Shown in pieces: positions 1-64,000 of a DNA stretch of 64,000 nucleotides. The stretch is from Conyzicola nivalis. GTDB taxonomy: Bacteria; Actinomycetota; Actinomycetes; Actinomycetales; Microbacteriaceae. The translations under genes were made by a program, and so were the position numbers. Position 1 is the first letter of the stretch. Each line of letters starts with the position of its first letter. The stretch covers positions 1,938,882 through 2,002,881 of the forward strand of contig NZ_BMGB01000001.1 in assembly GCF_014639655.1 (NCBI RefSeq), in the 5' to 3' direction. Under the pieces are notes generated by a model that was not told where the DNA came from, did no database searches, and saw only the letters and a program-made list of their open reading frames with translations.

Positions 1-710
1 CCGCGACCCGGTATCTCGCGGAACTCGGTGTCGGTTGCCGAACCGTAGAGTTCGGCGGCCTGGCGGGCCACGACCTGCGGAATGGTGTGGTCCTTCTCGC
101 CGCCGACGATGAGCAGCGGCCCGCGCCTCGGGTCGCCTGTCTCGACGGCCGCCGGCGACACCGGGTCTTTCTTCGCGCCGGTGAGCTCGAAGATCGGCCG
201 GCCGGGGCCGGGGATAGTGAACGTGCGGAAGAGCTCGTCGGATTCGGCCCGGCTCAGGGCGTTGCCGAAGCCGTACCTGAACTGGCGGCGGCTCAGCGAG
301 ACCGCACGGTCGCGGTTCGCCTTGTTCGCCAGCACCGGCAGGGCCGAGCGGATCTGCGCGAAGGGCAGAGCCTTCACACCCTTGATCGGCGCGGGGTCGA
401 TCGCGACCGCTGCCGAGGCCAGGCCCGCGGCGAGCAGCTTCTGTGCGACGAGCCCGCCGAACGAGTGGCCGACGACGACGGGCTTGTCGGGCAGTTGCGC
501 GATGAGCGCGGCGTAGTGGTCGGTCACGTCCTGGATCCCGTGCCCGGATACCCGGCTGGCGTTCAGCCGGGTGGCCGAGACCGTCTCCGAGTCACCCGGC
601 CAGCCGGGGGCCTCTGTCGTGTAGCCCGCCTCGGCGAAGAGGTCGCGCCAGGGCTGCCAGGCACTCGCGTGCACCCAGAGCCCGTGGATGAAGACTACGG
701 ATGTCGCCAT
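1..710 (-). CDS. alpha/beta hydrolase, 3' end outside window
   Basis: The frame stays open from an ATG at 710 to the window edge, so the C-terminus is missing. The N-terminus has a beta-strand followed by HGLW (oxyanion region), and GHSFGG is the serine nucleophile elbow, typical of the alpha/beta hydrolase fold. No signal peptide is visible, so the enzyme is probably cytoplasmic. It lies 9 bp downstream of another alpha/beta hydrolase on the same strand, so the two are likely one operon under the TetR-type regulator encoded upstream. The substrate cannot be told from sequence; esterase or haloperoxidase-like relatives are possible. Confidence 0.85.
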   Translation of the reverse strand, partial: MATSVVFIHGLWVHASAWQPWRDLFAEAGYTTEAPGWPGDSETVSATRLNASRVSGHGIQDVTDHYAALIAQLPDKPVVVGHSFGGLVAQKLLAAGLASAAVAIDPAPIKGVKALPFAQIRSALPVLANKANRDRAVSLSRRQFRYGFGNALSRAESDELFRTFTIPGPGRPIFELTGAKKDPVSPAAVETGDPRRGPLLIVGGEKDHTIPQVVARQAAELYGSATDTEFREIPGR

Positions 711-719
711 CGGTACCGC

Positions 720-1559
720 CTACTTTCCTGCGCCGGCAGCGCGCTCGATGAGCTTCGCCACGTCGTTCGGCTTCTCGATCATCGAGAGGTGGTCGGTTTT
801 CACCTTCACGATCGTTCCGCCGGCGCGCTGCGCCATGGCGAGCTGTCCGTCGGCCGGGATGATCTTGTCGTTGGTGCCGACGAGGAAGAAGCTGGGCAGG
901 GTCTTCCAGGCCGGAACGCCCGACGGCTCCTGCAGCGCGCCGCCGGCTACCGGCCGCTGCGAGGCAGCAAGCACCGCGACATCCGACTTGCCCAGGTTTG
1001 CGGCGAACGCCTCGCGGAAGATCGACTTCTTGACGTAGAGGTCGGGGTCTCCCTCGGGGAGGTTCGGGTCCTGCACGACGTCGAACACCTCGGCCGGGTC
1101 GGCCGCCAGCGCGGAACCGGGAACGCTTCCCGCGAGCTGCACGATGGTCTCGCCCTGGTCGGGTGCGAACGCGTCGATGTAGGCGAGCGCCTTCACGGTG
1201 GGCGTCTGGTTCGCGGCGTTGGTGATGACGGCGCCGCCGTACGAGTGGCCGACCAGCACGACCGGGCCGGTGGTGGCCTGGTTGACGAAGGCGGCCACGG
1301 TGGCGGCGTCGGTCGCGAGTCCGCGCAACGGGTTCGGCGCGGCCAACACGGTGTAGCCGTCGTGCTGCAGCTTCTCGGTGACACCGGCGAAGCTCGACGA
1401 GTCGGCCCACGCGCCGTGCACGAGCACGATGGTTGGCTTGTCGGCGGGCTTCGAGGCCGCGGCGTCTGCGGCACCCGTTCCGGCTATGCCGGTGAGGGCG
1501 ACGACTGCGGTGGCCGTGACCACGCTGAGGGCTATGCGGTTGAGGGGGCGGAGTGACAT
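720..1559 (-). CDS. exported alpha/beta hydrolase
   Basis: This 279-aa protein begins with a Sec-type signal peptide: a basic start, a hydrophobic stretch to about residue 25, and an AADAA cleavage region. The mature part has HGAW near residue 50, a GHSYGG nucleophile elbow and a late DHLS segment that probably carries the catalytic histidine. These are hallmarks of alpha/beta hydrolases close to the pyrethroid hydrolase/salicylate esterase-like group. It is followed after 9 bp by a second hydrolase lacking a signal, and is divergent from a TetR regulator with an operator-like palindrome between them. Regulation by that repressor is inferred. Confidence 0.9.
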   Translation of the reverse strand: MSLRPLNRIALSVVTATAVVALTGIAGTGAADAAASKPADKPTIVLVHGAWADSSSFAGVTEKLQHDGYTVLAAPNPLRGLATDAATVAAFVNQATTGPVVLVGHSYGGAVITNAANQTPTVKALAYIDAFAPDQGETIVQLAGSVPGSALAADPAEVFDVVQDPNLPEGDPDLYVKKSIFREAFAANLGKSDVAVLAASQRPVAGGALQEPSGVPAWKTLPSFFLVGTNDKIIPADGQLAMAQRAGGTIVKVKTDHLSMIEKPNDVAKLIERAAGAGK

Positions 1560-1578
1560 TTCTGATCCCTTTCGAAGT

Positions 1579-1596
1579 AGAACGATCGGTCGTTCT
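1579..1596. promoter_or_regulatory. TetR-type operator (primary)
   Basis: AGAACGA-TCGG-TCGTTCT is a perfect 7-bp inverted repeat with a 4-bp centre. It sits 20 bp ahead of the hydrolase start and between divergent genes, one of which encodes a TetR repressor. Binding of that repressor is inferred from position and symmetry. Confidence 0.7.
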
Positions 1597-1656
1597 TGTA
1601 CAGAGAAGCAGTGCCGCTCGAATCTGTCAACTCGGTATCTGAAGTTTTTCGGCGGG

Positions 1657-1674
1657 AGATATACCGTTCGTTCT
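1657..1674. promoter_or_regulatory. second, degenerate TetR-type operator
   Basis: The right half TCGTTCT matches the primary operator exactly, and the identity runs on for a few bases. The left half AGATATA keeps only part of the symmetry. It lies immediately upstream of the presumed -10 of the regulator gene, so it would suit autorepression. Confidence 0.5.
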
Positions 1675-1678
1675 TGTG

Positions 1679-1684
1679 TATGAT
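1679..1684 (+). promoter_or_regulatory. -10 element of TetR gene; leaderless start
   Basis: TATGAT ends six bases before the ATG at 1691. This places the transcription start on or next to the A of the start codon, suggesting a leaderless mRNA, which is common in actinobacteria. No Shine-Dalgarno sequence is visible. Confidence 0.45.
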
Positions 1685-1690
1685 GTGTGC

Positions 1691-2263
1691 ATGTCAGCCT
1701 CGTCCCGCGCTTCCGTTCCCCCGCGTCAGCATCTGCTCGAGGTCGCCAGCGAGCTGTTCTACCGCGAGGGCATCAATTCGGTCGGCATCGACCAGATCGT
1801 GCGCGAAGCGCAGGTGACGCGGGCGACGCTCTACCGCCACTTCGCCGGCAAGGAGGCGCTCGTCGTCGCCTACCTGCAGCGCGAGGACGCAATGTTGCGC
1901 TCCCTGTTCGAGCAGGGCGAGGTCGCCGCGGTCTCGCCCGAGCACATGCTAGAGTCGGCGCTCGAAGGCATAGCGGACGACGCCACGCGCCACCACACCC
2001 GGGGATGCCCGTTCATCAACGCCACGGCGGAGTTCCCCGACCCGGAGAGCCCGGTGCGCAAGGTCGTCGCCGACCACCGCGCTTGGTTCCGCGGCTCCCT
2101 GGCTCGCTACCTGAGCGACGCGGGCATCGCCGACCCGGCCGAGACGGTCGACGCGATCGCCATACTGCGCGACGGCGTGCTCATCGGCAGCTACCTCGAC
2201 GACTCGGCGCGGGCACGCCGCGCGTTCCTGCGCACGGCTCGGCCGCTCGCCGGCTTGTCGTAA
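1691..2263 (+). CDS. TetR/AcrR family transcriptional regulator
   Basis: This is a 190-aa protein. Residues about 12-58 form the TetR DNA-binding domain (VGIDQIVREAQVTRATLYRHF, the helix-turn-helix with its characteristic YRHF end). The C-terminal helical domain includes a GCPF segment seen in a subgroup of small-molecule-responsive TetR proteins. A GTG at 1676 would add five residues, but it overlaps the likely -10 element, so ATG 1691 is preferred. The gene is divergent from the two hydrolases, with one perfect and one partial operator in the gap, so it most likely represses them and itself. The ligand is unknown. Confidence 0.9.
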   Translation: MSASSRASVPPRQHLLEVASELFYREGINSVGIDQIVREAQVTRATLYRHFAGKEALVVAYLQREDAMLRSLFEQGEVAAVSPEHMLESALEGIADDATRHHTRGCPFINATAEFPDPESPVRKVVADHRAWFRGSLARYLSDAGIADPAETVDAIAILRDGVLIGSYLDDSARARRAFLRTARPLAGLS

Positions 2264-2303
2264 GGGCGCGGGCATAGGCCGCGCGGACCGCTGGAAGATC
2301 TAG

Positions 2304-2355
2304 TGGAGCCGCCTGCCAGAATCGAACTGACGACCTTCTCATTACGAGTGAGATG
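2304..2355 (-). repeat. attachment-site duplication: tRNA-Thr 3' fragment
   Basis: These 52 bp match 8025-8076 of the intact tRNA-Thr gene with one difference (C at 2316, T at 8037). The fragment covers the tRNA from the anticodon stem to the CCA end and lacks the 5' half. It is therefore a displaced 3' end, as left when an integrative element enters a tRNA gene. It marks the left end of the element. Confidence 0.9.
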
Positions 2356-2412
2356 AAAGCCCGATTCGCAGACACTCAGTCATGGCTGGTTTCCGCGTAG
2401 ACGTTGAAAGCG

Positions 2413-2538
2413 TCAGTTAGTGGGCGTTCGAGCATCTTCGCTTGCGGAAGGTGCATAAGGTGCAGCGTAGGGTGCAGACTGCTCGTCCATCCTCCGGGCC
2501 AGCTCGCGCTCTCGTTCCTCGAGCGGGTGAACGTAAAT
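2413..2538 (-). pseudogene. C-terminal remnant of a tyrosine integrase
   Basis: The minus-strand frame ending at 2413 reads IYVHPLEERERELARRMDEQ followed by a proline/alanine tail. The Y-x-H pattern followed by an acidic-basic helix and a short tail resembles the end of phage tyrosine recombinases, where Tyr is the nucleophile. Here its codon is at 2533-2535. The rest of the gene is absent: upstream sequence in this frame does not look like an integrase, and a plus-strand HTH gene begins at 2569. The position beside the attachment site supports the reading, but only about 40 residues remain and the call rests on pattern similarity. Confidence 0.4.
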
Positions 2539-2568
2539 GCGGCATGCTCCACCCGGCGCCGCTCCGCA

Positions 2569-2871
2569 ATGAGCCGGTGCAGGCGCACTCGCGGGCGCGG
2601 CCTCGAGCAGCTGCTGGCGGCCGCGTGTGTCGCGTATGCGAAGCACGGCCGGGATCGATTCACCACAAAGCAGGTCGCCGGGGAGGCGGGCCCGTCCGGG
2701 ACGGTGTACCGATCCTTTCCGGACCGCGTGCCGCTCATTGACGCGATCGCACCCGACAGTGACAGGCAGGCGCAGCTCGTGCTTGAGCGGGTGCGCGAGG
2801 CACTTGCGGCGCAGGCTCTTGGGCCGGCGACGTTGGACGCTATCGCAGCTGAACTGGGGGTGACGGCATGA
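2569..2871 (+). CDS. TetR-like HTH protein of the island
   Basis: This is a 100-aa frame whose core (RFTTKQVAGEAGPSGTVYRS then FPDR) is a TetR-type helix-turn-helix with the usual tyrosine-phenylalanine end. It is followed by a short helical region instead of a full ligand domain. ATG 2569 is chosen because the upstream extension looks noncoding and overlaps the integrase tail on the other strand. The stop overlaps the next start as ATGA (2868-2871), typical of phage operons. It may be a small phage regulator; whether it is functional is unknown because its downstream neighbours are broken. Confidence 0.5.
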   Translation: MSRCRRTRGRGLEQLLAAACVAYAKHGRDRFTTKQVAGEAGPSGTVYRSFPDRVPLIDAIAPDSDRQAQLVLERVREALAAQALGPATLDAIAAELGVTA

Positions 2872-3279
2872 CCGCCATCGACCACAAGACAGCGGTGCTC
2901 GACGCGATCGAGGTCGCAGGGAACAGCGGGGAGACGGCGCTCGCGGTCGAGCGCCTCGCGCTTGCTCAGGTGCACGCCACCGCGCTCCTCGCAGAGCAGC
3001 AGCGCGTCGCAAATACCATCGCGGTGCTCGCAGTTTCCTCGAAGCGCAGAACGCCACGAAGGCAGCCAACGCGATCACCCGGCCGCCGATGGAAGCGCGC
3101 ATCGTTATGCGCGCCGACTTCAGACACGTCCTCTCAGGAGAACCCCCGACGTCGAGCACGAGGTCGTCGACACCGAGGGCCGCCCCGTGCGCGCTACGAA
3201 GGAGATTGAGGCAGATGCTGAGTACGCCCGCATCCGCCTGGCACCGATGCCGACGGAGGGGGCAGATCAAGACCCCTGA
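2868..3279 (+). pseudogene. frameshifted small island protein (about 137 aa)
   Basis: The frame starts at ATG 2868 (MTAIDHKTAVLDAIEVAG) and reads coherently to about 3032. The reading then continues in another frame (FLEAQNATKAANAITRPPM) from 3035 to about 3142. It shifts again (VEHEVVDTEGRPVRATKEI) to a TGA at 3277-3279. Two single-base losses, near 3033 and in the C run at 3143-3147, would restore one continuous protein. I do not recognise the family. Sequencing error is possible because one site is a homopolymer, but several such lesions cluster only in this island. Confidence 0.5.
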
Positions 3280-3283
3280 CGAC

Positions 3284-3524
3284 GTGATCGAAGACCTCGA
3301 GGTCGCAAGGTATTTCGCGGCGAAGAGCGCGCTGATCATCAAGGACGCGGACAAAGACGAAGCGGGTGGTCGCACGGTTGCATGCGATCGTCCATGGGAA
3401 GTCGCTGCGGTCGTCGACGGCAAAGAGCGCGGAGCTTCGGGAGACGGATGCCTTCGAGGTGGCGCTGGATACGGCGGAGGTCGCTTATGACTTGGCGCGT
3501 GCTGTGGCGAAGCCGGTCGAGTAG
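3284..3524 (+). pseudogene. frameshifted small island protein (about 80 aa)
   Basis: From GTG 3284 the frame reads VIEDLEVARYFAAKSALIIK up to DKDEA. Coding character then moves to another frame (VVARLHAIVHGKSLRSSTAK) ending in a TAG at 3522-3524. One extra G in the GGG at 3364-3366 explains the break. The restored product is short, helical and charged, with no recognised family. It follows the previous broken gene in the same orientation. Confidence 0.5.
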
Positions 3525-3553
3525 TTGACTTCCGTTCCGCAGACGCAGGCCGG

Positions 3554-3604
3554 CATGGTCAAGGTCACTTACCGGCGGGCCGGAACGGGAAGAGGGGAAG
3601 GCTG
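3554..3604 (+). other. tiny phage-like frame and strong SD with no intact gene behind it
   Basis: A 16-codon frame (MVKVTYRRAGTGRGEG) ends in TGA overlapping an ATG at 3605, preceded by GAAGAGGGGAAGG, a strong ribosome-binding site. The frame after 3605 does not look coding, and a well-supported minus-strand gene occupies the stretch. This suggests that a plus-strand operon was cut here by deletion or rearrangement. Confidence 0.3.
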
Positions 3605-3609
3605 ATGGA

Positions 3610-4131
3610 CTACAAAATGATGCCGCGCGTTCCCGTGGGCCGGTTGATTATCAGCGGCTCGGTTTGGCGATCGGGTTCATCGGCTTCACGCCAAGTCACG
3701 TCGAACTTTATGAAGTCCGCTTCCCGTGGTACGAGTTCAAATCTGATCTCGAACCACGCTTGCCCATTGACGACAGAAAGATCAGTTGCGTTTACCTCGA
3801 ATGTAGCGGATTCCGAACGATACGTCGGTATCACTTCGACGTCGAACACTCGACGACGCATGACGTTCCTGACCTGCACGGTTTGTGGTCCTAGGGGACG
3901 TACGTGCCATCGCGGGCGCGCTGGCTGTCCCTGCCTGAGAATCTGCGTTTGCTCTTCCAGAGCACTCGCGGCTCGTTCTGCTGAGCCGGCCGATGACTGG
4001 GCGGCGCTGACGTGTTCTCTTGCAAGCTTCTCGCTGCCGGCTGCGTCTCTACGTGCCGCGCGCGCTTCGGACGCCTGCCAAAAGGCGGCGGCAGCGGCGA
4101 GCACTGCTATTGCGGTTCCGAGCCATTCCAT
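3610..4131 (-). CDS. single-pass membrane protein, unknown function
   Basis: This 173-aa protein has an N-terminal membrane helix (about residues 4-20, WLGTAIAVLAAAAAFW). A charged, coiled-coil-prone helix follows to about residue 70, and then a beta-rich soluble domain of about 100 residues. Small proteins with this layout are often seen near integrases and in phage-derived islands of actinobacteria. No catalytic motif is visible and no function is assigned. It is intact, unlike the plus-strand genes beside it. Confidence 0.75.
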   Translation of the reverse strand: MEWLGTAIAVLAAAAAFWQASEARAARRDAAGSEKLAREHVSAAQSSAGSAERAASALEEQTQILRQGQPARPRWHVRPLGPQTVQVRNVMRRRVFDVEVIPTYRSESATFEVNATDLSVVNGQAWFEIRFELVPREADFIKFDVTWREADEPDRQTEPLIINRPTGTRGIIL

Positions 4132-4258
4132 GAACCCGACTCTATCGGCGCGAGATGGACTTTCAGCTGCAATGGTTCAGTCTGCTGTTGGCGCGGTTCG
4201 TCATCGGCCATCCGCCGCCCAGCTGCGCGAGTTCCGCGGGTGTGGTGTCGCCTCGATA

Positions 4259-4630
4259 CTAGGCCGGAAGTTTTGCCAAAACGGCCGCTGCGTATTTCGG
4301 CTCGTTGCCCGGGTCATTGCGCATCGCGTTCCAAGCAGCAATTACCAGGTTGGGGACATCGTCTCCACCTTTCGGGACCAACGTCGCGAACTTCGCGACG
4401 AGCGCCATTCCGTCGGCAGACCGTTCGAGGTATTCGACGCTACCTCGGTCGCGTTGGAAGGACGCGCGAGCTGTGCGCTCGAGGATCGCCTCGATCACGA
4501 CCAGCAGCTGCCTACGGCGCTCGCGCTTGTCTTCCCTGCGCTCAACGAGCCACGAGGTGAGCGCAACACCGCCGAACGAACCGAAGGCGCCAACTGCCGC
4601 ACCGATGACAACTACCCACGCCGAGTCCAT
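4259..4630 (-). CDS. small membrane-anchored protein, unknown function
   Basis: The 123-aa protein begins at ATG 4630; the longer frame upstream reads like noncoding sequence. Residues about 4-25 form a glycine-rich membrane helix (WVVVIGAAVGAFGSFGGVAL), followed by a basic, coiled-coil-like stretch (ERREDKRERRRQ) and a short helical domain. Its N-terminus resembles that of the protein at 6056-6601, so the two may be distant relatives. No function can be named. Confidence 0.7.
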   Translation of the reverse strand: MDSAWVVVIGAAVGAFGSFGGVALTSWLVERREDKRERRRQLLVVIEAILERTARASFQRDRGSVEYLERSADGMALVAKFATLVPKGGDDVPNLVIAAWNAMRNDPGNEPKYAAAVLAKLPA

Positions 4631-4712
4631 TTCAGAAACTCTATCGGCGGTAGCGCAGTCTGAGCACCGCGGTCGCCGAGTACCTGCTCGGTGGGTCTGT
4701 GGCCGTGCGAGC

Positions 4713-4979
4713 CTACTTCGAAGCGAGAGCCTTTTCAATTGCAAGGATCCGCATTTCAAGCTTCGCGACGGCCACCACCATCGCTCCTTCAAGGTCACTC
4801 GTCGGCATCGCGAGCTTTCCCTCTCCGTCGAGGTGCACCCCGGACTCAACCAGCATGTCTGACGTGATCGTGAGCCCAGGGTTGAGCTTCAGAAGGAATT
4901 CGTTCAGATGAGCCCACGCTTCTTCTCGCCGGGTCTCGGCCAATTCGTTCGACTCATTGGACGCTATCTCATCACTCAT
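4713..4979 (-). CDS. small acidic soluble protein, unknown
   Basis: This is an 88-aa protein with no membrane segment. An acidic N-terminus is followed by a helical region and then a segment mentioning a hydrophobic strand (LTITSDMLVESGVHL) before a C-terminal helix. Composition and codon use look coding. It lies head-to-head with the HNH gene at 5006. I do not recognise the family. Confidence 0.6.
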   Translation of the reverse strand: MSDEIASNESNELAETRREEAWAHLNEFLLKLNPGLTITSDMLVESGVHLDGEGKLAMPTSDLEGAMVVAVAKLEMRILAIEKALASK

Positions 4980-5005
4980 ACCGGAACTCTAGCGGGGGTC
5001 GCGGC

Positions 5006-5410
5006 ATGAGTGAACCGAGACCCGTCACCCGAGCGGTGACGTACGAGCGCGACGGACGCCGCTGTGTCTCCTGCGGCGCCGGGGCGCACTTGCATTACCA
5101 GCACCGTGCTGCGGTCGGCATAGGCGGCAGCAAAGTCCGTCCGCCGGTCGCGGAAGGGTTGACGTCGTGCGAGACGTGCAACCCGGCGTACGAGCCCGCG
5201 CTGCAGTTGCAGGCGTGGCGGTTCGGCTGGAAGATGTCGCCGTGGGTTTGAGAGCGCGGCCACGTCGCTGACGTGCGTGTCTACTACCCGCTCGAGCGCA
5301 CCTGGTTCCAGCTTGCCGCGTTTGGGCGCCGGATTCGGATTACGAGGGCTGCTGCAATCCACCATCCACGAGGTCTATGGCGAGCGCTATGACGAAAACA
5401 AGCGGCTCAT
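5006..5410 (+). pseudogene. HNH-type nuclease, interrupted by a stop and a frameshift
   Basis: The N-terminal 81 residues read as a phage-type HNH protein: RDGRRCVSCG, then HYQHRAAVG and a CETCN cysteine pair that would bind zinc. A TGA at 5249-5251 stops the frame. The same frame is open again directly after it (VRVYYPLERTWFQLA) to 5392, and the following VYGERYDENKR is in a different frame. This looks like a nonsense mutation plus a later one-base insertion. The truncated product could still fold, but part of the original protein is lost. Confidence 0.6.
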
Positions 5411-5421
5411 GGTCCAATGGC

Positions 5422-5757
5422 TCACTTTTTCACCAGCGAAATCCATACGAGACCGCTCCCCAGAATGACGAGTTGGACTAAGGCGACCACCCAAACCGAA
5501 AGGGCTGCGAGGCCGGTAAGTCCGCCGGAGTTGACCGCCCCTAAGAGCGGCAGCTGCGAGATCAGCCAAGAGACTCCCACCCAACCCACGGCGAAGTACA
5601 GCTGGCGCTTTCCCTTTCTGATTTTCTTCGCACTCGCCACCTCGCGTATGGCGCGGCCGAACTCCACGAGGAATGCGAACAGCACGACCACCAGGAGGCC
5701 TGAAAGCGCAGATGCTGCCTCGGGACGCATTGAAAACGGGTCTAGATACGGCCACAT
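5422..5757 (-). CDS. three-helix membrane protein, unknown
   Basis: This 111-aa hydrophobic protein has membrane helices at about residues 16-36, 53-70 and 80-106. A basic loop (KKIRKGKRQ) between the first two probably faces the cytoplasm. No motif identifies a function. It is intact and belongs to the minus-strand series of small membrane proteins in the island. Confidence 0.65.
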   Translation of the reverse strand: MWPYLDPFSMRPEAASALSGLLVVVLFAFLVEFGRAIREVASAKKIRKGKRQLYFAVGWVGVSWLISQLPLLGAVNSGGLTGLAALSVWVVALVQLVILGSGLVWISLVKK

Positions 5758-5807
5758 ATCCAGAAGCTTATTGAAAAGAAGTCAAGTCTGATGGTTCAAA
5801 GTTGATT

Positions 5808-5859
5808 CCGGGTTCGCGACGAGCCCGAAGGTGCCGGGTTCGCGACGAGCCCGAAGGTG
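5808..5859. repeat. two abutting 26-bp direct repeats
   Basis: The unit CCGGGTTCGCGACGAGCCCG plus AAGGTG occurs at 5808-5833 and 5834-5859 without a mismatch or gap. No other copy was seen nearby. It lies in the gap upstream of the 5422-5757 gene. Confidence 0.8.
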
Positions 5860-6055
5860 CTCAGTATCTCGCCAGCGCACCGTCTCGCCGCAACCGGGCT
5901 GTGGGCCATCGCCGGTACGTGATGCGCGGAGCACAGCCGGTGCGCGTTGGCGTGCAGGCCCACCGCGACCGGGAGCGTCGTCGGAGCGCATCGGCGCTAC
6001 TTTAATGTCGGATCAGGCGAACACCTCTGGCGAGATTAAATTCGGGATTAAGAAC
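5860..6055. other. gap in the island without a recognised gene
   Basis: No frame here has coding character, and no RNA or promoter is clear. Together with the preceding tandem repeat it fills the space between two minus-strand membrane-protein genes. Confidence 0.5.
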
Positions 6056-6601
6056 TTACCTGCGGCGCTTCCATTTGGCACGGCGTTTTGGCCTGTCGGG
6101 CTCGATGTCTTCGCCTCGAACGATCATGGCATCGCGAAGGGCCCGGGCGTACTCGACTTGTTCTTCGAACGCAGTTTCAAGTCTGCGGCCAGGTATCGCA
6201 CCTCGATACCATTCCATGGCAATTTCGTCCCAGCTGTGGCCGAGCGCCACCGCTTCCGAGAACGACTCGGCGGAAAGCACTACGTAGACGAGACCAGCGA
6301 CGGAGCGCGCGTCGCCGTTGACCCACATTCGCAATCGGACGTTCGCCGTGCGGATGGCGTTCGACGCTTTGTCGATCTCGACTTCATCACCGGTCCGCCA
6401 CGCTTCGATCCATTTGTTGTTGAGGTGGGTGATCTCGATGATGCTCTCACGTTGCACCTCACGCGTGGTTTCGTATCCGACAGTTCGACGCTCCTGCCAG
6501 CGCGCTACCACTGGGCCAATTATCGAGGTCAACAGCGCGCCGAGAACGGAAGCGCCAAAGCCAATTGCAGCTCCAAACAAGGCGGTTTCGGATGCGGTCA
6601 T
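6056..6601 (-). CDS. membrane-anchored protein, unknown function
   Basis: The 181-aa protein has one N-terminal membrane helix (about residues 7-33, glycine-rich) followed by WQERR and a long helical cytoplasmic domain. A very basic tail (RPKRRAKWKRRR) closes it. Its N-terminus resembles that of the 123-aa protein at 4259-4630. Similar one-helix proteins occur in phage-derived islands, but no activity is known to me. It is intact. Confidence 0.75.
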   Translation of the reverse strand: MTASETALFGAAIGFGASVLGALLTSIIGPVVARWQERRTVGYETTREVQRESIIEITHLNNKWIEAWRTGDEVEIDKASNAIRTANVRLRMWVNGDARSVAGLVYVVLSAESFSEAVALGHSWDEIAMEWYRGAIPGRRLETAFEEQVEYARALRDAMIVRGEDIEPDRPKRRAKWKRRR

Positions 6602-6894
6602 TGGTGCATCGTACCGGGGCCACGCTCGCGTTAGCGCATGCTCTCATCCGTGCGGCGTCCGGGGCCCCACGCGAATCCGACCTCCGTATGCGCGCTCCCC
6701 GATTGGAAGAACTGATAAATACCGATGCCAACCAGCTGCGCACTTCACAACTGCTGCGCGGGTTAGAAGAAACGTGAAAAGGCTCGCGACCAAGGGAGCG
6801 AGCAATAGTGCCTACCACGGGGCATCAGTTGAAACCGGCCATGCCCTCCACTCGGGGGCCGTAGCTTGTTCTTGTTTTTCGAGCGAGTACACGA
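6602..6894. other. gap in the island, no gene seen
   Basis: Short frames exist on both strands but none has convincing composition, start or context. A fragment of a lost gene is possible. Confidence 0.4.
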
Positions 6895-7317
6895 CTACTC
6901 GGCGTATCCGACATGTTCGGGGCATAGAGTGCCGGATGCCGCGCCGCCGATCAGGGCAACCGACTCAAGGTCGGGCAGGTCGGGCAGGTAGCCGGCGAGC
7001 ACCATGAACACCGACTCCATCGAGTCGCCGCGATCCATGGTGTCGCACGTCGCATCGCCGGCGTTGATCAGCACCTCGTCCGAGTAGTCGACACTCGGCA
7101 CCGACTCCTTCACCCCGGCAAGGTACTCGGCCTCGGCAACGGAGCGGGTGAAGTCATCCATCGCGGCACGCGTCGGCAGCTGGTACTCAGCTTCCTCGAC
7201 CGGCTCCTCCTCGGCAGCGGTCGGCGACGGGGTCGCGATGGCCTCTGGCTCGGCGGCGGCGCACCCGGACAGCAAGACGACAGCGAGCAGGGCGACAGCA
7301 GCGGCGTGGGTCCTCAT
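6895..7317 (-). CDS. lipoprotein with DUF732-like domain
   Basis: The start is placed at ATG 7317, which gives a compact lipoprotein signal: a basic residue, a hydrophobic stretch and the lipobox LLSGC near residue 19. The mature protein has a Pro/Thr/Glu-rich linker and then a helical domain with two conserved-looking cysteines (DATCDTMDRG and TLCPEHVGYAE). This is the layout of DUF732 proteins found in actinobacteria and their phages. Function is unknown. It is intact, unlike the HNH gene next to it. Confidence 0.7.
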   Translation of the reverse strand: MRTHAAAVALLAVVLLSGCAAAEPEAIATPSPTAAEEEPVEEAEYQLPTRAAMDDFTRSVAEAEYLAGVKESVPSVDYSDEVLINAGDATCDTMDRGDSMESVFMVLAGYLPDLPDLESVALIGGAASGTLCPEHVGYAE

Positions 7318-7373
7318 GCTCGCGAGCCTACCGAGCATCACTCAGCAGCACACCCACCAGTGAGGGGCACGCG

Positions 7374-7728
7374 ATGGCATGGTCCACCTCTCACCGGAAG
7401 GGCGAGCTGCCGCCCAACTGGGATACTCGCCGCAAGCAGGCCAGCGCGCGGGCCTGCGGCGTCTGCGAGTTCCGAGACAAGGCCGGCACCAGGTGCGAGG
7501 ACAATAGCACCGAGCTTCACCATACCGGAGACAGGTTCGACTACCGCCTCGAAGTACTCATGTGTATCTGCACCCCGCAACCATGCCGGCGAGACCGCGA
7601 AGCAAGCCAAGGCAGCACAGCACGCCGCTCCGTGGCTACGAAGATGCAACCGCAAGAGCAGCATCCCGGCATCCGAGGGCAGCACCTACCGACACGGTGT
7701 GGCACGACGCCTAGGGGGCAGACAGTAA
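7374..7728 (+). pseudogene. phage HNH endonuclease with frameshifts
   Basis: It starts at ATG 7374 behind a GAGGGG ribosome site. MAWSTSHRKGELPPNW, a CGVCEF...TRC cysteine set, TELHHTGDRFDY and LEVLMCICTP match the phage HNH nuclease that usually precedes terminase. Then the frame breaks. Removing one A at 7579-7580 restores CTPHHAGETAKQAKAAQ, which supplies the last catalytic histidine. Further on the original frame again looks right (QPQEQHPGI), so a second compensating indel lies near 7640. The open frame as it stands lacks the final histidine and should be inactive. No terminase follows. Confidence 0.7.
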
Positions 7729-8024
7729 CGCCCTCACAGGATGTCTGTTCCACACAGCTGAGACCAAACTCGCGTAGAGCGTGACGCGAGCGCACGACGC
7801 GACCCACGGGGGCGCAGCCCGTCCCCAGCAGAATCCGAGCCGCCCCCGAGCATCCCCGAGGGCGACCTGAAACAAGGTGGGGGGTCCCTCTTCCAACTTC
7901 GAAACGGCTGACGCCACCAGCTCCCGCGGGTTCTAGCGGATCCGAATTTGAACATAGGGTGCCCTGCAAAGTGCAGGACGCAAAACTGGGAAGCAGCCGT
8001 AGTGGCTACTCCCCACTGTTTATA
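7729..8024. other. right end of the element, no gene
   Basis: No credible coding frame is present. A short perfect hairpin (CCTGCA-AAG-TGCAGG) lies near 7964-7978, and another small palindromic stretch near 8000. Both are close enough to the tRNA to have been recombination arm sites, though this is only suggested by position. Confidence 0.4.
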
Positions 8025-8100
8025 TGGAGCCGCCTGTCAGAATCGAACTGACGACCTTCTCATTACGAGTGAGATGCTCTACCAACTGAGCTAAGGCGGC
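8025..8100 (-). tRNA. tRNA-Thr(CGT)
   Basis: This is a full cloverleaf with acceptor GCCGCCT paired to AGGCGGC. The anticodon arm is TCTCA-CTCGTAA-TGAGA, giving anticodon CGT. The T arm is intact and CCA is encoded. The 3' part is duplicated at 2304-2355, which shows that an element integrated in this gene and rebuilt a complete tRNA. Confidence 0.95.
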
Positions 8101-8143
8101 GGGTGACTCGATTTCCCGAGGCACAGCAAGAAAGCTTAGTCGA

Positions 8144-8791
8144 TCATTCGACCCGTGATTGCACAAGCAGGTCGTCGAGCTGGGCGAACGAGGCGCGCAG
8201 GCGGCTCGCGAGTTCGTCCGGTCCCCCGCCGGCATCCGCCCAGCGCGACCAGGCGTGGCGCATCACGCCGAACGCGACGAAGGTGATCAGCCGCGAGCGC
8301 TGGGCCAGTTCGTCCGGCTCGTCGGCGAGCATCGGTTCGTCGGCGACGAGCCGGCGCGAAACGACGGCACCCAGTTCGTCTTCGAAGTTGCGCATGGTCG
8401 CCATCCGGAGGGCGAAGAGCTGCGGATGCTGCTTCATAAGTTTGCGACGCAGCGTCAAGAGCTCGAAGTCGTCGGGCATGTTCTCGCTGGCCGCGGCCAT
8501 CATCTCGCCGAGGTCGGCGAGGAGGTCGCCCCGCGGTCCTGCCGCGACGAAATCCTCTACCGCGGAGCCGGTCGCGAGCGACGGCGCCTCGCCGATCAGC
8601 GCCTCCTCTTTCGAGGTGAAGTAGTTGAAGAAGGTGCGCGGTGAAACGTCGGCGACCCGGCTGATCTCGTCGACGGTGACGTTGTCGAGACCACGCTCCG
8701 CGACGAGTTCGAGAACCGCGAACTGGATAGCGCGGCGGGTGGCCAGTCGCTTGCGTTCGCGCAGGCCGAGCTCCGGGGCATCCGTCTTCAT
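8144..8791 (-). CDS. TetR family transcriptional regulator
   Basis: The 215-aa protein carries the TetR helix-turn-helix at about residues 15-62 (VTVDEISRVADVSPRTFFNYF). A helical C-terminal domain follows, of the kind seen in MftR/EthR-like groups. It stands alone on the chromosome side of the tRNA. A perfect palindrome lies about 20 bp upstream of its start, so autorepression is likely. The downstream target is not obvious, since the neighbouring peptidase gene is expressed with holB. The ligand is unknown. Confidence 0.9.
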   Translation of the reverse strand: MKTDAPELGLRERKRLATRRAIQFAVLELVAERGLDNVTVDEISRVADVSPRTFFNYFTSKEEALIGEAPSLATGSAVEDFVAAGPRGDLLADLGEMMAAASENMPDDFELLTLRRKLMKQHPQLFALRMATMRNFEDELGAVVSRRLVADEPMLADEPDELAQRSRLITFVAFGVMRHAWSRWADAGGGPDELASRLRASFAQLDDLLVQSRVE

Positions 8792-8810
8792 GTCAAGATT
8801 CTTTCACAGT

Positions 8811-8824
8811 GCGCAAGTTTGCGC
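8811..8824. promoter_or_regulatory. palindromic operator upstream of tetR
   Basis: GCGCAA-GT-TTGCGC is a perfect 6-bp inverted repeat ending 20 bp before the regulator start at 8791. Autoregulation by the adjacent TetR protein is inferred. Confidence 0.6.
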
Positions 8825-8842
8825 GCTCAACGCAGGGTCGGT

Positions 8843-10366
8843 TCAGCACAGCGGGTCGGATGCGGGGACGGTTCCGGCGACGAAGAAGTCGTCGACCGTG
8901 TCATCCACGCAGGCGTTCGACTTGTTGTAGGCGGTGTGCCCCTCGCCCTCGTAGGTGACCAGGTGGCCGTTCTCGAGCTGGTCGGCCAGTGCCTGCGCCC
9001 ACGAATACGGTGTCGCGGGATCGTTGGTCGTGCCGACCACGAGGATGTCGGCGGAACCGGCGGCGTCGATGACCGGACGCTCGGTCGAGGCCTTCACCGG
9101 CCACTGCAGGCAGCCGACGTCGCCGTAGGAGAGCTGCTTTCCCAGCACGGGAGCGGCGGCGGCGAGCTCGGCGGCCTGCTCGCGCATGACAGCGACGTCA
9201 CCCTGCGAGGCGTAATCGAGGCAGTTGATCGCGAGCCGAGCCTCAAGCGAGTTGTCGAGGTAGCTGCCGTCGGTGGGATTGCGTCCGTTGTAGCTGTCGG
9301 CGAGCGAGAAGGCGAGAGCGGCATCGCCTTTCATGACCGTGTCGAAGAGCTGGCGCAGGTAGGGCCAGTCGGCCTCCCGGTAGAGGGGCAGAACGATCGC
9401 GCTGGTCATCGAGTTGCTGCCGAGCTCGCGGCCGTCGGCTGCCCGGATCGGACTCGCGTCGAGGCGGTCGAGCAGGGCGCGGATCTTCAGCATCGAGTCG
9501 TCTGCGGTGCCGGTGAACGGGCAGTCTTCGGCGGTGGCGCAATCGGCGAGGAACGCCCGCAGCGCGCTCTCGAACCCCTTGGCCTGGGTGATCGACACGT
9601 CGAAGCTCGTCGACGTGGGGTCGAGGGCGCCGTCGAGCACGAGGCGGCCGGTGTTCTGGGGGTAGAGCTCGGCGTAGGTGGCGCCGAGCAGCGTGCCGTA
9701 CGAGAAGCCCAGGTAGTTGAGCTTTTCGTCGCCGAGTACGGCGCGCAGCAGATCGAGGTCGCGGGCGGCGCTCACGGTGTCGACGAACCCGAGCAGGTCG
9801 CCCGTGTTCGCCACACACTGCTGTGCGTAGGCGCCGTTGGCGTCTGCCGCGGCGGTGATCCAGGCATCGCTGCCGAACTCGCCGGGGACGATGTCGTAGA
9901 TGAACGCATCGAGCTGGGCCGTGTCGGTGTGGCAGAGAACGGCCGACGAGCGGTTGACCCCGCGCGGATCGAACCCGACGATGTCGAACTTCTCGCGCAG
10001 CGTCGGCGACACGGCGTAGTCGAGGCTGTCGGCGATGAAGTCGTAGCCGCTGCCGCCCGGTCCGCCGGGGTTGACGAGCACGGACCCGAGCGGCTCTGCG
10101 GCTTCGGCGGGGTTGCGCACGAGCGCGAGGTCGATCGAGTCGCGGGCCGGGTCTGTCCAGTCGAGCGGGGCGGTCGCGGTGGCGCACTGCATGCCGTCTT
10201 CGCACTCGGTCCAGGTGAGCACCTGGGTGTAGAACGGCTCCAGCTCGGCGCTGACCTCGGTGGGGACCGGCGTCGACTCGGTGCGCACGGCGGGGGCGCT
10301 GCAGGCGGCGAGCGTGAGTGCGACGGCCAGGCCGGCCGCGACGGCGGCGATTCTGCGGGCGCGCAT
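8843..10366 (-). CDS. secreted lipoprotein peptidase, TAP-like alpha/beta hydrolase
   Basis: The 507-aa protein has a lipoprotein signal with LAAC (Cys22). The hydrolase domain has a GGPGGSG oxyanion motif (101-107), the nucleophile Ser222 in GFSYG, Asp449 in TTNDPATP and His477 in GEGHTAYN. This is the complete triad of the S33/TAP-like tripeptidyl aminopeptidase family. It probably releases short peptides or hydrolyses esters outside the membrane. Its ATG overlaps the holB stop by one base (TGATG), so it is translationally coupled to DNA-replication genes, a common actinobacterial arrangement without a clear functional link. Confidence 0.9.
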   Translation of the reverse strand: MRARRIAAVAAGLAVALTLAACSAPAVRTESTPVPTEVSAELEPFYTQVLTWTECEDGMQCATATAPLDWTDPARDSIDLALVRNPAEAAEPLGSVLVNPGGPGGSGYDFIADSLDYAVSPTLREKFDIVGFDPRGVNRSSAVLCHTDTAQLDAFIYDIVPGEFGSDAWITAAADANGAYAQQCVANTGDLLGFVDTVSAARDLDLLRAVLGDEKLNYLGFSYGTLLGATYAELYPQNTGRLVLDGALDPTSTSFDVSITQAKGFESALRAFLADCATAEDCPFTGTADDSMLKIRALLDRLDASPIRAADGRELGSNSMTSAIVLPLYREADWPYLRQLFDTVMKGDAALAFSLADSYNGRNPTDGSYLDNSLEARLAINCLDYASQGDVAVMREQAAELAAAAPVLGKQLSYGDVGCLQWPVKASTERPVIDAAGSADILVVGTTNDPATPYSWAQALADQLENGHLVTYEGEGHTAYNKSNACVDDTVDDFFVAGTVPASDPLC

Positions 10367-11523
10367 CAGGCGGCGCGGCGGGCAGCGACGAGCATCGCTT
10401 CGAGCGCGAGCGCCGGTGTGACGTTGCTCTCGATGCGGCGGCGGGCGGTGGCGATCGCGTCCATGGTGGCGAGGGTCTCCTGAGCGGTTGATTGCTCGCT
10501 CGCGGTGACGAGCTTGTTGTAGATACTGAGGTTGATCGGTTCGGTCTCGACGCCGAGCTGCAGCAGCAGGATGTCGCGGTAGAGCGAGAGCAGGTCGACC
10601 ATGACCCGGTCGATTCCGTCGCGCAGGCTGCGCTTCTCGCGCCGCTTCTGGTCTTCTTCGAGGTTCTTCAGCTGCGCCCGCAGCGCCGGCGGAATCGTGC
10701 CTCCCGGCTCGATGCCGAGCGATCGCAGCGCACCGGCCCGCTCGTCGGCGTCGCGCTCCTGCGTGAGCGCGCTCGCGTCGGCGCCGGCGATCGCCAACAG
10801 CTTGGTTGCGGCGAGCATGGCGCCCGAGACCGAGCGCACGCCGAGGGCGATCTCGAGTGTCTCCTGCCGTCGGGAGCGTGCCTCTTCGTTCGTCGCGAGC
10901 CGGTGCGCCATGCCGATGTGGCTCTGCGCCTCACGCGCGGCGCGGGTGGCGGTCGGTAGGTCGACGCCGTCGCGCCGGGCGATCAGCTCGGCGACGTCGT
11001 CGACGGCGGGCACGCGCAGGCGCACCGAGCGCACGCGGGAGCGGATGGTGGGCAGCAGGTCGGCCTCGCTCGGCGCGCAGAGGATCCAGACGGTGCGGGG
11101 CGGCGGCTCTTCGAGGGCCTTGAGCAGAGCGTTCGAGCTGCGCTCCATCATGCGGTCGGCGTCTTCGACGACGATCACCCGGTAGCGGCCGACCGACGGC
11201 GAGTAGTAGCTGGAGGCCGCCAGTTTGCGCACCTCTTCGACGGTGATGATGATGCGGTCGGTGCTGAGGACGGCCAGGTCGGGGTGGCTGCGGGCGGCGA
11301 CCTGCAGGCGGACCGACTCGTCGCCGTCGATGTTGCCGTCGCTGAGCAGGGCCGTCGCGAAAGCGTACGCGAGGTTGGACCTGCCCGACCCGGGGGGCCC
11401 GGTGATGAGCCAGGCGTGGGTCATGGACGAGTCGTTGCTGCCGTCGGCCGCGCTGGCCTCCGCGGCCGCCCGGAAGACGGCGATGGCCTCGGACTGGCCG
11501 GTGAGTTCGTCCCAGACTGACAT
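10366..11523 (-). CDS. holB: DNA polymerase III delta' subunit
   Basis: A 385-aa clamp-loader AAA+ protein. The Walker A motif GPPGSGRSN is at 42-50, the VIVVEDADRM segment is Walker B-like, and LLKALEEPPPRT with the sensor-1 region follow. Delta' is part of the clamp loader that opens the beta clamp. Unusually, the stretch between Walker A and HPDLAVL has none of the four zinc-binding cysteines typical of delta'. Context is diagnostic: topA-tmk-holB is the standard order in actinobacteria. It is 9 bp downstream of tmk. Confidence 0.93.
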   Translation of the reverse strand: MSVWDELTGQSEAIAVFRAAAEASAADGSNDSSMTHAWLITGPPGSGRSNLAYAFATALLSDGNIDGDESVRLQVAARSHPDLAVLSTDRIIITVEEVRKLAASSYYSPSVGRYRVIVVEDADRMMERSSNALLKALEEPPPRTVWILCAPSEADLLPTIRSRVRSVRLRVPAVDDVAELIARRDGVDLPTATRAAREAQSHIGMAHRLATNEEARSRRQETLEIALGVRSVSGAMLAATKLLAIAGADASALTQERDADERAGALRSLGIEPGGTIPPALRAQLKNLEEDQKRREKRSLRDGIDRVMVDLLSLYRDILLLQLGVETEPINLSIYNKLVTASEQSTAQETLATMDAIATARRRIESNVTPALALEAMLVAARRAA

Positions 11524-11532
11524 GCGTTCAGC

Positions 11533-12153
11533 CTAAGCGAGGAGTGCGACAACGCGACCGCGGATGGCGGCCGCGATGGTCTCGATCGGGTCGGTCGCGT
11601 CGAGCACGAGGAAGCGCTGCGGCTCGGCCTCGGCGAGGGCGAGGAAGGAGTTGCGCACGCGCTGGTGGAAGTCGTTCTTCTCCGCCTCGAGCCGGTCGTA
11701 GACGTCGCGCGTCGACGCGATGCGCTCGCGCCCGTTCTCGGGCGACAGGTCGAGCAGCACGGTGAGGTCGGGGAGCAGGCCTTCCGCCGCCCAGAGCGAG
11801 ATATCGCGGATCTCGGTGCCATCGAGCACGCGTCCGGCGCCCTGGTACGCCACGGACGAGTCGAGGTAGCGGTCCTGGATCACGATCTCGCCGCGCTCGA
11901 TCGCGGGTCGCACCTTGGTGGCGATGTTGTGTGCGCGGTCGGCGGCGTAGATCAGGGCCTCGGCGCGCGGGGCGATGTAGCCGCGGCGGTGCAGGATGAT
12001 CTCGCGCAGTTCGCCGCCCAGTTCGGTGCCGCCGGGTTCACGCGAGTGCACCACGGTGTGACCCGTGCTCGTGAGCCACTCGGTGAGCAGCGCCGACTGG
12101 GTGGACTTGCCCGAGCCGTCGCCGCCCTCGAAGGTGATAAACAGGCCGGCCAC
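11533..12153 (-). CDS. tmk: thymidylate kinase
   Basis: A 206-aa protein with the P-loop EGGDGSGKST at residues 9-18 and the DR(Y) motif (VIQDRYLDSS), with a usual length of about 205. It phosphorylates dTMP to dTDP with ATP. The GTG start overlaps the topA stop codon by one base (TAGTG), so translation is coupled. The GTG is supported by the fit of the P-loop to the N-terminus. Confidence 0.95.
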   Translation of the reverse strand: MAGLFITFEGGDGSGKSTQSALLTEWLTSTGHTVVHSREPGGTELGGELREIILHRRGYIAPRAEALIYAADRAHNIATKVRPAIERGEIVIQDRYLDSSVAYQGAGRVLDGTEIRDISLWAAEGLLPDLTVLLDLSPENGRERIASTRDVYDRLEAEKNDFHQRVRNSFLALAEAEPQRFLVLDATDPIETIAAAIRGRVVALLA

Positions 12154-15089
12154 TACTGTGCCGTGGCCTCGGCTGCCGCCTTCTTCGCGGCGGCGGTCTT
12201 GGCGCGGGTCGCCGCTGCCTTTGCCTTGGTCGCTTCGGCCTTCGCCGCCGCTTCCGGAGTCAACGCGGCCTTGGCCACGGCGGGCTTCTTCGCGGCGGGC
12301 TTCTTGACGGCAGCCGGCTTCTTGGCCGCGGGCTTCTTCGCGGCCGGCTTCTTCGCGGCCGGCTTCTTCTTGACGACGGGGCCCTTCGCGCGCTTGTCGG
12401 CGAGCAGCTGAACCGCACGGTCGTAGTCGACGTCTTCGACGGTTTCACCGCGCGGAATCGTGGCGTTGGTCGTGCCATCCGTCACATAGGCGCCGAAGCG
12501 ACCATCTTTGATCCGGATCGGCTTCTCGCTCACCGGGTCGGGCTGCTCGAAGTCTTTGAGCGCGCTCGACGCGGCGCGTCCGCCGTACTTCGGCTGGGCG
12601 TAGAGCTCGATCGCACCGGCGAGGTCGATCTCGAAGATCTGGTCTTCGCTCGTGAGCGAACGCGTGTCCGTGCCCTTCTTCAGGTACGGGCCGAATTTGC
12701 CGTTCTGCGAGGTGATCTCGGCGCCGGTCTCGGGGTCGAGGCCGACGACGCGGGGCAGGTCGAGCAGGCGCAGCGCGGTTTCGAGGTCGACGGTCGCGAG
12801 GTCCATGGACTTGAAGATGGATGCGGTGCGCGCCTTGGCAGCGACGGCCTTCTTCGCCGCCGGCTTGCGCTTGGGCTTCGCCGCGACGACCTCGCCGGTG
12901 GCGGGGTCGACGACCTCGGCGGCCGCGACGACGGCCGCGGCAGCCTCGGCTTCGGCCTTGGCGGCGGCTTCCGCAGCCTCGTCCACGGGGTCGACCTCGG
13001 TGACGTACGGGCCGAACCGGCCGTCTTTGGCGACGACGTGCTTGCCGTTCTCGGGGTTCACGCCGATGATGCGGTCGCCCACGACGGGGGCTTCGATGAG
13101 CTCGCGCGCCTTGGCGGCGGTGAGCTCGTCGGGCGCCAGCTCGGCGGGGATGTTGACGCGGCGCGGCGTCTCGGGGTCGACCCCTGGTGCTTCGAGGTAG
13201 GGGCCGTACTTGCCGATGCGCAGGGTGACGTCGTCGGCGATCTTGATCGAGTTGATCTCGCGGGCGTCGATCTCTCCGAGGTTGTCGATCACCGTGCGCA
13301 GGCCGCGGTGCTTCGTGTTGCCGAAGTAGAAGCCGGTGAGCCACTCGACGCGGTCGGCCTCTCCGCCGGCGATGAGGTCGAGGTCGCTCTCCATGCCCGC
13401 GGTGAAGTCGTACTCGACGAGGTCGGAGAAGTACTCCTCGAGCAGGCGGACCACCGAGAACGCGATCCAGTTGGGCACGAGGGCCTGGCCGCGCGGCGTG
13501 ACGTAGCCGCGGTCGATGATGGTCGAGATGATGGCGGCGTAGGTCGACGGGCGGCCGATGCCGAGCTCTTCGAGCGCCTTGACGAGGCTCGCCTCCGTGT
13601 AACGCGGCGGTGCCGACGTCTCGTGGCCCTTGGCCTCGATGTCGACCAGGTTGAGGGTCTGGCCCTCGGTGAGCTGGGGCAGCTTCGCCTCTGTGGGCTC
13701 GGCGGTCTCGTTGCGCTCCTCGTCGCGGCTCTCTTCGTAGGCGTGCAGGAAGCCGCGGAAGGTGATGACGGTGCCGCTGGCGGCGAACTCGGCGATCGAG
13801 TCGTCGGCGGTCGGTCCGGCCTTGATGGTGACGGTCGCGGTCGAGCCCTTGGCGTCGGCCATCTGCGAGGCGACGGTGCGCTTCCAGATGAGGTCGTAGA
13901 GCTTGAAGTCGTTGCCGCGGAGAACGGACGACAGCTCGGCGGGCGTGCGGAACGTCTCGCCGGAGGGGCGGATGGCCTCGTGGGCCTCCTGCGCGCTCTT
14001 GTTCTTGCCGGCGTAGACGCGCGGCTTCTCGGGAATGGTGTCTGCGCCGTAGAGGGCGGCGGCCTGCGTGCGGGCGGCGTTGATGGCCTGCCCCGACAGC
14101 GTCGCCGAGTCGGTACGCATGTAGGTGATGTACCCGTTTTCGTACAGGCCCTGGGCGACGCTCATGGTCTGGCGCGCGGAGAAGCGCAGCTTGCGGCCCG
14201 CCTCCTGCTGCAGGGTCGACGTGGTGAACGGGGCCGCGGGGCGGCGCGTGTACGGCTTCGATTCGACGGACGACACCACGAGCGACACCGACGGCTCGCG
14301 CAGCTGGGTGGCGAGCGTCTGGGCGCGGTTCTCGTCGAGCGCGATGGCGTCGGACTTGAGCACGCCCTTGTCGTCGAAGTCACGGCCCACGGCGATGCGA
14401 GCGCCGTCGACGCGCACGAGACGCGACTCGAAGTCCTGGGTTCCGGTCTGGGGCGCGAACTGGGCGATGAGGTCCCAGTAGCTGGCTGCGGTGAAGGCCA
14501 GTCGTTCGCGCTCGCGGTCGACGACGAGCCGCGTTGCGGCGGACTGCACGCGGCCGGCGGAGAGGCCGGGGCCCACCTTGCGCCAGAGCACGGGCGAGAT
14601 CTCGTAGCCGTAGAGGCGGTCGAGGATGCGGCGGGTCTCTTGGGCGTCGACGAGTGCGGTGTCGAGTTCGCGGGTGTTCTCTTTGGCGCGCTCGATGGCT
14701 TCTTTTGTGATCTCGTGGAAGACCATGCGCTTCACGGGAACCTTGGGCTTGAGCACCTGCAGCAGGTGCCACGCGATGGCCTCCCCTTCGCGGTCCTCAT
14801 CAGTTGCGAGGTAGAGCTCGTCGGCCGAGGCCAGTGCCTTCTTCAGATCCGCGACGGTCTTCTTCTTGGCGTCGGACACCACGTAGTACGGCTCGAACCC
14901 ATTGTCGACGTCGACGGAGAACTTGCCGAGCGAGCCCTTCTTGAGTTCGGGCGGCAGGTTTTTCGGCTCGATGAGGTCGCGGATGTGACCGACCGATGCC
15001 TGGACGATGTATCCGTCTCCCAGGTACTGGGCAATGGTCTTCGCCTTTGCGGGCGACTCGACGACAACGAGCTTCTTCGTGCCAGGCAC
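12153..15089 (-). CDS. topA: DNA topoisomerase I
   Basis: This 978-aa type IA topoisomerase relaxes negative supercoils. The TOPRIM domain begins with VVVESPAKAK and has ATDEDREGEA at 95-104. The catalytic Tyr is Tyr323 in YITYMRTDS. The C-terminal region holds several repeat domains (GRFGPYV, GKFGPYL and GRFGAYV, each marking a repeat). It ends in a Lys/Ala/Pro-rich tail (repeated KKPAA) instead of zinc fingers, as known for actinobacterial TopA, where it aids processivity. The start is GTG. Confidence 0.95.
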   Translation of the reverse strand: MPGTKKLVVVESPAKAKTIAQYLGDGYIVQASVGHIRDLIEPKNLPPELKKGSLGKFSVDVDNGFEPYYVVSDAKKKTVADLKKALASADELYLATDEDREGEAIAWHLLQVLKPKVPVKRMVFHEITKEAIERAKENTRELDTALVDAQETRRILDRLYGYEISPVLWRKVGPGLSAGRVQSAATRLVVDRERERLAFTAASYWDLIAQFAPQTGTQDFESRLVRVDGARIAVGRDFDDKGVLKSDAIALDENRAQTLATQLREPSVSLVVSSVESKPYTRRPAAPFTTSTLQQEAGRKLRFSARQTMSVAQGLYENGYITYMRTDSATLSGQAINAARTQAAALYGADTIPEKPRVYAGKNKSAQEAHEAIRPSGETFRTPAELSSVLRGNDFKLYDLIWKRTVASQMADAKGSTATVTIKAGPTADDSIAEFAASGTVITFRGFLHAYEESRDEERNETAEPTEAKLPQLTEGQTLNLVDIEAKGHETSAPPRYTEASLVKALEELGIGRPSTYAAIISTIIDRGYVTPRGQALVPNWIAFSVVRLLEEYFSDLVEYDFTAGMESDLDLIAGGEADRVEWLTGFYFGNTKHRGLRTVIDNLGEIDAREINSIKIADDVTLRIGKYGPYLEAPGVDPETPRRVNIPAELAPDELTAAKARELIEAPVVGDRIIGVNPENGKHVVAKDGRFGPYVTEVDPVDEAAEAAAKAEAEAAAAVVAAAEVVDPATGEVVAAKPKRKPAAKKAVAAKARTASIFKSMDLATVDLETALRLLDLPRVVGLDPETGAEITSQNGKFGPYLKKGTDTRSLTSEDQIFEIDLAGAIELYAQPKYGGRAASSALKDFEQPDPVSEKPIRIKDGRFGAYVTDGTTNATIPRGETVEDVDYDRAVQLLADKRAKGPVVKKKPAAKKPAAKKPAAKKPAAVKKPAAKKPAVAKAALTPEAAAKAEATKAKAAATRAKTAAAKKAAAEATAQ

Positions 15090-15173
15090 GTGACTCCTTA
15101 TATAAGGGGATGGAACACGGGGCGCATTGAGGCCCTATCAGCGACACCATACACAGGTGAAGCCGAATCTCAC

Positions 15174-15536
15174 CTATTCAACTCCTGTGGGCCCTCTGAT
15201 ATCGGGAGGACCGGCGGTCGCCGCTACGCCAACGGCGAACCCGGCGACGGTCGCCGTCACTCGCACGGTGACGACGAGCCCGTCGACGTGGCACGAAGCC
15301 AGCCTGCCGCCGTTCGCCGATGCCACCCGCGCCGCCACAGCGCAGGGTTCGCCCGGCTCCAACCCGACCCTCACATCGGCCGCCGCCAGGGCCGCTGCGT
15401 CGGCAGCTCCGGCCAGCGACTGCTTCTTCGCGAACACCGAATAGAGGGGAACGAGCATCACCGTGAGGCAGAGCACGGCTGCGATGATCGCGACGGCGAG
15501 CACCGAACCGGCTCCCCGCTCGTGCTGGGCCTTCAC
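15174..15536 (-). CDS. TadG/Rv3654c-like pilus protein
   Basis: The 120-aa protein has a basic N-terminus and a membrane helix at about 10-33, followed by AGAADAAALAAAD. This segment is typical of the short TadG-like proteins in actinobacterial tad loci, where the helix resembles a pilin. Its start overlaps the TadE-type gene by 4 bp, so the two are co-translated. The likely role is as a minor pilin or membrane partner of the Flp pilus, inferred from context. Confidence 0.75.
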   Translation of the reverse strand: MKAQHERGAGSVLAVAIIAAVLCLTVMLVPLYSVFAKKQSLAGAADAAALAAADVRVGLEPGEPCAVAARVASANGGRLASCHVDGLVVTVRVTATVAGFAVGVAATAGPPDIRGPTGVE

Positions 15537-15898
15537 TTGCCGCCTCCCAGTGCGCAGCTCGAAGCGGTGAGGGTGAGCCCGAGCAGGGTGCCGGCGGGCG
15601 AGCGCGACCGTGCGCTCAACCGGACGCAGACGAGGTCGCCGCTCTGGGTGACGCTGACCGAGGCACCGACCAGCGCCGCCTGAGCACCGCCGCCGCCGCG
15701 GGCGACCGAACGGGAGACGTCGGCAGCGGCATCCTGCAACCGCAGCTGCTGGCCGGTGATCTGCAGCCCGGCGAGGCAGCAGGCGAGCAAGAGCACGATG
15801 GCGGGCACCACCGCGGCGAACTCGGCGGTGACGCTGCCGCGTTCGTCACCGCGGCGGTGCCCGCCCGGAGTTGCGGGCAGTTCAGACCGAGAGCGCAT
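15533..15898 (-). CDS. TadE-family pseudopilin
   Basis: The 121-aa protein carries GSVTAEFAAVVPAIVLLLA, the TadE signature: a glycine followed two residues later by T/S-A-E-F/A and a membrane helix. The glutamate after the processing site is typical of Flp-type prepilins. Residues about 60-110 form a small soluble domain with two cysteines. It is the minor pilin of the tad locus. The start overlaps the end of the 58-aa pilin gene. Confidence 0.85.
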   Translation of the reverse strand: MRSRSELPATPGGHRRGDERGSVTAEFAAVVPAIVLLLACCLAGLQITGQQLRLQDAAADVSRSVARGGGGAQAALVGASVSVTQSGDLVCVRLSARSRSPAGTLLGLTLTASSCALGGGK

Positions 15899-16058
15899 TG
15901 CGGATGATGTCGAGCAGCAGCCCGCGGACCTCGTTGCTGCGCAGGATCACGACCAGCAGTCCCGCGAACCCCACGGCGGCCATCGTGGCGATCGCGTACT
16001 CGGCGGTGGCAGCTCCCTCTTCGTCGGCGAGACGGGTGCGCCAGTTTCGTACAGCCAT
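15882..16058 (-). CDS. Flp-type major pilin, DUF4244
   Basis: A 58-aa protein from ATG 16058: a basic start, DEEGAATAEYAIATMAAVGF and a membrane helix, then a short charged end (RSNEVRGLLLDIIRNALSV). EG-AATAEYA is the prepilin-type processing and helix motif of Flp/DUF4244 proteins, with the invariant Glu at +5 and Tyr at +6. It would be the pilus subunit exported by the Tad machinery encoded upstream. Strong coding sense and tight spacing to TadE support it. Confidence 0.85.
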   Translation of the reverse strand: MAVRNWRTRLADEEGAATAEYAIATMAAVGFAGLLVVILRSNEVRGLLLDIIRNALSV

Positions 16059-16196
16059 GTTCTTTCTCTCCTGTTATCGATGCGGTGGCGACGAGCAGAA
16101 TCAGTGTCCCGCTCGACGTGCCGTCGCGACGGGCGTCCGGTAAGACTGTGCGGACGAGGGCAGGGGTGTCGGGTGGGGAGGGATCGGAAGCCCGAG

Positions 16197-17129
16197 TCAG
16201 AAGCCCGACACGGTCGAGCTGATCACGGCGAGCAGCAGCGGTGCGACACCGAGCAGCATGAACGCGGGGAGGATGCACAGCCCGAGCGGAAGCATCAGCT
16301 TGACGCCGAGCACCGAGGCGGCGGCCGCCGCCGTGGCACGGGCCGACCGGCGGGCCTCTTCCGCTTCGCTGCGCAACAGGTCTCCGGCCGGAACACCGGC
16401 CCGGCGGGACAGGTCGAGCACGGCGTCGACGGCGGGCAGGTCGCCGACGGCGTCGACGCCGGCCGCCTCGAGCGCCCGCCGCACCGACCCGGTCGCGCGT
16501 TCGAGCGAGGTGCCGCCCGACACCGCGATCGCCATTAGGTCGAACCGCAGGCCGGGAGCGAGTTCGCGCGGGCGGGCGGAGGCCACGAGCCGGCGGTTCC
16601 AAGCGAAGGCGAGCGCAAGGAGGATGCACCCGAGCACGAGGCAGGCCAGCCCCGGGACCGTCGTGAACAGGATGCCGAGCGTGTCGAAGCCGAGCACGAG
16701 CCCGAACAGCACTCCAACGGCCGGCAGCACCATCACCAGGCGCGCGGTCGCGATGGGCGCCGACAGCGCGACCGAGATTTCGCGCTGGGCGTCGGCCAGC
16801 GCCCGCAGCGAGGCCGCGAACTCCCGCAGCGACGACGCGAGGGGCGCCCCGGCCTCCGTGGCCGCGAACCACGCGGCGGCGAGCGCCCGCCAGGCCGGCC
16901 GCTCGGGTTCGGGCACGTCGGGCAGCGCCGCCACGAGGGCGGTGGCGACGGGTGTGCCGCGGGCTGCCCGGTGCGCTACCGCCGTGACCACCCGCGTCTC
17001 TTCGAGGTAGCCCCACGCGGCGGCCGGAGTCACGCCGGCGGCGAGCAGGACCGCGAGACGCTGCACCATGGCGGCGACCGCGGCGAGCTGCGGGTCGTCG
17101 CGCCGCCTCGCTCGACCTGGCCACTTCAC
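16197..17129 (-). CDS. Tad secretion membrane protein, TadB/TadC-type fusion
   Basis: The 310-aa protein begins with GTG 17129, overlapping the TadA stop as GTGA. Two T2SS-F-like helical halves can be seen. The first covers about 15-120 (QRLAVLLAAGVTPAAAW..., with ARGTPVATAL) and the second about 190-285 (LMAIAVSGGTSLERATGSV...). Membrane helices lie near 130-180 and at the end. Most tad loci split this into two genes, TadB and TadC; here one gene seems to carry both halves. It is the inner-membrane platform of the pilus. Confidence 0.8.
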   Translation of the reverse strand: MKWPGRARRRDDPQLAAVAAMVQRLAVLLAAGVTPAAAWGYLEETRVVTAVAHRAARGTPVATALVAALPDVPEPERPAWRALAAAWFAATEAGAPLASSLREFAASLRALADAQREISVALSAPIATARLVMVLPAVGVLFGLVLGFDTLGILFTTVPGLACLVLGCILLALAFAWNRRLVASARPRELAPGLRFDLMAIAVSGGTSLERATGSVRRALEAAGVDAVGDLPAVDAVLDLSRRAGVPAGDLLRSEAEEARRSARATAAAAASVLGVKLMLPLGLCILPAFMLLGVAPLLLAVISSTVSGF

Positions 17130-18115
17130 GTCACCACCTCGAGCCTCCCGCGTTTGTCGAGGGCGAAGCGCCCGGTCTGAGCGAGCACCCGTCGGGAGTC
17201 GCGGCGTTCGACGTGCAGCACGGTGCCGATCGCGCTCACCGCCTGCCTGCCGATCGCGGACGCCGACATCGCGGCCAGTGCGCCGAGGGCCTCCAGTCGG
17301 GCGGGGACGTCGGCGATCGAATTGGCGTGCAGGGTTCCGGCGCCGCCGTCGTGACCGGTGTTGAGCGCCGCGAGCAGGTCGCGCACCTCGGCCCCGCGGC
17401 ATTCGCCGAGCACGAGTCGGTCGGGGCGCATCCGAAGCGCTTCGCGCACGAGCCGTTGGAGCGAGATCTCGCCCGCTCCCTCGAGGTTGGCCTGTCTCGC
17501 CTCGAGGCCGACGAAATGCGGGTGGTCGACGCGCAGTTCGGCGACGTCTTCGATGGCGACGATGCGTTCGGTGGGGGCGGCCGCGCTGAGGATCGCCGAG
17601 AGCAGCGTCGTTTTACCGCTGCCGCCCGCCCCGGTGATGAGCAAGTTCTCCCGACCGGCGATGAGCGCGCGCAGCCGGTCGAGCGCACCGTCGGGGAAGA
17701 AGCCTGCGGCAGCCAGGTCGTCGAGCGAGATGCGCCGGATGCGCGGGAGGCGGATCGACAGCAGGGTTCCCCGCGTCGACACGGGTGCGAGCACGGCGTG
17801 CACCCGGATGCCGTCGTGCAGGCGCGTGTCGACGCACGGCGTGGTCTCGTCGATGTGCCTGCCACCGAGGGCCATGAGTCGCACGGCCAGGTCGCGCACG
17901 GCCTGTTCGTCGAGATCGACGGCGCCCTGCAGCACGGCGCCCGCGCCGCGGTCGACCCACACCGAGTGCGCTCCGTTCACGAAGACGTCGGTGACGCTCG
18001 GGTCTGCGATGAGGGGCGCGAGCACGCCGAATTCCGCCGGGAACCCGCCGTCGGCTCCGAGCCGCACCGCAGGAGGCGGAGGGGCTCCGGGACGTACCGC
18101 GACGAAGGGCTCCAT
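17126..18115 (-). CDS. tadA: TadA/CpaF-type secretion ATPase
   Basis: A 329-aa GspE-superfamily ATPase. Walker A is GAGGSGKTT at 162-170. The Asp box (VAIEDVAELRVDHPHFVGLE), Walker B (RPDRLVLGECRGAE) and His box (HDGGAGTLHAN) follow in order. It powers pilus assembly by the Flp/Tad machinery. The start overlaps nothing upstream. The prepilin peptidase and the TadZ/CpaE protein are not in this window. Confidence 0.92.
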   Translation of the reverse strand: MEPFVAVRPGAPPPPAVRLGADGGFPAEFGVLAPLIADPSVTDVFVNGAHSVWVDRGAGAVLQGAVDLDEQAVRDLAVRLMALGGRHIDETTPCVDTRLHDGIRVHAVLAPVSTRGTLLSIRLPRIRRISLDDLAAAGFFPDGALDRLRALIAGRENLLITGAGGSGKTTLLSAILSAAAPTERIVAIEDVAELRVDHPHFVGLEARQANLEGAGEISLQRLVREALRMRPDRLVLGECRGAEVRDLLAALNTGHDGGAGTLHANSIADVPARLEALGALAAMSASAIGRQAVSAIGTVLHVERRDSRRVLAQTGRFALDKRGRLEVVT

Positions 18116-18231
18116 GCCGCCACGGTAGGCGCACCCGCGAGAGCGTGAGCCGAGTCATCCGAAACTGTGCACAACGCAAGAAAAACGGCGGCGGTGAAGG
18201 AGGCCTGAACCGCCCACGAACTCTCGCGGCG

Positions 18232-18328
18232 AGCCCTCCCCCTACGAACGACGAACCATCCCGCTCACGGGGTCGTCAAGACAAGCCCTCCCCCTACGAA
18301 CGACGAACCATCCCGCTCACAGGGTCAT
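18232..18328. repeat. two 45-bp direct repeats, 52-bp period
   Basis: Copies at 18232-18276 and 18284-18328 begin AGCCCTCCCCCTACGAACGA and differ in two positions near the end. A 7-bp spacer separates them. On the minus strand each unit reads ATG GTT CGT CGT TCG TAG, a five-codon mini-frame, followed by GGGGGAGGG. Too few units for CRISPR. Confidence 0.8.
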
Positions 18329-18340
18329 TAAACAGAGAGG

Positions 18341-18408
18341 GGCGGCGCCTATTGGGGGGAACAGGCGCCGCCACAGCGACGCCGATTGGGGGAAATCGAT
18401 TGCGTCGC
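18341..18408 (+). promoter_or_regulatory. paired RNA hairpins with UUGGGGGA loops
   Basis: The first hairpin is GGCGGCGCCT at 18341-18350 with AGGCGCCGCC at 18363-18372 (10-bp perfect stem). The second is GCGACGC at 18376-18382 with GCGTCGC at 18402-18408, and an inner CGATT/AATCG pair. Both loops contain ATTGGGGG followed by GAA or AAA. There is no T run, so a plain terminator is unlikely. They lie upstream of acs and the function is unknown. Confidence 0.5.
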
Positions 18409-18589
18409 CATAACCGGACATTCGCAGAGGCGTCCGTCCGGTGAGATTTAGTGTACCCCTGCGGACCCCCCACGCAAGGGCCAGTCGTCGGGGTTGACAG
18501 TCCACTCTCAGCGAGGAGTCTAGGATCGGTTTTGCAGCACTCGCACCGATGGCGGAGCCCCGTGCTACCGCATGAATGACAGGATAAAG

Positions 18590-20563
18590 ATGTCCCAAAA
18601 TTCGATCGACAGTCTCCTCTCCGAAACCCGGCGATTCGCCCCGAGCGACGAGTTCGCGGCGCAGTCGGTGGCCGCGCCCGACATCTACGAGAGGGCGAAG
18701 GAAGACCGGCTCGCGTTCTGGGCCGACCGGGCCCGCGAGCTGCACTGGCACTCCCCCTTCACAGAGACGCTGGACTGGTCGAATCCCCCATTCGCCAAGT
18801 GGTTCGCCGACGGCCGCATCAACGTGGCGTACAACTGTCTCGACCGGCACGTGCTCGCCGGCAACGGCGACCGCGTCGCACTGCACTGGGAGGGAGAACC
18901 GGGTGACAGCCGCTCATACACGTACGCAGAACTGACCGCCGAGGTGAAGCGCGCCGCGAACGTGCTGCTCGGCTTGGGCATCGGCCAGGGCGACCGGGTC
19001 GCCATCTACCTCCCGCTCATCCCCGAGGCCGTGATCGCCATGCTCGCGGTGGCGCGCATCGGCGCCGTGCACTCCGTGATCTTCGGCGGATTCAGTTCGG
19101 ACAGCATCCGGTCGAGAGTCGCGGATGCCAGCGCTCGCCTCGTGATCACCGCCGACGGTGGGTGGAGAAAAGGCAAGGTCTTCCCCCTCAAGTCTGCAGT
19201 CGACGCCGCCCTCGCGCCCGCAGACGGCGCGGAACCGACCACGGTGACCGACGTGCTCGTGGTCAAGCGCGGCGAGAACACGGTCGAGTGGACCGAAGGA
19301 CGCGACCACTGGTGGCACGAGGCCGTCGCGGCCGCGGAGCCGGAACACGAGGCCGAGGGCTTCGAGGCCGAGAACCCGCTGTTCATCCTCTACACGAGCG
19401 GCACGACCGGAAAGCCGAAGGGCATCCTGCACACGAGCGGCGGCTACCTCACCCAGGCGGCCTTCACCCACCGGAACGTGTTCGACCTGCATCCCGAGAC
19501 CGATGTCTACTGGTGCACCGCCGACGTCGGCTGGGTCACCGGACACTCCTACGTCGTCTACGGCCCGCTCGCGAACGGCGCGACCCAGGTGCTCTACGAG
19601 GGCACCCCCGACACCCCTCACGCGGGCCGCTGGTGGGAGATCATCCAGAAATACGGCGTGAGTATTTTCTACACCGCGCCGACCGCCATCCGGTCGTTTA
19701 TGAAGATCGGGCGGCAGGTGCCGAACGATTTCGACCTGTCGAGCCTGCGCGTTCTCGGCTCGGTCGGCGAGCCGATCAACCCCGAGGCGTGGATCTGGTA
19801 CCGGGACGTCATCGGGCACGGCGAGACGCCGATCGTCGACACGTGGTGGCAGACGGAGACGGGCGCGATCATGATCTCCGCGCTGCCCGGCATCACCGCG
19901 GCCAAGCCGGGATCGGCGCAGACCCCGATTCCGGGCATCGTCATCGACGTGCTCGGCGACGACGGTACCCGCGTCGATCCCCCGCGCGGCGGGCTGCTCG
20001 TGGTTTCCGAACCGTGGCCGTCGATGTTGCGCGGCATCTGGGGAGACCCCGAACGCTTCATCGAGACCTACTGGTCGAAGTTCTCGAAGGACGGCGTCTG
20101 GAAGTACTTTGCCGGCGACGGTGCCCACGTCGACGCCGACGGCGACATCACGCTGCTCGGCCGGGTGGACGACGTGATGAACGTGTCGGGGCACCGGCTG
20201 TCGACCACCGAGATCGAATCGGCGCTCGTCTCCCACAAGATCGTGGCGGAGGCGGCCGTGGTCGGCGCCGCAGACGACGACACCGGTCAGGCAGTCGTCG
20301 CGTTCGTGATCCTGAAGAGCAATCAGGCCGACGCGCAGACGGCGGACGAGGCGAGCGCCCTGCTACGTTCGCACGTGTCCGACCGCATCGGTGCTATCGC
20401 CCGGCCGAAGCGCGTATTCATCGTCGCGGAGCTGCCGAAGACCCGGTCGGGCAAGATCATGCGCCGCCTGCTGCAAGACGTGGCGGAGGGCCGGGCCGTC
20501 GGCGACACCACGACCCTCGCCGACACGAGCGTCATGCAGATCATCACCGACAAGGTGCGCTGA
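18590..20563 (+). CDS. acs: acetyl-CoA synthetase (AMP-forming)
   Basis: This 657-aa enzyme activates acetate to acetyl-CoA through acetyl-AMP. Motifs are in order: YTSGTTGKPKGILHTSGG (nucleotide-binding loop), TWWQTETGAIM (acyl-pocket and motif), YFAGDGAHVDADGDITLLGR, and KTRSGKIMRRLL with Lys622 as the known acetylation-control lysine. ATG 18590 is preferred over ATG 18572 because AGGA stands six bases in front of it; the upstream ATG has no such site. Regulation may involve the hairpins in the leader or promoter region. Confidence 0.95.
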   Translation: MSQNSIDSLLSETRRFAPSDEFAAQSVAAPDIYERAKEDRLAFWADRARELHWHSPFTETLDWSNPPFAKWFADGRINVAYNCLDRHVLAGNGDRVALHWEGEPGDSRSYTYAELTAEVKRAANVLLGLGIGQGDRVAIYLPLIPEAVIAMLAVARIGAVHSVIFGGFSSDSIRSRVADASARLVITADGGWRKGKVFPLKSAVDAALAPADGAEPTTVTDVLVVKRGENTVEWTEGRDHWWHEAVAAAEPEHEAEGFEAENPLFILYTSGTTGKPKGILHTSGGYLTQAAFTHRNVFDLHPETDVYWCTADVGWVTGHSYVVYGPLANGATQVLYEGTPDTPHAGRWWEIIQKYGVSIFYTAPTAIRSFMKIGRQVPNDFDLSSLRVLGSVGEPINPEAWIWYRDVIGHGETPIVDTWWQTETGAIMISALPGITAAKPGSAQTPIPGIVIDVLGDDGTRVDPPRGGLLVVSEPWPSMLRGIWGDPERFIETYWSKFSKDGVWKYFAGDGAHVDADGDITLLGRVDDVMNVSGHRLSTTEIESALVSHKIVAEAAVVGAADDDTGQAVVAFVILKSNQADAQTADEASALLRSHVSDRIGAIARPKRVFIVAELPKTRSGKIMRRLLQDVAEGRAVGDTTTLADTSVMQIITDKVR

Positions 20564-20572
20564 GGCGCCGCA

Positions 20573-21034
20573 CTAGGCGAATTCGACGACGAGCTCCACC
20601 TCGACGGGCGAGTTCAGCGGCAGTACGGCCACGCCGACGGCGCTGCGCGCGTGCACGCCGGCTTCGCCGAAGATCTCACCGAGAACCTCGGATGCACCGT
20701 TGATGACTCCGGGCTGACCGGTGTAGCCCGGGTCGGACGACACGAAGCCGACGACCTTGACGATCCGCGTGACGCGGTCGAGGGAACCGATGACGCTGGC
20801 GACGGCCGCGAGGCCGTTGAGCGCGCACTGGCGGGCGAGCTGCTTGCCCTGCTCGTCGGAGACGTCGGCACCGAGCTTGCCGGTGGCGGGCAGTACGCCC
20901 TCGACCATGGGCAGCTGGCCCGAGGTGTAGACGAGGTTGCCGGAGATGACGGCGGGAACGTACACGGCCACGGGCGGCACGACGTTCGGGAGGGTGATGC
21001 CGAGTTCGGCGAGGCGTTCGTCGATCGTGCTCAT
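20573..21034 (-). CDS. RidA family protein
   Basis: This 153-aa protein is of the long RidA type. The family quenches reactive enamine/imine intermediates by deamination. It carries VYTSGQLPMVEG, the GQLARQC-like helix, the ING pair (PGVINGASEVLGE) and ARSAVGVAVLPLNSPVEVE in order. In the usual RidA motif an Arg near the C-terminal strand binds the substrate; here ARSAVGVAVLP provides it. The start (ATG 21034) overlaps the upstream stop by one base (TAATG). It is the second gene of a DUF4177-RidA pair. Confidence 0.85.
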   Translation of the reverse strand: MSTIDERLAELGITLPNVVPPVAVYVPAVISGNLVYTSGQLPMVEGVLPATGKLGADVSDEQGKQLARQCALNGLAAVASVIGSLDRVTRIVKVVGFVSSDPGYTGQPGVINGASEVLGEIFGEAGVHARSAVGVAVLPLNSPVEVELVVEFA

Positions 21035-21195
21035 TAGTTGTCGTCCTTCTTCTCGCGCTTGAGGTAGGCCACGAGGCCGCCTTCCGGACCGGTGACGATC
21101 TGTACGAGTTCCCAGCCCTCCGATCCCCAGTTGTTGAGGATCGCGGCGGTATTGTGGATCATCAGAGGCGTTGTGAGGTACTCCCACGTCGTCAT
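21034..21195 (-). CDS. DUF4177-like small protein
   Basis: A 53-aa protein from ATG 21195: MTTWEYLTTPLMIHNTAAIL, NNWGSEGWELVQIVTGPEGG and a charged tail. The W-E-Y start with NxxGxEGWELVQ is the DUF4177 pattern. Function is unknown. It is coupled to RidA through a TAATG overlap. The pair is common in actinobacteria next to the divergent PBP gene. Confidence 0.8.
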   Translation of the reverse strand: MTTWEYLTTPLMIHNTAAILNNWGSEGWELVQIVTGPEGGLVAYLKREKKDDN

Positions 21196-21248
21196 TTGTG
21201 TGCTTCCGCTCAGGTAGGTACGCGGGTACGTCGCGTAGCATGCATTCT

Positions 21249-23819
21249 ATGTCTGCCCAAAACTCCCGACCTAAAGGCGTGCTCAGCGGCGTCTTAGGAA
21301 TGTTCGGCTTCAGCGTGATAGCCGGTGTTCTCGTGACCGTGATGGTCACCCCGGCTCTCGCTGTCACCGGCGTCACCGCTTCCAACGGCATCGGTATCTT
21401 CGACAGCCTTCCCGAGTTCATCGAGATCGGCAAGCAGCCGCAGCGCAACGAGATCTTCGCGGTGAACGGTGTGAACCCCGACGGCACCCGCATCTACACG
21501 CCGGTCGCACAGGTCTACAGCCAGAACCGTCAGGAAGTGGAGTGGGACGGCGTCTCGCAGTTCCTGAAGGATGCCACGGTCGCCGGTGAGGACCGTCGCT
21601 TTTACGAGCACGGCGGAGTGGACCTCCAGGGCGTCATCCGCGCGGCGGTGGGCAACGTCTCGGGCGGAGACACCAGCGGTGCGTCCACCCTGTCGATGCA
21701 GCTCGTGAAGAACATCTACATCCAAGAGGCCCTTCTTCTCCCGACGGAGGAAGACCGTGACAAGGGCGTCGCCGAGGCGCAGGCGGGAACCTTCGATCGC
21801 AAGATCAAGGAGATGAAACTCGCGATCGGCCTCGAGAAGAAGTACTCGAAAGACGAGATCCTGCTCGCCTATCTGAATATCGCCGGCTTCGGCGGTAACA
21901 ACTACGGCATCCAGTCGGCCGCGCAACGCTACTACGGCGTCTCCGCCGCCGACGTCACCCTCGCGCAGGCCGCCAGCCTCATCGCCATCGTGCAGGAGCC
22001 GGGCGCCCGAGGTCTCGACAGCGCCGAGAACTACCAGAACAACAAAGACCGACGCGACGTGATCCTCCGCAACATGCTCGTGGAGGGAATGATCGATCAG
22101 GCCCAGCTCGACGAGGCACTCGCCTCCCCGATCGACGACACGACCGTGGTGCACACGCCGTACACGAACGGCTGTATCGCCGCGTATCCGTACGCCACCT
22201 ACTTCTGCGACTACGTGACCAAGCTCATTCCCGAGCTCGAGGCGCTCGGTTCCACCCCGGAGGCTCGTAAGGCAGCGTGGACCACCGGCGGCTACAAGAT
22301 CTTCACGAGCCTCGACCTGCGCCTGCAGTCGACGGTGCAGGACACGCTCGCGGCGAAGGCCCCGGCCAACGAGACACGTCTCCAGCTCGGCGCCGCCGCG
22401 ACCTCGGTGCAGGTGGGAACCGGCCGGATCATCACGATGGCCCAGAACAAGACCTACGACAACTCCGAGGCGGCGAAGGCCGATCCGACGAAGACATCGA
22501 TCAACTACAGCACCGACCGTGAGTACGGCGGGTCCAGCGGGTTCCAGGTGGGCTCGACCTACAAGGTCTTCACCCTGCTCAACTGGCTCGACAGCGGCCG
22601 CGGCCTGAACGAGGTCGTCGACGGCAACGCGCGCACGCTGCAGCAGTCCGCCTTCACCAACACCTGCACGGTGGGCGAAGACGGCACGAACGACGGACCC
22701 TTCGGCGGAACCTGGACCTTCAAGAACTCGGCCGGCGAGAAGGGCAACCGAACGGTGATGGCGGCGACCGCAGCATCCATCAACGGCGCCTACGCCTCTA
22801 TGGGTCTCGAGCTCGACCAGTGCAAGACGAAGCAGATCGCCGAGTCCCTGGGCGTGCATCCGGCCATCACGATCGACAACCCCGACACTGACAAGCGCGA
22901 GGACAAGCTCGAGTCGAACCCCTCGGGAATCCTCGGCACGAACACGATCTCGCCGCTGACCATGGCCGCCGCCTACGCCGGCATCGCCAACCACGGCATC
23001 TACTGCAAGCCGATCGCGGTCGACGGCGTCACCGACGCCGATGGCAACCAGCTTCCCGGTCAGGCACAGGACTGCAAGCAGGCGATCGACCCCGAGGTCG
23101 CCGCCACCACCGTCTTCGCCCTGCAGAACGCGATGAAGGGCTACGCCGGAAACCCGCAGGACGGCACGCCGATCTTCGGTAAGACCGGGACCACCGACTC
23201 GTCGAACCAGACCTGGCTGATGAGCTCGACCAGCGCCCTCACCACCGCCGTGTGGTTCGGCAACATCGTGGGTGACTATCCGATCTCGCGCTACCCCGGC
23301 GGCATCAACAACCGTCACACGATATCGAAGCCGATCAACCAGGCGGCCGACAAGCTCTACCCCGGCACGACGTTCGACACCCCGGTAGACCGCCTCGTGA
23401 AGGGCGCGAGCGTCACGCTCCCCGACTTCGTCGGCGGAACGGCGGCGAACGCGCAGGCTCTGCTCTCGAGCAACAAGCTCACCTACGTCGACGCCGGCCA
23501 GATCGACTCCGACCTGCCGGCCGGCGCCGTAGCGGCGACCGACCCGGCGGCCGGCACGATCATGGCGCGCGGCCAGTCCGTGTCGATCTTCACGAGCAAC
23601 GGGGCACTCAAGGGACTGCCCGACGTCGTCTCGTCGGCGCCGCTCGCCGTCGACGCGGTGGCGACGCTCGCCTCCGCGGGGTACACCAACGTCACGCAGA
23701 CCTGCGTGAAGCTCGCGCCGGCGGACGCGCAGTATCTGAAGAAGGTCGTCTCCAGCAATCCGACGCCCGGGGCCGTCACCCGGCTAACCGACCCGATCTC
23801 GCTCGGCGTCGGGTGCTGA
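21249..23819 (+). CDS. class A penicillin-binding protein, two PASTA domains
   Basis: The 856-aa bifunctional peptidoglycan synthase starts at ATG 21249; upstream codons read as a non-coding extension. One membrane helix (about 15-40) is followed by a GT51 glycosyltransferase with Glu114 in AGEDRRFYEHGG and SGASTLSMQLVKN. The transpeptidase has Ser436 in GSTYKVF (SxxK), Ser510 in ASINGA (SxN) and Lys645 in KTGTTDS. Two C-terminal PASTA domains follow (LPDFVGGTAANAQALL and LPDVVSSAPLAVDAVATLA). It polymerises and crosslinks peptidoglycan outside the membrane. The SxxK has Tyr where Phe is usual. Confidence 0.95.
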   Translation: MSAQNSRPKGVLSGVLGMFGFSVIAGVLVTVMVTPALAVTGVTASNGIGIFDSLPEFIEIGKQPQRNEIFAVNGVNPDGTRIYTPVAQVYSQNRQEVEWDGVSQFLKDATVAGEDRRFYEHGGVDLQGVIRAAVGNVSGGDTSGASTLSMQLVKNIYIQEALLLPTEEDRDKGVAEAQAGTFDRKIKEMKLAIGLEKKYSKDEILLAYLNIAGFGGNNYGIQSAAQRYYGVSAADVTLAQAASLIAIVQEPGARGLDSAENYQNNKDRRDVILRNMLVEGMIDQAQLDEALASPIDDTTVVHTPYTNGCIAAYPYATYFCDYVTKLIPELEALGSTPEARKAAWTTGGYKIFTSLDLRLQSTVQDTLAAKAPANETRLQLGAAATSVQVGTGRIITMAQNKTYDNSEAAKADPTKTSINYSTDREYGGSSGFQVGSTYKVFTLLNWLDSGRGLNEVVDGNARTLQQSAFTNTCTVGEDGTNDGPFGGTWTFKNSAGEKGNRTVMAATAASINGAYASMGLELDQCKTKQIAESLGVHPAITIDNPDTDKREDKLESNPSGILGTNTISPLTMAAAYAGIANHGIYCKPIAVDGVTDADGNQLPGQAQDCKQAIDPEVAATTVFALQNAMKGYAGNPQDGTPIFGKTGTTDSSNQTWLMSSTSALTTAVWFGNIVGDYPISRYPGGINNRHTISKPINQAADKLYPGTTFDTPVDRLVKGASVTLPDFVGGTAANAQALLSSNKLTYVDAGQIDSDLPAGAVAATDPAAGTIMARGQSVSIFTSNGALKGLPDVVSSAPLAVDAVATLASAGYTNVTQTCVKLAPADAQYLKKVVSSNPTPGAVTRLTDPISLGVGC

Positions 23820-24784
23820 CGCACCCCGCGGCCAAGACGGCGGCCACCGCGCTCGGCGCGGCGGCCGCCGTCGGCGTCGGCGCCGTCGCGTGGGGCAGCC
23901 TCGTCGAACGCAATCGCTATCTGGTCCGCCACGAGGTCTTGCCCATCCTCGAGCCGGGGGCCCGTCCGCTGACGGTGCTCCATCTCGCCGATCTGCACCT
24001 GGCACCCTGGCAGGAAGAGAAGCAGGAGTGGGTGCGTTCCCTCGCCGACTACGAGCCCGACCTCGTGATCAACACGGGCGACAACCTGGGGCACGAGGAC
24101 GCCTACGACGCGCTCGAATACACGCTCGCGCCGTTCTCCTCCGCGCCCGGTGTGTTCGTCAACGGGTCGAACGACTACGTGGGTCCGAGCTTCAAGAACC
24201 CGATGCGGTACTTCACCGGGCCGAGCAAGCACCCGAAGACCTCGGTCGTGCTCGACACCCCGCGCATGGAACGCTACTTCGAGAACGACCTCGGTTGGCT
24301 GAGCCTGAACAACACGGCCAGGGCGATGACGATCAAGGGCTCCCGGCTCGAGTTCTTCGGCGTCAACGACGCGCACCGCGGCTGGGACAAGCTCGGCACC
24401 CTCCCCGGTGTCATCGAAGACATGCGCGAGAACGTCGAATGGCCCCCCGGTCTGGGCGGGCAGGAGTCGGTCTCGATCGGCGTCACGCACGCTCCGTACC
24501 AGCGCGTGCTGAACTCGTTCGTGAACAACGGCGCGAACGTGATCTTCGCCGGACACACGCACGGTGGACAGGTGCGCCTGCCCGGACTGCCCGCCCTCGT
24601 GACCAATTGCGATATTCCTCGCGATCAGGCCCAGGGTCTCAGCGTCTGGCACAACGCCCGTCGTGCCGCGTATCTCAACGTATCCGCGGGCATCGGAACG
24701 TCGATCTACGCCCCGTTCCGCTTCGCCTGTCGACCCGAAGCGGTCGTAGTGACATTAACCGCGTCAGATTTCAGCTATTCTTGA
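23813..24784 (+). CDS. membrane-anchored metallophosphoesterase
   Basis: The 323-aa protein starts at GTG 23813, overlapping the PBP stop by 7 bp. An N-terminal membrane-type helix is followed by a calcineurin-like domain: HLADLHL (D-x-H), NTGDNLGH, VNGSNDYVG where GNHD is usual, GVTHAP and FAGHTHGGQV. The Asn-to-Ser change in the GNHD position is notable. It hydrolyses phosphoesters, perhaps in the envelope given its place directly after a PBP. The substrate is not clear. Confidence 0.85.
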   Translation: MLTHPAAKTAATALGAAAAVGVGAVAWGSLVERNRYLVRHEVLPILEPGARPLTVLHLADLHLAPWQEEKQEWVRSLADYEPDLVINTGDNLGHEDAYDALEYTLAPFSSAPGVFVNGSNDYVGPSFKNPMRYFTGPSKHPKTSVVLDTPRMERYFENDLGWLSLNNTARAMTIKGSRLEFFGVNDAHRGWDKLGTLPGVIEDMRENVEWPPGLGGQESVSIGVTHAPYQRVLNSFVNNGANVIFAGHTHGGQVRLPGLPALVTNCDIPRDQAQGLSVWHNARRAAYLNVSAGIGTSIYAPFRFACRPEAVVVTLTASDFSYS

Positions 24785-24814
24785 TAGGTTCACGTCGCTA
24801 GCGACGGGAAAGAT

Positions 24815-24888
<74 letters not shown>

Positions 24889-24891
24889 CAC

Positions 24892-24933
24892 AAACACAGA
24901 ACGCCCTCTCGCAAGAGAGGGCGTTCTGTGTTT
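24892..24933. terminator. bidirectional terminator between tRNA-Pro and tdk
   Basis: A perfect 19-bp inverted repeat (arms AAACACAGAACGCCCTCTC) with a GCAA loop, flanked by A- and T-runs. It can serve both the tRNA and the convergent thymidine kinase gene. Confidence 0.85.
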
Positions 24934-24938
24934 AACGT

Positions 24939-25607
24939 CTAGGCGAAGTCCGGGTCCGGCTCGGCCTCGTAGGCGACGTCGACGCGCTCACGGCGCCCGT
25001 TGTTGAGCACACCGTCGCTCTCTTCGAGGTAGCACTTTCCGCAGAGCGACTGGTACGAGACATCCTGAACCAGATCGATCGCGACCTGTTCGCCGTCGAA
25101 AATGAACTGCCCGTCGACCGTGCGCGCGTTGAATACCGCCTTGCGTCCGCAGCGGCAGATCGTCTTGAGCTCCTCGATCGAGTGAGCGATTTCGAGCAGG
25201 CGGCGGCTGCCCGGGAACGCGACCGTCTGGAAGTCGGTGCGGATGCCGTAGGCCAGCACGGGTACGCCCTCGATGATCGCGATGCGCAGCAGGTCGTCGA
25301 CCTGAGTCTCGGAGAAGAACTGCGCCTCGTCGACCAGCAGGCAGCTGACGTCTTTTCCGGTCTGCTTGCGTACTCGGGCTCGCTCGCCCGCGAAGGCGAC
25401 GTAGATGTCTTCGTCGGGACCGACGGTGAAGTCGACGGCGCGGGTGACCCCGAGCCGGGAGACGATGGCGTTGTCGCCCTTGGTGTCGATGCGCGGCTTG
25501 GCCAACAGAACCTGCTGGTCACGCTCCTCGTAGTTGAACGCGGCCTGGAGGAGAGCGGTGCTCTTGCCGCTGTTCATCGCACCGTAGCGAAAATAGAGTT
25601 TCGACAT
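24939..25607 (-). CDS. tdk: thymidine kinase (class II, zinc ribbon)
   Basis: The 222-aa protein begins at ATG 25607. The P-loop is YGAMNSGKST. The lasso and thymidine-binding region follow in ECLLVDEAQFF-like sequence (DVSCLLVDEAQFF). Zinc cysteines are CRCGRKAVF and CGKCYLEES, four cysteines in two pairs. It phosphorylates thymidine to dTMP for salvage. It is 2 bp downstream of a response-regulator gene in a different frame, so it probably shares a transcript. Confidence 0.93.
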   Translation of the reverse strand: MSKLYFRYGAMNSGKSTALLQAAFNYEERDQQVLLAKPRIDTKGDNAIVSRLGVTRAVDFTVGPDEDIYVAFAGERARVRKQTGKDVSCLLVDEAQFFSETQVDDLLRIAIIEGVPVLAYGIRTDFQTVAFPGSRRLLEIAHSIEELKTICRCGRKAVFNARTVDGQFIFDGEQVAIDLVQDVSYQSLCGKCYLEESDGVLNNGRRERVDVAYEAEPDPDFA

Positions 25608-25609
25608 TG

Positions 25610-26311
25610 TTAAAGCAGGTATCCGTCTTCTGCGGCGCGTCGGATGAGCTCCGCCTTCTTGCTCGCCGGGCGGTTTGCCTTGGCGTACTTCTCGCGAACC
25701 CGGCGCAGGTAGGTCTTCGCCGTCTCGTACTGCACGTTCATCTTGCTCGCCACCTCGACGGTGCTGTAGCCCGAGACGTAGAGGCGGAACGCCTCGATCT
25801 CCCCCGCGCTGAGCTTCGGTCGCGACTGGCTCGTGGCGCCGACCGGGAGCGGACGCCAGTCGCGCTGCACCACGGTGTTGGGCCGCACGCCCATGATGGC
25901 GCGGGCGGCGTCCATCACCTCGCGCATCGGCAGCGTCTTGGAGAGGAAGCCCGCGGCACCCGCGGCGAGCGCCCGGTCGCGCGACTCGCGGCTGTCGAGG
26001 CTGGTGAGCACGATCACCTTGGCCCCGGCGGCGCGGCAGGTGCGCACCCTGGCCTCGATCGAGACCGGCTCCTTCAGCTGGAAGTCGAGGAAGACCAGGT
26101 CGGTGGGGAAGTTGTCGCTGTGCACGAGCTCGAGCCAGGTGCTCGCGCTCAACACGAGGTCGAAGTCGGGGGCGTTCGCGTAGATCCAACTGCTGAGGCT
26201 GTCGAGCAGTACCTCGTGGTCGTCGAGGATGGCCAGCCGCACGCGCGTCGGATCGGGCACGTTGCCCGCGCCCGAGGGGCCGCCGGCCTGCCTGCCCTCA
26301 ACGCTGTTCAT
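25610..26311 (-). CDS. LuxR-type (NarL) response regulator
   Basis: A 233-aa protein. The receiver domain covers about 25-145, with acidic pair DDHE at 30-33 and phosphoacceptor Asp76 in FLDFQL. LTSLDS and FLSKTLP are the later conserved positions. A C-terminal LuxR helix-turn-helix lies at about 168-233 (STVEVASKMNVQYETAKTYL). Its start overlaps the membrane partner gene by 14 bp, downstream of the kinase gene, so all three form one unit. It is the only response regulator seen with either of the two sensor modules in this window. Confidence 0.93.
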   Translation of the reverse strand: MNSVEGRQAGGPSGAGNVPDPTRVRLAILDDHEVLLDSLSSWIYANAPDFDLVLSASTWLELVHSDNFPTDLVFLDFQLKEPVSIEARVRTCRAAGAKVIVLTSLDSRESRDRALAAGAAGFLSKTLPMREVMDAARAIMGVRPNTVVQRDWRPLPVGATSQSRPKLSAGEIEAFRLYVSGYSTVEVASKMNVQYETAKTYLRRVREKYAKANRPASKKAELIRRAAEDGYLL

Positions 26312-27461
26312 ATGAAAACCTTAGTGTCAGCTCGGGGTGCTCGTGCTCGACCTGCAGGTCGCCGAACATCACGCGCACGACGGCGAGGAACGGCGCGAGC
26401 GGCCCCTTCACCACGTTCAGCTCGGAATCCAGCCGCGCCCGCAGCACCACGTCGCACCGCGCACCGGCGGGGGTGATCGCGATCTCGGCCCCTGAATCGC
26501 CCAGAGACTGCTCGTCGTGCAGCGCCACGATGAACGCTCGCAGCGCTGTGCGCTCGTCGGTGGACATGTGCTCGGCCAGCCGCTGTTCGTCGGTCACGAC
26601 GGCGCCCGCGGCCGCTGACGCCGTGTGTCCGCGGTGGCCGGCCTGCTCGACCACGCTCTCCAGCCAGGTCCTATCGACGTCGGCCACCATGAGCGCGCGC
26701 ACCTCGTTCGAGATCGCTCTGGCGCGCTGACGGGTTTCCTCGTCGACGACCGCGCCCTCGAGCAGCGCGGTGAAGAACGGGACGACCTCCTGGTTGAGCA
26801 CCGTCACGCTGTCCTGCTGCACCGACCGGGCGATGGAGTCGCCGCGCGCACCCGACATGGCGGTCGAGACGCGGTCGGCGCGCACCCGCCAGCGGTCGAG
26901 ACTGCGCACGAGCACGTCGACGAACGCCGCGGCACCGAGCGACATGGCGAGAATCGGCGTCGCCGCCACGACGACGAAGACCCCGACTGGCGCGTCGACC
27001 ACGAACGAGTCGGGCCGCACGAGGGCGACGAACGCCGCGATGAACGCCGACCCCAGTCCGGAAACCATGAGTTCCCTCGCCGGCCGGTAGGGGGCGAGCG
27101 CCACGATGAACAGCCCGACAGCCGGCGCGCCCCAGTTGTCGCGCAGGTAGGGGTCGGAGCCCCACATCGAGAGGTCGCTCGCGATCATCGCGGCCAACGC
27201 GGAGCCGACGACCAGCGCGTGCGTGCGCGCGGTGAGCGGTGCCCGCAGCGGGCTCGACCTCAGCACCAGGGCGAGGCTTGCGACGGCGACGAACAGCAGG
27301 GCCGCTATGGCGAAGGTCGCGCTGACGATGCTGTCGCGGTTCAGCCAGGTCATGATCCCCGCGTACACGGGCAGCAGCAGGCCGGCGAGGTAGCTGGTGG
27401 GTCGGCCGACGAGCGCCGCGAGCGGATCACGCTGCTGCACCGCGCGCTCCTGCGCACTCAC
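26298..27461 (-). CDS. membrane partner of sensor kinase, module A (degenerate kinase-like domain)
   Basis: A 387-aa protein starting at GTG 27461, overlapping the kinase stop as GTGA. Five or so membrane helices (about 20-180) precede a cytoplasmic domain. It has a helix with EVVPFFTALLEG and RARAISNEVRALMVADVDR, then ERTALRAFIVALHDE and a beta segment. This resembles the layout of the kinase's dimerisation and GHKL region, yet there is no N box, G1 or G2 motif and no H box. It is probably a pseudokinase or scaffold. A paralogous gene is at 56386-57513. Role inferred from topology and coupling. Confidence 0.7.
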   Translation of the reverse strand: MSAQERAVQQRDPLAALVGRPTSYLAGLLLPVYAGIMTWLNRDSIVSATFAIAALLFVAVASLALVLRSSPLRAPLTARTHALVVGSALAAMIASDLSMWGSDPYLRDNWGAPAVGLFIVALAPYRPARELMVSGLGSAFIAAFVALVRPDSFVVDAPVGVFVVVAATPILAMSLGAAAFVDVLVRSLDRWRVRADRVSTAMSGARGDSIARSVQQDSVTVLNQEVVPFFTALLEGAVVDEETRQRARAISNEVRALMVADVDRTWLESVVEQAGHRGHTASAAAGAVVTDEQRLAEHMSTDERTALRAFIVALHDEQSLGDSGAEIAITPAGARCDVVLRARLDSELNVVKGPLAPFLAVVRVMFGDLQVEHEHPELTLRFSYEQR

Positions 27462-28675
27462 GGCGCGACCTCCGGTTCGACCCTGTCGACCGCCGGAAGA
27501 CGAAGAAGAATGGATGTACCGGTGCCGGGTGTCGACCAGACCTGCACCGTGCCGTCCACCGTTTCGATGCGACGGCGCACCGACTGGCGAAGGCCCAGCC
27601 GGTCGAGGCTGGTCTCGCGTTCGGAGAAGCCCTTGCCGGCGTCGATGATCATCACGGAGACCTCGGCCTCCGAGCCGTAGACCACGACCTCGGCGCGGTC
27701 GGTGTCCGCGTGCTTGATCACGTTGACCAGGCACTGCTTGACGGCGAGCCCGACGGCCAGCTGCCGTTGGGCGTCCAGGCGCTGGATGGCGTTGGGGTCA
27801 CCGCTCAGTACGACCTCGAGGCCGAGGTCGCGCGCCTCGTCGATCGACCGGTACAGGCGGCTCGCGAACCAGCCGGAACGGTCGTCCGCCCACTCGCCGT
27901 CGCCCTCCGCGGGCGTCACGAGCCACTCCTCGCCGACGAGAACCTGGAGATCGCGCTCGATACGGCCGCGCAGGTTGCTGCGCAGCGCCCCGTCGGGCGA
28001 CACCGCGACGGCGGCGAGGTGGTTGAGGATCGTGTCGTGCAGCATGGCGGCGGCGCGCACCTCGATGCGGTGGCGGATGTCGGAGAGCTGCTCGTCACGC
28101 GCGGCGCGCTGCAGGCTCGGCTGGGCCAGGTACACGCGTTGGCGGCTCAGCCCGACGACCGTGAACATGATCGACACGACGCCGACGACGCCGAGCGCGG
28201 TGATGTCGGGGACGATAGCGGCACCGGTCTGCAGTGCGGCGACGATCGTGACCCCCTCGCCCAGGAGGTAGCCGGCGACGCACCAGGCGGTGGCCTTGAG
28301 CACACCGATACCCGCGCCCCCCACGACGGTGAGAGCGATCTTCGCGAGCGTGAACACGAAGTTGTCGGTGGCGATCACGTCGGGGAACTGGAGCGTCCCC
28401 GTATAGACGAGCGAGTAGACGCTGACCGTTCCGACGATCAGGTAGAGCACGGAGAACAGCGTGGTGCGGTAACGCTCGAGCAGCCAGAGCACGACGAGGA
28501 ACACCAGCAGCGAGACCGCCGCCGGCCAGAGCGTGGATTCGGGCCACCTGCTCTGCAGGGCGATCACGATGAGCAGTGCGGCCACGAGGACCACGAACGA
28601 GATCACGTGAGCGGCGCGCGCGAACGCGCGGCTCTCGCTATGGGGTGCGAGATGACCCGGTAGCCCGAGAGACAT
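27458..28675 (-). CDS. membrane histidine kinase, module A
   Basis: A 405-aa protein with about six membrane helices in residues 22-175. The cytoplasmic part has the H box AAAMLHDTILNHL (His213). The HATPase domain has Asn318 in LVNVIKHAD (N box), DAGKGF at 345-350 (G1) and GTGTS at 384-388 (G2). It is of the NarL-partner class (HisKA_3-like). It would phosphorylate the response regulator encoded two genes downstream. The stimulus is unknown, since no extracellular loop is large. The start may be at the ATG at 28675. Confidence 0.85.
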   Translation of the reverse strand: MSLGLPGHLAPHSESRAFARAAHVISFVVLVAALLIVIALQSRWPESTLWPAAVSLLVFLVVLWLLERYRTTLFSVLYLIVGTVSVYSLVYTGTLQFPDVIATDNFVFTLAKIALTVVGGAGIGVLKATAWCVAGYLLGEGVTIVAALQTGAAIVPDITALGVVGVVSIMFTVVGLSRQRVYLAQPSLQRAARDEQLSDIRHRIEVRAAAMLHDTILNHLAAVAVSPDGALRSNLRGRIERDLQVLVGEEWLVTPAEGDGEWADDRSGWFASRLYRSIDEARDLGLEVVLSGDPNAIQRLDAQRQLAVGLAVKQCLVNVIKHADTDRAEVVVYGSEAEVSVMIIDAGKGFSERETSLDRLGLRQSVRRRIETVDGTVQVWSTPGTGTSILLRLPAVDRVEPEVAP

Positions 28676-28774
28676 CTCAGCTTCCCCTCTGCTCGGTGAT
28701 TGTCACGACGCTAATGCGTTTAACGACACACGTCGCACCCCAGTTCGGGCGGTCTCGCAGGTTCGGGGTTGCGG

Positions 28775-30256
28775 CTAGCGCGGAATCCGCAGTATCTGCG
28801 CCGTTCTCGTCATGATCGAGTCGGCGAGAGCCGGGTCATCCGAAAGCTTTTTTCCGAAACTGGGGACCATCGCGATGAGTTTCGGCCTCCACGCCTCGAT
28901 GCGGTCGGGGAAGCAGGTCTCGATGAGTCCGAGCATGATCGGCGCGGCGGTCGACGCTCCGGGCGAGGCTCCGAGCAGCCCGGCGATACTGCCGTCCGCG
29001 GCGGCCACGACCTCGGTGCCGAACTGCAGCACGCCGCCCTTCTTCGCGTCTTTTTTGATCACCTGTACGCGCTGGCCCGCGGTGATGCGGTACCAGTCCT
29101 TCTCTTCGCCCTTCGGGAAGAACTGCTGCAGCTCGGCGAACTTGGTGCTCTTCTTCGCGGCGAGCTGGCCGACGAGGTACTTCACGAGGCTGAGGTTGCC
29201 GGTTCCGGCGGCGATCATGGGAACGAGGTTGTGCGGGCGGATCGACTTGAACAGGTCGAACACCGAACCGGACTTGAGGAACTTGGGGCTGAAACCCGCG
29301 TACGGCCCGAACATCAGGCTCGTGCTGCCGTCGATGACGCGGGTGTCGAGGTGCGGGACCGACATCGGCGGGGCGCCCACGGCGGCCATGCCGTAGACCT
29401 TCGCCTGGTGCCTGGCCACGAGCTCGGGGTTGTCGCTGCGCAGGAACTCGCCGCTGACCGGGAATCCTCCGTAGCCGCGGATCTCGGGGATACCGCTCTT
29501 CTGCAACAGGTTGAGGGCGTTGCCGCCCGCGCCGACGAAGACGAACCGCGCGTAGATGTCGAACGGCGCGAGGCCGATCTCGCGTCGGCAGCTGATGCGC
29601 CAGAGTCCGTCCTTCTGGCGTTTGATGTTGGTGACGCGGGCGTCGTAGGTGATCTGCGCGCCGTTGTCCTCCATGTATTTCATGAGGCTGCCGGCGAGCG
29701 CGCCGAAGTTGACGTCGGTGCCCGCGGCGATGCGGGTCGCGGCGATCGGCTGCGACTTGGCGCGCCCCGGGATGAGCACGGGGGCCCAGCCGCGGATGAC
29801 GCTCGCATCTTCGCTGTACTCGAGTCCCTCGAACAACGGGTGGTCTTTGAGGGCGTCGAACCGCTTGCGCAGGTATTCGACGTTGCCCTCGCCCCAGACG
29901 AAGCTCATGTGCGGCGTCGGGTTGATGAAACTCGACGGCTCGGGCAGGTCGCCGTTCTCCACGAGGTGCGACCAGAACTGGCGCGACACCTGGAACTGCT
30001 CGTTCACCTTCACCGCGCCGGAGATCTCGATCGACCCGTCGGGCTTCTGCGGCGTGTAGTTCAGCTCGCAGAGAGCGGAGTGGCCGGTGCCGGCGTTGTT
30101 CCAGGGGTTCGAGCTCTCCTCGGCGGCGTCGCCGAGCTTCTCGAGAACCTGGATCGACCAGTCGGGCTGAAGTTGCTTGAGCATCGTGCCGAGAGTGGCA
30201 CTCATGATGCCGCCGCCAATGAGGGCGACATCGACGGGGGAATCTGGTGAACTCAC
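28775..30256 (-). CDS. mqo: malate:quinone oxidoreductase
   Basis: The 493-aa flavoenzyme has the FAD-binding GGGIMSATLG near residue 14, AGTGHSALCELNYTP, and the C-terminal segment AGLLGASPGASTAAPIMLGLI. These fit membrane-associated Mqo, which oxidises malate to oxaloacetate with electrons to quinone. It is typical of actinobacteria that use Mqo alongside or instead of malate dehydrogenase. The start is GTG. It is a single-gene unit. Confidence 0.95.
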   Translation of the reverse strand: MSSPDSPVDVALIGGGIMSATLGTMLKQLQPDWSIQVLEKLGDAAEESSNPWNNAGTGHSALCELNYTPQKPDGSIEISGAVKVNEQFQVSRQFWSHLVENGDLPEPSSFINPTPHMSFVWGEGNVEYLRKRFDALKDHPLFEGLEYSEDASVIRGWAPVLIPGRAKSQPIAATRIAAGTDVNFGALAGSLMKYMEDNGAQITYDARVTNIKRQKDGLWRISCRREIGLAPFDIYARFVFVGAGGNALNLLQKSGIPEIRGYGGFPVSGEFLRSDNPELVARHQAKVYGMAAVGAPPMSVPHLDTRVIDGSTSLMFGPYAGFSPKFLKSGSVFDLFKSIRPHNLVPMIAAGTGNLSLVKYLVGQLAAKKSTKFAELQQFFPKGEEKDWYRITAGQRVQVIKKDAKKGGVLQFGTEVVAAADGSIAGLLGASPGASTAAPIMLGLIETCFPDRIEAWRPKLIAMVPSFGKKLSDDPALADSIMTRTAQILRIPR

Positions 30257-30358
30257 CAGCCCAGCTTACGGCCCGCGTCCCTCGCGCCCACAGGGCAACG
30301 GCCTGCCTTGTGGGCGTGCATCGAATATGCCTCGATTAGCCGTGGTTCACTGTCAGTT

Positions 30359-31141
30359 GTGAACAACCCACTTCGGTACTGGACCGCCCTCGTGCTCATC
30401 GGGCTGGTCGGCGGCGTGCTGTCGGGGGCGTTCGGCATCGGCGGCGGGATCATCATGGTGCCGATGCTGATCGCGATAGCCGGTCTCGACCAGCGCGCTG
30501 CGGCGGCCACCTCGCTCGTCGCGATCATCCCCGCCGCGCTCGTCGGCTCGATCGCCTACCTGGCGAACGGCGAAATCGACCTCGCCGCCGCCGGCCTCAT
30601 CGCGGTGGGAGCTGTCGCGGGAACGCTCGTCGGCACCCGGCTGCTCCGACGCATCTCGCTTACCTGGTTGCGCTGGCTGTTCATCGCGCTCATCGTGGCG
30701 GTCGCCGCACGCATGCTGCTCGTCGCGCCGGAGCGGGGCGAGAGCGTCGAACTCACGGTGTGGGTGGCGCTCGGCTACATCGCGCTCGGACTGGTGATGG
30801 GCGTGGCATCCGGTCTCTTCGGCATCGGAGGCGGGGTGATCGCGGTTCCGGCCCTCGTCGCCGTCTTCGGCGCGAGCGACCTCGTCGCCAAGGGGACCTC
30901 GCTGCTCGTGATGCTGCCGACGGCGGTCGTCGGCACCGCGTCGAACGCACGCGCCCGCGTCGTCGACGTGCGGGCGGGGCTGGCGGTCGGAATCGCGGCG
31001 ACGGTCGGGTCGGTGCCCGGCGTCGCCTTGGCGCTCGTGATGCCGCCGCGGCTGTCGGGCATTCTGTTCGCGGTGCTGCTGCTGATCGCCGCGGTTCAGC
31101 TCACGGTGAGCGCGCTGCGGTCTAGAGGCCCAGCTTCGTGA
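30359..31141 (+). CDS. TauE/SafE family membrane transporter
   Basis: A 260-aa protein with about eight membrane helices in two homologous halves, each with a GxFGIGGG motif (SGAFGIGGGIIMVP and SGLFGIGGGVIAVP). This is the TauE/SafE (DUF81) sulfite or sulfonate exporter-type signature. GTG 30359 is chosen because the longer upstream extension has no membrane sense. No Shine-Dalgarno is clear, so a leaderless start is possible. The tail overlaps the convergent SGNH gene by 20 bp. The substrate is not known. Confidence 0.85.
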   Translation: MNNPLRYWTALVLIGLVGGVLSGAFGIGGGIIMVPMLIAIAGLDQRAAAATSLVAIIPAALVGSIAYLANGEIDLAAAGLIAVGAVAGTLVGTRLLRRISLTWLRWLFIALIVAVAARMLLVAPERGESVELTVWVALGYIALGLVMGVASGLFGIGGGVIAVPALVAVFGASDLVAKGTSLLVMLPTAVVGTASNARARVVDVRAGLAVGIAATVGSVPGVALALVMPPRLSGILFAVLLLIAAVQLTVSALRSRGPAS

Positions 31142-31787
31142 GCTCGGCGTCCATCCGCTCGGCGATCGCCGCGTAGCCCTCGTCGTTCGGGTGCAGGCCG
31201 TCGGCGGCCATCCACTCGGGGTGGCCCTCGATCCAGTGCGATGCGCCGGGGACGTAGTCGGCGCCGATCGACCGGGCGGCGTCCTCGACCCAGCCGCCGA
31301 TCACGTCGACCGAGGCCGGGCGCTCGTCGGTGTACCAGAACGGTTCGACGACGACGAAGCGGGCGTCGGGAAGGGCGGCCTTCAGGCGGTCGAGATCCTC
31401 CGTGATCTGCTCGCGGATGACCTCGGACAGCGCGTCGTACGAGAAGTTGTCGTTCAGCCCCATCGTGACGAACACGATCTCGGGATTCCGGTCGATGATC
31501 TGGCTGGGCAGGTCGTTCTCATCGACGCGGTTGGTGACGAAACCCAGGCCGTTGACGCTCGGATTGAACTCGTTCCAGTTGCGCTCGCGGCTGACGATTG
31601 TCGACCAGCGCTTGTCGGCGCTCGACGCCCCGGTGCCGAGGGTGTACGAGTCGCCGTAGAACGCGACGCGCGTGCCGGTGCCGGTGGCCGTGTCATCCGC
31701 GGGCTTGGAGGTGAGGGCCACGACGACTCCGATCGCTAGGACGAGGCAGAGCGCTGCCGCGATGATCAGTCTCACGCGGGTGCTCAT
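31122..31787 (-). CDS. exported SGNH/GDSL hydrolase
   Basis: The 221-aa protein has an N-terminal membrane anchor or signal (about 5-25). The SGNH blocks are in order: FYGDSYTLG (block I, Ser), GLNDN (block III, Asn) and ADGLHPNDEGY (block V, Asp and His). It is probably an esterase or acyl hydrolase outside the membrane. It follows asd with an imperfect hairpin between, and its end overlaps the convergent transporter gene. Confidence 0.88.
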   Translation of the reverse strand: MSTRVRLIIAAALCLVLAIGVVVALTSKPADDTATGTGTRVAFYGDSYTLGTGASSADKRWSTIVSRERNWNEFNPSVNGLGFVTNRVDENDLPSQIIDRNPEIVFVTMGLNDNFSYDALSEVIREQITEDLDRLKAALPDARFVVVEPFWYTDERPASVDVIGGWVEDAARSIGADYVPGASHWIEGHPEWMAADGLHPNDEGYAAIAERMDAELTKLGL

Positions 31788-31846
31788 GCCGTCTATTCGA
31801 CACCCTGGGGCGATGGGTTTGGTCGAGACGCGTTGTATCTGCGCGG

Positions 31847-31902
31847 TTTCGGGTCATCTGCGTGACGGCGCGCGCACGCCGGTGACTCGAATGGGCGCAG
31901 AC
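31847..31902. repeat. imperfect extragenic hairpin
   Basis: The arms TCTGCGC...TTCGGGTCA and TGACTCGAA...GCGCAGA pair with several mismatches around a GC-rich GCGTG/CACGC inner stem. It lies between asd and the SGNH gene and may end asd transcription. It resembles other long extragenic palindromes in this window in style only. Confidence 0.5.
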
Positions 31903-31912
31903 GCGCGCAGGG

Positions 31913-34360
<2,448 letters not shown>

Positions 34361-34442
34361 GTGGTTCTCCTGCGGTTCGAAGGTGCGGCCGGCTTCCGGC
34401 CCAATGTGCGATTCTAGCGGGCGCTCTCGCTGTGTTACGGCG

Positions 34443-35042
34443 TTAGTGCTCCGCGAGCCTGCGGCCCTCGAAGGCCCGGCCGAGGGTGACCTCGTCGGCG
34501 TACTCGAGGTCGCCGCCGACGGGGAGACCGGAGGCGAGGCGCGTGACCCGCAGGTTCGGTTGCTGCAGCAGACGGGTCAGATAGGTGGCCGTCGCCTCGC
34601 CCTCGAGGTTGGGGTCGGTCGCGATGATGACCTCGGTGACGACGCCGTCGCTGAGCCGCTGCATGAGCTGGCGGATGCGCAGGTCGTCGGGGCCGATGCC
34701 GTCGATCGGGCTGATCGCACCGCCGAGCACGTGGTACAGGCCCTTGAACTCGCGGGTGCGTTCGACGGCCACGACGTCTTTCGCCTCTTCGACGACGCAG
34801 ATGGTGGAGGGCGAGCGACGCGGATCGCGGCAGATGCTGCAGGTCTCCGTCTCGGTCACGTTGCCGCAGATGATGCAGAAGCGCACCTTGTCGCGCACCT
34901 CGGTGAGCACCTCGGCGAGACGGCTGACGTCGAAACTCTCGGTCTGCAGGATGTGGAACGCGATGCGCTGCGCCGACTTCGGGCCGATGCCGGGCAGGCG
35001 GCCGAGTTCGTCGATGAGTTCTTGGACGATTCCTTCGTACAC
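34443..35042 (-). CDS. recR: recombination mediator RecR
   Basis: A 199-aa protein with the helix-hairpin-helix [18 protein letters not shown] at 13-30. A four-cysteine zinc finger ([17 protein letters not shown]) and the TOPRIM domain ([22 protein letters not shown]) follow. RecR works with RecF/RecO to load RecA on gapped DNA. The start is GTG 35042, three bases after the dnaX stop, the common dnaX-recR order. Confidence 0.95.
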
Positions 35043-35045
35043 GGT

Positions 35046-37547
35046 TTAGAAGTCCTTCGGTACGACGCGGGGCGCCACGGGTTGTTCTTCGATGAAACTC
35101 GCGCCGAGGATCTCGCGCACGACGGATTCCCCGTAGCGCGCGTCGTCGGCGGTGGGCACCGGCACGACCTTCGCGGCGGGCCTGCGGGCCGCGGCACGCT
35201 GGGCCTGCAGCTCCTCTTCGGTCGGCGCGCTCGGCGGGATGGCCGCGACCGCCCAACCGCCCGGCTCGACGTCGGGCTCGGTGGGTTCGGGGGCCTCGTC
35301 GTCGGCGGGCGGCGCGGTGCGGGTCTGGGTCGGCGTCGCGGACGGGGCGGATGTCACGGACGACACGGGTGCCGCCGGCTGGGCCGGGCGCCCGGGGGCC
35401 GAGTCGGGCGCGAGGTTCAACTGCGCGAGGAACTTGACCCGCAGACCCAGCACGTCGATGATCGCGCTGCGCAGGATGGAGCTGACGCCCTCGCCGGCCG
35501 GGGTGAGCTCTTTGAACTTGGCCTGGTCGGTCTGGTTGGAGAAAACGAGCGCGAGCACGTCGCCGTCGAGGGCACGCACGCTCGCGTTGAACACGACGGT
35601 CCACGCGTTCATGTTCGCCTTCTGAACCGACTCGAGCACCTCGGGCCAGGCGTCCTTCATCTGCTGCAGGGTGACGGTGGTGGCGGGTGCCGGCTCGGCG
35701 GAGGGGGCGCTCGATTCGATCGCGGAGCCCGCTTCGGTCGCCGAGCCTGTCGACGCGCTCGATTCGGTCGCCGAGCCTGCTTCGGTCGCTGAGCCCGTCG
35801 AAGCGCCTGCTTCGGTCGCCGAGCCTGCCGAAGCGTTCTCGACGCCGGGAGCAGCCGCGGCCGACTCGGGGGCCGGCTGCACGGGCGTGTTCGTCGAGAC
35901 GGCGGGCGCCGACTCGAGTTCGGCGACGGCCTCCTCGACGGGGACCTCGCCAGACGTGTCGACAGGACGATCTGCCTCCGCCGCGCGCTCGACAGGAGCC
36001 GATGCGGCCGTGGGCGCATCCGGTCCTGTTGACGGGGTGGGGGCGGTGGCGGCGGGCGGGGTTGCTGCCGGCGGGTTGGCTGACGACGGGGTCGAGGCAG
36101 TCGGCTCGGCCGGCGTCGCGCGCGGCGCACCGGGCACCGCGACGGCTGGCCACGACGAGGTGGCGGCGATCGGCTGGGCCGGAGCCTGAGCCGGGGCGGG
36201 CGGCTCGACAGGACGAACGGGCTCGGGCGCACGCTCGACAGGGCGGTTCGGGCTCGTGGCGCCGGCCGATCCTGTTGACGGTGCGCGGGTCGGCTCGGGA
36301 GCACGCGCCGGAGCCGGCGCCCTGACGGGTTCGGCGCGTGACGCGGCCGGGTGCGGCGCGGCGGCACCCGTGACGGCGCCGCCCTCGACGCCGACGCGAC
36401 GCTCGAGGCGTTCGACGCGCACGAGGGCGCCGCGCTCGGTGTCGTCGCTGGCGGGAACCAGGATGCGCGCGACCATCAGCTCGAGGTGCAGCCGCGGCGA
36501 GGTCGCCCCGGTCATCTCGGTGAGGGCGGCGTTCACGATGTCTGCGGTGCGCGAGAGCTCGGCCTGGCCGAAGCTGGCGGCCTGCTGGCTCATGCGGGTG
36601 AGTTCGTCGGCCGGGATCCCGCGCAGCACGGCGGCGGCGTGGTCGGCCGTCGCGGCGACGATGATCAGGTCGCGGAGGCGCTCGAGCAGGTCTTCGACGA
36701 ATCGGCGGGGGTCTTGGCCCGTCTGGATGACCCGGTCGACTGCGTCGAACACGGCGGCGTTGTCGCGCTGGCCGATCGACTCGACGGCCTCGTTGAGCAG
36801 GGTGCCCGGCGTGTAGCCGAGCAGGGCGACGGCCCGGTCGTATTCGACGACGGTGCCCTCGGAGCCCGCGATCAGCTGGTCGAGCAGCGACAGCGTGTCG
36901 CGCACCGAGCCGCCGCCCGCCCGCACCACGAGTGACAGCACGCCGGGTTCGACGGTGACCTTCTCGCTGTCGCAGAGCTGCTGCACGTACTCGAGCATCT
37001 GGGCGGGCGGCACGAGCCGGAAAGGATAGTGGTGCGTGCGCGACCGGATGGTGCCGATGACCTTCTCGGGCTCGGTCGTGGCGAAGATGAACTTGACGTG
37101 CTCCGGCGGCTCTTCGACGATCTTGAGCAGCGCGTTGAATCCGGTGGACGTGACCATGTGGGCCTCGTCGAGGATGAAGATCTTGTAGCGGTCGCGGGCC
37201 GGGGCGAAGATGGCGCGTTCGCGCAGGTCGCGGGCGTCGTCGACGCCACCGTGGCTGGCCGCGTCGATCTCGACCACGTCGAGCGATCCGCCGCCGTCGC
37301 GGGAGAGCTCGACACACGAGGGGCACACGCCGCACGGGGTGTCGGTGGGACCCTCGGCGCAGTTCAGGCAGCGGGCCAGGATGCGGGCCGAGGTGGTCTT
37401 GCCGCATCCGCGGGGCCCGCTGAACAGGTAGGCGTGGTTCACCCGGTCGGTGCGCAGCGCGGTGCGCAGCGGATCGGTCACCTGCGACTGGCCGATGAGT
37501 TCAGCAAAAGTCTCTGGCCGATAACGGCGATACAGCGCGGTAACCAC
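35046..37547 (-). CDS. dnaX: DNA polymerase III gamma/tau subunit
   Basis: The 833-aa clamp loader ATPase has Walker A GPRGCGKTT at 44-52. A zinc cluster (CLNCAEGP...CGVCPSC) and IFILDEAHMV (Walker B) follow. Residues about 385-620 form a very long Ala/Pro/Ser/Thr/Glu-rich linker before a C-terminal domain (LQQMKDAWPEVLESVQKAN). Repeated SATEAGS/ATES units lie in the linker and correspond to repeated DNA at about 35714-35835. The start is GTG. The linker length is unusual but the family tolerates it. Confidence 0.93.
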   Translation of the reverse strand: MVTALYRRYRPETFAELIGQSQVTDPLRTALRTDRVNHAYLFSGPRGCGKTTSARILARCLNCAEGPTDTPCGVCPSCVELSRDGGGSLDVVEIDAASHGGVDDARDLRERAIFAPARDRYKIFILDEAHMVTSTGFNALLKIVEEPPEHVKFIFATTEPEKVIGTIRSRTHHYPFRLVPPAQMLEYVQQLCDSEKVTVEPGVLSLVVRAGGGSVRDTLSLLDQLIAGSEGTVVEYDRAVALLGYTPGTLLNEAVESIGQRDNAAVFDAVDRVIQTGQDPRRFVEDLLERLRDLIIVAATADHAAAVLRGIPADELTRMSQQAASFGQAELSRTADIVNAALTEMTGATSPRLHLELMVARILVPASDDTERGALVRVERLERRVGVEGGAVTGAAAPHPAASRAEPVRAPAPARAPEPTRAPSTGSAGATSPNRPVERAPEPVRPVEPPAPAQAPAQPIAATSSWPAVAVPGAPRATPAEPTASTPSSANPPAATPPAATAPTPSTGPDAPTAASAPVERAAEADRPVDTSGEVPVEEAVAELESAPAVSTNTPVQPAPESAAAAPGVENASAGSATEAGASTGSATEAGSATESSASTGSATEAGSAIESSAPSAEPAPATTVTLQQMKDAWPEVLESVQKANMNAWTVVFNASVRALDGDVLALVFSNQTDQAKFKELTPAGEGVSSILRSAIIDVLGLRVKFLAQLNLAPDSAPGRPAQPAAPVSSVTSAPSATPTQTRTAPPADDEAPEPTEPDVEPGGWAVAAIPPSAPTEEELQAQRAAARRPAAKVVPVPTADDARYGESVVREILGASFIEEQPVAPRVVPKDF
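35714..35835. repeat. tandem palindromic repeats inside dnaX
   Basis: At least four copies of TTCGGTCGCCGAGCCTG or variants start at 35733, 35763, 35781 and 35811. A more degenerate one lies near 35714. The best copy is bounded by GCTTCG (35779-35784) and CGAAGC (35799-35804). The reading frame is kept. It looks like an intergenic palindrome that has entered the coding region and multiplied. Confidence 0.65.
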
Positions 37548-37620
37548 CTGTAAAGAGTAGCCGCCGCGACCGACAGTCGTCGGCGGGTGTGGATTGTCGC
37601 GCGCGGCTCCGGAGCGCGGG

Positions 37621-39423
37621 TCAGAAGTCGGTGTGACCGAGCTCCGGAGCTGCGACGAAACGGGCGACAGGGTCGGCGATCGCGAGGGTCTCGAACACGA
37701 CGATCTCGTTACGTCCGGGGCGCAGAAGCGGGCCGGGAACGTAGAGCGTCTCGCCCGGGCCGCGGCCCCAGTAGCGGCCGAGGTCGAAGCCGTTCACAAA
37801 CGCGTTGCCCTTTCCCCAGCCGACGGTGCTGAGGAAGAGGTCGGTCGGTTCGTCGACGTCGAAGGAGCCGCCGGCGAACGCCGGGCCCGCGATCGAACCC
37901 GCGGATGCCCCGCGAGGGTCGGCGTCGAGGCTCGCCTCCGCGGGCAGCGCGTCCACCGCGAGCGGCAGGACCTCCCACGCGGAGAGCGGTTCGCCGTCGA
38001 GCAGCGCGGGACCGATGAGCCCCTTGTCTTCGCCGATGCGCGGACCGTAGTTCACCCTCCCCTGGTCTTCGACCAGGATCTCGAGCACGCCGGCACCGGG
38101 CACGGTGAGGGCGGAGTCGTGGTGGTCGCGGCTGAGCACGCCGACCGGGGCTCCGTCGAGGAAGACCTGCGCCCGGTCGCGAACCTCGCCGAAGGAGAGC
38201 ACTCCGCCCGACCCGACCGTCGTGCGGTAGAGCGCGAAGCCGCGGAAATGGCCGATCTCGTCGAGCGTCGGCAGGTGGTCGTACCCTGCCCACGTGCCGA
38301 GCTTCGAGGAGGGAGAGAACAGTGCGTCGGACAACGAGATCGAACGGTCGAGCGCCACCTCGAACACCGGTGCCGGCGCGGAAGCCGTCGGTACCTCGTC
38401 GGGGACCGGGGCGTACTTGGCGATCACGTCGCGGAAGGCCCAGAACTTCGGGCCGGGCTCGCCCGACTCGGTGAGCGGGGCGTCGTAGTCGTATGACGTG
38501 ACCGTGGGCTGGTAGACGCCCTTGTCGTTGGCGCCGTTCGTGAGGCCGAAGTTGGTTCCGCCGTGGAACATGTAGAGGTTCACGGATGCGCCGGTGGCGA
38601 GCAGCTCGTCGAGTTCCGCGGCTGCTTCCGCGGCTCCGGTCGTGTGGTGGTGCGCGCCCCAGAAGTCGAACCAGCCGTTCCAGAATTCGGCGCACATGAG
38701 CGGGCCGGTCGGCTGGTGCCGGCGCAGCGTGGCGAGGCGTTCGTTCGCGCGCGAGCCGAACGACGCCGTCTTGTGCAGGCCGGGCAGGCCGCCGTCGGCG
38801 AGCATCTGGTCGGTGGGCTGGTCGATCGTGGTGAGCGGCACGGTGATTCCGCCCGAACGGTTCAACTCGACGAGCGCGGCCAGGTAGTCCTTGTCGTCGC
38901 TGTAGGCGCCGTATTCGTTCTCGATCTGCACGAGGATCACGGGGCCGCCGCGGTCGATCTGGCGCTCGGCCACGATCGGCAGCAGGGCGTCGAAGTACTC
39001 GGAGATCGCCTCCATGTAGTGCGGCTCGTTGCGTCGCACGCCCACCTCGGGGTTGGTGAACAGCCAGGCGGGCAGGCCGCCGTTGTCCCACTCGGCGCAG
39101 ATGTAGGGCCCTGGACGCACGATCGCGTACAGGCCCTCGGCGGCGATGAGGTCGAGGAAACGGGCGAGGTCGAGTCCGGCCCGCGTGTCGAACGTGCCGC
39201 GCACCGGCGAGTGCTCGTTCCACGGCACGTACGTCTCGATCGTGTTGAGCCCCATGAGCCGTGCCTTGTGGATGCGGTCGGCCCAGAGGTCGGGGTGCAC
39301 GCGGAAGTAGTGCAGCGCTCCGGAGAGGATGCGGAACGGTTCCCCGTCGAGCAGGAAGTCCTCCTCGCCGATGGCGAACGTGCGGCCGGGGGTAGACGGA
39401 CCGGGCTGGGTGCTGGCGCTCAC
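37621..39423 (-). CDS. beta-galactosidase, GH35
   Basis: The 600-aa enzyme starts at GTG 39423, overlapping the arabinofuranosidase stop as GTGA. GH35 features: RPGPYICAEWDNGGLPAWL, acid/base Glu in VQIENEYGAY, and nucleophile Glu in MCAEFWNGWFDFWG. MFHGGTNFG follows. The C-terminal half holds beta-sandwich domains. It cleaves terminal beta-galactosides. No signal peptide, so it would act on sugars imported by the adjacent ABC system. Confidence 0.93.
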   Translation of the reverse strand: MSASTQPGPSTPGRTFAIGEEDFLLDGEPFRILSGALHYFRVHPDLWADRIHKARLMGLNTIETYVPWNEHSPVRGTFDTRAGLDLARFLDLIAAEGLYAIVRPGPYICAEWDNGGLPAWLFTNPEVGVRRNEPHYMEAISEYFDALLPIVAERQIDRGGPVILVQIENEYGAYSDDKDYLAALVELNRSGGITVPLTTIDQPTDQMLADGGLPGLHKTASFGSRANERLATLRRHQPTGPLMCAEFWNGWFDFWGAHHHTTGAAEAAAELDELLATGASVNLYMFHGGTNFGLTNGANDKGVYQPTVTSYDYDAPLTESGEPGPKFWAFRDVIAKYAPVPDEVPTASAPAPVFEVALDRSISLSDALFSPSSKLGTWAGYDHLPTLDEIGHFRGFALYRTTVGSGGVLSFGEVRDRAQVFLDGAPVGVLSRDHHDSALTVPGAGVLEILVEDQGRVNYGPRIGEDKGLIGPALLDGEPLSAWEVLPLAVDALPAEASLDADPRGASAGSIAGPAFAGGSFDVDEPTDLFLSTVGWGKGNAFVNGFDLGRYWGRGPGETLYVPGPLLRPGRNEIVVFETLAIADPVARFVAAPELGHTDF

Positions 39424-40985
39424 GCGACGGCTCCTTCTTTTTCGGAACGGGTGCTCGGGGTCGCGACGGCGATGCGCACAATCGACCACGAGAGCGGGGG
39501 AAGTTCTGCGGTGAGGCGGCCGTCGACGAGTGCGACGGAATCGAGCGGCACGGGCACGACGGTGTCCGGGTCCGCCAAGGTGTTGGCGCTGAAGCGCGAG
39601 CCGCCCTCGGGGGCGTGGATGCTGAGCGCGTCGGAGACGGCGGTGGCGGCGACCGGCAGGTCGACGGTGATCGACAGCGGCGTGGTGACGTCGCGGTTCA
39701 CGAGCAGCAGCACGAGTTCGCCGTCGTCGGCATTCGAGACGACGACGGCGTCGAGAAGGTCGACGGCCCCGTAGCGGGCGGTGTCCACGACGGGCGACTC
39801 AACGGTCGACCGCAGGACGGTTCCGCGCGCGGCGGCCGCCGTGAGCGCGAAGGGGTGGAACGTGGTCTGGCGCCAGGCCGGGCCGTCGGGTTCCGAACGG
39901 ATGGGCGCGATGACGTTCACGAGCTGCGCGAGGTTCGCCATCGAGACGCGGTCGGCGTTGCGCAGCAGTGACATGAGCAGCGATCCGACGACGACCGCGT
40001 CGGTGACCGAGTATTCGTCCTCGATGATGCGCGGGTGCTCGTTCCAACCGCCGTCGAACAGCGGCGGTTTGTCGACCTCGTTGAAGCGCGACTGGTACCA
40101 GACGTTCCACTCGTCGACGCTGATGCCGATGGTCTTCTCGAGCCCCTGTTCGGCGAGGACCTCGTCGATGATCGCGGCGACCGAGCCGATGTACCGGTCG
40201 AGGCCGACGCCGGAGGCGAGGAAGCTGGCGACGTCTCCCCCGGTCTCCTCGTAGTAGGCGTGCAGCGAGATGTGGTCGATCACGTCGGCGGAGTGCTCGA
40301 GCACGGTGCGCTCCCAGCTGCCGAAGGTGGGCATGTCGGCGTTCGAGCTGCCGGCGGCGACGAGCTCGATCGACGGGTCGACCCACTTCATCACCCGGCC
40401 GGTCTCGGCGGCGAGGCGGCCGTACTCGTCGGCGGTCTTGTGGCCGATCTGCCAGGGGCCGTCCATCTCGTTGCCGAGGCACCAGAGCGTGATGCCGAAC
40501 GGCTCCTCGCGTCCGTTGGCGCGACGCGCGTCGGAACGGGCGGTGCCGCCCGGGTGGTTCGAGTACTCGAGCAGGGCGGCCGCGTCCTCGATGCCGCGGG
40601 TGCCGAGGTTCACCGCCTGCATGATCTCGAGCCCCGCGTCATCCGCCCATTCGGCGAATTCGTGCAACCCGACCTCGTTGGTCTCCACGCTGTGCCACGC
40701 GACGTCGAGGCGCACGGGGCGGCTCTCGCGCGGGCCGACGCTGTCTTCCCAGCGGAAACCGGAGACGAAATTACCGCCTGGATAGCGGATGACGCTTGCC
40801 CCGAGTTCGCGCACGAGCTCGAGCACGTCCGCGCGGAAGCCCTGGGTATTGGCGGTGGGATGCCCCGGCTCGTAGATGCCGGTGTAGACGGCGCGGCCCA
40901 TGTGCTCGACGAACGAGCCGAAGAGCCGGTCGGTGATCCGCGCCACTGGCTCGTCGAGGTGGACGCGGAGATGGGCCTTGGCCAC
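39420..40985 (-). CDS. alpha-L-arabinofuranosidase, GH51
   Basis: The 521-aa enzyme starts at GTG. GSFVEHMGRAVYTGIYEPGH, RYPGGNFVSGF, acid/base Glu in LGNEMDGPW and nucleophile Glu in SVDEWNVWY define GH51. The C-terminal beta-sandwich ends in LPPLSWSIVRI, which is typical of the family. It removes arabinofuranose from oligosaccharides. It is intracellular (no signal) and coupled to a beta-galactosidase, suggesting arabinogalactan fragments. Confidence 0.94.
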   Translation of the reverse strand: MAKAHLRVHLDEPVARITDRLFGSFVEHMGRAVYTGIYEPGHPTANTQGFRADVLELVRELGASVIRYPGGNFVSGFRWEDSVGPRESRPVRLDVAWHSVETNEVGLHEFAEWADDAGLEIMQAVNLGTRGIEDAAALLEYSNHPGGTARSDARRANGREEPFGITLWCLGNEMDGPWQIGHKTADEYGRLAAETGRVMKWVDPSIELVAAGSSNADMPTFGSWERTVLEHSADVIDHISLHAYYEETGGDVASFLASGVGLDRYIGSVAAIIDEVLAEQGLEKTIGISVDEWNVWYQSRFNEVDKPPLFDGGWNEHPRIIEDEYSVTDAVVVGSLLMSLLRNADRVSMANLAQLVNVIAPIRSEPDGPAWRQTTFHPFALTAAAARGTVLRSTVESPVVDTARYGAVDLLDAVVVSNADDGELVLLLVNRDVTTPLSITVDLPVAATAVSDALSIHAPEGGSRFSANTLADPDTVVPVPLDSVALVDGRLTAELPPLSWSIVRIAVATPSTRSEKEGAVA

Positions 40986-41014
40986 GGGGATCCCTAAGTG
41001 TCGAAAACGGGAGC

Positions 41015-41042
41015 GGGCGGCGCCGTTCGCACGGCGCCGCCC
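41015..41042 (-). terminator. strong intra-operon hairpin after the binding-protein gene
   Basis: A perfect 12-bp stem (GGGCGGCGCCGT and ACGGCGCCGCCC) with loop TCGC, followed on the minus strand by a short T run. It lies between the binding-protein and arabinofuranosidase genes. It may protect the upstream mRNA and reduce readthrough to the glycosidases. Confidence 0.65.
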
Positions 41043-41052
41043 ACCTTTTGAA

Positions 41053-42408
41053 CTACTTGTTGACGGTGAAGCCCTGCTCGTTTCCGTAGTCGGCGCTGGC
41101 CTTCTGCCAGGCCTCCAGGCCCTCGTTCAGGTCGCCCTTGTCGGCGTACGACTGGCCGACCGTGTCGTTGAAGATGCTGTTCGAGTAGACCTGGAACGGG
41201 AGGTAGCTCCAGCCGGGAACGACGTCTTCGATGCTCGACGCGAGCAGCTCGTTGACCTTCTGGCCGCCGAAGTAGGGGTCTTCCGCGTTCAGGAACGCAT
41301 CGGACTCGAGGTCGGCGACGGTCGACGGGAAGCCGCCGGCGGCGAGGGAGATCTGCGTTCCCTCACCCTCGTTCATGTACTGCAGGAAGCCGGCCGCGAC
41401 GAGCTTGTTCTTGCTCTGCTTGAGGATGGCGTCTCCACCGCCGCCGTTCTCGGCGTTGGCGGCGACTCCGGCCTCGTAGGTCGGCAGCTTGGCAACGCGC
41501 CAGTCGCCGGCCGCGTCGGGCACACCGGAGGTCAGGTTGCCGGGCATCCAGGCGCCGATCGCGAGGGTGGCGATGGTGCCGTCGGCGAGGCCGCGGTACC
41601 ACTCGTCGCTCCACGACGACACGGGGGCGACGAGGTCGTTCTGGGTGAGCTGGCTCCAGGTGTCGGCGAACTTCTTCGAGCCTTCGTCCTGGAGGTCGAT
41701 CGTGACGTTGGTCTGGTCGGTCGTCTTGTACGGCTCGCCGCCGGCCTGCCAAATCATGCTCGTGGTGAAGCCGGCGTCACCGGTGTCGTTCGTGATGTAC
41801 GCGTTCGGGTCTGCGGCGTGCAGCTTCTGCGCGGCGGCGATGTACTCGTCCCACGTGGTCGGCACGGCGATGCCCCACTTGTCGAACACCGTCTTGTTGT
41901 AGAACAGGGCCATGGGGCCCGAGTCCTGGGGAAGCGCGTAGACGCCGCCGTCGAGCTCGACCGAGCCCCACGTGCTGGCCGTGTACTTGTCCTCGAACTC
42001 GTCGAAGCCGAAGTCGGTGAGATCGACGAGCGCGTCAGACAGACCGAACTGCGGGAGGGCGTAGTACTCGATCTGCGCGACGTCGGGGGCGCCCGAGCCG
42101 GCCTTGATCGCGTTCTGCAGCTTGATGTACTGGTCGTTGCCGGTGCCGGCGTTCACGACGTTGACGGTGACGTTCGGGTGTTCCTTCTCGAACGACGCGG
42201 CGATCTCCTCGACGGCGGGCGCCCATGCCCACACGGTGATCTCCGACTTCTTCTCCAACGCCGCGGCGATGTCGTCGGCGGTTCCGGTCTCGGCTCCGCC
42301 TCCGGCCGAGGGGGCGCAGGCGGCGAGGCCGATGCTGAGTGCGATACCGGTGCCGATGACGGCCGCCGAGCGGCCGAACCTGCCCCGGCTGCTGTGTGCT
42401 GACTTCAT
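41053..42408 (-). CDS. ABC sugar-binding lipoprotein
   Basis: The 451-aa substrate-binding protein has a signal and lipobox LAAC at about residue 31. The mature part has the cluster-B/MalE pattern: ITVWAWAPAVEE, then NAGTGNDQYIKLQNAIKAG near residue 85, and later PLFYNKTVFDKWGI. It would deliver an oligosaccharide to the two permeases encoded upstream. It is third in the operon behind the permeases, which is less usual. Confidence 0.92.
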   Translation of the reverse strand: MKSAHSSRGRFGRSAAVIGTGIALSIGLAACAPSAGGGAETGTADDIAAALEKKSEITVWAWAPAVEEIAASFEKEHPNVTVNVVNAGTGNDQYIKLQNAIKAGSGAPDVAQIEYYALPQFGLSDALVDLTDFGFDEFEDKYTASTWGSVELDGGVYALPQDSGPMALFYNKTVFDKWGIAVPTTWDEYIAAAQKLHAADPNAYITNDTGDAGFTTSMIWQAGGEPYKTTDQTNVTIDLQDEGSKKFADTWSQLTQNDLVAPVSSWSDEWYRGLADGTIATLAIGAWMPGNLTSGVPDAAGDWRVAKLPTYEAGVAANAENGGGGDAILKQSKNKLVAAGFLQYMNEGEGTQISLAAGGFPSTVADLESDAFLNAEDPYFGGQKVNELLASSIEDVVPGWSYLPFQVYSNSIFNDTVGQSYADKGDLNEGLEAWQKASADYGNEQGFTVNK

Positions 42409-42468
42409 GATGTGCCTTTCACTTCCTTGTAAACGGGGTGGGCCGGATGACCCGGGGAGAAAAGTTGG

Positions 42469-43413
42469 TCAGGCCTTGACGCTGCCGGCCGCGAGGCCGG
42501 ACTGCCAGAACCGCTGGAGGAACAGGAACGCCACGATGATCGGGATGATCGTGAGCAGCGATCCGGTGATGACGAGGTTGTAGATGGGGTCGCCGCCGAC
42601 CGTGGTCGCCTGGGCGTTCCACTGGTTGAGGCCGACCGTGAGCGGGTACCAGGTCGGTTCGCTCAACATGATGAGCGGCAGGAAGTAGTTGTTCCAGGTG
42701 GCGACGACGGTGAACAGCAGCACGGTCACGAGGCCCGGTGCGAGCAGCTTGAGCGAGATCGTGAAGAACGTGCGGAACTCGCCGGCGCCGTCCATGCGCG
42801 CGGCCTCGAGCACCTCGGTCGGCACCGCGTCGAGCGCGTAGGTCCAGATCAGGTACAGGCCGAACGGGCTGATCAGCGAGGGCAGGATGATCGCCCACGG
42901 TGTGTTCGTGAGGCCCAGCTGGCTGAACATGAGGAAGGTGGGAACCGCGAGCGCCGTGCCGGGGATCGCCACCGCGCCGATGACCACGGCGAAGACGCCC
43001 TTCTTGCCGGGGAAGTTGAACTTCGCCAGCCCGTAGCCGCCGAGCGTCGCGAGGAACGTGGCGCCGCCCGCTCCGACGACCACGTAGAGCAGGGTGTTGA
43101 GGAACCAGCGCACGAAGACGCCGTTGTCGTAGGTGAGCGTCGCGCCGATGTTCTCGAACAGCGAGAAGGGACCGCTGAACCAGAGCCCGAACGAGCTGAG
43201 CAGCTCGGTCTGGGTCTTGGTCGAGCTGACGAACAGCCAGAAGAGCGGCAGCAGGCTGTAGATCACGACGAGCGCCATGATCACGGTGAGCAGGATCGAC
43301 TTCTTCTTGTGGGCACCGAGCTGGGTGTTCTTGCGCGTGTAGCGGGATTCGCGGGGCGACCGGCGCGGCGCGAGCTGTGCGGCGACGGCGGCATCCGTGG
43401 TTGTCGTTGTCAT
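42469..43413 (-). CDS. ABC sugar permease, MalG-type
   Basis: A 314-aa protein with six membrane helices. It has the permease EAA loop, EAARMDGAGEFRTFFTISLK (ATPase-contact). It starts three bases after the partner permease stop. It forms the membrane channel with the MalF-type protein. No ATPase gene is present, so a shared MsiK-like ATPase from elsewhere is likely. Confidence 0.93.
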   Translation of the reverse strand: MTTTTTDAAVAAQLAPRRSPRESRYTRKNTQLGAHKKKSILLTVIMALVVIYSLLPLFWLFVSSTKTQTELLSSFGLWFSGPFSLFENIGATLTYDNGVFVRWFLNTLLYVVVGAGGATFLATLGGYGLAKFNFPGKKGVFAVVIGAVAIPGTALAVPTFLMFSQLGLTNTPWAIILPSLISPFGLYLIWTYALDAVPTEVLEAARMDGAGEFRTFFTISLKLLAPGLVTVLLFTVVATWNNYFLPLIMLSEPTWYPLTVGLNQWNAQATTVGGDPIYNLVITGSLLTIIPIIVAFLFLQRFWQSGLAAGSVKA

Positions 43414-43416
43414 GTT

Positions 43417-44349
43417 CTATGACTCTTTTCTGCTGCCGGAGAGCTGCACGACGTACGCGATGACGGCGGTGAGCAGCCCGACGATGATGGCGATCGTGGC
43501 CGAGTAGTTGTACTGCTGGCCCGAGAACGACAGGTTGTAGGCGTACATGTTGGGCGTGAAGTAGGTGCTGATCGAGTTGGGCGCCAGGGTCTGCAGGATG
43601 TTCGGCTCGTTAAAGAGCTGGAAGCTGCCGATGATGGAGAAGATGGTGCCGATGACGATGGCGGGACGCAGGGCGGGCAGTTTGATGCTTCGGATGATCC
43701 GGAAGGCGCCGGCCCCGTCGAGCTCTGCCGCCTCGTAGAGGTCGACCGGAACCACGCGCAGCGCGGCGTAGAACAACAGCATGTTGTAGCCCACGAACTC
43801 CCAGGTGACGATGTTGCCGACCGAGACCAGCACCCAGCTGCTCGACAGCGGGGCGAACGCCGTGCCGAGGAAGTCGTTGAGGCTGCCGACGAGACCGAAC
43901 TGGGTGCCGTAGATGAAGCCCCACATGAGGGTCGCGACGACGGCGGGGACCGCGTACGGCAGGAAGATCGAGATGCGGAAGAACGCCGACGCGTGCAGGC
44001 GCGCGCTGTCGAGGGCGAGCGCCGCCGCGAGCGCGAGCAGCAGCATGATCGGCACCTGCACGAGCAGGAAGACCGTGACGCGGCCGAGCGACTCCCAGAA
44101 CCGTCCGTCACCGAGCGCGGTGACGTAGTTCTCGAGGCCGACGAACTGGTTGCCGCCGACGAGCTGGTCTTTGAAGAGGCTGAGCCAGATCGAGTAGATG
44201 ACCGGGGCGATGAGCACGAGGGCGAAGACGATCATGAACGGGCCGACGAACTTCCAGCCGGTCCAGTCGAGCTTCTGCTTGTGCCGTTTGGGGGCTGCGA
44301 GCCCGGTTGCGGGTGGTGACACCGTCGTCATTCGTGAGTACTCACTCAT
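43417..44349 (-). CDS. ABC sugar permease, MalF-type
   Basis: A 310-aa protein with six membrane helices and the EAA loop ELDGAGAFRIIRSIKLPAL. It is the first gene of the sugar operon. ATG 44349 or ATG 44331 could be the start: neither has a convincing Shine-Dalgarno site, and the extra residues MSEYSR do not affect the domain. Two operator palindromes lie just upstream. It is divergent from the LacI regulator. Confidence 0.9.
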   Translation of the reverse strand: MSEYSRMTTVSPPATGLAAPKRHKQKLDWTGWKFVGPFMIVFALVLIAPVIYSIWLSLFKDQLVGGNQFVGLENYVTALGDGRFWESLGRVTVFLLVQVPIMLLLALAAALALDSARLHASAFFRISIFLPYAVPAVVATLMWGFIYGTQFGLVGSLNDFLGTAFAPLSSSWVLVSVGNIVTWEFVGYNMLLFYAALRVVPVDLYEAAELDGAGAFRIIRSIKLPALRPAIVIGTIFSIIGSFQLFNEPNILQTLAPNSISTYFTPNMYAYNLSFSGQQYNYSATIAIIVGLLTAVIAYVVQLSGSRKES

Positions 44350-44382
44350 CTCTCGGCCCTGAGGTCATAATTGTGGTCGCGT

Positions 44383-44400
44383 CATGTTTGCGTAAACATG
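44383..44400. promoter_or_regulatory. LacI-type operator 1
   Basis: CATGTTTGCGTAAACATG is a near-perfect 18-bp palindrome with a CG-centred core as in LacI/GalR operators. It lies 34 bp upstream of the permease start. Confidence 0.8.
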
Positions 44401-44418
44401 TCGCGGTGAACACGGTAG

Positions 44419-44436
44419 CATGTTTACGCAAACATG
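44419..44436. promoter_or_regulatory. LacI-type operator 2
   Basis: CATGTTTACGCAAACATG is the exact reverse complement of operator 1, with centres 36 bp apart. It lies close to the regulator start, so both promoters could be blocked by one looped or paired dimer. Confidence 0.8.
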
Positions 44437-44474
44437 ATGCACACTGAGCAATCACCCGGATGAGCGGATCGACG

Positions 44475-45509
44475 ATGACCAGCGAAACCACGGCACCACC
44501 GGCCGCAGGGCGGCGGCGCGGACCGTCGATGGCCGAGGTCGCGCAGCTCGCCGGCGTCTCGTCGCAGACGGTCTCCCGCGTGGCGAACGGTCTGACGAAC
44601 GTCGACACGGCCACGCGCGACCGCGTCCTCGCCGCCATGGAGGAGCTCGGCTACCGGCCGAACAGCGCCGCCCGCGCGCTCAAGACCGGCCGCTTCCAGT
44701 CGATCGGCGTCATCATGACGACGCTCTCCACCTACGGCAACATGCGCACGCTCGACGCGATCGCCACCGCGTCCGCCCAGGCCGGCTACTCCATCACCCT
44801 CATGCCGATCGCCGTGCCGACGCAGGGCGAGATGGCGGTGGCGTTCACCCGGCTCTCGGAGCAGGCGGTCGACGGCATCGCGATCATCATCGAGGCGCAC
44901 ACGCTCGACAACAGCGACATCATCCTGCCGCCGGGGCTCCCGGCCGTCATCCTCGACTCCGACGCGGGCGACCGGTACACCGTGGTCGACGCCGACCAGG
45001 CGGAGGGGGCGCGGCTCGCGACCCAGCACCTGCTCGACCTCGGGCACGAGACCGTGTTCCATCTGGCCGGCCCGGAGTCGTCGTTCTCGGCGGCACACCG
45101 CACCGAGTCGTGGCGGGCGACACTGCTCGCGGCGGGAGCGACCGTGTTGCCACCCGTCATCGGCGACTGGACGGTCGAGTCGGGCTACCGTCACGGACTC
45201 GTACTCGACCCCGCGATCACCGCCGTCTTCGCCGCCAACGACCAGATGGCGCTGGGCCTGATGCGCGCGCTGCACGAGCGCGGGCTGTCGATTCCCGGCG
45301 ACGTGAGCGTGGTCGGGTTCGACGACATGGCCGAAGCGCAGGCGTTCTGGCCGCCGCTCACCACGGTCCACCAGGACTTCGCGGAGATCGGGCGCCGCAG
45401 CATCCAGATGCTCCTGCACGAAATCGAGGACTCCACCCGCGGCGTCGGCACCACGATCGTGCCGACGAGCCTGGTCGTGCGCGAGTCGACGGCGGCGCCG
45501 CGCGCCTAG
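44475..45509 (+). CDS. LacI family sugar regulator
   Basis: A 344-aa protein when started at ATG 44475, which has GAGCGGA in front; ATG 44460 would add five residues. The N-terminal HTH is MAEVAQLAGVSSQTVSRVANG followed by the hinge helix (SAARALKTG). The periplasmic-binding-like domain covers about 60-330. It is divergent from the ABC importer and glycosidase operon. It likely represses it through the two palindromes, with release by an arabino- or galacto-oligosaccharide (inferred). Confidence 0.93.
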   Translation: MTSETTAPPAAGRRRGPSMAEVAQLAGVSSQTVSRVANGLTNVDTATRDRVLAAMEELGYRPNSAARALKTGRFQSIGVIMTTLSTYGNMRTLDAIATASAQAGYSITLMPIAVPTQGEMAVAFTRLSEQAVDGIAIIIEAHTLDNSDIILPPGLPAVILDSDAGDRYTVVDADQAEGARLATQHLLDLGHETVFHLAGPESSFSAAHRTESWRATLLAAGATVLPPVIGDWTVESGYRHGLVLDPAITAVFAANDQMALGLMRALHERGLSIPGDVSVVGFDDMAEAQAFWPPLTTVHQDFAEIGRRSIQMLLHEIEDSTRGVGTTIVPTSLVVRESTAAPRA

Positions 45510-45558
45510 GGCCCGCCCATCGCCGGTGCGCTCTCACGCGGCCGTCGCCCGCTGCCGG

Positions 45559-45610
45559 TAGTGCAGTTGTGGCGGGTAGTCGGGCCCCCACACCCGCCAT
45601 AAGTGCACTA
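45559..45610. terminator. long hairpin between lacI and ackA
   Basis: Arms at 45559-45577 and 45592-45610 (19 bp each, two mismatches) with a 14-nt loop. The left arm is TAGTGCAGTTGTGGCGGGT. It lies between convergent genes and can end transcription from both. The long symmetrical arms also suggest an extragenic palindromic element. Confidence 0.65.
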
Positions 45611-45636
45611 GCGCGGCACGCGGGAGTGCGACCGCG

Positions 45637-46827
45637 CTACTCGGCGACGATCGACAGCGCCTGACGCGCTATCTCGAGCTCCTCGTTCGTGGGGATGACC
45701 AGCACGGTGACGGGTGCGCCCTCGGGCGAGATGACCCTCGCCGCGCGGGAGTGCAGCTCGTTGCGGTCGTTGTCGATCTCGATGCCGAGGAACTCCAGTC
45801 CGGCGAGCGCGCGCCGGCGAAGCAGCGCGTTGTTCTCGCCGACTCCGGCGGTGAACACGAGCGCGTCGAGGCCGCCGAGCTGCGCGACGTAAGCGCCGAC
45901 GTAGTGACGGATGCGGTGCCGCCAGACCGCCAGCGCGGCCTCGGCCGCGGCGTCTCCCCCGGCGGCAGCCGTCTGCACGTCGCGCATGTCGCCGCTGCCC
46001 GTGAGGCCGAGCAGTCCGCTGCCCCGGTTGAGCAGCGAATCGAGCTCGTCGAAACCGAGCCCGGCCTGCCGGTGCAGGTGGAAGATGATCGCCGGGTCGA
46101 TGTCGCCCGACCGCGTTCCCATCACGAGGCCCTCGAGCGGGGTGAGGCCCATCGAGGTGTCGATCGAACGCCCGCCGTCGATCGCGGCGACCGACGCGCC
46201 GTTGCCGAGGTGCAGGACGATCGTCTTCAACTCACCCAGCGGCCGGTCGAGGAACTCCGCGGCCTGCTCGGAGACGAACTTGTGGCTCGTGCCGTGGAAG
46301 CCGTACCTGCGGATCTTGTGCTGCTCGGCCAGCTCGCGGTCGATCGCGTAGGTGTAGGCCTCTGGCGGCAGCGTCTGGTGGAACGCGGTGTCGAACACGG
46401 CGACCTGCGGAACACCCGCGAAGATGGCGGCGGCGGCACGGATGCCAGCCAGGTTCGCCGGGTTGTGCAGCGGTGCGAGCGCCGAGAGTTCGTCGATGTC
46501 GGCCATCACCTGGTCGGTGACGAGGGTGGGGCCGGTGAAGAGCGATCCGCCGTGCACGACCCGGTGGCCGATCACGACCGGCGGCGAGAACGCGAGGTCG
46601 GGGCCGTACTCGGCGAAGGCGTCGGTCAGCACCCGCAGGGCGGCCGTGTGGTCGGCGATCGCGAGCTGCTTCTCGTGCTTCTCGCCCGCGGCGGTGTGAC
46701 CCACGCTGCTGCTGGCCTCGCCGATGCGGTCGATGGCGCCAGAGGCGAGCGTCTCCTCGCCGTCGAGTTCGATCAGCTGGTACTTGAGCGACGACGAGCC
46801 GCTGTTGATGATGAGGGCGAGGCTCAC
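45637..46827 (-). CDS. ackA: acetate kinase
   Basis: The 396-aa enzyme interconverts acetate plus ATP and acetyl phosphate. NSGSSSLKYQL is at the N-terminus (residues 8-18), GHRVVHGG and FDTAFHQTLP follow, and VLHLGNGASVAAI is the family signature. The GTG start overlaps the pta stop as GTGA, so it is made with Pta. Together they form the acetate overflow and recovery path. Confidence 0.95.
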   Translation of the reverse strand: MSLALIINSGSSSLKYQLIELDGEETLASGAIDRIGEASSSVGHTAAGEKHEKQLAIADHTAALRVLTDAFAEYGPDLAFSPPVVIGHRVVHGGSLFTGPTLVTDQVMADIDELSALAPLHNPANLAGIRAAAAIFAGVPQVAVFDTAFHQTLPPEAYTYAIDRELAEQHKIRRYGFHGTSHKFVSEQAAEFLDRPLGELKTIVLHLGNGASVAAIDGGRSIDTSMGLTPLEGLVMGTRSGDIDPAIIFHLHRQAGLGFDELDSLLNRGSGLLGLTGSGDMRDVQTAAAGGDAAAEAALAVWRHRIRHYVGAYVAQLGGLDALVFTAGVGENNALLRRRALAGLEFLGIEIDNDRNELHSRAARVISPEGAPVTVLVIPTNEELEIARQALSIVAE

Positions 46828-48950
46828 GCGTTGGTCCCCGCCGCCTGGATGGCCGTGATGGCCACGGTGTTCACGATGTCGCGCACGAGTGCTCCTCGGG
46901 ATAGGTCGTTGATCGGCTTGTTGAGACCCTGCAGCACCGGTCCGACCGCCACCGCGCCCGCGCTTCGCTGCACGGCCTTGTACGTGTTGTTACCCGTATT
47001 CAGGTCGGGGAAGATGAAGACGGTCGCCCGCCCGGCCACCTGGGAACCGGGCATCTTCGACTTGCCGACCGCGGCATCCGCTGCTGCATCGTATTGAATC
47101 GGGCCGTCGACGAAGAGGTCGGGGCGGCGCTCCCGCACAAGTTCGGTCGCGGCACGCACCTTCTCGACGTCGGCGCCGGCACCCGACGATCCGGTCGAGT
47201 ACGACAGCATCGCCACGCGCGGGTCGATGCCGAACTGGTCGGCCGTTCCCGCCGAGCTGATCGCGATGTCGGCCAGCTGCTCCGACGTCGGGTCGGGCAC
47301 GACGGCGCAGTCGCCGTAGACGAGCACCCGGTCGCTGAGCGCCATGAAGAACACGCTCGAGACGACCGAGACGCCCTTCATGGTCTTGATGATCTCGAAG
47401 CCCGGCTTGATAGTGTGCGCCGTGGTGTGCGCGGCGCCGGAGACCATGCCGTCGGCGAGGCCGAGGTGCACCATCATCGTGCCGAAGTACGACACGTCGG
47501 TCACGATGTCGCGGGCGGCCTCGACGGTCATGCCCTTGTGCGACCGCACCCGGGCGTACTCCTCGGCGAACCGTTCGCGCAGCTCCTCGTCGAAGGGGCT
47601 CAGGATGTCGGCTGCCGAGATGTCAACGCCGAGACCGGCCGCGCGCGCCCGGATCTCCGTCGCATCGCCGAGGATCGTGAGGCGCGCGACCCCGCGGCTC
47701 AGCAGCGTCCCGGCCGCGCGCAGGATGCGGTCGTCGCTGCCCTCGGGCAGGACGATGTGCTTGCCCGCACTGCGGGCGCGTTCGATCAGCCCGTACTCGA
47801 ACATGAGCGGGGTGACGGCGCCCGACTTGCCCACGCTGAGGGCGTCGAACAGCACGCGCGAGTCGACGTACTTCTCGAACAGGGCGAGCGCGATGTCGCG
47901 CTTGCGATCGGAGTCGGCGGCGAGGCGGCCGCGCGTCTGGGTGATGCGCTGCGCGGTCGGGTAGGTGCCGAACTCGGTGGTGATGATCGGCAGGGAGGCG
48001 TCGAGCCCGGCGATGAGCCGCTTGATCACGGGCGAGAGATCGAACCCGCCGTTGAGCACGACGCCAGCGAGCGACGGGAAGGTGTCAGAGGCGTGGGCGG
48101 TGAGAGCGGCGAGCACCATCTCGCTGCGGTCGCCCGGGATCACGACGATGCCACCCTCGATGAGGCGCGGGAGCACGTTCTCCATCGACATCGCGGCGAT
48201 CACGACGCCCATGGCCTCGCGGGCGAGCAGCGCCGAGTCGCCCTGCAGCAGGGTGCCGTCGACGGCGTCCATGATGCCCTGCACGGTCGGGGCGACGAGG
48301 AAGGGGTCTTCGGGGATCGCCCATGCCGGGATCGGCGCGGCGTCGGCGGCACCTGACTCGGCGATCGACGTCGTCGCGACGTCGGACACGGCGGCCGAGA
48401 TCTCGTCGAGGTGGTCCTCGTCGGCACGGTTGGCCACGACCGCGAGGATGCTGGCGTGCGCCGCGGCCAGCTCGGGGATGGTGAGTTCGGCGATCTGGCG
48501 CATCTCGTCGGCAGTGCGTCCGCGCGACTCGTCCACCGAGCGGCCCGTGAGCACGAGCAGCACGGGCGCGCCGAGGTTGGCGGCGATGCGCGCGTTGAAG
48601 CTCAGCTCGGTGGGGCTTCCCACGTCGGTGTAGTCGCTGCCGACGATGACGACGGCGCCGCACTTCGCTTCGACGGCCTTGTAGCGTTCGACGATGCGGC
48701 TGAGGGCCGCATCCGGATCATCGTGGACCTCGTCGTAGGTGACACCGACGCACTCGTCGTAGTCGAGGTCGACGCCGTCGTGAGCGAGCAGCAGGTCGAG
48801 CACGTAGTCGCGCTCGGTGATGGAGCGCGCGATCGGCCTGAACACCCCCACGTTCTCGATCTCGCGGCTGAGGGTGTCGAGCACCCCGAGCGCGATAGAC
48901 GACTTGCCGGAATGTCCCTCGGCGGAGGTGATGTAGATGCTGCGAGCCAC
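46824..48950 (-). CDS. pta: phosphate acetyltransferase (long form)
   Basis: A 708-aa enzyme with an N-terminal P-loop-like part (TSAEGHSGKSSIALGVL at about 8-24). A DRTGG domain lies in the middle, and the C-terminal PTA domain includes LPEGSDDRILRAAGTLLSRG, SYSTGSSGAGADVEKVR and PDLNTGNNTYKAVQR. It converts acetyl-CoA and phosphate to acetyl phosphate. Long Pta is usual for actinobacteria. The start is GTG. Confidence 0.95.
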   Translation of the reverse strand: MARSIYITSAEGHSGKSSIALGVLDTLSREIENVGVFRPIARSITERDYVLDLLLAHDGVDLDYDECVGVTYDEVHDDPDAALSRIVERYKAVEAKCGAVVIVGSDYTDVGSPTELSFNARIAANLGAPVLLVLTGRSVDESRGRTADEMRQIAELTIPELAAAHASILAVVANRADEDHLDEISAAVSDVATTSIAESGAADAAPIPAWAIPEDPFLVAPTVQGIMDAVDGTLLQGDSALLAREAMGVVIAAMSMENVLPRLIEGGIVVIPGDRSEMVLAALTAHASDTFPSLAGVVLNGGFDLSPVIKRLIAGLDASLPIITTEFGTYPTAQRITQTRGRLAADSDRKRDIALALFEKYVDSRVLFDALSVGKSGAVTPLMFEYGLIERARSAGKHIVLPEGSDDRILRAAGTLLSRGVARLTILGDATEIRARAAGLGVDISAADILSPFDEELRERFAEEYARVRSHKGMTVEAARDIVTDVSYFGTMMVHLGLADGMVSGAAHTTAHTIKPGFEIIKTMKGVSVVSSVFFMALSDRVLVYGDCAVVPDPTSEQLADIAISSAGTADQFGIDPRVAMLSYSTGSSGAGADVEKVRAATELVRERRPDLFVDGPIQYDAAADAAVGKSKMPGSQVAGRATVFIFPDLNTGNNTYKAVQRSAGAVAVGPVLQGLNKPINDLSRGALVRDIVNTVAITAIQAAGTNA

Positions 48951-49096
48951 GCCTTACACCCTAACCGCGCGACCTGAACGGAGCACAGGGGCTTAGGTCC
49001 CGCCTGCGGGTGGCTGCGGTTGGCTTGCGGATGCGGCCAGCACGGTTCACAGGTCGTTATAGCCCGTACGCGCGCTCGACAGGACGTTTCGCGCAC

Positions 49097-50356
49097 TCAG
49101 GAACGCACGGCCCTGTCCGGCCGCCGAACTGGGGAGTCAAGGGTGCGCCACGACCTGCCCAGGAGCGGAGTGAGAGTCGCGAAGGCGTATACGGACGCGG
49201 CGATCAGACACGTCGCGATCAGGCCGACCTGCGCGATGGCCACGCCGCCCACAAAACTGCCGAGCGGCATCCCGACGGAGACGCCGGTGGTCAACGCCCC
49301 GAGCACCCGCGCGCGCATGGTTCGAGGAATCAACTCGAACATGACGGTCGAAATCAGCGGGTTAATGGAGCCGGCAGCCAAACCCGCGAGCGCGAAGACG
49401 ACGAGCAAGGCCGGAATCGCGAGCCCGGAAGCCATCGCGAGGTACGGCGGCGCGCCCGCAAGCAAGAAGCAGACTACAAACGTCGGGCGCCGCGGCAGCC
49501 TGTGCCCGAACCACCCGTACAGGGCCGCGCCGGTGAGCGCTCCTGCCGCGAAAATCGCGACCATCAGGCCGAACAGCGTGCCGTCGTCGCTCACCGCGCT
49601 CGCGTAGACCGGCTTGATGACGGTCATGCCGGCCGCATCGATGAGGTTCGTGACGACGACGAGCAACACCACGTTGCGGATCGCCGGCGTCGAGGTCAGG
49701 AACCGGATGCCGTCGGTCAGCTCGCTCCAGAAGCTGGTGACGTCACTGACCGCATGATCGCGGGACCTTCCTTTCGGAACGAACAACAAGACAAGAAGTG
49801 CGGATGCTGCAAAGGTGGCGGCATCGAGGACCATGGCGTTGAGCGGACCTAGCCACGCGATGGTGAGCGCGGCGGCCGAGGCGCCGACCATCGTCGCGGT
49901 GCGCGAGATAGCTGACTCGGCGCCCGTCACCCGGCTCAGCCGTGCGCCCGCGAGTTGCACAAGGTCGGGTACAAGCGACCGCTTCGCCGTGTCGCCGGGC
50001 GTATCGAGCAGGCCGCTGACGAAGACGAGGGCGAGAAGCGCCCAGAACGGCAGCGCGATCACGGCCGCGAGCACGGGGATAGCGATCACCGTGACGCCGC
50101 TGGCGACGTCGGCCAGCAGGGCTGCACGACGAAAGCCGAGCCGGTCGACCAGCACTCCTCCGAACACGCCGCCGATGATCATCGGCGCCGTGGCAGCAAT
50201 GCCGGCCGCTCCCGTCGCGAGGACGGAACCGGTGGACTGCAGCACATAGATCGGAACGACGATCGCCGTGATCGCGTTGCCTGCCAAAGACAGTCCTGTC
50301 GCGGCGAGCAAGCCGACGAGCGGAGTGCGGCGTGCCCGAACGGCGGCTCTCATCAC
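49097..50356 (-). CDS. MFS transporter
   Basis: The 419-aa protein has 12 membrane helices and MFS motif A-like DRLGFRRAALLAD near residue 71. It belongs to the enterobactin-exporter/macrolide-efflux-like group (MFS_3). GTG 50356 overlaps the regulator stop as GTGA, and an ATG follows directly at 50353, so either start may be used. It is co-expressed with an ArsR-like repressor, suggesting drug or metabolite export under that control. Confidence 0.9.
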   Translation of the reverse strand: MMRAAVRARRTPLVGLLAATGLSLAGNAITAIVVPIYVLQSTGSVLATGAAGIAATAPMIIGGVFGGVLVDRLGFRRAALLADVASGVTVIAIPVLAAVIALPFWALLALVFVSGLLDTPGDTAKRSLVPDLVQLAGARLSRVTGAESAISRTATMVGASAAALTIAWLGPLNAMVLDAATFAASALLVLLFVPKGRSRDHAVSDVTSFWSELTDGIRFLTSTPAIRNVVLLVVVTNLIDAAGMTVIKPVYASAVSDDGTLFGLMVAIFAAGALTGAALYGWFGHRLPRRPTFVVCFLLAGAPPYLAMASGLAIPALLVVFALAGLAAGSINPLISTVMFELIPRTMRARVLGALTTGVSVGMPLGSFVGGVAIAQVGLIATCLIAASVYAFATLTPLLGRSWRTLDSPVRRPDRAVRS

Positions 50357-50919
50357 GGTCGGCGGAATGCGTGCACGATGAGCTGCACCGGTTCAGCGCC
50401 CTCGCCTGTGGCGTTGCTCGCGGCGTGCCATTTCTCGAGCACGGCGCCCAACTCGGCACTCGCCTCGGCGAGCTGCGCCGCCGTCAGATGGGCGAGCGTG
50501 TCGGCGCTAGTTCCTGCCGCCGACCAATCGGCCGTGAGCTCGGTTGAAGCGTCGACGGACTGGTGCAGCGTCGCTGCGTAAACGTCAACCACTCTGTGCC
50601 GCAGCGCCGCGATCGCGACGGTCTCGGCGGCCGAGTCCGCATCGCTGGTGGAAGGAATGGCTGTGTATTCGTGCAGTGCGCGCCACCAGCGCTCACGCCG
50701 GTCGGTGGACAGTTCCGGCGCCTCCTCCACGAAACCGAACTGCGCGAGTTTTCCGAGGTGATAGCTGAGAGTGCCGGGAGCTTCGTCCACCAGATCTCCA
50801 AGTCGGCCCGCCGTCGACGGCCCGCCCGCACGCAGTTCTCCGAGGATGCGCAACCGCAGTGGATGGGCTAGCGCCCTCATCTGCTTGACATCGGTGAGGG
50901 ACACGGTCGACGGGTTCAT
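50353..50919 (-). CDS. ArsR/HTH_20-type transcriptional regulator
   Basis: The 188-aa protein has a winged helix at about 10-80 (MRALAHPLRLRILGELRAGG and LVDEAPGTLSYHLGKLAQFG). A helical C-terminal extension follows. No metal-binding cysteines are seen, so it probably senses a small molecule. It is upstream of and coupled to an MFS exporter, a common repressor-exporter pair. Direct repeats lie upstream of its start. Confidence 0.88.
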   Translation of the reverse strand: MNPSTVSLTDVKQMRALAHPLRLRILGELRAGGPSTAGRLGDLVDEAPGTLSYHLGKLAQFGFVEEAPELSTDRRERWWRALHEYTAIPSTSDADSAAETVAIAALRHRVVDVYAATLHQSVDASTELTADWSAAGTSADTLAHLTAAQLAEASAELGAVLEKWHAASNATGEGAEPVQLIVHAFRRP

Positions 50920-50942
50920 GACCCCAACCTATATACACAAGA

Positions 50943-50966
50943 GTTATTGTGCAACGGTTATTGTGC
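50943..50966. promoter_or_regulatory. direct-repeat operator upstream of the ArsR-like gene
   Basis: GTTATTGTGC occurs at 50943-50952 and 50957-50966 (14-bp period). CACAA/TTGTG symmetry overlaps the first copy. TATATA-like -10 bases lie between the repeats and the start at 50919. Autorepression is inferred. Confidence 0.5.
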
Positions 50967-50983
50967 TTTCCGAGCCGCGAAAT

Positions 50984-51012
50984 CGACAGGACATCAGTGA
51001 GGCATCCTGTCG
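50984..51012. repeat. small inverted repeat
   Basis: CGACAGGA at 50984-50991 and TCCTGTCG at 51005-51012 form an 8-bp perfect inverted repeat. CGACAGGA-like words also appear in dnaX and near 49076, so it may be a scattered short palindrome family. Confidence 0.45.
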
Positions 51013-51122
51013 AGCCACCGCGCCGCGAACGTGCCGCGAAGCGGCAGGTCGGGCGATTCGCCACCACGGCGTACAGCTCTCCACGCGATACCGGCGAAAT
51101 ATTGCCCGGAAAAAGTAAATGA

Positions 51123-51206
51123 CCCCCCGCGCACCCGCCAGAGCCCGGTTACCCTTGCTACGTTTCCGTCCTGGGGGAGTTGGCCTGGATGGCGCCACGC
51201 GGGGAG
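51123..51206 (-). ncRNA. ffs: signal recognition particle RNA (4.5S, small type)
   Basis: The minus strand folds with the outer stem CCCCGCG (51204-51198) and CGCGGGG (51131-51125). The tip has the SRP domain IV motif: CCAGGACGGAAACGTAGCAA, with CAGG, a GGAA tetraloop and AGCA in the right order. The length of about 84 nt fits bacterial small SRP RNA. It binds Ffh and directs membrane-protein targeting. A T-rich stretch follows the 3' end. It sits beside tRNA-Ser on the opposite strand. Confidence 0.85.
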
Positions 51207-51281
51207 CCGGACTTAAATATACAGGTATGATTCTTGAGGTTGTTCACATCGCCCCGGAAACCGGGTGAAGAACACCGGCCA

Positions 51282-51369
51282 GGAGAATTCGCCTAGTGGC
51301 CTATGGCGCCAGCTTGGAAAGTTGGTTGGGTGCAAGCCCTCGGGGGTTCGAATCCCCCATTCTCCGCCA
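51282..51369 (+). tRNA. tRNA-Ser(GGA)
   Basis: Acceptor GGAGAAT pairs with ATTCTCC. The anticodon arm CCAGC-TTGGAAA-GTTGG gives GGA. A long variable arm (class II) and an encoded CCA are present. Confidence 0.95.
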
Positions 51370-51415
51370 CAGTGAGCGATGTCGGGCGCAGGTGCTGCGC
51401 CCGACATCCCCGGTG

Positions 51416-51916
51416 TCAGCGGGCCGCGCCGGCGAGAGTGCCCGTGGTCTGCACGGAGTCGAAGACCGAGCAGATCACCTCGCGGTCGCCGGTCGACCAC
51501 GTGTCGGCCGTCGGCAGGATCGGGAAGTAGTCGAGCGCGGATGACTCGTAGTCGAGCCCGACGAAGGTGGCGAACTGGTCGTAGCAGCCAGTGTCCGCGA
51601 GCTGCTCGGCGTCGGCCGGGAATTCGTCGCCGGCCAGGTCGAACAGGTAGTAGATCTCGTTGTCGTGCGGTTCCGAGCAGGGTACGGCCGGCACGTCCGA
51701 CACCTCTTCGCTCGAGCCGCTCCCGTCGTTGAAGCAGTCGCCGACGGCCACGCTGTAGACGTCCTGCTGGCCGGCCTCGGCGATCTCCTGCGTCTCCGGG
51801 TCGCGCTCCGCTTGCGCCGGGAAGATGCTCCCGAGAGCCGAACAGCCGGTGAGGGCGGCGAGCGCTACCGCGCAGGCAGCGGTGGCCGAGGCGATGCGGG
51901 CGGGGATGCTGGTCAT
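51416..51916 (-). CDS. septum-formation-type lipoprotein
   Basis: The 166-aa protein has a signal with the lipobox LTGC at about residue 25. The mature part has VGDCFNDGSG, VPCSEPHDNEIYY and later TGCYDQF and VICSVF. This is the four-cysteine pattern of the septum formation family (PF13845). The role is inferred to be at the cell envelope. It is a single gene near tRNA-Ser. Confidence 0.85.
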   Translation of the reverse strand: MTSIPARIASATAACAVALAALTGCSALGSIFPAQAERDPETQEIAEAGQQDVYSVAVGDCFNDGSGSSEEVSDVPAVPCSEPHDNEIYYLFDLAGDEFPADAEQLADTGCYDQFATFVGLDYESSALDYFPILPTADTWSTGDREVICSVFDSVQTTGTLAGAAR

Positions 51917-52163
51917 TGGTCGTCTCTCCGGTTGGCCTGGGCCCCTCTCCGTCGAGGGCGTGGAGAAATACTATCGATATTGAGGGCGACTCCGGTTAGA
52001 CGGATGTATTCCCTACTCACGGCTGTCCAGGGGCAACACGTGTCGCCGCTGAGCGATAAGGTGAAAGAGTCTTGGGAACGTCACACCGATGTCCCCTGGG
52101 GAGAGACGAGCGGTTCATGTTGCGCAGCTGTTGGATTCGGGAAGATCCGGGGATGGGTTCGTT

Positions 52164-52796
52164 ATGCCCGTGACCCGACTTCGCCGACCGCCGCAGGGCT
52201 ACCGCAAGCTGCGTCCGCACCCGTGGCTGTTCCGTCAGGGGCTCGTGGCCACCCTCGCGTTTCTGGTGCCGACGTTCGGCGTGCTCTACTTCCTCACCGT
52301 GCCCGACGGTCCCTGGCCGGTGGTGGTCGCCACCCAGGTCGTCGCGTCCGTCGCGATCGTTCTGGCCTGCCGGTCGTATTTCCGGGTCGGCGTCTGGATC
52401 GACCGTCGCGGCATCGCGGAGCGCGGCCTCCTCGGACGCACCACGACGATGCAGACGGCCGACGTCGGTTCGATCGTTCTCGTGCGCACCTTCGAGGGAG
52501 GCGGCGCGGAAACGGTTCCGCAGCTGTTTGTCTGCGACCACGACGGCAACCAGGTCATCCGCCTCCGCGGACAGTTCTGGTCGGAGAGCGACATGCGTAT
52601 CGTCTGCGACGAATTGGATGTCACGGTCACCGAGTTGAACGAATCGGTGACGCCGCGCGAACTACTCGAGCGCTACCCCGGCCTGCTCTACTGGTTCGAG
52701 CGCCGCCCCGTGCTCGCGGCCGCCCTGTTCAGCGCCGCAGTGCTCGTCGTCGGCAGCCTGCTCTACTTCGGCCTCGCGGCGATCGGCATCACCTAG
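52164..52796 (+). CDS. membrane protein with PH-like domain
   Basis: A 210-aa protein from ATG 52164, which has GGGGA upstream; an earlier frame to 52089 has no membrane sense. Membrane helices lie at about 25-45 and 50-68, a PH-like beta domain at about 70-170 (VGVWIDRRGIAERGLLGRT), and a final helix at about 185-208. Such proteins are common in actinobacteria and have unknown roles. Its stop overlaps the convergent menC-like gene by 4 bp. Confidence 0.75.
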   Translation: MPVTRLRRPPQGYRKLRPHPWLFRQGLVATLAFLVPTFGVLYFLTVPDGPWPVVVATQVVASVAIVLACRSYFRVGVWIDRRGIAERGLLGRTTTMQTADVGSIVLVRTFEGGGAETVPQLFVCDHDGNQVIRLRGQFWSESDMRIVCDELDVTVTELNESVTPRELLERYPGLLYWFERRPVLAAALFSAAVLVVGSLLYFGLAAIGIT

Positions 52797-53899
52797 GCGG
52801 TGAGCGTGATCGGCGGACGCAACGCCCAGTCGGCGAGCGCGTCGGCGCGCACGTCGACACCGCTGCCGGCACCGGTCGGTACCGCAAGGCGCCCGTCGAC
52901 GAGCTCGAACGGTTCGGTGAGGTCTTCGGCGAAGTACCGGCTCGAACCGGAGGTGTCCCCCGGCAGCGTGAAATTCGCCATCGCCGCGAGGGCGACGTTG
53001 GCCGCGCGGCCGACGCCCGTTTCGAGCATGCCGCCACACCAGACCGGGACCCCCAGCTCGGCACACACGTCGTGCACGCGCACGGCCTCGAGGTAGCCCC
53101 CGACGCGGCCCGCCTTGATGTTCACGACGCTGGTCGCCCCACGCTCGATGGCGTCCAGCGCGACCTCGGCGTTCACGATCGACTCGTCGAGGCACACCGG
53201 CGTCTCGATAGCCGCGGACAGCACGATGTGGGTGAGGATGTCTTCTTCGACGAAGGGTTGCTCGATGAGCAGCAGGCCGAACTCGTCGAGCCTGCCGAGG
53301 TGCTCGATGTCGGCGCGCGTGTAGGCCGTGTTGGCGTCCACCTGCAGCGGGAGTTCGCCGATGAGCTCGCGCACGGCGCGCACCGGCTCGATGTCCCAGC
53401 CGGGTTTGATCTTCAGCTTGATGCGCCGGTAGCCCTCGCCGACGTAGCCGTCGACCTCGGCCAGCAGCTCGTCGATGCTCGAGGAGATCCCCACCGAGAC
53501 GCCACAGTCGACGGCGTCACGGTCGGCACCGAAGTACTCGCCGAAACTGATGCCCTCGGCGCGGGTCTGCGCGTCGAGCACCGCGGTCTCCACGGCCGCT
53601 TTCGCCATGCGGTGACCGACCACGAAACCCAGCAGCCCGGCGACGGACTCGGCGCCGACCTCCTGTGCGGCGAGCAATGCCGGCGCGAGGTAATGACGGA
53701 TCACCGCCTCGCTGCCGTCCACGTACTCGCTCGAGTACACCGGGTCGGCCATGGCGACGCACTCGCCCCAGCCGTCTCCGTCCGTGGTGCGCACGCGCAC
53801 GAGCAGCACGTCGCGGGCGGTCTGGCGCCCGAACGACGTCTCGAACGGGCGCACGAGCGGCATCGCCACCCGGTGCAGTTCGACGGCGAGGATTCTCAT
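52793..53899 (-). CDS. menC: o-succinylbenzoate synthase / N-acylamino acid racemase family
   Basis: A 368-aa enolase-superfamily enzyme. Catalytic Lys pair RIKLKIKPGWD, DANTAYT (first metal ligand), IEQPF (second), LDESI (third) and NIKAGRVGG (second Lys) are in order. These fit MenC-type OSBS, which makes the menaquinone precursor, or related N-succinylamino acid racemase. No other men gene is present, so the reaction is not certain; MenC is the most likely. Confidence 0.85.
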   Translation of the reverse strand: MRILAVELHRVAMPLVRPFETSFGRQTARDVLLVRVRTTDGDGWGECVAMADPVYSSEYVDGSEAVIRHYLAPALLAAQEVGAESVAGLLGFVVGHRMAKAAVETAVLDAQTRAEGISFGEYFGADRDAVDCGVSVGISSSIDELLAEVDGYVGEGYRRIKLKIKPGWDIEPVRAVRELIGELPLQVDANTAYTRADIEHLGRLDEFGLLLIEQPFVEEDILTHIVLSAAIETPVCLDESIVNAEVALDAIERGATSVVNIKAGRVGGYLEAVRVHDVCAELGVPVWCGGMLETGVGRAANVALAAMANFTLPGDTSGSSRYFAEDLTEPFELVDGRLAVPTGAGSGVDVRADALADWALRPPITLTA

Positions 53900-53917
53900 G
53901 GCGACTATTCTGCGCCC

Positions 53918-54454
53918 CTACGCGCCGATGGCGCTCACCGAGTCGATCATCGTCTCCCACAGGAGATCGAGGTCGACCTCGGGCGGAAACCTGCCCTGAA
54001 TCTCGAGCACCAGGATGCCGTGGCCCCAGGCCCAGAAACTCATCCCGGCGGTGAGCGTCGGGAAGAGCGCGCCATAATCGATGCTGGTCGACTCGCCGAC
54101 CGCCCTGATGAGCTGCGCGCCGAGAAACGGCCGCTCGTTCATCAGCCGGAACAGTTGCGGGTGTTCGCGCCCGAGGGCGCGGTACGCGTGGGCGAGGGAC
54201 GCGATCCGGTCGCGGCGCGAGGCGGACGAGTGGAGATCGACGGATGCCGCGGCGAGCCCCGTTGCCCAGAGCCGGAAGCCCACGTCGGCGAGCTGCTTCT
54301 CGATGTCGGCCTTGCTCGTGAACTGTTTGTAGAGCGACGGCGGTTTGATGCCCGCGCGGCGGGAGATGGTCCCGACACCGAGCTTCTCGAGACCCTCGTC
54401 TTCGAGCACCTCGAGCGCGATGGCCAGCAGTTCGTTGACGCGGGGCTCGCTCAC
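53918..54454 (-). CDS. TetR family transcriptional regulator
   Basis: A 178-aa protein starting at GTG 54454, overlapping the preceding gene's stop as GTGA. The HTH is LGVGTISRRAGIKPPSLYKQF at about residues 23-43. A TetR_C_33-like C-terminal domain follows (WAWGHGILVLEIQGRF). It is co-transcribed with a saccharopine-dehydrogenase-like gene and may control it. Ligand unknown. Confidence 0.9.
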   Translation of the reverse strand: MSEPRVNELLAIALEVLEDEGLEKLGVGTISRRAGIKPPSLYKQFTSKADIEKQLADVGFRLWATGLAAASVDLHSSASRRDRIASLAHAYRALGREHPQLFRLMNERPFLGAQLIRAVGESTSIDYGALFPTLTAGMSFWAWGHGILVLEIQGRFPPEVDLDLLWETMIDSVSAIGA

Positions 54455-55731
54455 CGCGACACCGCGCGGTCTTCGAGACCGAACGGCTGCCCGTATCCTC
54501 CGTCGGAGACGGGCCGGGCCATCAGCTCGAGGAACGGGGCCGCCTCGAACGCTTCGGGCCCGAGCACTCCCCTGCCCGTCCAGACCCCCGACGCCAAGAG
54601 TTCGAGCGCGATGACCGGGTTGAGGGCGGTCTGCCAGACCACGCACTGGCTCTCGTACTCGGCCATCGTCCACTCGTTGTCGGCGACGTGGTACAGGTAG
54701 ACCTCGCGCGGCTGACCGTCGACACCGGTGCCCGTCACCCAGACCCCGGCGCAGGTCTTGCCAGTCATCCGCGGGCCGATCGTCGCGGGGTCGGGCAGTC
54801 CCGCGGCGACCACGTCGCGCGGCGCGACCTGCACCGGCCCGTCCGCGCTGCGTACGGTGAGCGGCTCGGTCTTGTCGAGCCCGAGCTGGTGCAGCGTTTT
54901 GAGGATGCCGATGAACTCGTTGCCCAGCCCGTACTTGAACGTGACGCGCTTCGCATCGATCCAGCGCGGCATCAGCAGCACCTCTTCGTGCTCGACATTG
55001 ACGCACTCGACCGGGCCGATGCCGTCGGGGAACTCGAAGACCTCAGGCTCGCTGAAGGGCGGCGTCGTGTACCAGCCGCGGTCCTTCTCCCAGATCACGG
55101 GAGGGTTGAGGCACTCCTCGATGGTGGTCCAGATCGAGAACGACGGTGCGAAGATCTCGTTGCCCGCCTCGTCGCGCACCACGAGGTTGGCGCCGTCGCG
55201 GGTGCCGAGCTCGTCGATCTCGCTGAAGAGGTGGTCCGCCGCGTAGCGCGCGAACACGTCGCTGAGTCCGGGTTCCACTCCCATGCCGACGAGCGCGAGC
55301 CGGCCGGCCGTCTCCCAGTCGGGCGCCTGGGCGAACTGGTCGTCGCCGAGCTTCACACCCGTCTCGCTGTGCGGGTAGGTGTGGTGCGGTTCCGAGAGGC
55401 TCATTGCCATGTCGAGGTAGTCGGCGTCGGCGGCGAGCGCGCCCGAGAAGATCGTGGGCACGAACTTCGGCTCCACGGCGTTCATCACGTGGGTCACGCC
55501 GTGCTCGCGGGCGAGGGCGGCGACGTTGTCGGGGTCGGAGGCGTCGACCCGCGCCACCGCGAACCTCGACGCGACCTCCGCGCCGTGCCTCGCCGCGATC
55601 CAGTCCACCGCGCTCTGCGCCCTGGCGAGGTCGAAGTCGCTCACGACGAGCAGTTCGAAGAACGTTCGGCGGGCGGCGATCTTCGCGATCGCGGTTCCCA
55701 CGCCTCCCGCGCCGACGACAAGAATTCTCAT
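54451..55731 (-). CDS. saccharopine dehydrogenase-like oxidoreductase
   Basis: The 426-aa protein has the NAD(P) Rossmann motif GAGGVGTAIA at residues 7-16. The N-terminal region resembles Lys1/carboxynorspermidine dehydrogenase enzymes. Later MGVEPGLSDVFARYA and a C-terminal saccharopine-type half follow. Substrates may be a lysine- or polyamine-linked imine. The neighbouring gene is a TetR regulator in the same operon. The exact reaction is not assigned. Confidence 0.85.
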   Translation of the reverse strand: MRILVVGAGGVGTAIAKIAARRTFFELLVVSDFDLARAQSAVDWIAARHGAEVASRFAVARVDASDPDNVAALAREHGVTHVMNAVEPKFVPTIFSGALAADADYLDMAMSLSEPHHTYPHSETGVKLGDDQFAQAPDWETAGRLALVGMGVEPGLSDVFARYAADHLFSEIDELGTRDGANLVVRDEAGNEIFAPSFSIWTTIEECLNPPVIWEKDRGWYTTPPFSEPEVFEFPDGIGPVECVNVEHEEVLLMPRWIDAKRVTFKYGLGNEFIGILKTLHQLGLDKTEPLTVRSADGPVQVAPRDVVAAGLPDPATIGPRMTGKTCAGVWVTGTGVDGQPREVYLYHVADNEWTMAEYESQCVVWQTALNPVIALELLASGVWTGRGVLGPEAFEAAPFLELMARPVSDGGYGQPFGLEDRAVSR

Positions 55732-55750
55732 GGTGAGACGCTACCGTTTC

Positions 55751-56389
55751 TCACCCCGAGGATTCGAGCCGCAATTTGCGCGCCAACGGCGCCCACACGA
55801 TGAGTGCCGCGCCGACGCCGAGCAGCGCCCCGCCGACGGTGTCGCTCACCCAGTGCGCGCCGAGGTAGGTGCGGCTCACCATCATCAGCACGACGTAGGC
55901 CACACCCGCCACCCAGATCCAGGCCCGGCGGAAGATGATGGCGAGGCAGACGACGAGGGTGGCCGCGTTCGCGCTGTGCCCCGAGGGGAACGAGCCGAAG
56001 TCCGAGGTCACCAGCATGTCTTCCGGCCGCGGGCGCCCGACCAGGCTCTTCAGCACCTGTACGAGAAGCGCGCTCAGGATGCTCGCCACCGCGAGGAACA
56101 GGGCGCTCCAGTACCGGCGCAGCACGCAGAGCACGATGGCCACCGCGGCGGGCAGCAGGTAGGCGAACCAGCCGCCGCCGAGGAAGTTCATCACGAGCGA
56201 CGGCACCTCCCACGCGGGATGGCGGTGCTCGATGATCTCCTCCATCCACTCGGCGTCGCCCTCGAAGGGCAGGTTGCCGCGGATGGCGATGATCAGCCCG
56301 AGCAGCACCGCGAGCACGATGACGATGACCGCGCTCACGACCGGCCATCGTCTCGCTACTTTGTCGGATACCGGAGCTTCGTCGGTCAC
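55751..56389 (-). CDS. PAP2 family lipid phosphatase
   Basis: A 212-aa protein with six membrane helices. The phosphatase motifs are KSLVGRPRPED (C1), PSGHSANAA (C2) and SRTYLGAHWVSD (C3). GTG 56389 overlaps the membrane partner stop as GTGA. Members remove phosphates from undecaprenyl diphosphate or phosphatidic acid. It takes the place that a response regulator has in module A at 25610-28675. Link to the sensor is inferred from translational coupling. Confidence 0.88.
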   Translation of the reverse strand: MTDEAPVSDKVARRWPVVSAVIVIVLAVLLGLIIAIRGNLPFEGDAEWMEEIIEHRHPAWEVPSLVMNFLGGGWFAYLLPAAVAIVLCVLRRYWSALFLAVASILSALLVQVLKSLVGRPRPEDMLVTSDFGSFPSGHSANAATLVVCLAIIFRRAWIWVAGVAYVVLMMVSRTYLGAHWVSDTVGGALLGVGAALIVWAPLARKLRLESSG

Positions 56390-57513
56390 AGTGTTTCCTC
56401 GTGATTCGCGTTGGGGTCGAAGGTCAGCGTGATCGTGAGCGTGTTGTCGTGCGCCAGGTTCCACGAGACCGTTCCGAAAACACTACGTCCCACCGCGACA
56501 TACGGTGCCAGGTGCACCCGCGGGTTGTGCGACGGGCGGCACGGGACGACGATGGTGCACGTCGCCTCCCACTCGCTGCCGTGTAGCATCACGCGCATCC
56601 GCTCGTCGTCGAAGGCCGCGCTCGTGCGCAGGTGCGAGACGAGCGCCCGGATGAACCCGCGCTCGGCCTCCCCCAGGCGTTCGGCGAACCGGTGCCGGTC
56701 GTCGGCACCGCGCACGATGCGCGAGAGCCAGCTGCGCTCCGCGTCGAGCACGAGCAGGGTGCGCAGCTCGCGGGCCAGCATCCTGGCACGTTCGCCGTCG
56801 GCGGCGCTGAGCCCGGGCTGCCGGGCCACCCGCTCGAGAAACGGGTAGACCTGCTCGTCGAGGTGCACGAGGTGGCTGGCCCTGGCCGACGCCGGCGGTT
56901 CGAATCCGTCGGGGACGGATGCCGGTGGTCGCGAAACAGCGGACCGCCACGCGAGCAGGGAGTCGACGAGGCTGCGCGAGAACGCGCTCGCGGCGGCGCC
57001 GGTCGCCAGCACCGGGGTCGCCGAGAGCACCGCGAAAACGATCGCCGGGACATCCGCGTCGAAGCCGGCCGACCGGGCGAACGCGAGAGAGCCGATGACA
57101 ACCGCGCAGACGACGGTGCTGGCGAGGATCTCCCACCCCGGGCGCCAGGAGCCGAACGTGAGGGTCAGGATGGCGAGCGAAACGGGAGCCCAGTCGTCGC
57201 GCACGACCGAGTTGGTTCCCCACTGCGCCGCCGCCTCGAGCACGACCGCGAGCAGCGCCAGCAGGCAGACGACCACGAGGGCACCGCGCGGGAAGGGCGC
57301 GCGGAACGCGCTGGCCGCCCGCACGTAGCAGTATCCCGACGCGCTGATCGCGGCGAGCGCCGCGGCCTGCAGCCACCAGTTGTTCGTCTGGTCGGCGGTG
57401 AACGCGCTCATCGCGAACGCGACGACGAGCGCGACCACCACCGCGCCGATCGCGAACAGCCTGGCCGTGATGCCGCTGAGCGGGTCGAGCTGCTGCGCCG
57501 TGTCGTCTCTCAT
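56386..57513 (-). CDS. membrane partner of sensor kinase, module B (degenerate kinase-like domain)
   Basis: A 375-aa protein starting at ATG 57513, overlapping the kinase stop as ATGA. About six membrane helices precede a cytoplasmic domain. It has ERVARQPGL..., RARMLARELRTLLVLDAER and ERGFIRALVSHLRT, matching in order the module A partner (RARAISNEVRALMVADVDR, ERTALRAFIVALHD). A C-terminal strand region (HLAPYVAVGRSVFGTVSW) matches PLAPFLAVVRVMFGDLQV. No ATPase motifs are seen. It is clearly paralogous to 26298-27461. Confidence 0.75.
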   Translation of the reverse strand: MRDDTAQQLDPLSGITARLFAIGAVVVALVVAFAMSAFTADQTNNWWLQAAALAAISASGYCYVRAASAFRAPFPRGALVVVCLLALLAVVLEAAAQWGTNSVVRDDWAPVSLAILTLTFGSWRPGWEILASTVVCAVVIGSLAFARSAGFDADVPAIVFAVLSATPVLATGAAASAFSRSLVDSLLAWRSAVSRPPASVPDGFEPPASARASHLVHLDEQVYPFLERVARQPGLSAADGERARMLARELRTLLVLDAERSWLSRIVRGADDRHRFAERLGEAERGFIRALVSHLRTSAAFDDERMRVMLHGSEWEATCTIVVPCRPSHNPRVHLAPYVAVGRSVFGTVSWNLAHDNTLTITLTFDPNANHEETL

Positions 57514-58679
57514 CCGCGCGGCACCAGCATCGAGACGGCGGTACCCGCGCCCGGCGAGGTCCACACCTGCACGGAACCGCCGACGGCGTCGATGCGGCCC
57601 CGCACCGACTGGCGCAGGCCGAGCCGGTCGGGGTCCATCGCGGATTCGACGAAGCCGACGCCCGAGTCGATCACCATCACGCACACCTCGGTGTCGGTGG
57701 CCACCACGGTGAGCTCGGCCGCACCCGTGTGGGCGTGGGCGGCGACGTTGGCGAGGCACTGCTGCACGGCGAGGCTGAGGGCCACCGACGTGTGGGGGGC
57801 GAGCGACGAGAGCGCGCCGACCTCGCCCGCCACCGACACCTCGAGCCCGAGCGCCCTGGCCTGCTCGACGGCGGCGGCGAGATCTCCGCCGAGAACGTCG
57901 GCCGTGGCATCCGAATTTCTGCGTGCCCCCGCCCTGCGCACCGCGAGACTGCGCAGGATCTGTCCCTTCGCGGCGTCGGAGAGGGTGCCGGGGGCGACCG
58001 TGCCGACGACGGCGAGCTCGTTCAGGATCGTGTCGTGGACCATGGCCGAGGAGACGTGCTCGGCGCGCGCCAGCTCGGCGGCGACCCGGTCGTCATGGCT
58101 GGCGCGGCTGAGCTCCGGCTCGCTCGCCCTGGTGCGCCGCCTGCTCACCGTGAGCATCGTGATGATGAGAACGAGCGCGGCGGCGCAGCTGAAGGCCGGC
58201 ACGTCGAACGCGTAGCCGTGGCCCACGGCGAGCGACACCGCCACCACCGGGACCTCGCCGAGGAAGTACGCGACGACCACGCTCGCGACGCCGGTGAACT
58301 GGCGCGCCACGACCATGCCGAAGACCACGATGGCGATCTTCGGCAGCGACAGGAAGATGGCGTCGCTGGTGTCGATCGACCGCAGGGCGGGAAGCAGCAC
58401 GGCGGCGTAGCAGGGGATCGCGACGGGTGCGGCCACGGCCGACAGGGCGATGACCGCCGGCCGTTCGCCGAGGTCGGAGGCGACGACCACACCGAGGCCC
58501 GCGAGAACGACGAGCGCGACCACGGCCGGCCAGGCGGCCTCGGCCGGGCGGTCGATCCGGATCGCGACGAGGCTGACCGCGACCGACGTGAGGCAGACGA
58601 TGCCGAACCAGAACGAGCCCCTCGCCAACGCGAGGCTGGTGGTTTTCGCCGCCAACGCGTTCGGAAAAACGAGGGCCAT
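57510..58679 (-). CDS. membrane histidine kinase, module B
   Basis: A 389-aa protein from ATG 58679; a GTG at 58688 would add three residues. Several membrane helices fill residues 20-178. The H box is SAMVHDTILNELAVVG (His215). Asn311 is in CLANVAAHAH (N box), DSGVGF is at 338-343 (G1) and GAGTA at 377-381 (G2). The H-box segment matches module A closely (MLHDTILNHLAAV). No response regulator is adjacent, so it is an orphan; it may talk to the regulator at 25610-26311. Confidence 0.85.
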   Translation of the reverse strand: MALVFPNALAAKTTSLALARGSFWFGIVCLTSVAVSLVAIRIDRPAEAAWPAVVALVVLAGLGVVVASDLGERPAVIALSAVAAPVAIPCYAAVLLPALRSIDTSDAIFLSLPKIAIVVFGMVVARQFTGVASVVVAYFLGEVPVVAVSLAVGHGYAFDVPAFSCAAALVLIITMLTVSRRRTRASEPELSRASHDDRVAAELARAEHVSSAMVHDTILNELAVVGTVAPGTLSDAAKGQILRSLAVRRAGARRNSDATADVLGGDLAAAVEQARALGLEVSVAGEVGALSSLAPHTSVALSLAVQQCLANVAAHAHTGAAELTVVATDTEVCVMVIDSGVGFVESAMDPDRLGLRQSVRGRIDAVGGSVQVWTSPGAGTAVSMLVPRG

Positions 58680-58751
58680 AAGCCACACACTACTGGGCGT
58701 CCGGCGCCAAATCAGAGACTAGACGGCCGGGATTGCGGTTCGCTACGCGGA

Positions 58752-59981
58752 TCAGCGCGCGAGGGCGGGCACCGAGCGCGGGCGCACCAGCACCACCATG
58801 ACGACGAGCGACACGGTGGCCAGGATCGCCATGACCCCGCCCATCGGGATCGCGTCGTGGATGCCGAACAGCCCCACGATCGGCGAGATGATGCCGGCGA
58901 AACCGAAGTTCACCGCGCCGAGCACAGACGCGGCGGTCGCCGCTTCACCGCCGTGGTTCGCGAGGGCCAGCACCTGTTGGCACGGGAACGCGAAGCCGCA
59001 CGAGGTGATGAAGAAGAACAGCGGGATGAGGATGCCGACCAGTCCGGTGTTCGCGAGGTCGAGGGCGACGATGGTGGTCGCGCTGACGATCATTCCGATG
59101 ACCGCGCCCGTGAGGATCCACTGCGGCCCGACGTACTTCGCGAGGCGCGAGCTCACCTGCACACCCACCACGATGCCGATCGAGTTGACGGCGAACAGCA
59201 GGCCGTACTCCTGGGCGTTGAGGCCGTAGACGTCCTGGAACAGGAACGACGACGACGAGAGGTAGGCGAACAGCCCGGAGAAGGTCATGCCGCTGATCAG
59301 CACGACGCCCACGAAGACGCGGTCGGTGAAGAGCGCCCTGTACCGTTCGCCGACCGAGCTGTGCCCGCGGTCGGCGCGGCGCTCGGCCGGGAGGGTCTCC
59401 ACGAGGAAGAAGCTCGCGGCAAGGATCGCCAGAACGCCGTAGGCGGCGAGGAACCAGAAGATGCCGCGCCAGTCGAGCACGAGCAGCAACTGCGAGCCGA
59501 TGAGCGGGGCGAGCACGGGCGCGAGCCCGCTCACCAGCGCGAGCCGGGAGAGCATGCGCACGAGCGGCAGGCCGCCGAACAGGTCGCGCACCATGGCCAT
59601 GGCGACCACTCCACCGCCGGCCGCGCCGATGCCCTGCAGCACGCGGAAGATGCCGACCCACATCACGTCGGGCGCGTAGGCGACGCCGATACTCGCGGCG
59701 ATGTGCAGCGCGGTCGCGATGATGAGCGGCGCGCGGCGCCCCACCTTGTCGCTCCACGGGCCGACGAGCAGCTGGCCGAGCGCGAAACCGATCGTGGTGG
59801 CGGTGAGGGTGAGCTGGATGGCCGCCGCCGAGACGCCGAGTTCGGCCGAGACCGCGGGGAACGCCGGCAGGTACAGGTCGATCGTGAACGGGCCGAGCGC
59901 GGTCAGCGCGCCGAGCACAACGACGTAGACGAGCTTCTGACGCGGGGTGAGGGAGTCTCCGGGGTGTACGACAGTGGTCAA
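58752..59981 (-). CDS. Bcr/CflA family drug-resistance transporter
   Basis: The 409-aa protein has 12 membrane helices. GPFTIDLYLPAFPAV and GQLLVGPWSDKVGRRAPL (MFS motif A) are typical of Bcr/CflA drug:H+ antiporters. A TTG start at 59981 is used because no ATG or GTG gives a complete first helix; the ribosome site is not clear. It is a single-gene unit and exports bicyclomycin-like drugs or related compounds. Confidence 0.88.
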   Translation of the reverse strand: MTTVVHPGDSLTPRQKLVYVVVLGALTALGPFTIDLYLPAFPAVSAELGVSAAAIQLTLTATTIGFALGQLLVGPWSDKVGRRAPLIIATALHIAASIGVAYAPDVMWVGIFRVLQGIGAAGGGVVAMAMVRDLFGGLPLVRMLSRLALVSGLAPVLAPLIGSQLLLVLDWRGIFWFLAAYGVLAILAASFFLVETLPAERRADRGHSSVGERYRALFTDRVFVGVVLISGMTFSGLFAYLSSSSFLFQDVYGLNAQEYGLLFAVNSIGIVVGVQVSSRLAKYVGPQWILTGAVIGMIVSATTIVALDLANTGLVGILIPLFFFITSCGFAFPCQQVLALANHGGEAATAASVLGAVNFGFAGIISPIVGLFGIHDAIPMGGVMAILATVSLVVMVVLVRPRSVPALAR

Positions 59982-60132
59982 GAGTGAAGGGTCCTAGCAA
60001 ACGGATCGGAGCGAGGCAGAGCGCTCATGGCCGCACCCGGGTCGGCGCGCGGCGGCATGGAAGCACCCGGCGCCGCGAACCCCCACGACAAGCGTATAAC
60101 TCGGGTCGACGGCGTCGCATTCCCCGGCGCGG

Positions 60133-61320
60133 TCAGAAGGTGGCGGGGTCGCCGAGCACGGCCTCGAAGGCCAGCTCGGCCGCACCGATCATCAGCAGGT
60201 TCGACCCGAGCGCGGCACGCCCGATCGACACGCCCTCCCGCGAGGCCCGCAACGGCTGGTGGGCGACGAGCGCGTTCAGGTGCGCGGGTGCGACCGCGTA
60301 CAGCGAGCCGAGGAAGCCGCCGAGCAGGATCGTCTGCGGGTTGAGCGTGTTGATCGCGTTGCGCAGGGCGACGGCGAGGAAGTCGAGTTGGCGGTGCACC
60401 TCGGCGCGCACGTCGGCAGATTCGGATGCGACGAGCGCGTTCTCGAGTTCGTCGCTGTCCGCGTCGGTGAGGCCCACGAGGGCGAGGAGCGGCGCACGGG
60501 TGACCTCGGTTTCGAGACATCCGACCCCGCCGCAGTGGCAGACGGTGCCCATCGAGTTGACGAGGGTGTGACCGAACTCGCCCGCGTAACCGGCCGCGCC
60601 CGTGAGCGCCTGGCTGCCGGCGATGAGCCCGCCGCCGATGCCGCTCGCGCCGCCGTTGAGGTAGATGAAGTCGCTGAGGTCGCGCCCGGCGCCGAAGGTG
60701 CTCTCGGCCAGGGTGCCGAGCCGCGCATCGTTGCCCGCGACGACCGAATACCCGGTCGCCTCGGCGAGCATCTCGGCCAGCGGCTCGTCGACCCAGCCGA
60801 GGTGCGGCGCGAGGCGCACGACACCGTCGAGCGAGCGCACGAGGCCGGGGACCGCGACTCCGATGCCGACGACGCGGTGACCGGTCTCGAGCTCGCCGCG
60901 CAGCCCCTCGATGACGGCGGCGCAGATGTTCACGGCCTCCCGCGCGGTCGGCTCGTGGTCGGTGGCGTAGCGGATGCGCTTGAGCACGGTCCCGCCGAGT
61001 CCGACGACGGCGATCGTGATCGCGTCGATCTCGGGGTTGATGGCGATCGCCACGGCGAGCGGATCCGGCTTGACGATCGGGCTCGGGCGCCCGACCTGGC
61101 CCTGCACGTCGGCGTCGACCTCGAGCACGAGCCGCCGCTCGACGAGCTCGCCCACGAGCGCGGCCACGGTCGAGCGGTTGAGGCCGGTGACCCGGGTGAG
61201 CTGCGAACGCGAGATCCCCTGCGAACGGTGCGCGAGGGTCAGCACGGTGGCGAGGTTGTGACGGCGCACGTGGTCGGTGCTGTTTCCGCGCCCCGCGGCC
61301 GGCGACTCGGTCTGTGTCAC
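60133..61320 (-). CDS. ROK family repressor, XylR/NagC type
   Basis: The 395-aa protein has an N-terminal winged HTH at about 20-70 (GISRSQLTRVTGLNRSTVAAL). The ROK sugar-kinase fold has CHCGGVGCLET (CxCGxxGCxE zinc site) near residue 262. It is divergent from xylA. It is most likely the xylose-responsive repressor XylR of xylA-xylB. The start is GTG. Confidence 0.9.
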   Translation of the reverse strand: MTQTESPAAGRGNSTDHVRRHNLATVLTLAHRSQGISRSQLTRVTGLNRSTVAALVGELVERRLVLEVDADVQGQVGRPSPIVKPDPLAVAIAINPEIDAITIAVVGLGGTVLKRIRYATDHEPTAREAVNICAAVIEGLRGELETGHRVVGIGVAVPGLVRSLDGVVRLAPHLGWVDEPLAEMLAEATGYSVVAGNDARLGTLAESTFGAGRDLSDFIYLNGGASGIGGGLIAGSQALTGAAGYAGEFGHTLVNSMGTVCHCGGVGCLETEVTRAPLLALVGLTDADSDELENALVASESADVRAEVHRQLDFLAVALRNAINTLNPQTILLGGFLGSLYAVAPAHLNALVAHQPLRASREGVSIGRAALGSNLLMIGAAELAFEAVLGDPATF

Positions 61321-61522
61321 TTTCCCACCCGTTCGTCGTCACGGCCATCGCGGTACTACCGCTCTGTGCCACCCTATCGCCGCCCGGAGCCGGCCAAGCA
61401 CCGCAAATGTTGGAGGCGGCAACTTAGCCCTCCGCGGCGCGCGTGAGGAAAAGGGGTGGCATTTTCCGTGAGGCGTGCGATATGTTGTGTCCCTAAACAA
61501 TTCACCGACTTGGAGTTTCACC

Positions 61523-62713
61523 ATGGCAACGACGCCCACCCCCGCTGACAAGTTCTCCTTCGGCCTGTGGACCATCGGCTACAACGGCGCCGATCCGTTC
61601 GGCGGCCCGACCCGCGCCCCGCTCGACGTCGTGCACGGCGTCGAGAAGCTCGCCGAGATCGGTGCGTACGGCCTCACCTTCCACGACGACGACCTGTTCG
61701 CCTTCGGCTCGACCGACGCCGAACGCCAGACCCAGATCGACCGCCTCAAGCAGGTGCTCGCCGACACCGGCATCATCGTGCCGATGGTCACCACCAACCT
61801 GTTCAGCGCGCCCGTCTTCAAGGACGGCGGCTTCACGTCGAACGACCGCGCCGTCCGCCGCTTCGCGCTGCGCAAGGTGCTGCGCAACATCGACCTCGCC
61901 GCCGAGCTGGGTGCCAAGACGTTCGTGATGTGGGGCGGGCGCGAGGGCGCCGAGTACGACGCCGCGAAGGACATCCGCGGCGCGCTCGAGCGCTACCGCG
62001 AGGCCGTCAACCTGCTGGGCGACTACGTCACCGACAAGGGCTACGACATCAAGTTCGCGATCGAGCCCAAGCCCAACGAGCCGCGCGGCGACATCCTGCT
62101 GCCGACCCTCGGCCACGCGCTCGCGTTCATCGAAACGCTCGAGCGCCCCGAGCTCGTCGGCGTCAACCCCGAGGTCGGCCACGAACAGATGGCCGGGCTG
62201 AACTTCACCGCCGGCATCGCGCAGGCCCTCTACCAGGGCAAGCTGTTCCACATCGACCTGAACGGCCAGCGCGGCATCAAGTACGACCAGGACCTCGTGT
62301 TCGGGCACGGCGACCTGCAAAACGCCTTCTCGCTCGTCGACCTGCTCGAGAACGGCGGCCCGAACGGCGGCCCCGCCTACGACGGCCCCCGCCACTTCGA
62401 CTACAAGCCCTCGCGCACCGAAGACGAGACCGGAGTCTGGGATTCGGCCAAGGCGAACATGCGCATGTACCTGCTGCTCAAGGAGCGCGCGGCGGCCTTC
62501 CGCGCCGACCCCGAGGTGCAGGAGGCGCTCGTCGCCGCGCAGGTCGAGCAGATCAACGTGCCGACCCTGGGCGGGGGCGAGAGCTACGACGACCTGATCG
62601 CCGACCGCGCCGCCTACGAGGAATTCGACGCCGACGCCTACTTCGACGGCAAGGGCTTCGGCTTCGTGCGTCTGCAGCAGCTCGCCGTCGAGCACCTGCT
62701 GAACGCGCGCTAG
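61523..62713 (+). CDS. xylA: xylose isomerase
   Basis: The 396-aa enzyme converts D-xylose to D-xylulose. His54 and Asp57 in TFHDDDLF, Lys/Glu in [22 protein letters not shown] and [12 protein letters not shown] define the short (actinobacterial, class I) type. ATG 61523 is used because TTGGAG stands in front; the upstream ATG-less extension to 61475 has no ribosome site. It is first in the xylA-xylB unit. Confidence 0.96.
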
Positions 62714-62725
62714 GCCCCCACCCCC

Positions 62726-62783
62726 GCGCCATTCCGATACGCGCGCGCCCGCTCGAGCCGGCGCGCGCGTACCGGGATGGCGC
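62726..62783. repeat. long extragenic hairpin between xylA and xylB
   Basis: Arms at 62726-62749 and 62760-62783 (24 bp each, two mismatches) start GCGCCATTCCGATACGCGCG and enclose a 10-nt loop. It may limit xylB readthrough or protect the xylA mRNA. Confidence 0.7.
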
Positions 62784-62813
62784 GCACGTTTTCTCGAACC
62801 CAGAAAGGCCGCC

Positions 62814-64000
62814 ATGACCCTCGTCGCCGGCGTCGACTCGTCCACCCAGAGCTGCAAGGTCGTCGTGCGCGACCTCGACACCGGCACCACCGTGCGCACC
62901 GGGCGCGCCGAGCACCCGGCGGGCACCGAGGTCGACCCGGAGGACTGGTGGCGCGCCCTCGCCGCCGCGGTCGACGACGCCGGCGGCCTCGACGGCGTCT
63001 CGGCGATCTCGGTCGCCGGCCAGCAGCACGGCATGGTGGTTCTCGATGACGGTGGCCGTGTCATCCGCCCCGCTCTTCTCTGGAACGACACCCGCTCCGC
63101 CCCCGCCGCCCGCGACCTCATCGACGAGATCGGCGCGACGTCGTTCGCCGAGCGCACCGGCTCCGTGCCGGTGGCGAGCTTCACGCTCACCAAGCTGCGC
63201 TGGCTGCACGACGCCGAGCCGGCCAACGCGGCACGCGTCGCGGCGGTGGCGCTGCCCCACGACTGGCTCACCTGGCGGCTGCGCGGCTACGGCCCCGAGG
63301 GCGAGAGCCCGCTCGGTCCCGTGCTCGACCAGCTCACCACCGACCGTTCCGACGCGAGCGGCACCAGCTACTTCAACGCGACGACGGGCCGCTACGACCG
63401 CGCGCTGCTCGATGCCGCCTTCGGAAATTCAGGAACGGGCGAGCGGATGATCCTGCCCACCGTGATAGCTCCGGGGGCCAGGGCCGGCACGGTGACGCCG
63501 TCTCCTGAATTTCCGATCGGTGCGGGCGCGGTCGTCGTGGTGGGGGCCGGCGCGGGCGACAACGCGGGGGCGGCCCTCGGGCTCGGCGCCGCGGCGGGCG
63601 ACGTCGTGGTCTCGATCGGCACGAGCGGCACGGTGTTCGCCGTGACCGATCGGCCCGCGAACGACCCGAGCGGAACCGTCGCCGGTTTCGCCGACGCCAC
63701 CGGCAACTTCCTCCCGCTCGTCGCCACCCTCAACGCCGCGCGCGTGCTCGACGCGGTGGCCGACCTGCTCGGCGTCAGCCACGACGAGCTGGGCGAGCTC
63801 GCGCTGCAGGCGGAACCCGGGGCCCGCGGCCTCGTGCTGCAGCCCTACTTCGAGGGCGAGCGCACGCCGAACCTGCCCGATGCGACCGCCACCCTCTTCG
63901 GCCTGACGCTCGCCAGCACCACCCGGCCGAACCTCGCCCGCGCCGCGATCGAGGGCATGCTCAGCGCGCTCGCCGACGGCCTGCGCGCCGTCACCGACCT
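62814..64000 (+). CDS. xylB: xylulokinase, 3' end outside window
   Basis: The frame starts at ATG 62814 with AGAAAGG in front and runs off the window after 395 codons (about 80 percent of the usual length). FGGY features: [14 protein letters not shown] at the N-terminus, [21 protein letters not shown] and later [11 protein letters not shown]. It phosphorylates D-xylulose to enter the pentose phosphate path. An inverted repeat is embedded in its frame at 63422-63515. Confidence 0.93.
63422..63515. repeat. inverted repeat inside xylB
   Basis: CGGAAATTCAGGA at 63422-63434 and TCCTGAATTTCCG at 63503-63515 form a perfect 13-bp inverted repeat 68 bp apart. The reading frame is kept. The bases between are GC-rich, while the arms are AT-rich compared with the gene, suggesting insertion of an element. 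Confidence 0.7.

Follow-up and report, generated by a model that had tools for sequence, protein, structure and literature searches.

Textbook sensor kinases are homodimers. In Streptococcus pyogenes, according to passages of PMC7028121, the six-TM pseudokinase RocA, which combines a DHp domain with a degenerate CA domain, interacts in the membrane with the sensor kinase CovS and tunes it. The same species encodes a pair of kinase-like membrane proteins, FasB and FasC, and a regulator, FasA, at one locus; the two-hybrid part of PMC12675982 reports FasB/FasC heterodimers and no homodimers, and FasC is proposed there to be a pseudokinase. In Caulobacter, the pseudo-histidine-kinase DivL controls CckA, as set out in the sections of a review that cover DivL and RetS (PMC12189002). 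In Corynebacterium glutamicum, passages of PMC9491836 describe how a catalytically dead form of ChrS alters signalling via its paralogue HrrS; heterodimers form between HrrS and wild-type ChrS, while truncated ChrS gave no two-hybrid interaction.

The locus considered here lies in a stretch of DNA of 64 kb that was analysed as a whole (the window). It encodes a sensor kinase (K), a kinase-like partner (P) and a response regulator (R), and a second kinase-partner pair lies further along:

27458 to 28675, minus strand: K, six-TM sensor histidine kinase, 405 aa, with H213, N318, G1 D345 and G2 G384
26298 to 27461, minus strand: P, predicted six-TM pseudo-histidine-kinase, 387 aa, GTG start, in no Pfam or NCBIfam family
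26892 to 27425, minus strand: membrane part of P, about residues 13 to 190, six hydrophobic segments (hydropathy and model)
26676 to 26828, minus strand: DHp-like two-helix part of P, about residues 212 to 262 (profile alignment; model helices at pLDDT <60)
26301 to 26669, minus strand: CA-like GHKL core of P, residues 265 to 387, lacking the G1 and ATP-lid segment
27458 to 27461, minus strand: GTGA overlap of the K stop and the P start, read from the sequence
25610 to 26311, minus strand: R, response regulator of 233 aa with a receiver and a LuxR-type HTH, D76 conserved
28733 to 28750, minus strand: putative operator GCCCGAACTGGGGTGCGA, this locus's version of CCCC-N7-GGGGTACA, from a motif search
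57510 to 58688, minus strand: K2, kinase of the second pair
56386 to 57513, minus strand: P2, predicted pseudokinase of the second pair, in ATGA overlap with K2

The coordinates, the strand and the GTGA overlap of the kinase and partner genes are those of the original prediction. R starts within the 3' end of P and retains the acidic pair D30-D31, D76 and K125. P2 is 28% identical to P, and no R-type regulator lies directly downstream of it. A PAP2-type phosphatase gene (window 55751-56389) has its start in a GTGA overlap with the P2 stop, so that it and the second pair may be expressed together; such a gene lies near 2 of the 33 pairs without R.

The described systems differ from this locus in several respects. 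rocA lies apart from covRS and is not known to form a paralogue pair with covS; the FasBC kinase type is not that of K, and FasBCA belongs to another phylum; DivL differs from P in domain make-up, and DivL and CckA are not known to be close paralogues that share an operon with a LuxR-type regulator. In the passages cited, RocA-CovS does share with P and K a six-TM pseudokinase as the partner of a sensor kinase, and FasBCA shares with K-P-R two kinase-like membrane proteins and a regulator per locus. RocA keeps a dispensable H246 (PMC7028121) and FasC an H246 that is thought to be phosphorylated (PMC12675982), in the passages that treat these residues, whereas P has no histidine there. Passages of PMC7028121 describe neither fusions nor a many-copy family for RocA, and the K-P family has both. 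The dead ChrS of the cited passages is a laboratory frameshift; P, in contrast, is a conserved natural protein. By analogy, the mode of action would be of a known kind, namely, that of a pseudokinase partner of a histidine kinase, as in RocA-CovS, FasB-FasC and DivL-CckA. An open-licence literature search returned no paper recognisable as describing the K-P family. The family appears to be undescribed, and the obligate pairing of paralogues, the fusions and the operator appear to be new.

By its sequence, K is of the active-histidine-kinase type, with all of H, N, G1 and G2 present (H213-D-T, the N318 box, DAGKGF at D345 and GTGTS at G384). Pfam HATPase_c matches it at E 2.5e-7, and its H box and ATPase domain are indeed intact, as had been claimed. 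The closest NCBIfam model is HK_morpho_MacS (NF047322), at 51 bits far under the cut-off of 300; P does not match this family. Among 117 aligned kinases, the histidine is kept in 112, the asparagine in 116 and the Asp/Gly/Gly of G1 in all. In five kinases (L038, L039 and L083, which belong to one genus, and L118 and L129) N or R replaces the phospho-histidine, while their ATP motifs are intact. A looser regex finds the H pattern in 111/117 K, 11/11 KM, 10/12 KQ and 14/19 Kp kinases, and with such a regex HD[TSN] is missing from 5 of 19 L171-type kinases. Since kinases without the histidine exist, phosphotransfer cannot explain everything in every lineage.

P has six hydrophobic segments between residues 20 and 179, and K has six between residues 23 and 173 (alignment-averaged hydropathy), at nearly the same places, consistent with the predicted common membrane topology. 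In the cytosolic part, the strict patterns D.G.G, G.GT and N[VA]..H[AS] each occur in 0 of 115 P relatives. HD[TS] occurs in three, elsewhere than at the position aligned with the kinase histidine, and profile alignment sets N223 of P against H213 of K. Looser expressions over the last 240 residues matched, of the same 115 proteins, 6 with H[DE][TSN].?[VIL], 13 with an N-box-like string, none with D.G.G and 10 with G.G[TS]; these strings are scattered and chance-like. Among the more divergent partners, the looser D.G.G occurs in 1 of 14 of the M type, 6 of 21 of the Q type and 1 of 19 of the p type. Judged on these motifs, P lacks the marks of an active kinase (the phospho-histidine, N, G1 and G2), in agreement with the original prediction. 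P has conserved motifs of its own, SVQQDRVTILN-xxV-P, D-R-[ST]-W-L and QRTALRALL; P228 is kept in 110/115 relatives, the W-L of DR[ST]WL in 107/115 and R304 in 105/115, and 14 columns are invariant in an alignment of 34 sequences. The statement that the partner has no named family holds for both collections searched: Pfam gave no family up to E 10, and the NCBIfam rows lay far under their cut-offs (TraX, 14.6 of 100 bits; XrtZ, 9.1 of 475). A profile search of solved structures likewise found no relative of P (best E, 0.34).

AlphaFold2 models of P, built from only five sequences, were weak, with a mean pLDDT of 58 at full length and a better 64 for the cytosolic fragment, in which the GHKL-like part has values of about 70 to 89. 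Two model helices (residues 212 to 236 and 241 to 262) lie at the place of a DHp domain, at pLDDT <60, and the order of elements beyond them is that of a CA domain from which the G1/lid stretch is absent. All 50 VIA-align rows listed for the fragment were GHKL proteins (Z, 10.0 to 11.9; residues 265 to 387), including histidine kinases, CheA and BCKDH kinases. Foldseek matches of this fragment include DesK, DosS, VanS, RetS and the pseudokinase DivL (4q20), with designed proteins too among the top rows. With the full-length model, one VIA-align row paired the membrane part with an unrelated protein. The C terminus of P is thus modelled as a GHKL alpha/beta sandwich, which was the outcome sought in a fold check set beforehand; together with a profile collinear with that of the kinase, it bears out the claim that the cytoplasmic part of the partner is arranged like a kinase. 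On motifs and model, P is a predicted pseudo-histidine-kinase, with a kinase-like fold minus the catalytic motifs.

Profile comparison relates P to K directly. With hhalign the two matched at a probability of 94.7% over 297 columns; with gappy columns removed, the profile score was 68.2 versus a maximum of 21.7 in 40 column shuffles, and that of the C-terminal half alone was 33.4 versus 18.8. The cytosolic parts by themselves reached hhalign probabilities of 13% to 38%. The clearest partner-kinase link is found in the fused subfamily described below, whose partner, Q, matched its own kinase half at 98.9% over 361 columns, with a C-terminal score of 79.6 versus 19.8 when shuffled. Full-length profile scores for P-K, Q-KQ, p-Kp and M-K each exceeded all 40 shuffles. 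Matches of P to other kinase groups were lower (45.7% for Kp and 4.1% for KQ), and M matched its own kinases at 16.1%. The partner types P, M, Q and p match one another at 92 to 99% and therefore appear to form one pseudokinase superfamily. From these profiles and the one-frame fusions, we infer that K and P may have arisen by tandem duplication of a sensor kinase.

P was found in 109 of 199 genomes of the host's family by a single-sequence search, and a profile search of the order detected it in 10 of 297 genomes, all of them in the host's family; counts of absence are lower bounds because only the best few candidates per genome were scored, and the genomes of the different searches overlap. 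K lies directly upstream of P in 119 of 122 distinct loci (118 within 400 nt by rule, and L002 abutting). The loci lacking a clean kinase are L040, where the kinase match ends early, L045, a short relic, and L052, at a contig end. At L045, a short frame joins a kinase-like membrane part without a CA domain to a partner-like membrane part, which looks like a shrunken or decayed pair. The K stop and the P start share an in-frame 4-bp NTGA overlap in 96 of the 118 scored pairs. From the kinase side, all but two of the matches listed (to about 1e-28, compared by eye) adjoin a partner; at L158 the partner was found by profile, and L159 consists of a truncated kinase and R, without a partner. Ten weaker kinases (L160 to L169) all have a diverged M-type partner and a regulator. 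The third type, in the order R-K-p, was found in 26 of the 246 genomes searched within the class, and its kinase adjoins the p partner in 19 of 20 loci (L179 to L198; L197 is empty). A mixed profile found exactly five partners in this genome, belonging to the pairs at 26-28 kb and 56-59 kb of the window and at L036, L170 and L171; across the phylum it had matches in 11 of 256 genomes, several of them marginal. A plasmid-borne system was rejected, as neither P nor a fused protein had a tblastn match in plasmids at the limits used, and so was a phage-borne one, as viral contigs gave no confirmed relative.

A search with L052 as the query found 25 loci, and in 17 of these, all in another actinobacterial family (f36, a search label and not a taxon name), the kinase and then the pseudokinase are encoded in one open frame of 773 to 914 codons, some cut by the locus edge. 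The rest comprise three loci with separate K, Q and R genes, one cut by a contig end and four kinase-only matches. For 8 of the 17 fusions, the kinase profile matches best over a stretch of <200 residues. Pfam recognised the kinase half only of a fused protein, and the NCBIfam MacS model scored that half at 75 bits (cut-off, 300). At L198, in another family, a p-type pair occupies one open frame of 756 codons. Whether kinase and partner occur together across homologs had been named as a check on the original prediction, and both the adjacency and the one-frame versions in 17 loci elsewhere speak for it. Since relatives keep the two genes adjacent or fused, K and P probably act as a single receptor of two parts that switches a gene regulator.

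The response regulator said to follow the partner is present at the window locus. Across the family, R lies directly after P in only 77 of 122 loci and upstream of K in four more, and 45 of 122 are without R directly downstream. In L036, the third pair of this genome, and its relatives (13 loci), the pair occupies a conserved place after a gene that we take to be IspH-like, from one example translation, and has no regulator beside it. The pairs without R share no common output gene downstream. Within about 3 kb of 42 K-P-R loci, the neighbours include mqo (18 loci), tdk (12), a metallophosphoesterase (14) and PBP genes (8); since each occurs at only 8 to 18 of the 42, no functional reading is drawn from them. 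The distances of K and P are correlated (r, 0.75 over 114 pairs, where 500 permutations reached at most 0.21). For the 72 triads, the partial values were 0.59 for K-P given R (largest of 999 permutations, 0.21), 0.55 for P-R given K and 0.18 for K-R given P, in Mantel tests that do not fully remove shared descent. The second of these values suggests that P may also touch R.

In 75 regions ahead of K-P-R operons, unsupervised motif discovery yielded the element CCCC-N7-GGGGTACA, usually with a -10 like CATACT/CATAAT downstream of it. Scores >9 occur at 48 of 75 K-P-R operons, 0 of 42 pairs without a downstream R and none of the 375 and 210 shuffled regions, and scores >6 at 59 of 75 versus 1 of 42; the 75 regions counted here also served to train the matrix, and the 42 regions together with the shuffled ones act as the control. 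A second GGGGTACA lies about 20 bp on at L066, L067, L073 and L075. The genus of the window departs from the family motif, with GCCCGAACTGGGGTGCGA as its site, the core of which has one exact copy in the genome, ahead of K. Allowing up to two mismatches, the genome contains 24 sites versus 15 for a reversed control, so that no regulon can be named; the 64-kb window has 5 matches versus 3.5 expected. That the element tracks K-P-R operons fits autoregulation by R, and CCCC-N7-GGGGTACA is probably the autoregulatory operator of R.

We consider it likely that K and P together form a heteromeric receptor in which K is the catalytic subunit, the only one to handle ATP and phosphate, and P the sensing or allosteric one. 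K would have kept ATP binding and the phospho-histidine, both lost from P, which would have kept the six membrane helices, the DHp-like helix pair and the GHKL-like core. In a heterodimer or a K2P2 complex, the membrane and DHp-like helices of P may pack onto their counterparts in K, and P would sense a signal or set the balance between the kinase and phosphatase activities of K. After phosphorylation in cis or within a K2 core, K would pass the phosphate to D76 of R; R would bind the CCCC-N7-GGGGTACA site in front of the operon that encodes it and activate that operon.

Alternatively, P might be a separate accessory regulator that acts on K homodimers in the manner of RocA or LiaF, tuning kinase versus phosphatase activity rather than joining the DHp bundle as a co-subunit. 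This would predict the same genetics, and RocA, a six-TM pseudokinase that interacts with CovS in the passages cited (PMC7028121), offers a precedent; we nevertheless regard it as unlikely, given that the 4-bp translational coupling and the one-frame fusions favour a subunit in fixed ratio and that P and the K beside it are paralogues. A LiaF-like unrelated protein was rejected, since P is GHKL-like by VIA-align on its model and belongs to no Pfam family. Accessory proteins such as LiaF and EsrI have no kinase-like fold and possess a conserved domain of their own.

P might also mainly serve R, by docking it, dephosphorylating it or bringing it to K. The stronger tie of P than of K to R in the triads points this way, but P is kept in the 42 analysed pairs without a downstream R, and most fused loci also lack R within their 1.5-kb flanks and yet keep the pseudokinase half, which makes a role centred on R improbable. 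Least credible of all is that P is a decaying, functionless duplicate. Its kinase motifs are gone, as decay would have it, but the 14 invariant columns, the near-constant P228 and W-L and the constancy with which P stays beside K argue against this, and it was rejected on the conservation of P's own motifs. Beyond the two-part receptor that we favour for K and P, it is conceivable, as a tentative extension, that the Actinomycetes hold an old and diverse class of receptors, each a fixed kinase-pseudokinase pair encoded by two genes or as a fused chain, and that, where the kinase has lost its histidine, an ATP-driven shape change or another acceptor carries the signal, not classical phosphotransfer.

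If the heteromeric reading is true, these proteins would constitute a natural, recurrent family of obligate heteromeric receptors built from paralogous pairs, up to five per genome, together with fused versions. The pairs and the fusions would allow the roles of the two halves in sensing, catalysis and regulator docking to be dissected, with the putative operator as a ready reporter. They would thereby offer a test bed for the control of histidine kinases by pseudokinases, which work on RocA and DivL has not settled, and would give a named place to thousands of residues' worth of unannotated membrane proteins of the Actinomycetes.
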